Source: a virus. From it: 25,244 bases of DNA. The stretch is taken from the IMG/VR virus record IMGVR_UViG_3300028571_000106, positions 1 to 25,244 of that record. The stretch is one strand, 5' to 3'. The notes under the pieces were generated by a model. That model had not been told where the DNA came from. It made no database searches and worked only from the letters and a program-made list of their open reading frames with translations. Shown one piece after another: positions 1-25,244 of the stretch; the first letter of the stretch is position 1, and every line of letters begins with the position of its first letter. Made by a program: the position numbers and the translations under genes.

Positions 1-6
1 CCTCTA

Positions 7-120
7 ATGGCAGTAATTAAAATTTCAGATTCTAAGTCTACGCTACCGCCAGTAATCAAGGTAACTGAAGGCGGAGTTCCTACAGTTTATAAAATCACAA
101 CACTTATTAAAGTTTTCTGA
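7..120 (+). CDS. Small ORF, hypothetical (37 aa)
   Basis: An ATG at 7 opens a 37-codon frame starting MAVIKISDSKSTLPP and ending TTLIKVF before TGA at 118-120. The ATG overlaps a TAA at 5-7 (TAATG), the same one-base stop/start overlap used at eight other junctions in this window. That suggests an upstream gene ends at the window edge and this ORF is coupled to it. The TGA overlaps the extended -10 box of the next gene. The peptide is basic and beta-prone, and I do not recognise it. Its position in a tail-appendage cassette suggests a small virion or fibre accessory protein, but that is only context. The opposite-strand ORF over 43-282 looks like a shadow. It could also be a chance ORF; the junction geometry is the main support. 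Confidence 0.45.
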   Translation: MAVIKISDSKSTLPPVIKVTEGGVPTVYKITTLIKVF

Positions 121-126
121 TATAAT
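118..126 (+). promoter_or_regulatory. Extended -10 promoter, leaderless type
   Basis: TGATATAAT, with the TATAAT hexamer at 121-126. The ATG at 133 follows after 6 bases, so the expected transcription start falls at or next to the start codon, and no Shine-Dalgarno is present. No clear -35 box is seen. The promoter call is inference from motif and spacing. Confidence 0.65.
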
Positions 127-132
127 TAGTCT

Positions 133-561
133 ATGCCTACTGAATATACTTCTCCTGGAACTCCTAACGTTACCGCCACGATTCCAGCCGCTGCAGACGC
201 AGCAAATATTATTGCGGCATTCGAAGACTACCACGACGATGTTGGAAATGCAATAGTTACAAAAGCAAATATTTCTGGTCAAGTTTTTTCTGGAAATGTC
301 ACCGCACCTAATCTCCTAGCTACAACAGGAGTTATAGCACCGACTATTACATCAAACACTGCTTATGAAAATGTTCACACAATCACACTTGTGGGTCAAG
401 CATCTTCTGCTGTTAAAGCTGCAAGATATTATCCAGCAGCTGCTGCCAGCTACAATCCAAACTCTGCAACAGTAAATCAAACAAGAATTATTGTTTCGCA
501 AAATACTCCAGCTACTGCAAACCTTCAAACAGGAGATGTTTGGATTTCTTGGACGGTGTAA
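133..561 (+). CDS. Putative tail fibre/appendage protein (142 aa)
   Basis: The 142-residue protein starts MPTEYTSPGTPNV, rich in Ala, Thr, Asn and Val, with no signal peptide or membrane segment. Residues about 30-70 (EDYHDDVGNAIVTKANISG, then FSGNVTAPNLLATTG) resemble the linker and beta-strand repeats of phage fibre proteins. The C-terminus (RIIVSQNTPATANLQTGDVW) resembles the short motif that closes many aquatic phage fibre modules. The start at 133 follows from the -10 box 6 bases upstream. It lies three bases before the FN3 gene and is probably cotranscribed with it. Role as a small fibre or baseplate appendage is inferred from composition and neighbours, and no catalytic motif is visible. 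Confidence 0.65.
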   Translation: MPTEYTSPGTPNVTATIPAAADAANIIAAFEDYHDDVGNAIVTKANISGQVFSGNVTAPNLLATTGVIAPTITSNTAYENVHTITLVGQASSAVKAARYYPAAAASYNPNSATVNQTRIIVSQNTPATANLQTGDVWISWTV

Positions 562-564
562 AAA

Positions 565-1566
565 ATGTCTGCAACCAATATAACTCTTGGAGAAGGTCTT
601 AGTGACCTTGGCACGGCATGGTTTTCAAGTGCAACAAGTGACTACATTACTTCAGATGTAACTACATCAAATACTGGAACATATGTTTCTGGAGGTTTTG
701 ATTCGCTTGGAAACTCTTATAGATCAAGACCTATTTTAGTTGTAGATGTTACTGTTCGTGTTGGTGGAACAGGTTCAGGTGGACCTACAAGCACTGGTAG
801 CTATCAACCATTACTGTCTACACAATCTGATGGAACTCCAAGTACTGTTTCTGGAGGAAACACAACGCCAGGAGGAACTACTGCAAATGCAGGAACTGAC
901 TCTAACTTTAAATTTGCAGGATTTTCAAATACAAAATATTATTACGGATTTAGGGAACGTGGGGTTGGAAGCAACATCGTTTATGCTCGTGGAGGAACTT
1001 CGGGCAGTATTTATCAAAATGGTAGCTCAGTAGTATCTAATAGTAGAATTAGTGGAAGAATTACACAGGCTAGTATTCCAAATGCCCCAACAGTTTTTGC
1101 AGTAAATTCGGCATCCATTACACCAACAGGTATGCAGTTTACTTGGACAGCTCCAACAGACGATGGTGGAGACATTTGTACGATTAAGGGATACAGAATT
1201 AATTACAAAGCAAATAGTGCGTCTACCTGGGCTGTACTAGTAGCCAATACTGGAAGCGTCACAACCAGTGCAACAGTTAGTGGACTTTCACCATCAACAA
1301 TCTATGACTTTCAAGTTGCTGCACTTAATGACACGACAGACCTACACAATGCTTCAAATTATACTTCTATTACTGCTCACGTTGGTGTTAGAAGTGATAC
1401 TGTAACCGTTACTACATTAGCCGATCATAAATTAAAGGTCTGGGTTGATGGAGAATTTAAAAAAGGTGTTGTAAAAGTTTGGAATGGATCAGAATTTAAA
1501 ACTGTTGCAAACACTAATATTAGTGTGTGGACAGGCTCTGCTTTTAAAAACGTAAAATTAACATAG
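565..1566 (+). CDS. Minor tail protein with FN3 domain and C-terminal WxG repeats (333 aa)
   Basis: Residues 1-170 are a Ser/Thr/Gly-rich beta region. Residues about 173-285 form a fibronectin type III domain: it begins PNAPTVFAVN, has the core FTWTAPTDDGG and the hallmark GLSPSTIYDFQVAALND. Residues 287-333 hold three short Trp-Gly-Phe-Lys repeats (KVWVDGEFKKG, KVWNGSEFKTV, SVWTGSAFKNV). FN3 domains and such VWxG repeats are common in the exposed minor tail proteins of siphoviruses and are thought to help bind cell-surface sugars. The gene starts three bases after the previous stop without a clear Shine-Dalgarno, suggesting coupling. A cell-surface contact role is inferred; the FN3 call is firm. 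Confidence 0.8.
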   Translation: MSATNITLGEGLSDLGTAWFSSATSDYITSDVTTSNTGTYVSGGFDSLGNSYRSRPILVVDVTVRVGGTGSGGPTSTGSYQPLLSTQSDGTPSTVSGGNTTPGGTTANAGTDSNFKFAGFSNTKYYYGFRERGVGSNIVYARGGTSGSIYQNGSSVVSNSRISGRITQASIPNAPTVFAVNSASITPTGMQFTWTAPTDDGGDICTIKGYRINYKANSASTWAVLVANTGSVTTSATVSGLSPSTIYDFQVAALNDTTDLHNASNYTSITAHVGVRSDTVTVTTLADHKLKVWVDGEFKKGVVKVWNGSEFKTVANTNISVWTGSAFKNVKLT

Positions 1567-1568
1567 TG

Positions 1569-1577
1569 TGATATAAT
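1569..1577 (+). promoter_or_regulatory. Extended -10 promoter, leaderless type
   Basis: TGATATAAT with the hexamer at 1572-1577, directly after the stop codon at 1564-1566. The ATG at 1587 follows after 9 A/T-rich bases with no Shine-Dalgarno. The 14-base string GTGATATAATTTAA recurs exactly at 19958-19971 before the short chaperone gene, which supports a phage-specific promoter motif. Confidence 0.7.
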
Positions 1578-1586
1578 TTAAATACT

Positions 1587-1991
1587 ATGGCAACACGTAA
1601 AACTTATTTGGTTGGAAATGTACCACCACTTGTTACTTGGACAGTTGTTCGTGGAGATACCGCAGAATTTCGTGTCTATGTAACTGACGACACAAAAACT
1701 GCACTTAACGTTACATCTTTTACTAAATTGATGCAGATTAAACGTCCAACTGTAGACCAGCTAGTTCCAGAAATGACAGATGCTGCAACACTTATTACTA
1801 CAGTTACACCTGCTGCTGTTGCAGGAGATGGTACTGGAGAATTTACAGTTAAACTAACTTCAACACAGACAAACCTTTTGGAAACAGGTGACCTTTTTGA
1901 TATTGAAATCAAGGACGCAACTAGAATTTGGACAGTCTGCCAGGGCAGTATGATCGTAATTGAGGATATTACTAATTCAGGAATGAGCTAA
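1587..1991 (+). CDS. Putative baseplate/appendage beta-sandwich protein (134 aa)
   Basis: The protein starts MATRKTYLVGNVPP. Its core WTVVRGDTAEFRVYVTDD, followed by LNVTSFTKLMQIKRP and GEFTVKLTSTQTNLL, has the alternating strand pattern of an Ig-like or BppU N-terminal-like domain. In phages such modules attach fibres or receptor-binding proteins to the tail tip. It ends TVCQGSMIVIEDITNSGMS. The stop overlaps the next ATG by one base (TAATG). The start is set by the -10 box 9 bases upstream. No active-site pattern is seen. The family link is a pattern judgement and would need a profile search; an appendage role fits its neighbours. Confidence 0.6.
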   Translation: MATRKTYLVGNVPPLVTWTVVRGDTAEFRVYVTDDTKTALNVTSFTKLMQIKRPTVDQLVPEMTDAATLITTVTPAAVAGDGTGEFTVKLTSTQTNLLETGDLFDIEIKDATRIWTVCQGSMIVIEDITNSGMS

Positions 1992-2299
1992 TGGCTAAAG
2001 CAGTTATTAGTGATGTTAAGCCTGGCTACCTTGGATCCGTAGTACAAAAATCATATCCTAATACTTCTGTAACAGGTGAAGCACATTCTGCAAAAATAAC
2101 AGACATTATTCACGACGCAAAAGTTACATCTATAAGTTATCCACTTACCACAATTAGTGACATTGTTTATAATGCAAAACCAATTAACGTTATTCCTTTT
2201 TATGTAAGGTTTATAAATGTTGGAATTGCAGGGTATGGACCAGGAAACCCTGCACCAATTGGTATTGCCATTGTTGGTACAAGTAACTTCATTTTATAA
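1991..2299 (+). CDS. Hypothetical appendage-cassette protein (102 aa)
   Basis: I do not recognise this 102-residue protein. It starts MAKAVISDVKPGYLG and carries two similar internal segments, ITDIIHDAKVTSISY (about 36-50) and ISDIVYNAKPINVIPF (about 55-70), suggesting a small duplicated beta-hairpin unit. The C-terminal third (GYGPGNPAPIGIAIVG) is Gly/Pro-rich. There is no signal peptide, membrane helix or Cys pair. It overlaps the previous gene by one base (TAATG), so it is probably translated by coupling and forms a two-gene unit with it. A small partner or cap for the preceding beta-sandwich protein is possible but unproven. Confidence 0.6.
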   Translation: MAKAVISDVKPGYLGSVVQKSYPNTSVTGEAHSAKITDIIHDAKVTSISYPLTTISDIVYNAKPINVIPFYVRFINVGIAGYGPGNPAPIGIAIVGTSNFIL

Positions 2300-2308
2300 A
2301 AAGATTGA

Positions 2309-2317
2309 TGATATAAT
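2309..2317 (+). promoter_or_regulatory. Extended -10 promoter, leaderless type
   Basis: TGATATAAT with the hexamer at 2312-2317. The ATG at 2327 lies 9 bases downstream, and the intervening bases hold no Shine-Dalgarno. This is the third near-identical promoter in the appendage cassette. Confidence 0.7.
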
Positions 2318-2326
2318 TAATGTATT

Positions 2327-2773
2327 ATGGTTAGAGCTACCCTTGCAGAAATTAAAGCTAAGTTTGAAACTGGTGATGTACCCACAGGTGCTGACTACGC
2401 ACAGCTTATCGATACACTTGCTGCACAAGCAACTGAGCTTGGGACAGTTGGTAATAATGAAGAAACAATTTCTGGAATTGAGAATGCAACAACAGTAGAC
2501 AGTTTTACAGCAACTAGCTTTAGAATGGTCAAATACTTAGTTTCTATTTCTAAAATTACAGGTGGTGCAAATAAATTCTTTGCAACAGAACTAACAATCC
2601 TTATTGACGGAACAAATGTTAGCGTTAGTCAATATGGAACAATAGACAATGATGGGGATATTGGAACCGTTAGCGTCTCTCAGGCAGGGGCAAATGTAAC
2701 TCTTGTAGTTACCCCAAATCCTGCCGTAACGCCAATCACTGTGCGATACGCTCGTATGGGATTAAAGGCATAA
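2327..2773 (+). CDS. Virion structural protein with cyanophage-type C-terminal module (148 aa)
   Basis: Residues 1-45 (MVRATLAEIKAKFETGDVP, then YAQLIDTLAAQATEL) look like the short helical N-terminus of many fibre and collar proteins, where TGxxPTgxDYaxLIDTL-like strings are common. Residues about 58-148 form a beta module beginning VDSFTATSFRMVKYLVS and continuing ELTILIDGTNVSVSQYG, then GANVTLVVTPN and ending VRYARMGLKA. I know this module from structural proteins of T4-like cyanophages. The same module ends the next gene (residues about 367-468 there). The stop is doubled (TAATAA), and the next gene follows after 15 bases. A tail-fibre or neck-fibre component is likely. Confidence 0.7.
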   Translation: MVRATLAEIKAKFETGDVPTGADYAQLIDTLAAQATELGTVGNNEETISGIENATTVDSFTATSFRMVKYLVSISKITGGANKFFATELTILIDGTNVSVSQYGTIDNDGDIGTVSVSQAGANVTLVVTPNPAVTPITVRYARMGLKA

Positions 2774-2788
2774 TAAGGAGATAATAAA

Positions 2789-4195
2789 ATGGCAACAGTC
2801 AATAAAAACTTTAGAGTCAAGAATGGCTTAACAGTTGACGGTAACGTAACCATCACAGGTACTAACGGTACAATTAACAGTTCAAACATTCTTACCGAAG
2901 CTACCGTGGCATACCCTAATGTATTTGCAACAATTAGTGCTAACGGAACATCAGTCGTTGCAGATACCAGCACTGATACACTTACACTCACACCAAGCAC
3001 TGGAATTACAATTGTTGGTAACGCAACAAGCGATACAATCACAATTACTAACTCAGATCTTGGTTCAGCACAAAACATCTTTAAAACATTCATTGCAAAT
3101 GGAACATCAATTGTAGCGGCTAACAACTCCGACACAATTACCATTACACCAAGTACTGGAATTACTATTGCAGGTAACGCAACAAGCGATACCATTACAA
3201 TTACTAACTCTGGTGTAACAGGTCTTACTGGAACTGCAAATGAGGTTGAAGTTTCTGGATCTACTGGTTCAGTAACAATTGGTCTTCCTAATGACGTAAC
3301 AATTGGCAATAACCTTACTGTTACAGGAAACCTAACAGTTAGTGGTACAACTACAACCCTTAACACAGATACCCTTGCTGTTGAAGACAACATCGTTGTT
3401 CTTAATAGCAATATTACTGGCACACCAACACTTGATGCTGGTATTGAAGTTGAGCGTGGAGATTACACTAATGCAAAGATCTTCTGGAAGGAATCAGCAA
3501 ATGCCTGGTATCTTGCCACTCCTGGAGACTCTGGATCTGCAGCCTCAGAAGCAGTTATTGCAACTGGTGGATCAGTAAACGTATTCAACAACTTTTCTGA
3601 CGGAACAAACATTGCTTCTCCAGATAGTTCAGACGACACCTTTACATTCACAGCAGGTACTGGAGTTACAGCAGTGGTTAGTACAGCAGGAGATTCTCTT
3701 ACAATCACAAACACTGGTGTAACATCGCTTACTGGAACAGCAGACCAGATTGTTGCAAATGCTTCAAGCGGTAGCGTACTTCTTTCACTACCCCAGAGCA
3801 TTAACACAACATCTGCCGTTAGCTTTGCGAATGTTACCGCTGGAAATGTTATTGCAAATACTGTTGTTATGCAACAGGCTGCTATTGACACATTCTCAGT
3901 TGGACTAACAGACACAAGTGCAACTGGTGTAGATACTGCTTGGAGTTCTTCAACATATGGAACTGCAAAGTACACCATTCAGGCTCGTAATGGTTCTGGA
4001 GATATCTACGCAATTGAAATTCTTGCGGTAGCTACAGGATCAAACGTCTATGTAACAGAATATGCTGAAGTATATAGTTCAGCAGAACCAATCATTACAA
4101 CAGACGTTACAAATGCAGCTGGATCAGTACAACTTTCAGTTACTGGAACCAACGGTGTAACTGTTAAAACTACCAGAACATTGATCGAAGTCTAA
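2789..4195 (+). CDS. Tail fibre protein with three 45-residue repeats (468 aa)
   Basis: This gene has an AAGGAG Shine-Dalgarno at 2775-2780. The N-terminus (MATVNKNFRVKNGLTVDG) is shared with the next fibre gene and is probably the tail anchor. Residues 45-89, 97-141 and 265-309 are three 45-residue beta repeats of the type ANGTSxVADxSxDTxTxTPSTGIT. This motif is widespread in fibres of marine and cyanobacterial phages. Between them, residues about 160-240 carry LTVTGNLTVSGTTTTLNTDT and the IEVERGDYTNAKIFWKES motif, which occurs in many aquatic phage fibres. The C-terminus carries the same module as the preceding 148-residue protein. A trimeric, elongated fibre involved in host attachment is the likely role; no lyase or hydrolase motif is visible. 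Confidence 0.8.
   Translation: MATVNKNFRVKNGLTVDGNVTITGTNGTINSSNILTEATVAYPNVFATISANGTSVVADTSTDTLTLTPSTGITIVGNATSDTITITNSDLGSAQNIFKTFIANGTSIVAANNSDTITITPSTGITIAGNATSDTITITNSGVTGLTGTANEVEVSGSTGSVTIGLPNDVTIGNNLTVTGNLTVSGTTTTLNTDTLAVEDNIVVLNSNITGTPTLDAGIEVERGDYTNAKIFWKESANAWYLATPGDSGSAASEAVIATGGSVNVFNNFSDGTNIASPDSSDDTFTFTAGTGVTAVVSTAGDSLTITNTGVTSLTGTADQIVANASSGSVLLSLPQSINTTSAVSFANVTAGNVIANTVVMQQAAIDTFSVGLTDTSATGVDTAWSSSTYGTAKYTIQARNGSGDIYAIEILAVATGSNVYVTEYAEVYSSAEPIITTDVTNAAGSVQLSVTGTNGVTVKTTRTLIEV
2921..3715 (+). repeat. Three copies of a 135-base in-frame repeat in a fibre gene
   Basis: Copies lie at 2921-3055, 3077-3211 and 3581-3715, each exactly 135 bases (45 codons) without indels. Copies 1 and 2 are very similar at the protein level, both ending in GNATSDTITITNS. 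Copy 3 is degenerate, with FSDGTNIASPDSSDDTFTFT in its first half. They probably encode stacked beta units of the fibre shaft. Confidence 0.75.
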
Positions 4196-4210
4196 CTAGT
4201 TAGTTGTCGG

Positions 4211-4248
4211 GTATCATTATCTGGTATAATTTACTAAGGTGATGATAC
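4211..4248 (+). repeat. Inverted repeat flanking promoter and ribosome site
   Basis: GTATCAT at 4211-4217 and its exact reverse complement ATGATAC at 4242-4248 flank the -10 box and the Shine-Dalgarno, ending one base before the TTG start. The arm centres are 31 bases apart, about three helical turns. It could be an operator or an RNA hairpin in read-through transcripts; it may also be chance. Confidence 0.35.
4222..4230 (+). promoter_or_regulatory. Extended -10 promoter before the TTG-start fibre gene
   Basis: TGGTATAAT with TATAAT at 4225-4230. A weak -35-like TTGTCG lies at 4204-4209, giving a short 15-base spacer. The start at about 4237 would leave a leader of roughly 12 bases holding the AAGGTG Shine-Dalgarno (4235-4240). 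A 7-base inverted repeat flanks the whole element. Confidence 0.6.
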
Positions 4249-5556
4249 TTGGCGACTACTAATAAAAACTTTAAGGTCAAAAACGGCTTAGACGTTAATG
4301 GTCCTATTGGTGTTGGAACAGACCCTGATTATGGAATAGAAGGACAAATACTTGTTTCAGCAGGTTCTAACGCTACCCCAACTTGGTCAGACAATTCTGC
4401 AGAATCAACATTTTATTTAGTAAGAAACAATACTGGCTCAACAATAGTAAAGGGAACATTAGTTTCTGCTTATGGAGCAGAACCAAGTGGTCGTATTGAT
4501 GTAACCCCTCACGAAACTACAGGGTTGCAAGACTCAGAACTTCGTGTTATGGGTGTAGCAACTGCAAATATTTCTAATGGTGTAAATGGAACGGTAATGA
4601 GTTTCGGAACTCTCAAGGGTATTGATACTCGTGGAAATGTTGCTAGTGCTATTGCTGTTGGAGATGAAACTTGGACTGAAGGAGACATTCTTTTTGCACA
4701 CCCCACAGTTGCTGGCAAGCTAACTAATGTAAGACCTCAGCACGACTTGGCTGTTGCATTTATTACAGTTAGACACGCCTCGTCTGGACAAATTGCGGTA
4801 CGCATTATTCCAGGAAACCATCACCTTGAATGGCTTCACGATGTATCAATAGCAAATACTGCTGCCACTAATGATATTCTTCAGCTAAATTCTAGCGGTA
4901 TTTGGGTAAACGCTAATCTTGCTACCGCTGGAATAGCTAATCTCTCAGGTGCTACCTTTACTGGCAATGTTGCTGGTACAAATGCTAATCTTTCGGGTAA
5001 CGTAAATGCTACAACTTTCAACGGTAGCGGTTCAGGTCTCACATCTATACCCAATTCTGCTACCACCGCAAACTCAGCAAATGGTGCATCTACAATGGTA
5101 GCTCGTGATTCGAACGGTAGCTTTACTGCAAACGTAGTTACTGCTACAACACTTGTTGGTTCTATAAATGCCGCAACTATTACAGGCACGGTAGCAAATG
5201 GCACAACCACTACTGCTGCATCTGGTGTTGGCTATATGGGTATGCCACAAAACATTATTTCTGCAAACACAGTAGCTGCTGCGGAAAATGCAGGAAAACA
5301 CCTGTACGTAGATACAGGCGGTAGAACATTAACAATCCCATCAAATGCAAACGTAGCCTTTCCAATAGGAACTACTATCGTTATTGTTGCTGGTCATTCA
5401 ACTGGAAATACTACAATTACTATTCAGTCAACAGACACTTTAAGACTTTCTGTAGTAGGAACAACTGGAAGCAGAACACTTGCAGCATACGGTATGGCAA
5501 CTCTAGTTAAAGTTGCAGCAACAACTTGGTTTATTTCAGGAAACGGATTGACATAA
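4249..5556 (+). CDS. Tail fibre protein with conserved receptor-binding-type C-terminal domain (435 aa)
   Basis: The start is TTG at 4249, chosen because AAGGTG lies 8 bases upstream and the encoded MATTNKNFKVKNGLDVNG matches the N-terminus of the preceding fibre. Residues about 55-200 (FYLVRNNTGSTIVKGTLV through HLEWLHDVSIAN) match a domain common in marine phage fibres. Residues about 230-320 are a shaft of short repeats including GSGLTSIPNSATTANSANG. The last 110 residues, from GYMGMPQN through KHLYVDTGGRTLTIPSNA to WFISGNGLT, form a C-terminal domain repeatedly found at the tips of phage fibres and likely to face the receptor. The stop overlaps the next start (TAATG), coupling it to the glycine-rich adhesin gene. 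Confidence 0.8.
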   Translation: MATTNKNFKVKNGLDVNGPIGVGTDPDYGIEGQILVSAGSNATPTWSDNSAESTFYLVRNNTGSTIVKGTLVSAYGAEPSGRIDVTPHETTGLQDSELRVMGVATANISNGVNGTVMSFGTLKGIDTRGNVASAIAVGDETWTEGDILFAHPTVAGKLTNVRPQHDLAVAFITVRHASSGQIAVRIIPGNHHLEWLHDVSIANTAATNDILQLNSSGIWVNANLATAGIANLSGATFTGNVAGTNANLSGNVNATTFNGSGSGLTSIPNSATTANSANGASTMVARDSNGSFTANVVTATTLVGSINAATITGTVANGTTTTAASGVGYMGMPQNIISANTVAAAENAGKHLYVDTGGRTLTIPSNANVAFPIGTTIVIVAGHSTGNTTITIQSTDTLRLSVVGTTGSRTLAAYGMATLVKVAATTWFISGNGLT

Positions 5557-6485
5557 TGCCTGGAGTGCTTGGTGGACTTATTGGTTCTACATTTCAAACT
5601 ATTGCTTTGTCTGAATATCTTTTAATTGCTGGTGGCGGTTCTGGTGCAGCAGAATCAAACTCTTTTGGTCCAGGTGGTGGTGGAGCTGGTGGATATCTTG
5701 AGAGCACTTCTGCTTCTGGATTTTTTCTTGTAGAAGGAAAATCTTATTCTGTAATTGTTGGTGCTGGCGGCACAGGAGTAGCTGCTGGTGGAGGAGTTGG
5801 ATCAAGTGGAAGTAATTCAAGTTTTCAATTTTCAAATTCAGCAGCCGCTGTAGCAACTCTCACTGCAATTGGTGGAGGATATGGCTCACACCGAAACAGT
5901 GTTGAAGGTGGAAACGGTGGTTCTGGTGGTGGTATTGGTGCGTTTCTAAACTCAACCGACAGCGGTGGTATCGGTACAGTCGGACAGGGAACCGACGGTG
6001 GAGGCTCCAACAACACAAACTATCGAAAAGGTGGTGGTGGTGGAGGCTCACTAAACAACTCAGGAGTCAACGCAAACAACAGTAGGGCTGGAAACGGTGG
6101 TCAAGGAAAAACATCTTCAATTACTGGTACGTCAATTGTGTATGCAGGTGGAGGTGGTGGTGCTGCAAACGCAATTGCATCAACTAATGGGACCGCAGGT
6201 AATGATGGTGCTACAGGAACAACTCTTGGAACTTCTGGGGCATCTCCAGGAAGACATACTACTGCTACTACTTCTGCTCGTGTTAATAGTGGTTCTGGTT
6301 CAGGAGGTGTTTCTAATAACGGAAACTCTGGTAATGGTGGTTCTGGATTTGTTGTTTTAAAATATCTAGAAACATACCCAGACCTAGTTATTACTGGCGG
6401 TACTGCAACAAGAACTGTTTCTGGTGGATATAAAATTTATCAATTTAAATCTACTTCAACATTTACAGTAAGGGCTGACATCTAA
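5556..6485 (+). CDS. Glycine-rich adhesin-like tail fibre protein (309 aa)
   Basis: The ATG at 5556 overlaps the upstream stop (TAATG) and is preferred over a start at 5526, which would overlap the fibre frame. After MPGVLGGLIG, the sequence EYLLIAGGGSGA opens a glycine-rich domain with many GGGG, GGSGGG and GNGG strings (to about residue 270), closing with GGSGFVVLKYLETYP. The final about 45 residues (LVITGGTATRTVSGGYKIYQ...STSTFTV) form a capping motif often seen after such domains. Glycine-rich domains of this type occur in phage adhesins, where they can form stacked polyglycine helices with variable loops for host recognition, as in the Salmonella phage S16 adhesin. Receptor binding is therefore likely, by analogy. 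It is coupled to the next gene by TAATG. Confidence 0.75.
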   Translation: MPGVLGGLIGSTFQTIALSEYLLIAGGGSGAAESNSFGPGGGGAGGYLESTSASGFFLVEGKSYSVIVGAGGTGVAAGGGVGSSGSNSSFQFSNSAAAVATLTAIGGGYGSHRNSVEGGNGGSGGGIGAFLNSTDSGGIGTVGQGTDGGGSNNTNYRKGGGGGGSLNNSGVNANNSRAGNGGQGKTSSITGTSIVYAGGGGGAANAIASTNGTAGNDGATGTTLGTSGASPGRHTTATTSARVNSGSGSGGVSNNGNSGNGGSGFVVLKYLETYPDLVITGGTATRTVSGGYKIYQFKSTSTFTVRADI

Positions 6486-6826
6486 TGGCACATTTTGCAG
6501 AAATAGATGAAAACAATATTGTTACTCGTGTTCTTGTTGTTGATAATTCACTAGAGCATCGTGGACAAGATTTTCTAGCTAACGATGTTGGTCTTGGGGG
6601 TACTTGGATTCAAACATCTTATAATAGAAACTTCCGTGGAAATTTTGCAGGTATTGGGTACTTCTACGATTCAGATCTTGATGTATTCTATAGACCACAG
6701 CCATATCCTTCTTGGACACTAGATACTAATAATTGGATTTGGGTAGCACCAGTTGCATATCCAGAAAACGACCTGTTGTATGACTGGAATGAAACATCTC
6801 AATCTTGGATAGAGGCAACTGAATAA
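6485..6826 (+). CDS. Conserved small phage structural protein (113 aa)
   Basis: The protein begins MAHFAEIDENNIVTRVLVVD and continues GGTWIQTSYNRNFRGNFAGIG, YFYDSDLDVFYRPQPYPSW and WNETSQSWIEATE. I recognise this as a family found beside tail-fibre genes in many cyanophages and other aquatic phages, usually annotated as hypothetical. Its regularly spaced aromatic and Trp residues suggest a compact beta domain. The start overlaps the adhesin stop (TAATG), so the two are probably made in fixed ratio. It may be a virion protein, or a partner or chaperone of the adhesin. No enzymatic motif is seen. A bidirectional terminator follows directly. Confidence 0.75.
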   Translation: MAHFAEIDENNIVTRVLVVDNSLEHRGQDFLANDVGLGGTWIQTSYNRNFRGNFAGIGYFYDSDLDVFYRPQPYPSWTLDTNNWIWVAPVAYPENDLLYDWNETSQSWIEATE

Positions 6827-6864
6827 AAAAATAGCCCCTTTCGGGGCTATTCTTATTTCTTTTT
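6825..6864. terminator. Bidirectional rho-independent terminator
   Basis: A perfect 9-base-pair stem, AATAGCCCC (6830-6838) and GGGGCTATT (6843-6851), has a TTTC loop. A run of A at 6825-6831 gives the T tract for the minus-strand gene; the T-rich 6853-6864 serves the plus strand. It sits between convergent genes whose stops are at 6824-6826 and 6853-6855. Confidence 0.9.
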
Positions 6865-7635
6865 AGTTTTAGGTTTTGGCTTTTCTTCTGGAATATTTTC
6901 AACTACCGATGCAGTTAACATCATTGTAGAGGCAAAACTACCATCAAAAATGTATTCCCCTGCGTGAACAATCTTTACCCAAGGTGCAGCAAAGACTTCT
7001 CCACCAAGTTCACGGTACTTACGGCAGAAGTGGTAATCCTCCGAAAGAAGAATGCCATCTTCGGTAATGCTGGTAGCAAAGTATTCAGTCACCATTTGAG
7101 AAGCATCAAATGCACCAGTAGATGTATTTAACATATACTGTGGGCAGTGTGGCTTCATTGTTTTGAATACTTCTTTCTTAATGAATAGCATTCCTGTGCC
7201 AACTTCAGTAACAGGAACTGGTTCATTCATTTTAAAAGTAGTCTCTCCAGGCAACATGTTCATAGCAAAGAATCCAGAATATTGAGATAGATTTTCTTCA
7301 CCCTTGAGTGCAGCCTGTCGTACATTTTCCCAGTTAATGTTTTTCATTGGGTAGATAGCACCAATAACATCTTTACCAGACTCGATCATTTCGATAACGT
7401 CAACATGATTAAACCCCTCGTCACCGTCAATGAATAGTAGTGCATCAGCACCAGATTTCTCAAACTCGTGTACTAGATTATTCCTAGCACGAGTAATAAG
7501 ACTTTCGTTGTATATCTTTGAAAAGGAGACTTGGTATCCCTTACGAGCAAGCTCAAAGGTTAGTGCCATTAGTCCGTCAAGATATACACCCTTACAGTTT
7601 CCCCCATACATTGGGGTAGCAATATGTAAATGCAT
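6853..7635 (-). CDS. GT-A type glycosyltransferase (260 aa)
   Basis: The protein starts MHLHIATPMYGGN. Residues 48-52 are TRARN and 66-75 are ALLFIDGDEG, giving a D70-G-D72 (DxD) motif that in GT-A glycosyltransferases binds metal and nucleotide-sugar. KDVIGAIYPMK follows, then EVGTGMLFIKKEVF and a C-terminal EDYHFCRKYRELGG segment, the usual pattern of phage GT2-like or Anp1-like enzymes. The Lys/Pro-rich tail (PEEKPKPKTKKK) is unstructured. I chose the start at 7635 because GGAGAG lies three bases upstream and the promoter lies behind it; a longer frame to 7821 would run through the promoter. It is the only minus-strand gene among structural genes. It may decorate virion proteins or alter host surface sugars; the substrate is unknown. 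Confidence 0.8.
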   Translation of the reverse strand: MHLHIATPMYGGNCKGVYLDGLMALTFELARKGYQVSFSKIYNESLITRARNNLVHEFEKSGADALLFIDGDEGFNHVDVIEMIESGKDVIGAIYPMKNINWENVRQAALKGEENLSQYSGFFAMNMLPGETTFKMNEPVPVTEVGTGMLFIKKEVFKTMKPHCPQYMLNTSTGAFDASQMVTEYFATSITEDGILLSEDYHFCRKYRELGGEVFAAPWVKIVHAGEYIFDGSFASTMMLTASVVENIPEEKPKPKTKKK

Positions 7636-7663
7636 TGTCTCTCCATCTATTAGTTGTATAAAC

Positions 7664-7692
7664 ATTATACCAGAAAACCTAAGTATGGTAAA
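7664..7692 (-). promoter_or_regulatory. Promoter of the glycosyltransferase gene (-35/-10)
   Basis: On the minus strand, TTTACC (7692-7687) and TATAAT (7669-7664) are separated by 17 bases, and the -10 is extended by TG (TGGTATAAT). The leader is about 22-30 bases and holds GGAGAG before the ATG at 7635. This is the most complete -35/-10 pair in the window. It overlaps the region just upstream of the plus-strand LamG gene. Confidence 0.75.
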
Positions 7693-7708
7693 CTTAGTTA
7701 GAGGAAAA

Positions 7709-10700
7709 ATGACAAATAGGTACGCTGACTCAATTACTAGAGACAATCCCATTGCCGTATGGGATTTAAATGACGTACTGCCCCCAGCATCAGTAGTCGA
7801 TCTTGAGTCATCGATCAACATTTCTGCATATGGCTCACCCCTAACTGGGTATAATGATACTTCTTTAAATAACGGATATTACATCTCAAGCGACACTACA
7901 GCGGCAAATGTTGCATCAGACAATAACGGAATGCCAATGGTTTATGGTGCGACTAACATAACTAACATTTATCCAATAACAAGCAAGCCATCAATAATTA
8001 TTCCAGGCTTTGGCTTCTTAAATGATGATGGTAAAGATAAAGTATATACTTTAGAATTTTGGGCAAGAATAAACTCTTCAGCACACTACCCACAAAAAAT
8101 TGTTGGACCAATTCAATCAGATAACGGAATCTATGTAAATGGACCATATATTTCATTAAAGATAGAAGACGTAATTAAGTCACACTATGTTGGAGAATGG
8201 GACAGACCCATGCTGATTCATTTTACATACAACAGATCATCGTCTAGTTTAATAATTAATGGTGAAACCGTTATTTCCCTGAATCACGATTTAACAAATT
8301 TTAATTTGCCAACAAAATTAACAGATGCAGGAAAAGATCAGGACTGGATTGGGTTTTATGCGTACTCGAATGTGCCACAAATTCAGCTAGACTGTATTGC
8401 AATTTATGCATATCAAATGTCTGAAGTCAATGCAAAGCTTCACTTTGTTAAAGGACAATCTGTAGAGGTTCCACAATTAAAATTTGGTAACTTCTCTGAA
8501 ATGCCAGTAATGATAGATTATCAAGTTGCTAAATATTCCAACAACTACGTCTATCCTGGAAACGGTAGATGGCAAAATGGAGTAGTTAAAAATCTATCAA
8601 CAGACGGACAAGTTCTTTTTGCCCCAGAGTACAAACTTCCAAAACTAGTTCTTCAAAACAACAGTCAATCATTTGTGGAATGGTGCGACCTAAACAATAC
8701 TCTTTCTGGACAATCAACAACTTCAAGTTTAACTTCTGGCTCTATCATTAACGACGATGTGTTTTTTAGAATAGTTCCAGACAACACAGACGCAATTGCT
8801 GACGGAGCAGAAGCAGCAGAAAGTTTTTATACTGCAGGATATCTAGAGTTTGAAAAACTTAGTGTTCTATCTGAACCAATTAAGTTAATTTATGGTGTAT
8901 ACAAACTTGCTGAAACTCCAACATCAAATGAAATTCTTTTCAGAGTAATTAATACTAGTAACGAATACTTCGAAGCAGTTGTTAATTCTTCAAATCAAAT
9001 AGTTTACAAATTTATCTCTGGATCTTCAATAACAACTATAGATACAGTTACAATAACCAATACCGCCAATAAATTTTCTGCAGGGGTAGACATTGATCAA
9101 TTACTAACAGCAGAAAACAATACAGCACTTTCTTCATTTTTTACAAACCAAGGAGACTTAAAAGTATTTCTTGGAGGCTCTCCAGATTTAAATGTTACTG
9201 GAACTTCTACAGCAAAAATGTTTAGAGGAAATATTTACAAGTTTGGGTTTGGAGATAAAAAGAATATCAATAAGGTTTATGCCCTAGACCAATCATCTGG
9301 CGGAGGTGCAGAATTTACCGATGGAATTGTTAGACACAACAGCACAATCCTGCCAAGCCACTTTGCAAGCTACACCCTTATTGCAGTTAATACATTTGGA
9401 GTCCTTGACTTAGACATAGCAGTAGATTCTTCCTGGGAAGACTATGTTCCATTATCACTTTTAGCCAAAAATGTTATTGCCGACTCTTCTGGAACATTAG
9501 AGTATGCATTAGACTTTATTCAAATAAACATAGATCATCCAGAATCAATTGCTTCTGCAAACTCAACAGTAAAGTCTTATGTAGAATTTTTAGAGGTAGC
9601 AACCTCAACAGTTTCAACCAATCAAACAGAAAAAACATATGTCTCTGCATCATCTAATAGCGTTCTAATCCCAGACTCTACTTGGATTAATAAAAAATAT
9701 CAAATATTAAATAACCACATTGTGTATTTGCCTACAGGTGGATTCTCCGACTTTAATGATCTATCAATATCTGTTTCGTTTGAGATTAAAATTCCTGGTA
9801 TTTTTAGAAATCCCCTAAAGATTAAAAAATTACAACTTGCTTCACAAGCATATGACTACTCAGCACTCCCTACAGAAATTGGAACTAGATATTCTAGGGA
9901 TATCATTCCGTACACAATGGCAAACTCAACATCAATAGTTTACGACGGACTAAATCCTTATACAATTTATAAAGACAGCACTCCATATCTATATTTAAAT
10001 AAATATAGTGGAATTAAAATGGTTGGCTCAAACATTGGATCAGTTTTAGCAAACACTACGGTAGAAACAAAGGGTCTAAGAGTTTTAATTAACCCAACAG
10101 AAAAAGATTTCTATAAAGATAGCGTTGTGCAAATGTCAGTTATGAAGGATACTGCCTTTACTGCAAACTCAAGCGTTGAAATTTTTAGAATTACAGATAG
10201 AAATAATACATTTGTGATTGATGCACAAACAGGGGCAAACACAAACACTGCCTCACTTAGAGTAAGAACGTCTAGTGGAACTGCATATTCGTCTTATTCT
10301 GGGGTAAAGATTTTTGTAAATGGACAACAACATACAACAACTAATGGTGTTGCACAAACCGCAACAATAAGATATGGGCAGTGGAATACGATCGGTTTTA
10401 CCTTTGACCCACTTCTAGACTTTAATGAATATACAGGAAGCCTAGACATTACAGGTCCATTTATTATTAATAACATTGCAGATTATCAAATTGATAAATC
10501 AAAAGAAGGTTCGTCAGTTGTTTTTGCACAATGGGGAGCTGGACCATACTCTATTGTTGCTATGGGTAACTGGTCAGACGTTTATGCTACCGAACCAACC
10601 TGGAGAGATGTGCTAACTGGTGCAACAGTGCCTATCAGTATTGAGCTCAATGCGTTAGAAATTTATGGTTCTTATTTAGGAACAAGTAAGATTGGGGTGT

Positions 10701-10801
10701 CAGATAGCTTTGAAAACCTACACCTTATTGACGCTAAACAAAACAGCACAACCCTATACAGTGGTATAAGGTCGTCAACAATTACTGCTATACCGCTATA
10801 A
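7709..10801 (+). CDS. LamG-like (concanavalin A fold) tail appendage protein (1030 aa)
   Basis: The protein starts MTNRYADSITRDNPIAVWDL. The start at 7709 has GAGGA at 7701-7705; an in-frame ATG at 7685 is possible but has no such site. The open frame runs further upstream only because it crosses the opposite-strand gene. Residues about 113-250 form a LamG-like jelly roll (YTLEFWARINS, MLIHFTYNRSSSSLIINGE, DCIAIYAYQMSEVNAKLHF). A further LamG-like unit lies at about 785-935 (VVQMSVMKDTAFTANSSVEI through WNTIGFTFDP and IINNIADYQI), and the middle holds additional beta-sandwich segments. Such proteins are long minor tail or fibre components that may bind sugars. All 21 Arg codons I counted are AGA or AGG, unlike the head genes. 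The stop overlaps the next promoter. Confidence 0.8.
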   Translation: MTNRYADSITRDNPIAVWDLNDVLPPASVVDLESSINISAYGSPLTGYNDTSLNNGYYISSDTTAANVASDNNGMPMVYGATNITNIYPITSKPSIIIPGFGFLNDDGKDKVYTLEFWARINSSAHYPQKIVGPIQSDNGIYVNGPYISLKIEDVIKSHYVGEWDRPMLIHFTYNRSSSSLIINGETVISLNHDLTNFNLPTKLTDAGKDQDWIGFYAYSNVPQIQLDCIAIYAYQMSEVNAKLHFVKGQSVEVPQLKFGNFSEMPVMIDYQVAKYSNNYVYPGNGRWQNGVVKNLSTDGQVLFAPEYKLPKLVLQNNSQSFVEWCDLNNTLSGQSTTSSLTSGSIINDDVFFRIVPDNTDAIADGAEAAESFYTAGYLEFEKLSVLSEPIKLIYGVYKLAETPTSNEILFRVINTSNEYFEAVVNSSNQIVYKFISGSSITTIDTVTITNTANKFSAGVDIDQLLTAENNTALSSFFTNQGDLKVFLGGSPDLNVTGTSTAKMFRGNIYKFGFGDKKNINKVYALDQSSGGGAEFTDGIVRHNSTILPSHFASYTLIAVNTFGVLDLDIAVDSSWEDYVPLSLLAKNVIADSSGTLEYALDFIQINIDHPESIASANSTVKSYVEFLEVATSTVSTNQTEKTYVSASSNSVLIPDSTWINKKYQILNNHIVYLPTGGFSDFNDLSISVSFEIKIPGIFRNPLKIKKLQLASQAYDYSALPTEIGTRYSRDIIPYTMANSTSIVYDGLNPYTIYKDSTPYLYLNKYSGIKMVGSNIGSVLANTTVETKGLRVLINPTEKDFYKDSVVQMSVMKDTAFTANSSVEIFRITDRNNTFVIDAQTGANTNTASLRVRTSSGTAYSSYSGVKIFVNGQQHTTTNGVAQTATIRYGQWNTIGFTFDPLLDFNEYTGSLDITGPFIINNIADYQIDKSKEGSSVVFAQWGAGPYSIVAMGNWSDVYATEPTWRDVLTGATVPISIELNALEIYGSYLGTSKIGVSDSFENLHLIDAKQNSTTLYSGIRSSTITAIPL

Positions 10802-10812
10802 TATGGTATACT
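10797..10812 (+). promoter_or_regulatory. Overlapping -10 boxes before the pre-portal gene
   Basis: Two candidates overlap the LamG stop codon: TATAAT at 10797-10802 and the extended TGGTATACT at 10804-10812. For the second, the ATG at 10820 follows after 7 bases, fitting leaderless initiation and arguing against the GTG at 10814, which sits one base after the -10 box. Confidence 0.6.
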
Positions 10813-10819
10813 GGTGGTT

Positions 10820-11203
10820 ATGGAAAAAGAAAAATTAGATCCAATTGAGGAAGCTCTTGGAAAAGCCAGACTAACTGTAGTCAAAGAAGAATACTCAGAC
10901 TTTGGAACATATATCTGGGTAAAGGCAAACGGCAAGCCTTTCACGGATGGAGACAACAACGTTCTCTCTATTGAAGCATATAAGAATGATCACGAGCGTG
11001 TAAAAAAGCTTATGGATGCCGCTGCATACTATGGTGAAGCAGAGGGTCAGGCTATCTTCTACCCAAACACACGACAGATTTCAGAAGAGACACACTCTGA
11101 ACAAATTGATCGTATGAAGCAGGGACTAATCCCAAACATGAATGACCTTGGTGCAGTTATTGCGGCAAAGAATACCTTAAATGCATACGGAGATGAAGAC
11201 TAA
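10820..11203 (+). CDS. Conserved pre-portal protein (127 aa)
   Basis: The protein starts MEKEKLDPIEEALGKARLTV. A core of YSDFGTYIWVKANGKPFTDG, then VLSIEAYKNDHERVKKLMDAA, ends with GQAIFYPNTRQISEETHSEQ and DRMKQGLIPNMNDLGAVIAA. I recognise this as a small family found directly before the portal gene in many aquatic and actinobacterial siphoviruses; I know no assigned function. It is mixed alpha/beta, charged and soluble, with no zinc or helix-turn-helix motif. The ATG at 10820 is chosen from promoter spacing over the GTG six bases earlier. The stop overlaps the portal ATG (TAATG), so it is coupled to the portal, suggesting a role in head assembly or packaging. Confidence 0.7.
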   Translation: MEKEKLDPIEEALGKARLTVVKEEYSDFGTYIWVKANGKPFTDGDNNVLSIEAYKNDHERVKKLMDAAAYYGEAEGQAIFYPNTRQISEETHSEQIDRMKQGLIPNMNDLGAVIAAKNTLNAYGDED

Positions 11204-12807
11204 TGTCGGAAGAATCAGTACAACACATTGTTCGTGCAAAGATGGACAGCTTTGCAGAAGAAGAAAATGTCTTTAAAGCACAAGACCCCTTTATTAAAAA
11301 TTGGGACGGTATTAAATCACTCTCTGGTCTTAATGCAAACTTTAAGCGTCGTGCAGCTAGAATGTCGAAAGCAGTAGATGTAACACCTGCCTATCTTGAC
11401 AGTGCTATGGCAACAAGCACAGGAGTCAATGGAGCAAGATCTAAGGAGATTAACCCTGGAACTGTTTACCACAATGGCTACGGTCTCTTTGACGTTATTA
11501 CACCACCCTGGAATCTTTATGAACTTGCAAACTATTACGATACATCATTCGCTAACCATGCCGCTATTGACGCAAAGGTAGAAAACATTGTTGGTCTTGG
11601 TTATGACTTCCAGCCAACAAAGAGTACTATGTTTGCTCTTGGGGGGACAACAGACTCAGCTGCAGAAAAAGCACGTAAGCGTATTGAACGTGCAAGAATT
11701 TCAATGCGTGAGTGGATAGAAGCACTTAACGATGATGATTCTTTTACAAACACAATGATGAAGTTTTATACAGATGTTCAGGCTACAGGAAATGGATACC
11801 TTGAAATTGGTCGTACCGTAACAGGTGAGATTGGATACGTTGGTCACATTCCGTCAACCACAATGCGAGTCCGTAGACTAAAGGATGGCTACGTTCAGAT
11901 TATTGGTAACAAGGTTGTCTACTTCAGAAATTTCGGGGCAGTCAACCCAAACCCAGTAACTGAAGACCCACGCCCTAACGAGATTATTCACTATAAAGAA
12001 TACTCTCCACTTAACACATACTACGGAATCCCAGATATTATGTCTGCGATCTCATCTCTCCACGGAGATCAGCTTGCTTCACAATACAACATCGACTACT
12101 TTAGCAATAAGGCTGTGCCTCGCTACGTTATTACACTTAAGGGTGCAAAGCTTTCAGAAGATGCAGAAGACAAGATGTTCCGCTTCTTGCAGACCAGTCT
12201 AAAGGGGCAGTCACACAGGACACTTTACATTCCGTTGCCAGCAGACTCTGACAACAACAAGGTAGAGTTTAAGATGGAGCCAATTGAGAATAATGTTCAA
12301 GAGGCATCATTTGACCAATACCGCATTCGTAACCGTGACGATATCCTGGTTGCTCACCAGGTCCCATTGTCAAAGATTGGCGGTGGAGATGCTGCAAGCA
12401 TTGCTGCTGCTCTCGCACAGGACCGCACATTCAAAGAACAGGTTGCACGTCCTGCACAAACTAATCTTGAAAAAGTTCTTGGCAAGATTATTAAAGAAAA
12501 GACAGACATTCTTGAACTTAAGTTTAATGAACTAACTCTTACAGATGAAATTGCACAGTCACAAATTCTAGAGCGTTATGTTAAGACACAAATTCTTACA
12601 CCTAATGAGGCTCGTGAAAAACTTGGTCTTGGTCAACGTCAAGATGGTGATGAAGTTTTTCAAATGACTCCACGCCAAGCAACTGATGCTCGTGCAAATC
12701 TTGCAGGTAACAGACAGCGAGATGCTGAAAGATCAAACAACCAGTCAGACAGTCCTGCAACTACTGAGGGTAGAAACGCCCAGGGTGAAGGCAGATCTTC
12801 AGCATAA
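11203..12807 (+). CDS. Portal protein, HK97/PBSX type (534 aa)
   Basis: It forms the twelve-subunit ring at one head vertex, through which DNA enters and leaves. Diagnostic segments are PPWNLYELANYYDTSFANHA (about 105-124), ATGNGYLEIGR (about 200-210), the IIHYKEYSPLNTYYGIPDI to VPRYVITLKG block (about 262-317) and VAHQVPLSKIGGGDA (about 383-397). These match the PBSX/HK97-type phage portal family, and the length is normal for it. The Ser/Gln/Arg-rich C-terminus (after about 490) is probably disordered. The start overlaps the previous stop by one base with CGGAGA upstream. Two tandem promoters follow the gene. Confidence 0.9.
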   Translation: MSEESVQHIVRAKMDSFAEEENVFKAQDPFIKNWDGIKSLSGLNANFKRRAARMSKAVDVTPAYLDSAMATSTGVNGARSKEINPGTVYHNGYGLFDVITPPWNLYELANYYDTSFANHAAIDAKVENIVGLGYDFQPTKSTMFALGGTTDSAAEKARKRIERARISMREWIEALNDDDSFTNTMMKFYTDVQATGNGYLEIGRTVTGEIGYVGHIPSTTMRVRRLKDGYVQIIGNKVVYFRNFGAVNPNPVTEDPRPNEIIHYKEYSPLNTYYGIPDIMSAISSLHGDQLASQYNIDYFSNKAVPRYVITLKGAKLSEDAEDKMFRFLQTSLKGQSHRTLYIPLPADSDNNKVEFKMEPIENNVQEASFDQYRIRNRDDILVAHQVPLSKIGGGDAASIAAALAQDRTFKEQVARPAQTNLEKVLGKIIKEKTDILELKFNELTLTDEIAQSQILERYVKTQILTPNEAREKLGLGQRQDGDEVFQMTPRQATDARANLAGNRQRDAERSNNQSDSPATTEGRNAQGEGRSSA

Positions 12808-12811
12808 ACTG

Positions 12812-12820
12812 TGTTATAAT
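12812..12820 (+). promoter_or_regulatory. Upstream promoter of the protease-scaffold gene
   Basis: TGTTATAAT, hexamer at 12815-12820, begins just after the portal stop and shares TATAATTTAAAT with the promoter at 1569-1577. It would give a leader of about 50 bases containing no Shine-Dalgarno next to the ATG at 12876. Confidence 0.55.
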
Positions 12821-12861
12821 TTAAATGTAATAACAATGTTATATTATTGTAAAAAACAGTA

Positions 12862-12867
12862 TATAAT
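12862..12867 (+). promoter_or_regulatory. Downstream promoter of the protease-scaffold gene, leaderless type
   Basis: TATAAT at 12862-12867, lacking the TG extension. The ATG at 12876 follows after 8 bases without a Shine-Dalgarno, again matching leaderless spacing. It lies 47 bases after the first -10 box, so the gene has two tandem candidate promoters. Confidence 0.6.
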
Positions 12868-12875
12868 TAATTAAC

Positions 12876-14129
12876 ATGACTATTTCTAAAGCCCATTGGC
12901 ACTCTGAAGGCGATAATGTTCGTCTGTCCATGCCGTTCTCAAAAGTTGATGAAGAGCGACGCATCGTCTCTGGTTTTGCAACCCTAGATAACGTTGACAA
13001 GCAGAATGACATCGTTACTCCAGAAGCTTCAATGAAAGCTTTTGAAAAGTTCCGTGGTAACATTCGTGAAATGCACCAGCCCAAGGCGGTAGGCAAAATG
13101 GTTTCATTCAAAGAGGACAAGTACTTTGACCCAGAGTCAAAGAAGTTTTATGCAGGTGTTTATGTATCAACATACATCTCAAAGGGTGCTCAGGACACTT
13201 GGGAAAAGGTTCTAGACGGAACACTTTCAGGTTTTTCCATTGGCGGAAAAATGAACCAGTGGGATGATGCCTTTGACGAAAAGATGGATGCCACTATTCG
13301 TATTATTAAAGACTACGACCTTGTAGAGTTATCACTAGTTGATACCCCTGCAAATCAGTTTGCAAATGTTTTGTCTGTTGAAAAAGTAGACGGAGTTGAC
13401 GTAATCAAGGGAGATGGCGTGGATGTAGAAATTGAAAATGTATTCTGGGACGAAGAAAACGGTATTGTTATGCTCTCAGATAAAGATTCAGAAGTTAGCC
13501 CCACCAGTGGTGCTGCAATGAAAAACATCGGCTTTGTAGAAAAGTCAGATGCAGAAAAACCAGAGATGGTAAAGTTCTTAGTAGATAGTGCTAAAGGCAT
13601 TAATACTTCTAAGATAACTAAGGAGGTAAGTCCTATGACTGATGAAGTAAATGAAACAGTCGCTGAGACAGTAGAAGAAGTCGCTGTTGAAGCAGAGGTC
13701 GCTCCAGAGGCAGATGTTGAAGTAGCAGAAGAGGTAACCGAAGAGGTGGCAACCGAAGAGGTTGTTGCTGATGAAGAAGTTGCTGAAAAGGCTGATTCAG
13801 TATCCAAGTCAGACGAGGTTCTTGTAGACGCAGTTGCTGAAATTAAGGATACCGTTACAAAAGCCTTTAGCGATCTAACCGCAGTTGTTCAGGCACAAGC
13901 CGAACAAATTGCACAATTAAGCAAGTCGATTGACTCTGTAAAAAATGAGGTAACAGAGACAAAGGGCGAGTTTAACGAGTTTGGAAAGAGAGTTGATGCT
14001 GTTGAGGCAGATACCGCTTTCCGCAAATCTGGCGATCTAGGCGAGATCGTACAGGAAAATCAATCAGATAAGATTGAGAAATCCCTATGGGACGGACGTT
14101 TCCTCAAAACTGCCGATCTATTCAAATAA
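12876..14129 (+). CDS. Prohead protease (XkdF/S78-like) fused to scaffold domain (417 aa)
   Basis: Residues 1-165 are a serine protease of the prohead type (XkdF-like). Key segments are RIVSGFATLDNVDKQNDIVT, EMHQPKAVGKMV with candidate catalytic His67, LSGFSIGGK with candidate nucleophile Ser121, and DLVELSLVDTPAN with candidate third residue Glu151. Residues about 254-345 are a very acidic Glu/Val/Ala repeat, and 325-385 (AVAEIKDTVTKAFSDLTAVV and onward) a heptad-like coiled coil. This is the scaffold half, ending SLWDGRFLKTADLFK. Protease plus scaffold in one gene is known in HK97-like phages; the protease matures capsid and scaffold during head assembly. A strong internal ribosome site allows scaffold to be made alone. 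The capsid gene follows after 23 bases. Confidence 0.85.
   Translation: MTISKAHWHSEGDNVRLSMPFSKVDEERRIVSGFATLDNVDKQNDIVTPEASMKAFEKFRGNIREMHQPKAVGKMVSFKEDKYFDPESKKFYAGVYVSTYISKGAQDTWEKVLDGTLSGFSIGGKMNQWDDAFDEKMDATIRIIKDYDLVELSLVDTPANQFANVLSVEKVDGVDVIKGDGVDVEIENVFWDEENGIVMLSDKDSEVSPTSGAAMKNIGFVEKSDAEKPEMVKFLVDSAKGINTSKITKEVSPMTDEVNETVAETVEEVAVEAEVAPEADVEVAEEVTEEVATEEVVADEEVAEKADSVSKSDEVLVDAVAEIKDTVTKAFSDLTAVVQAQAEQIAQLSKSIDSVKNEVTETKGEFNEFGKRVDAVEADTAFRKSGDLGEIVQENQSDKIEKSLWDGRFLKTADLFK
13618..13627 (+). promoter_or_regulatory. Internal Shine-Dalgarno for nested scaffold start
   Basis: CTAAGGAGGT within the protease-scaffold gene lies 8 bases before an in-frame ATG at 13635. It is as strong as the site of the capsid gene (TAGGAGGTGA at 14139-14148) and the best match to the 16S rRNA tail inside any coding region I checked. 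Confidence 0.75.
13635..14129 (+). CDS. Nested in-frame scaffold protein (164 aa), overlapping the protease gene
   Basis: Translation from the ATG at 13635 (residue 254 of the fusion) gives a 164-residue protein starting MTDEVNETVAETVEEVAVEA. It holds the acidic repeat and the coiled coil and lacks the protease. Such a pair, protease-scaffold plus scaffold alone from the same frame, is established for lambda C and Nu3. Support here is the near-perfect Shine-Dalgarno with 8-base spacing, and the exact coincidence of the start with the boundary between protease linker and scaffold. The first residues also resemble the N-terminus of the separate gene at 15331. The product would be made in excess to guide capsid assembly and then be degraded. 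It is not proven to be expressed. Confidence 0.65.
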   Translation: MTDEVNETVAETVEEVAVEAEVAPEADVEVAEEVTEEVATEEVVADEEVAEKADSVSKSDEVLVDAVAEIKDTVTKAFSDLTAVVQAQAEQIAQLSKSIDSVKNEVTETKGEFNEFGKRVDAVEADTAFRKSGDLGEIVQENQSDKIEKSLWDGRFLKTADLFK

Positions 14130-14152
14130 AAAATCACTTAGGAGGTGACAAA

Positions 14153-15247
14153 ATGTCGGAAGAGATTATTAAAAACTATCCAGGTGCAGGAGCCAATGAA
14201 ACAAATGGCGAAGGTGCATTCGCATCTGGAGGAATTGGTGGCGTTGCTAGTCCTGGAGCAGACACTCTAGGTAACATCCCCACCGCACAGTTTGGTGTAA
14301 CAACTGGACCAAACGCAGTAAATCCTTCGGGTGATGCAGGTAGTGGTATTCTACGTCCTGAACAAGCTCGTAGATTTATTGACTATGTTTGGGACGGTAC
14401 TGTTCTCGCCAAAGATGGTCGTAGAGTCACAATGAGAGCCAATACAATGGAACTCGAAAAGGTCAACGTTGGAGAACGAGTTATTCGTGCTGCAAACCAG
14501 GCTGACGCTACATACACAAACGCAGGTGCAACCTTTGCTAAGGTTGAACTAACAACAAAGAAACTCCGCCTTGACTGGGAAGTTTCTGCTGAGGCATTAG
14601 AAGACAACATTGAAGGTGCAGCCCTTGAGGACCACCTTGTTCGTCTAATGACCAACGCATTTGCAAATGACATTGAGGACCTTGCCATTAATGGTACAGG
14701 TACTGGAGGAAACTCCTTCCTTAACATTATGGAAGGTTTTGTTCGCAAGGTTCGTTTCGGTGGAGATGCTCACGAGTATTCTGCAACCGTTACAAGCGGT
14801 GCGTGGACTCCAGAAGTTCTTCAGGGTGTCATTTCTGCCCTACCAAGAAAGTATCGTGCTCTTAAGAACGGTCTAAAGTTCTATGCAAGCACTGACACAT
14901 TCGCGGATATTGTCAGATCAAATGGTACTGGGTCAAACAGCATTTTCACAGACCAATACCGCAATTCATACCTTGCAGGTACTGATCAGATTGTCGGAGA
15001 AGCTCGTACAACTCGTATCTTAGGTATTCCAGTAATGGAAGTTCCTTACTACCCAGACAACTACATCGACCTCACATTCCCTTCAAACCGCATTTGGGGT
15101 TTCCAGCGAGACATCACTGTAAACCGTGAATACGTTGCTAAGAAAGACACAATCGAATACACCGTATTCGTTCGTTTCGGACTTCAGTGGGAAGAGGAAG
15201 ACGCTGTAGCTTGGGTTGATAGCGACAGCCAGGATTCATCTTCATAA
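14153..15247 (+). CDS. Major capsid protein, HK97 fold (364 aa)
   Basis: The start at 14153 has AGGAGGTGA 5 bases upstream; the longer frame to 14087 overlaps the scaffold end. Residues about 1-60 (MSEEIIKNYPGAGANE..., Gly-rich) are a flexible N-arm. Residues 61 onward show the HK97-fold order: ILRPEQARRFIDYVWDGTVL, then GERVIRAANQAD, KKLRLDWEVSAEALEDN in the spine-helix region, and DIEDLAINGTGTGG. It closes with RILGIPVMEVPYYPDN and the RIWGFQRDITVNREYVAKK strand region of the P and A domains. It forms the head shell. Position after protease-scaffold is canonical. Most Arg codons are CGN (17 of 22 by my count), typical of high expression here. A terminator follows. Confidence 0.9.
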   Translation: MSEEIIKNYPGAGANETNGEGAFASGGIGGVASPGADTLGNIPTAQFGVTTGPNAVNPSGDAGSGILRPEQARRFIDYVWDGTVLAKDGRRVTMRANTMELEKVNVGERVIRAANQADATYTNAGATFAKVELTTKKLRLDWEVSAEALEDNIEGAALEDHLVRLMTNAFANDIEDLAINGTGTGGNSFLNIMEGFVRKVRFGGDAHEYSATVTSGAWTPEVLQGVISALPRKYRALKNGLKFYASTDTFADIVRSNGTGSNSIFTDQYRNSYLAGTDQIVGEARTTRILGIPVMEVPYYPDNYIDLTFPSNRIWGFQRDITVNREYVAKKDTIEYTVFVRFGLQWEEEDAVAWVDSDSQDSSS

Positions 15248-15263
15248 TTTGAATCTAACTCTT

Positions 15264-15297
15264 AGGGGAGGCAGGGATTTCGGTCCTTGCCTCTCTT
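15264..15297 (+). terminator. Terminator after the major capsid gene
   Basis: A 14-base-pair stem runs from 15264-15277 to 15284-15297 with a TTTCGG loop and three G-T pairs; the core is GAGGCAGGGA against TCCTTGCCTC. The downstream T tract is weak, so partial read-through is likely. A promoter begins 7 bases after it. Confidence 0.75.
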
Positions 15298-15303
15298 ACT
15301 ATC

Positions 15304-15312
15304 TGATATAAT
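15304..15312 (+). promoter_or_regulatory. Extended -10 promoter of the connector operon
   Basis: TGATATAAT, hexamer 15307-15312, directly behind the capsid terminator. The expected start near 15319 leaves a leader of about 12 bases that is essentially the AAGGAGG Shine-Dalgarno (15318-15324) plus spacer to the ATG at 15331. Confidence 0.7.
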
Positions 15313-15330
15313 TATCTAAGGAGGTTTCTA

Positions 15331-15795
15331 ATGTCAAATGAAACAATTATCGAAACAGTCGAAGAGACAGTTGAAGAAGTACTAGAAACAATTGAAGAAG
15401 TAGTAGACAATTCTGTAGAAGCACTAGAAGAATCAATTGGAGATTTAAAACAAAAATTAAAAGGTATACCAGAAACAGATGAAGATAACGTAATCGGTTC
15501 ATCTCGTACCACTGCCAAAGGTGGAAAAAAGTCTGGTGCAATTACTCAAACAGAGAATGGTGCTATCGGCTCAGGAGCCGCAAGTAAGTCACCAAAAATA
15601 AAAGCTGTAGAGCCTAAAGCTGTTAAGAAAGAAACAGTAGCATTGTTCTCTACACGAAATGTCTTGTGGGAAGGCGTAGGGAAGATTGACAAAGGGTACA
15701 ACATTGTGGATAAAGCAGAAGCCGAAAAGTGGCTTAAGCGAGATCACGTGCGTACCGCAACCCCAGAAGAGGTTGCAAAGGAGTACGGAATTTAA
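15331..15795 (+). CDS. Post-capsid protein with acidic helix and conserved C-terminal domain (154 aa)
   Basis: Residues 1-45 (MSNETIIETVEETVEEVLET and onward) are a strongly acidic, heptad-like helix. Residues 46-100 are a Gly/Ser/Lys-rich linker. Residues about 102-154 (VALFSTRNVLWEGVGKIDKG, then NIVDKAEAEKWLKRDHVRTA, then TPEEVAKEYG) form a small conserved domain that I recognise from genes placed directly after capsid genes in actinobacterial phages, with no established function known to me. Position between capsid and connectors suggests a head-associated or decoration role. The acidic start resembles the nested scaffold start in protein and DNA. The Shine-Dalgarno is strong. The stop overlaps the next ATG (TAATG). 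Confidence 0.75.
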   Translation: MSNETIIETVEETVEEVLETIEEVVDNSVEALEESIGDLKQKLKGIPETDEDNVIGSSRTTAKGGKKSGAITQTENGAIGSGAASKSPKIKAVEPKAVKKETVALFSTRNVLWEGVGKIDKGYNIVDKAEAEKWLKRDHVRTATPEEVAKEYGI

Positions 15796-16706
15796 TGGAA
15801 TTACTAAGGTTATCGCCATACACTAGCGTTGGGCTTACATATACTATCCCAGCGACTTATACAACTAATGAGGTGTTCACAGCAACCATAACTGATTTGG
15901 CAGACCTTTCTTCCACCACACAGACTGTAACAGACAATGCAGCGTATGTGTGGACAATCACGCTATCAGGAAAATATGACTCAGATTATAGAGTTGTGAT
16001 TACAGATGCGTCAGGGGATATTATTCACGACGACACTTATCAGGTTCGCAGACCATATCTAGACCCAAACACACTAGCAGAAACAGCCTCCGACATAGCC
16101 ACAAAGACCTTGAATGAAGAGTTGGCAAGAGCAATTATTGACTCTGTTATTCCACAAGGATTTTACTACAAGAAAACAACTTTTGAGACTACTGGTCTTG
16201 GAGCAGACTACTTGCCACTATGGGTAGATGCAAAGAAAATTTTGCAGGTATACGAGAACAACGTTCTAGTTTACGATGCAAGTAATCCAACAGCATATGT
16301 ACGTAACTTTGAAATTACAAAAGATAAGACTGCTATAACTCAAACCTATACAGGAGAACTGAATAGAAGCGAGAGTGCAGACCTTATTCTTCCTGCTGGA
16401 AGCACAGACTATCTAGACTTAAACTTTGGTATATGGGGTGGCTTTCCCAAGACATACGACTATAGAGTTGTTGTAGAGTCTGGATACACAGCAGTACCCT
16501 CAGACATTGCTCGTGCCGTCAGTCTTTTAATTACAGACATTGAGTGCGGTCAGCTGGACTATTACAAACGATATGTTACAGCATACAATACCGACCAGTA
16601 TAAACTACAGTTCGACAAGCAGTCATTCGAAGGAACAGGTAATATTCTTGTAGACAAGATACTTTCTAAGTATGCTAAGTCTGTTACAAGACTAGGGGTT
16701 CTCTAA
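15795..16706 (+). CDS. Head-tail adaptor with N-terminal beta domain (303 aa)
   Basis: Residues 1-85 form a beta-sandwich-like domain (VGLTYTIPATYTTNEVFTAT to YQVRRPYLDP). The rest, from NTLAETASDIATKTLNEELA through the helix ARAIIDSVIPQGFYYKKTTF to SDIARAVSLLITDIECGQLD and YYKRYVTAYNTDQYKLQFD, has the helical bundle character of gp6-like adaptors. Such adaptors form the ring docked under the portal. The Arg-Pro-Tyr-x-Asp-Pro-Asn string and the following helix are familiar from connector proteins of actinobacterial siphoviruses. AAAGGAG (15777-15783) lies before the TAATG overlap. It is the first of four tightly overlapping connector genes. Function is by position and fold pattern, not a certain family match. 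Confidence 0.7.
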   Translation: MELLRLSPYTSVGLTYTIPATYTTNEVFTATITDLADLSSTTQTVTDNAAYVWTITLSGKYDSDYRVVITDASGDIIHDDTYQVRRPYLDPNTLAETASDIATKTLNEELARAIIDSVIPQGFYYKKTTFETTGLGADYLPLWVDAKKILQVYENNVLVYDASNPTAYVRNFEITKDKTAITQTYTGELNRSESADLILPAGSTDYLDLNFGIWGGFPKTYDYRVVVESGYTAVPSDIARAVSLLITDIECGQLDYYKRYVTAYNTDQYKLQFDKQSFEGTGNILVDKILSKYAKSVTRLGVL

Positions 16707-17155
16707 TGTCTATTTGTGAAACTCCCGACTTCATGTTCCCAATGATGGCAGACGTGTACTACCCAATTACTGAAACAACTGCTTACGGCAATGTTACAAA
16801 AACTTGGGTTCTAGACAAAACAGTTGTTTGTTCATTTAATGAAGCTGGGGTTTCATACAAGGAAGACATTAAGCCAGACCCAGATATTAAGACAGACTTT
16901 ATTTTGTTAGGAAGAGTAAAAAAAGATATTCGCATTTCAAGTATCGATGCAAAGAATGCAGCAACAAACATAGTTATAACTAATATTCGTGATAAGTTTG
17001 ATAATCCAATTTATACTGAAACATCAGGACCAAGAAATGGAAAGTCAACTCTATTTGAGATTGCAACACAGGCTCCATTCGTTAATCCTTTTGGTTCTGT
17101 AGAGTACTACAAGGTAGTGTTGCGTCGTTCTGAAAACCAGGGGGCAGACGTATAA
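16706..17155 (+). CDS. Putative head-closure (stopper) protein (149 aa)
   Basis: The protein is small and beta-rich: MSICETPDFMFPMMADVYYP, then TKTWVLDKTVVCSFNEAG, KTDFILLGRVKKDI and ending YYKVVLRRSENQGADV. Its size, beta-strand pattern and second place in the connector run match head-closure or stopper proteins (the SPP1 gp16 or lambda FII position), which plug the connector after packaging. It overlaps both neighbours by one base (TAATG); AGGGG lies upstream as a weak Shine-Dalgarno. No catalytic residues are visible. The assignment is mainly from synteny; swapping of roles with the next gene cannot be excluded. Confidence 0.6.
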   Translation: MSICETPDFMFPMMADVYYPITETTAYGNVTKTWVLDKTVVCSFNEAGVSYKEDIKPDPDIKTDFILLGRVKKDIRISSIDAKNAATNIVITNIRDKFDNPIYTETSGPRNGKSTLFEIATQAPFVNPFGSVEYYKVVLRRSENQGADV

Positions 17156-17829
17156 TGAGAACAACATTTAATGACACCCTATTCCTTAAAGAAATGAACA
17201 ACATCGTTCAGTATTCTTTTGGATTCACAGAAGGCGTAAAGCGAGGAAAAAATCATATCCTTGATGCTGTGGGCAAGGATGCCATTGAGTTAATTAAACA
17301 ATATATCGATTCTTCTGCCAGCACAAATCCAGCAGTACTTCAGCATATGTATGAATGGGATCAAACTGGTAGCCCAAACGCAAGACTGTTCGATATTGAT
17401 TATACAATTTCTGGTGTTGGCTTATCAATTAAGTCAACCTTTAGACAATCTGTTTCAGTAAAAAATGGCTCTACTGTTCCTTTCTATGACAAAGCAAGAA
17501 TTATGGAAAATGGAATTCCAGTTACAATTAGACCTCGTAATGCCTCTGTGCTTGCATTTGAAGATAATGGTGAGCAAGTGTTTACAAAAAATCCAATTGT
17601 GGTAGATAATCCTGGTGGGGTTCAGGCTCAAGGTGGATTTCAAAAAACTTTTGATTCATTCTTTAATAACTACTTTTCGCAAGCATTCTTAAGGGTTAGT
17701 GGTGTAATGGATTATATTCAGAATCCTACAGTCTTTGCAAAAAATCTATCGGCAGGTAAGCGTGGCGGTAGGTCAGTAGGGGTTTCAACAGGCTACACTT
17801 GGGTAGCAAACTTAGGAGTTAAACGATAA
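17155..17829 (+). CDS. Putative HK97 gp10-like tail completion/connector protein (224 aa)
   Basis: The protein opens MRTTFNDTLFLKEMNNIVQY with a helical segment (GFTEGVKRGKNHILDAVGKD, IELIKQYIDSSA). A beta region follows (FDIDYTISGVGLSIKSTFRQ, then VKNGSTVPFYDKARIMENG) with RPRNASVLAFEDNG and a C-terminal helix KTFDSFFNNYFSQAFLRVSG. Helix, then a beta core with a Tyr-Asp-Lys motif, then a helix fits minor capsid or gp10-like connector proteins located third in the connector run. The Lys/Arg/Gly-rich C-terminus is basic. It overlaps both neighbours at TAATG. Function rests on synteny and general pattern. Confidence 0.55.
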   Translation: MRTTFNDTLFLKEMNNIVQYSFGFTEGVKRGKNHILDAVGKDAIELIKQYIDSSASTNPAVLQHMYEWDQTGSPNARLFDIDYTISGVGLSIKSTFRQSVSVKNGSTVPFYDKARIMENGIPVTIRPRNASVLAFEDNGEQVFTKNPIVVDNPGGVQAQGGFQKTFDSFFNNYFSQAFLRVSGVMDYIQNPTVFAKNLSAGKRGGRSVGVSTGYTWVANLGVKR

Positions 17830-18413
17830 TGGCAATATACTATCCCCCAATTTTTATTAACAAGTACTTACAGGAGAAACTTGCAGGTAGAGGTTTTGGA
17901 GCAGTTCCAATGTTTCCAACATACCCAAGCGACTTTAGTGTTGCAGAAAGCTTTAGCCTAGATGTTCTCACATCTGGCGGTACATCAAGATACAATTTTC
18001 AGGGACAGGCAGCGGTATTTGACAGAATGTTCAAGATGCGTAGAACACCATTCCCATACATCAAGTGCGAACAACTACTTTATTACTTCTACGCACTAAC
18101 AGAAACAGCAGTGGTCAACCTGATTGAAATGACACAAGAGATTCAGGATCTTCTTGACAACGGTGACGATTCAGCAAAAGATCTAAATGCTTGGATTGCA
18201 TCAAAGGTCAGTGGTACAGTAACGGTAGACGGTAAGGTTCACAACAAGGTTACCTTCGATGGGACAGACTTCTTGTTGCCTTATTTTCACGAGATAAAGA
18301 TCTATCAGCTTGAAGAGACTCGTGACATTATTGATTTTGGTACTGCTCGTACCTATGCAGGGAATAAAATAATTATTGACTACGACTGGCACAAATCAGA
18401 CTCTTTTGCATAA
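17829..18413 (+). CDS. Putative tail terminator protein (194 aa)
   Basis: The protein starts MAIYYPPIFINKYLQEKLAG. Following strands include RYNFQGQAAVFDRMFKMRRT, PFPYIKCEQLLYYFYALTET and a helix NLIEMTQEIQDLLDNGDDSA. The end is VTFDGTDFLLPYFHEIKIYQ and TYAGNKIIIDYDWHKSDS. Mixed alpha/beta architecture, size and position as the last gene before the tail tube fit a tail terminator, the ring that ends tube growth and joins it to the head. The sequence is longer than the lambda gpU-type average, and no family motif is certain. It is coupled to the preceding gene by TAATG. A separate promoter for the tail tube gene follows the stop. Confidence 0.6.
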   Translation: MAIYYPPIFINKYLQEKLAGRGFGAVPMFPTYPSDFSVAESFSLDVLTSGGTSRYNFQGQAAVFDRMFKMRRTPFPYIKCEQLLYYFYALTETAVVNLIEMTQEIQDLLDNGDDSAKDLNAWIASKVSGTVTVDGKVHNKVTFDGTDFLLPYFHEIKIYQLEETRDIIDFGTARTYAGNKIIIDYDWHKSDSFA

Positions 18414-18419
18414 TAAGCC

Positions 18420-18427
18420 TGTATAAT
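18420..18427 (+). promoter_or_regulatory. Promoter of the tail tube gene
   Basis: TGTATAAT, hexamer 18422-18427. The leader is about 48 bases, the longest of any promoter here, and carries GAGGTGA (18468-18474) 7 bases before the ATG at 18482. The longer leader may add stability or regulation to a highly expressed mRNA; no obvious hairpin is seen. Confidence 0.55.
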
Positions 18428-18481
18428 TAAAGAGAGGAAACACCCACCTAAAATCTATAACAAGAAAGAGGTGAAATAATT

Positions 18482-19192
18482 ATGGCATATTCACGTGGTA
18501 CAAGTGCTAACATCATCGTTGGTGCAGCAGCACTTTTCACATACGAAGACGGTCCAATCGGTCAGAACACAAGTGGTGGTATTACCAACACTCAAGCTGA
18601 ACTCGATTTGCCCGACTTCCAAACCAACATTTCTTACAAGGAGACTCTCGCAAATGCAACAAACGAGGTCGATTTCCGTAATGTTGGTTACACAATGAAC
18701 GGTCTTGAAATTGTCTTCCAACCTGACTTCGGTGAGGTACAGGTTGACCAGGTTCTCGACGTTGCTAAGCTTTACAAGCAGGGAATGCAGGTTAACCTTA
18801 ACACAGCATTCGCTGAGGCAACACTAGATAACTTGCTCTTTGCAATTGCAGGGCAGTCAAGCGACCTTTCAGCTACATACACCAGTGCTACATCACAGAG
18901 TGCATTCGGAACACCAACTTACGACGGTGACCGAGTTCTAAATCTTGGTGCAGGAAACATTGGCGAATGTCCAGTTGAACGTGGTCTCGTTGCAGTTGGT
19001 CCAGGTACAGGAGACTGTGCAGCTGGTTCATCAATTGAGCGAATCTACGTTGCATACCGTGCTCTTTCAATCGAAAGCGTTACAGTATCAGCAAAGCGTG
19101 ACGAAGCTACAATGTTCGAAGTCTCATTCAGACTTCTCCCTAACGACAATGCGTCTTATGGAAAGATTGTAGACCGCACACTCGCATCATAA
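18482..19192 (+). CDS. Major tail tube protein (236 aa)
   Basis: It polymerises into the tail tube. It starts MAYSRGTSANIIVGAAALFT, continues TNTQAELDLPDFQTNISYKE and NEVDFRNVGYTMNGLEIVFQ, and ends MFEVSFRLLPNDNASYGKIV. The opening strand with a small-residue patch, a central GEVQVDQVLDVAKLYKQGMQ helix and the closing VTVSAKRDEATMFEVSF strand match tail tube proteins of siphoviruses, and the length fits. There are two Cys residues near GECPVERG and GTGDCAAG. It has its own promoter and a good Shine-Dalgarno, with a terminator directly behind it, consistent with very high expression. No sheath gene is present, so the tail is not contractile as far as seen. Confidence 0.8.
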   Translation: MAYSRGTSANIIVGAAALFTYEDGPIGQNTSGGITNTQAELDLPDFQTNISYKETLANATNEVDFRNVGYTMNGLEIVFQPDFGEVQVDQVLDVAKLYKQGMQVNLNTAFAEATLDNLLFAIAGQSSDLSATYTSATSQSAFGTPTYDGDRVLNLGAGNIGECPVERGLVAVGPGTGDCAAGSSIERIYVAYRALSIESVTVSAKRDEATMFEVSFRLLPNDNASYGKIVDRTLAS

Positions 19193-19208
19193 CTTAATAC
19201 AATCAGGA

Positions 19209-19244
19209 CTGCTCAGAGTTTTGGCTCTGGGCAGTTTTGTTTTT
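19209..19244 (+). terminator. Terminator after the tail tube gene
   Basis: A 10-base-pair stem, CTGCTCAGAG (19209-19218) with CTCTGGGCAG (19225-19234) and one wobble position, has a TTTTGG loop and is followed by TTTTGTTTTT (19235-19244). The last T is also the first base of the next extended -10 box, so terminator and promoter abut. Confidence 0.9.
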
Positions 19245-19252
19245 GGTACAAT
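19244..19252 (+). promoter_or_regulatory. Extended -10 promoter of the long chaperone gene, leaderless type
   Basis: TGGTACAAT, hexamer TACAAT at 19247-19252, one change from consensus. The ATG at 19259 follows after 6 bases with no Shine-Dalgarno. The promoter overlaps the T tract of the tail tube terminator. Confidence 0.6.
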
Positions 19253-19258
19253 AGATGT

Positions 19259-19948
19259 ATGGCAACAGAAATTTATGAAACAGGAACTACTACGCTGGTA
19301 GACGGAACAGAGATATACCTAACACCTCTAAAGATTAAATACCTTAGAGAATTTATGAAAGAGTTTGATAATGTTAAACTTGCAAAAGATGATGCAGAAG
19401 CAGTTTCGGCATTAGCACAATGTGCCAGGGTATGTATGAAACAATTTTATCCATCCATAAAGACTATAGAGGACTTAGAGGATAACTTTAGCCTACCAGC
19501 TATTTATAAAGTATTAGACATTGCAGCTGGGATCAAGATTGATGGAGACGATGAAGAAGAGCCAGTAAAAGACCAAGCGGTTGATAGTGGGTCTACCTGG
19601 GAAAACTTAGATCTAGCAACACTAGAGGCAGAAGTATTTCTTTTAGGAATATGGAAAGACTTTGAAGAGCTTGAATCATCAATATCAATGCCAGAACTAA
19701 CGTCAATTCTTAATGTAAAAAGAGATTTAGATTACCAGGAAAAAAAGTTTATGGCTGGTATTCAGGGGGTAGACCTTGACAAAGAGAGCGGTGCTCAAGA
19801 CCTATGGGAACAAAAGAAAGCTAAATTCTTTAGTGGCGGTGCTACATCGGATGGCAACGATGTGGTTGCTCTACAGGGAGCAAATGCAGCAAAGGCTGGT
19901 TTTGGAATTGGCATGGGGCTAGGATATGAAAAACTAGTCGAAAACTAA
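19259..19948 (+). CDS. Tail assembly chaperone, long form (gpGT-like, 229 aa) in one continuous frame
   Basis: Residues 1-94 (MATEIYETGTTTLVDGTEIY to YKVLDIAAGIKI) are the G-like domain. Residues 95-120 are an acidic linker. Residues 120-229 (WENLDLATLEAEVFLLGIWK, then MPELTSILNVKRDLDYQEKK, GVDLDKESGAQDLWEQKKAK and AKAGFGIGMGLGYEKLV) match the downstream T-like extension of siphovirus chaperones. In most phages this long form arises by a programmed frameshift; here it is uninterrupted. Together the forms bind and deliver the tape measure during tail assembly. No slippery heptamer is seen near the domain junction. It is translated from a probably leaderless mRNA, which would keep its level low. 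A paralogue of its N-terminal domain follows. Confidence 0.8.
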   Translation: MATEIYETGTTTLVDGTEIYLTPLKIKYLREFMKEFDNVKLAKDDAEAVSALAQCARVCMKQFYPSIKTIEDLEDNFSLPAIYKVLDIAAGIKIDGDDEEEPVKDQAVDSGSTWENLDLATLEAEVFLLGIWKDFEELESSISMPELTSILNVKRDLDYQEKKFMAGIQGVDLDKESGAQDLWEQKKAKFFSGGATSDGNDVVALQGANAAKAGFGIGMGLGYEKLVEN

Positions 19949-19958
19949 ACGGCTTTTG

Positions 19959-19967
19959 TGATATAAT
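19959..19967 (+). promoter_or_regulatory. Extended -10 promoter of the short chaperone gene
   Basis: TGATATAAT, hexamer 19962-19967. The leader is about 20 bases and holds AAGGAGG (19982-19988) 5 bases before the ATG at 19994; an additional AAGGAG lies at 19970-19975. The string GTGATATAATTTAA is identical to that at 1568-1581. Confidence 0.7.
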
Positions 19968-19993
19968 TTAAGGAGCCTAACAAGGAGGAAACA

Positions 19994-20311
19994 ATGGCAA
20001 CAACAATTAATGAAGCTACACAGCTTACACTTATCGACGGAACAGTACTTAATGTCCGTCCACTAAAGATCTCACTACTTCGTGATTTTATGAAGGAGTT
20101 CGAGGGTATTGCTAAAGTAGCAGACGATAACGCAAAGTCAATGGACATACTTATGAAGTGTGTTCAAATTGCAATGAAGCAGTACAGTCCAGAACTAGCA
20201 GCAGATGTAGCCGCTCTTGAGGACAATATTGATCTACCAACCGTTTATAAGGTGGTAGAAGCAGCATCTGGAATTAACCTGTCAGATACTGTAGCTGGTC
20301 TTATGGGCTAG
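19994..20311 (+). CDS. Tail assembly chaperone, short form (gpG-like, 105 aa), paralogue of the long form
   Basis: The protein is MATTINEATQLTLIDGTVLN, then PLKISLLRDFMKEFEGIAKV, CVQIAMKQYSPELAADVAAL and EDNIDLPTVYKVVEAASGI. It aligns along its whole length with residues 1-94 of the preceding gene: TLVDGT and TLIDGT, LREFMKEFDN and LRDFMKEFEG, MKQF and MKQY, LEDNF and LEDNI, YKVLDIAAGI and YKVVEAASGI. It stops at TAG shortly after that homology. It directly precedes the tape measure gene, the usual place of these chaperones. Its strong Shine-Dalgarno suggests higher output than the long form, matching the G-excess known in lambda. An AAAAAGGGG run lies only after the stop, so no frameshift site is evident. 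Confidence 0.8.
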   Translation: MATTINEATQLTLIDGTVLNVRPLKISLLRDFMKEFEGIAKVADDNAKSMDILMKCVQIAMKQYSPELAADVAALEDNIDLPTVYKVVEAASGINLSDTVAGLMG

Positions 20312-20335
20312 ACTAAAAAGGGGAAGTGTTAATGA

Positions 20336-23300
20336 ATGGCTGAAGATGCAAATGCTAATATCCGCATAGATATTGACACTACCGCTGCTACTGCAGCACT
20401 TAAAGCCTTACAAGGTCAAATCGCAAGATTTCACACAGAAATGGCTCGTGGTGGAGCAGTAGCTGGTCAAAACGCTGCTAAGCTACAGCAAGATTTACTA
20501 AACTCTATTAATGCTGGTGGTCAGTTCCAGGCTGGAATGACAAAGGTTCAGTCAACCACCGAAGCATTTACTACTGCCCTTGAGAAAAACAAACTTTCGA
20601 TGGGGCAGTATTTTAGATATGCTGCTGCATCTACAAAAACATTTGGACGATTCTTCCGTGGTGAATTTGAAACAATTACAAAGGTAGCTACCGAAAGAGT
20701 TAAAGATCTTCAGACTCAATATATCTCAATGGGTCGTGATGCCAATGGTGCATTGAAGGCAATCAAGGTTAGACCACTAACTCTTGATATGAATGACCTT
20801 GCAACAAAAACAATGATTGCTGCACAAAAGCAGCAACTATATAATCAACTTCTAAAGCAAGGTTCTACTAACCTCCTAAACTTTGGTAAGAACACCCAAT
20901 GGGCTGGTCGTCAGCTTATGGTTGGTTTTACACTTCCCCTTACATTATTTGCAAGCACTGCCGCAAAGTCCTTTATGGAAATTGAAAAGCAGGTAATCAG
21001 AATTCGTCGTGTTTATGGAGACTTCTCTACCACAGTTGCAGAAACCGACCAGATGATTGATTCAATCAAAACCCTTGCAGGAGAGTACACAAAGTATGGC
21101 GTTGCAGTTTCAGACACACTAGGACTTGCTGCTGAAGCCGCAGCCGCTGGTAAAGCTGGTCAAGAGCTTTTAGCTCAGGTTTCTGAAGCTACTCGCCTAG
21201 CAGTTCTGGGTAACGTAGAGCAAACTCAAGCTCTTGAAACAACAATGTCAATTACAAACGCATTTGGTACTGCAACAGAAGACCTTGCTAAAAAGATTAA
21301 CTTCCTTAACGCAGTAGAAAACCAATCGGTCACATCAATTGAAGACCTTACCATTGCTATTCCAAAAGCTGGACCTGTTGTTCAGCAACTTGGTGGAGAC
21401 GTAGAGGACCTAGCATTCTTCCTAACAGCCATGAAGGAAGGTGGGATTAACGCATCAGAAGGTGCTAACGCACTCAAGTCTGGTCTTGCTGCACTTATTA
21501 ACCCGACTGGCAAAGCAAAAGAAATGCTTAATGGATTTGGCATTAACATTGAGAAAATTGTTAATTCAAACAAGGGAGACATTCAAGGGCTTGTAATCGA
21601 CTTTGCTTCCGCACTTGACACACTAGATCCACTAAGCCGTGCTCGTGCCATCGAGCAACTATTTGGTAAGTTCCAGTTCTCACGTCTATCTACACTTTTT
21701 CAGAACGTTATTGGCGAGGGTACACAGGCAAGCCGTGTTCTTGAACTAACTAAAGCAACCACACAAGAACTTGCAATCTTATCTCAACGAGAACTTAAAA
21801 AGGTAGAAGAGACAACTACCTACAAGTTTGAAAAAGCTTTTGCAGACTTCCAGGCAGCACTCGCACCTGTGGGAGAAGAATTCCTAAAGGCTATTACTCC
21901 AGTTATTGAATTTGGAACAAAGCTACTTAATCAATTTAATAACATGGGAGACGGTGCTAAATCATTTGCTGTTATCCTGACTAGCGTTGTCGCAGGTATC
22001 GGACCTGTTCTGCTTATGACTGTTGGTCTTGTTGCCAACGGTGTTGCAAACCTTATTAAAATGTTCCAATTACTTGGAAATATATTCAATAAATCTGGGG
22101 CAGATACAACAACCCTAGGTCTACAAACAGAGTACATGACTCAACAACAGATTGAAGCAGCAGCAGTAGCGGCATCACTTAATCAGTCACATAGCAGACT
22201 TGCACAAACATTTAGCGTAGAGGCAGCATCACTTAATGCACTAACATTAGCATACCAAAAAGCAGTTACTGCACAACGTGGATTTGCAATGCCTGGGGGA
22301 CGAGTATCTGAAGCAGCTGTAAAACCAAAGAAGTATGCTGACGGTGTAGTTAGTGTACCTGGTCCCAAGGGTAAGGGCGATGTAGTTCCAGCAATGCTTT
22401 CACCAGGAGAAGCAGTTATTCCTGCTGGTATGGCTAAAAAGTATGGCGGTCTTATTAATGGAATGATTGCTGGAAATATTCCTGGTTATGAAGGTGGACT
22501 TGGAACTGGTTTTCAGATGCCAGCAACACTTTATGCAGATCAGAGTGCAAAAAGAAATATACAAAAAATAATAGACTCTCTACAAAGCGTAGAAGGAAGT
22601 ACAGAAGTACTAGATAAAGTTTTTAAAACTTTTGGTGAAGATACAAAGGTAACACTTAAAACATTTGGAGCAAGGCTACAGTACGCATCTGAACAGTCTG
22701 AAACATTTCCAACAATAAAACCAAATCAGTTAAATTCAATTTTAGATCCTACAGGGAAAACTGCACGATTTAGATATAGTGCTGGTGGGGGAAAACTTGA
22801 GACTCAGGTAGGCAACTCTGGTGACTTAAGATTACAAGAAGAATATCGAGTAGCACAACTTGCAAGAGATGCATCTGTTGCTGCAAGAAAAGAAGCAGGA
22901 CTTCCTATGGCTCAGTCTCAACAAATAGATAGAGCACATACAGAGTCGCTGCCAGCAGGTGGAAAGGCAACAAAGTCAGGATGGCTTTCATCACTCTGGA
23001 CTCCTCAGCCATCAGATATTAATCAATTATCAAATGATCTTGAAGACACCACAAGAAGAAACAAAAAGTTTTATGAAGAATATGTTGGACATCTTGGCAA
23101 CACAGTAACAGATGAAAAAGTAAAAACTGGAATGTTAAGAAAAATTAATTCTGGACTTGCCCTTAGTGCTAAAGAAATTGTTATTCAGGGTCAAATTTTA
23201 GATAAAATGTTAATAGATTCAACTTCAATTGTTAATTCCCCCAATAGCCAAAATCTAAGAGGAAGGGTGGTTGGATCTTCAGCTGCTGCTGGAGCATACG

Positions 23301-25244
23301 CAAACTTAGATCCAAATTTTGGGACAAGAACATCTGCAGAAGTTAGTGAAGCACTAAACGGTGTTACAAGAGAGCTTACTGGAGACTTTGTTGAGGGCGT
23401 AGAAGATTCTACAAGACAGGCATCTCCGTCAAAAGAAGCTTACGATTCTGGTGCTAACGTAGGTCAGGGTGCAATTAACGGAATTGACTCAAAGATTGAT
23501 GATGCAGCAAAATCTGGAGAAAAACTTGGACAGGCTACCGTTAATGGTACACAAGCTACAACAAGAACACCAGGAAAACGAGGACCGAGAAGAGTTCAAA
23601 CTGGAGTAAAAGACATGGGGGGGTTCCCAGTAAAAACAACTGCTGAAGGATCTCAAGTTATTATTGGTGACACAGGAAGATTTATACAAGAAGAAGAAAA
23701 GCCAGGCAAGAAACCTAGAACCCCAAGAGAACAAGAAGCAAGAGACAAGATGATTCGTCGCCGTGCCAGAAATGTAAAACTACACGCTATGGGTGGAAGC
23801 ATTGCTGCTGGCGTTAAAGGTATGGGCGGTATGGGGGCAGGTATGGGTGTTGCTATGGCTGGTGGAGCACTGGCTATGATACCTGGTCTTGAGGGGCTAG
23901 GAACCGCCGCAGGTCTTGCTGGTAGTGCAATGATGATGATTCCTGGACCGATTGGGATTGTGGTTGCTGCTCTGATAGGGCTAGTTGGCGTTATTATGTC
24001 ACTTAATGCTGCACAGGAAGAGCAAAAAAGAAAAGCTATTGAACTTGCAGAAGCTCAGGTAATGAGCATCGATGCACTTAAAACAATGTCCGAAGACTTT
24101 GGAACAGTCAGTGCAACAGAGGCGGCACAACGAAAAGAAGATGCAAAGGCTGGAGGAATAACCCAAAAAGAACTTACCGCAGGAGAGCAATATCTAACAG
24201 AAATGGCTAGTGGTCAAAAGATTCTTCAGGATGTTCAAACACAGCAAGCTGCTGGAATAACAGCATCAGAGATTGGACAGAATGTTGCTGCAAATATGGC
24301 AACAGCAGTTGCTCAGGGAGTAATTACTACAGAGCAAGCAGACGGAATTATTGTTGCTCTTGGAAGACTTGCTGGAGATCGTGCAATTACTGCTGGTGCT
24401 TCTCAGCAATTTGCAACATATACCGAAGACCCCACACAAATTTCTGGAATGGTTGCTCAGGATAGGCTTACACAATTGCAAGCACAGTTTAGTGCTGCAT
24501 CTAAGACAACAACTACTGTATCTGGACGAGGTGCTATAAGAACTATGGCAGATTCAAATGCTGCTTTAGGAGCAGTTGCTGGAACAATGAGTGCTTACGG
24601 TCAGGCTACTGGCGGTATTGATGCAATTAATGCTCAATACGATGCTTTAGTTAAAGAAGCAAAAACAAGAAAAGAAATTAATGAACTAGAAAGACGAAGA
24701 ACTGAAGACCTTACAATTCAAAGAGATCTTTCAGCAGCAACATATGCCGAACTTGAAAAACAAAAATCTACAATCGGTGCTGTAAAGTTTAATGAAGCTT
24801 TCTTGAAATCATTTGATAAAGATAGCGAAGCATATAAAACTGCAGAAAAAATTAATGGGCTTAAAGATAGCAAGTTTAAAACACAACTTCAGGCAGATTT
24901 TGCTGGTGGAAATATAAGTCAGGCAACCGTGGAGGCAATTGTAGGTGCAGCAGATAAAAATAAAGCTCTTACCGCATACTATACACTTCAGGCAAATGTT
25001 TCAATTAGTAAACAGGATGAAGCAACACTCGATAGGCTTGAAGAACAGTACGGCATTGACAGCGACACTGGAGATGGAAAAGATAGCAAAGGTAAAGGCA
25101 AGGGTGGAAAAAATGACGGTGGCGACAGTGGCAGCGGTGGGGGCGGATCCTCTGAAGAAGAAAGCCCACTCGAAAAGAAAATAAAGAAACGTAGCAAAGC
25201 ACTTCAAATTATTGGTCTAAAAGAAGCGGCAATTAATAAAAAGT
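20336..25244 (+). CDS. Tape measure protein, partial at the window end (at least 1636 aa)
   Basis: The frame is open from the ATG at 20336 to the last base; I read it line by line without a stop. Start: MAEDANANIRIDIDTTAATA, with AAGGGGAA 10 bases upstream; an ATG at 20332 stops after three codons. Features in order: a hydrophobic stretch at about 190-212 (LMVGFTLPLTLFAS), an alpha-helical TMP core (KSFMEIEKQVIRIRRVYGDF, then TKYGVAVSDTLGLAAEAAAA), a second hydrophobic stretch at about 543-577, and the TMP motif VVPAMLSPGEAVIP at about 682-695. These are followed by SPSKEAYDSGANVGQG at about 1031-1046, a Gly/Met/Ala hydrophobic stretch at 1153-1223 and a Gly/Lys/Ser linker at about 1577-1606. 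It sets tail length; at roughly 1.5 angstrom per residue, at least about 245 nm. Arg codons shift from CGN to AGA partway. Confidence 0.9.
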   Translation, partial: MAEDANANIRIDIDTTAATAALKALQGQIARFHTEMARGGAVAGQNAAKLQQDLLNSINAGGQFQAGMTKVQSTTEAFTTALEKNKLSMGQYFRYAAASTKTFGRFFRGEFETITKVATERVKDLQTQYISMGRDANGALKAIKVRPLTLDMNDLATKTMIAAQKQQLYNQLLKQGSTNLLNFGKNTQWAGRQLMVGFTLPLTLFASTAAKSFMEIEKQVIRIRRVYGDFSTTVAETDQMIDSIKTLAGEYTKYGVAVSDTLGLAAEAAAAGKAGQELLAQVSEATRLAVLGNVEQTQALETTMSITNAFGTATEDLAKKINFLNAVENQSVTSIEDLTIAIPKAGPVVQQLGGDVEDLAFFLTAMKEGGINASEGANALKSGLAALINPTGKAKEMLNGFGINIEKIVNSNKGDIQGLVIDFASALDTLDPLSRARAIEQLFGKFQFSRLSTLFQNVIGEGTQASRVLELTKATTQELAILSQRELKKVEETTTYKFEKAFADFQAALAPVGEEFLKAITPVIEFGTKLLNQFNNMGDGAKSFAVILTSVVAGIGPVLLMTVGLVANGVANLIKMFQLLGNIFNKSGADTTTLGLQTEYMTQQQIEAAAVAASLNQSHSRLAQTFSVEAASLNALTLAYQKAVTAQRGFAMPGGRVSEAAVKPKKYADGVVSVPGPKGKGDVVPAMLSPGEAVIPAGMAKKYGGLINGMIAGNIPGYEGGLGTGFQMPATLYADQSAKRNIQKIIDSLQSVEGSTEVLDKVFKTFGEDTKVTLKTFGARLQYASEQSETFPTIKPNQLNSILDPTGKTARFRYSAGGGKLETQVGNSGDLRLQEEYRVAQLARDASVAARKEAGLPMAQSQQIDRAHTESLPAGGKATKSGWLSSLWTPQPSDINQLSNDLEDTTRRNKKFYEEYVGHLGNTVTDEKVKTGMLRKINSGLALSAKEIVIQGQILDKMLIDSTSIVNSPNSQNLRGRVVGSSAAAGAYANLDPNFGTRTSAEVSEALNGVTRELTGDFVEGVEDSTRQASPSKEAYDSGANVGQGAINGIDSKIDDAAKSGEKLGQATVNGTQATTRTPGKRGPRRVQTGVKDMGGFPVKTTAEGSQVIIGDTGRFIQEEEKPGKKPRTPREQEARDKMIRRRARNVKLHAMGGSIAAGVKGMGGMGAGMGVAMAGGALAMIPGLEGLGTAAGLAGSAMMMIPGPIGIVVAALIGLVGVIMSLNAAQEEQKRKAIELAEAQVMSIDALKTMSEDFGTVSATEAAQRKEDAKAGGITQKELTAGEQYLTEMASGQKILQDVQTQQAAGITASEIGQNVAANMATAVAQGVITTEQADGIIVALGRLAGDRAITAGASQQFATYTEDPTQISGMVAQDRLTQLQAQFSAASKTTTTVSGRGAIRTMADSNAALGAVAGTMSAYGQATGGIDAINAQYDALVKEAKTRKEINELERRRTEDLTIQRDLSAATYAELEKQKSTIGAVKFNEAFLKSFDKDSEAYKTAEKINGLKDSKFKTQLQADFAGGNISQATVEAIVGAADKNKALTAYYTLQANVSISKQDEATLDRLEEQYGIDSDTGDGKDSKGKGKGGKNDGGDSGSGGGGSSEEESPLEKKIKKRSKALQIIGLKEAAINKK

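Follow-up and report, generated by a model that had tools for sequence, protein, structure and literature searches.

Adjacent genes for putative G- and GT-type tail assembly chaperones in a phage clade that has probably lost the programmed frameshift

The phage represented by IMG/VR record IMGVR_UViG_3300028571_000106, whose 25,244 bases constitute the window analyzed here, very likely makes its G and GT tail assembly chaperones from two separate genes, which arose by duplication and divided the labour between them, with recoding lost and the ratio of the two products presumably set at initiation. Few recoding events of tailed phages are as conserved as the G/GT frameshift; the conserved -1 frameshift of long-tailed phages was reportedly described by Xu, Hendrix and Duda in 2004. 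According to the review PMC5009743, long-tailed phages widely share it, T4 being the exception, and the roles that this review describes for G and GT in lambda are the basis for the chaperone roles considered in this work.

The locus and its two chaperone proteins

PHROG and other profile searches revealed in the window a head-to-tail structural module on the + strand, in the order portal, head protease, major capsid protein, connector-type genes, major tail protein, long chaperone gene, short chaperone gene and tape measure. The major tail protein gene (18482..19192) matches PHROG 2175, annotated as 'protein with Ig domain' (E=4.8e-32), whose Streptomyces phage equivalents are major tail proteins, while the tape measure protein gene (20336..25244), which runs off the window end, was recognized by TIGR01760 (E=7.4e-35) and PHROG 10030 (E=3.8e-100). 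The position between these two genes, which is that of G and GT, is occupied by the long gene (19259..19948, 229 residues) and the short gene (19994..20311, 105 residues), all of them on the + strand. The major tail protein gene is followed at its 3' side by an intrinsic terminator (19204..19239, + strand), with a 16-pair stem, a T tract and a hairpin of about -24 kcal/mol. This strong hairpin, which separates the major tail protein and long genes, had been missed by the preliminary description of this DNA, and similar hairpins are also visible in related loci.

Some further features of the module deserve mention. An ORF of 322 codons occupies the - strand at 6853-7821, inside the otherwise + strand module, and is adjoined by a hairpin-like inverted repeat near 6834-6852. 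The listed start of ORF 7430-10801 falls within this opposite-strand ORF, a likelier start being the ATG at 7709, after AGAGGAAAA; its protein, of about 1000 residues, found no match in PHROG. The first ATG of the major capsid ORF (14087-15247) overlaps the protease gene, and the start at 14153, with AGGAGGTGA before the ATG, is likelier. For ORF 2789-4195 the hits were weak and pointed to families of the baseplate wedge (PHROG 677, E=7.6e-6), although the nearest named relatives, the Streptomyces Stanwilliamsviridae, are phages with long, non-contractile tails.

The preliminary description had considered the first gene to encode a continuous G+T-like protein and the second a G-like paralogue of its first 94 residues, and this was borne out by BLASTP, which aligned residues 1-94 of the long protein with residues 1-96 of the short one at 45% identity over 96 residues (E = 1e-27). 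The long gene is thus a continuous ORF made of a G domain (19259..19540), a linker and a T domain (about residues 114-229, 19598..19945), the latter equivalent to the ORF that relatives carry in the -1 frame. Both proteins match PHROG 10504, the long one at residues 1-99 and the short one with E=2.1e-16, and residues 131-177 of the long protein match PHROG 10474. The two proteins share their N-terminal G part, and only the long form bears the T extension. Similarity to PHROG 1932 was weak, E<=0.1 being reached by 14 of 36 members, and neither Pfam nor NCBIfam provided anything useful for either protein. By tblastn, similarity to Streptomyces phage genes, many of them annotated as tail assembly chaperones, reached E values down to 4e-29.

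The structure models were of middling confidence (pLDDT 74 for the short protein and 70 for the long one). The best match of the long model in BFVD was an unnamed protein (35% identity, E=3e-14). Another unnamed protein came next in the viral structure library, followed by weaker hits to one named as a tail assembly chaperone (E=0.004) and to GT, a tail protein of N15 (E=0.015); lower in the list stood the chaperone frameshift protein of an Enterococcus phage (E=0.056). The PDB fold searches yielded nothing significant: the solved HK97 chaperone 2ob9 aligned at a TM of 0.44 without significance (E=6), and the long model had no significant match. The PDB sequence search returned chance matches only. 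Homology, gene order and the existence of relatives with a -1 frameshift point to a tail assembly chaperone function for both proteins. Values of dN/dS ranged from 0.03 to 0.13 for the long gene and from 0 to 0.18 for the short one, so that purifying selection acts on both, and both are very likely used.

Two arrangements among related phages and the fate of the slip site

Relatives were collected in four large IMG/VR scans and a fifth one that gave 8 loci, and each locus was read by profile. Two arrangements were found. In the first, a fused G and T gene is followed by a separate G gene, as occurs in the window, in two fetched copies of it and in 92 further loci; these 92 are the related IMG/VR loci that reach far enough downstream, and every one of them has the pair in the same order, with no exception where the DNA is visible. 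In the second, found in 213 loci (some of which are the same contig fetched twice), a single G gene is accompanied by a T in the overlapping -1 frame. No intermediate arrangement appeared among the loci read, and the few remaining ones were cut off by contig ends. A scan with the T domain only, a query that favours neither arrangement through its G part, retrieved 62 frameshift loci and 16 pair loci.

Among annotated phages, the protein search found only those of Streptomyces and a few of Rhodococcus. In the Stanwilliamsviridae examined, G and T are two frames of one locus, with T in -1, annotated as tail assembly chaperones, and in the Streptomyces phages Emma1919 and Stigma the chaperone is annotated as a -1-joined CDS. 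Relatives were also sought in bacterial genome contigs, where none was found, and hence no prophage or host link. The low GC content (about 40%), the homology to Streptomyces phages and the leaderless-type starts described below suggest hosts among the Actinobacteria of fresh or other surface waters, and the clade consists of aquatic phages, probably of actinobacterial hosts.

The frameshift loci display a conserved slip site: in 77 of 84 non-redundant loci, an in-phase CCCAAAC or CCCAAAT (CCCAAAY) falls in a single column of the alignment. In the frameshift loci listed, the opening of the -1 frame coincides with the heptamer or precedes it by a few codons. The Asp-Pro-Asn peptide encoded at this site is written GAC CCA AAY in 76/76 genes, while elsewhere in the same genes GAC accounts for 29% of the other Asp codons and CCA for 63% of the other Pro codons. 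Two of the searches used a peptide with NDPN, so the sampling favours the peptide but not the choice of codons. In Streptomyces phage Targaryen (L083, 3285-3345), CCCGGAA replaces CCCAAAY and the -1 frame opens just before it, at the equivalent place; the slip site of this phage may be a divergent one.

Neither gene of the pair contains CCCAAAY. In the slip-site region of the window, the long gene reads AAG ATT GAT GGA GAC and the short gene AAC CTG TCA GAT ACT. The long genes have no slippery heptamer in common at their G/T junction, and no column of the short genes holds one in more than 2 of 41. Past the G stop, the -1 frame remains open for about 88-121 codons in 82/84 frameshift loci and typically for fewer than 20 in the short genes, and no T-like frame was found behind the short gene, nor an open one in either paralogue. 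The short genes of two loci, L056 and L212, have a long -1 frame past the stop, and these frames, once read, proved not to be T-like. With a continuous long ORF and no slip site at its junction, the pair lacks the usual, though not universal, hallmarks of a programmed frameshift. The proposal made in the preliminary description, that is, gene duplication with loss of recoding, has withstood this scrutiny: the search it advised for the same pair in related phages produced 92 loci, its scan of both genes for slippery heptamers and its watch for a T-like frame reached from the short gene came out as just given, and the pair is fixed in a clade whose sisters keep the heptamer that neither paralogue retains.

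Start signals of the long and short genes

It had also been claimed that the long form comes first, lacks a Shine-Dalgarno sequence and has a -10 box 6 bases before its ATG, and that the short form possesses AAGGAGG and a promoter of its own. All these features were confirmed and proved to be conserved. In the window, 6 bases separate the end of a TACAAT box (19247-19252) from the long ATG, and a TG one base further up makes this the extended -10 box TGG-TACAAT (19244..19252, + strand). A -10-like box lies 5-9 bases before the ATG of the long gene in 37/37 non-redundant upstream regions, 30 of them at exactly 6 when the best box is counted, whereas shuffled upstream regions gave a mean of about 1.6; the TG extension is present in 33 of the 37. 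The duplex of the window's long gene with the anti-Shine-Dalgarno sequence amounts to -2.9 kcal/mol, and this is also the median of the long genes, compared with -10.4 for the short genes (n=43) and -10.2 kcal/mol for the frameshift genes (n=84).

The short gene is preceded by an extended -10 box, TGA-TATAAT (19959..19967, + strand; TATAAT at 19962-19967), 26 bases before its ATG, and by the Shine-Dalgarno sequence AAGGAGG (19982..19988, + strand), with a duplex of -11.2 kcal/mol. A -10 box about 20-38 bases upstream was found in 43/43 short genes and in 82/84 frameshift genes, and a box at the close distance typical of the long gene in none of either set (0/43 and 0/84). Judged from these signals, the transcript of the long gene is predicted to be leaderless, and would be translated as such. 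The control region of the short gene looks like that of the ancestral G gene, and the leaderless-type start of the long gene looks new.

Other genes of the window, namely those at 133-561, 2327-2773, 12876-14129 and also 1587-1991, carry a -10-like box 6-9 bases before the ATG, and three of these four have hardly any Shine-Dalgarno sequence. Since the genes at 133, 2327 and 12876 look leaderless too, this would be a normal start mode in the phage and not an oddity of a single gene.

Between the long and short genes the analysis found no terminator. Transcription reading through from the long gene's promoter should therefore extend into the short gene, which would then be supplied by both transcripts. 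This double supply may bias production towards G, which is expected to be in excess over GT, and it is the strength of initiation that presumably sets the G:GT ratio. We lean towards a more specific version, in which the rarer form is made from a leaderless transcript and the abundant one from a transcript that has both a leader and a strong ribosome site; leaderless as opposed to leadered initiation would then have replaced the slip as the means to set the ratio.

Origin of the pair, alternative readings and significance

In a tree of the major tail protein, constructed without locus L099 (for which the wrong ORF had been taken), the phages with the pair and the freshwater frameshift phages form one clade with a support of 100, and further frameshift lineages fall outside it. 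Given that frameshift phages sit on the outer branches, the frameshift is the older state. This tree requires two changes of arrangement at the fewest, one of them forced by well-supported branches, and is compatible with a single origin of the pair. The G domains of the long genes group together with a support of 0.84, and those of the short genes do so with 0.97. Within one genome the two domains are 30-50% identical, and the median of 41% points to an old duplication.

It could be argued that one of the two genes, the long or the short, was acquired from another phage, the resident locus then losing one function, instead of arising as a tandem copy. The FastTree topology lends itself to this idea, because the short G joins the G of the freshwater frameshift phages (0.86) and the long G stays outside both. 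However, by their T domains the long genes belong with the T of these very freshwater frameshift phages (the T domain of the window being 52-61% identical to the -1-frame T ORFs of most freshwater sister loci, L098-L165), and an AU test on the branching of the long G, the short G and the G of the frameshift relatives rejected no order. A tandem copy is simpler, and acquisition seems unlikely. The divergence of the paralogues, whose identity within one genome is below that typical of orthologues, could also mean that the short protein has taken a new role, for instance as a factor for one segment of the tape measure, with the long gene as the sole chaperone and no G:GT ratio to maintain. This is quite improbable, considering that the single G of freshwater frameshift phages resembles the short protein more closely (about 53-62% identity) than the long G does, and that the short gene keeps a promoter and a ribosome site of ancestral type.

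Still less credence is given to the persistence of recoding, either by a dnaX-like slip in the long gene that would yield a truncated product resembling G, or by one at the end of the short gene leading into another frame. Some long genes do contain heptamers such as AAAAAAG, but these lie within the T domain (9/37 at one column), not in a junction column common to them; beyond the stop of the short genes, the -1 and +1 frames rarely stay open over more than 25 codons, the two exceptions being those mentioned above as not T-like. Finally, that the pair is an assembly artefact of one contig or a chance similarity is scarcely conceivable, and its artefact version is refuted by the 92 further loci from many metagenomes.

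The duplication model with division of labour integrates these observations as follows. The ancestor would have had one gene, giving both products through a -1 ribosomal slip at CCCAAAY, and the locus would have been duplicated early in the clade, probably once. One copy would have been fused in frame so as to make GT only, losing the slip site and gaining a new promoter of leaderless type right behind the tail tube gene's terminator, and the other would have lost T to make G only, keeping the promoter of ancestral type and the strong ribosome site. The short, G-type form is thought to coat the tape measure protein and the long, GT-type form to recruit the tail tube protein. Initiation of transcription and of translation would now determine their ratio, and read-through from the promoter of the long gene would add to the supply of G.

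In T4, separate genes for TAC-N and a fused TAC-NC are known as genes 26 and 51. One short gene and one longer fused gene are ascribed to some T4-like phages in a passage of PMC10885494 that cites Vladimirov, Gautam and Davidson (2022). A two-gene solution is thus already known from some T4-like phages, and the present case resembles theirs in having a short gene and a fused long gene without recoding. It differs in that the phages are related to the Stanwilliamsviridae, the genes are adjacent, the long one is first and leaderless in type, each has a promoter, and the arrangement is conserved over a clade whose sister group still frameshifts. With lambda it shares two products with a common N-terminal G, one with a T extension, encoded between the tail tube and tape measure genes; in contrast, there are here two genes without a slip site, and slippage cannot set the ratio. 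The chaperones of the Stanwilliamsviridae (Targaryen, Emma1919 and Stigma) have homologous G and T and the same gene order, but theirs is a single G gene with a -1-frame T. Another published case also has chaperone ORFs without a visible frameshift; in the wording of that source, the two ORFs are expressed separately, and it describes no duplicated G with a fused GT. No report of the present arrangement outside T4-like phages was found in the open-access literature. What is new is its second occurrence, in another phage group, together with its fixation over a clade, a sister group of the frameshift type in which the slip site is conserved, and the conserved contrast between leaderless and leadered starts. 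From the frameshift-type sister phages we infer an origin independent of the T4-like pair.

These findings bear a warning for annotation, because two chaperone genes need not mean an overlooked frameshift. In addition, a viral gene with a conserved, predicted leaderless start and a leadered paralogue next to it should be useful for studies of initiation in low-GC Actinobacteria, the presumed hosts. The clade represents a natural replacement experiment, unusually clear in its before and after, with the same proteins and with close relatives of the frameshift type as control. The two products, and not the slip, thus seem to be what must be kept, and whether initiation holds their ratio becomes testable.
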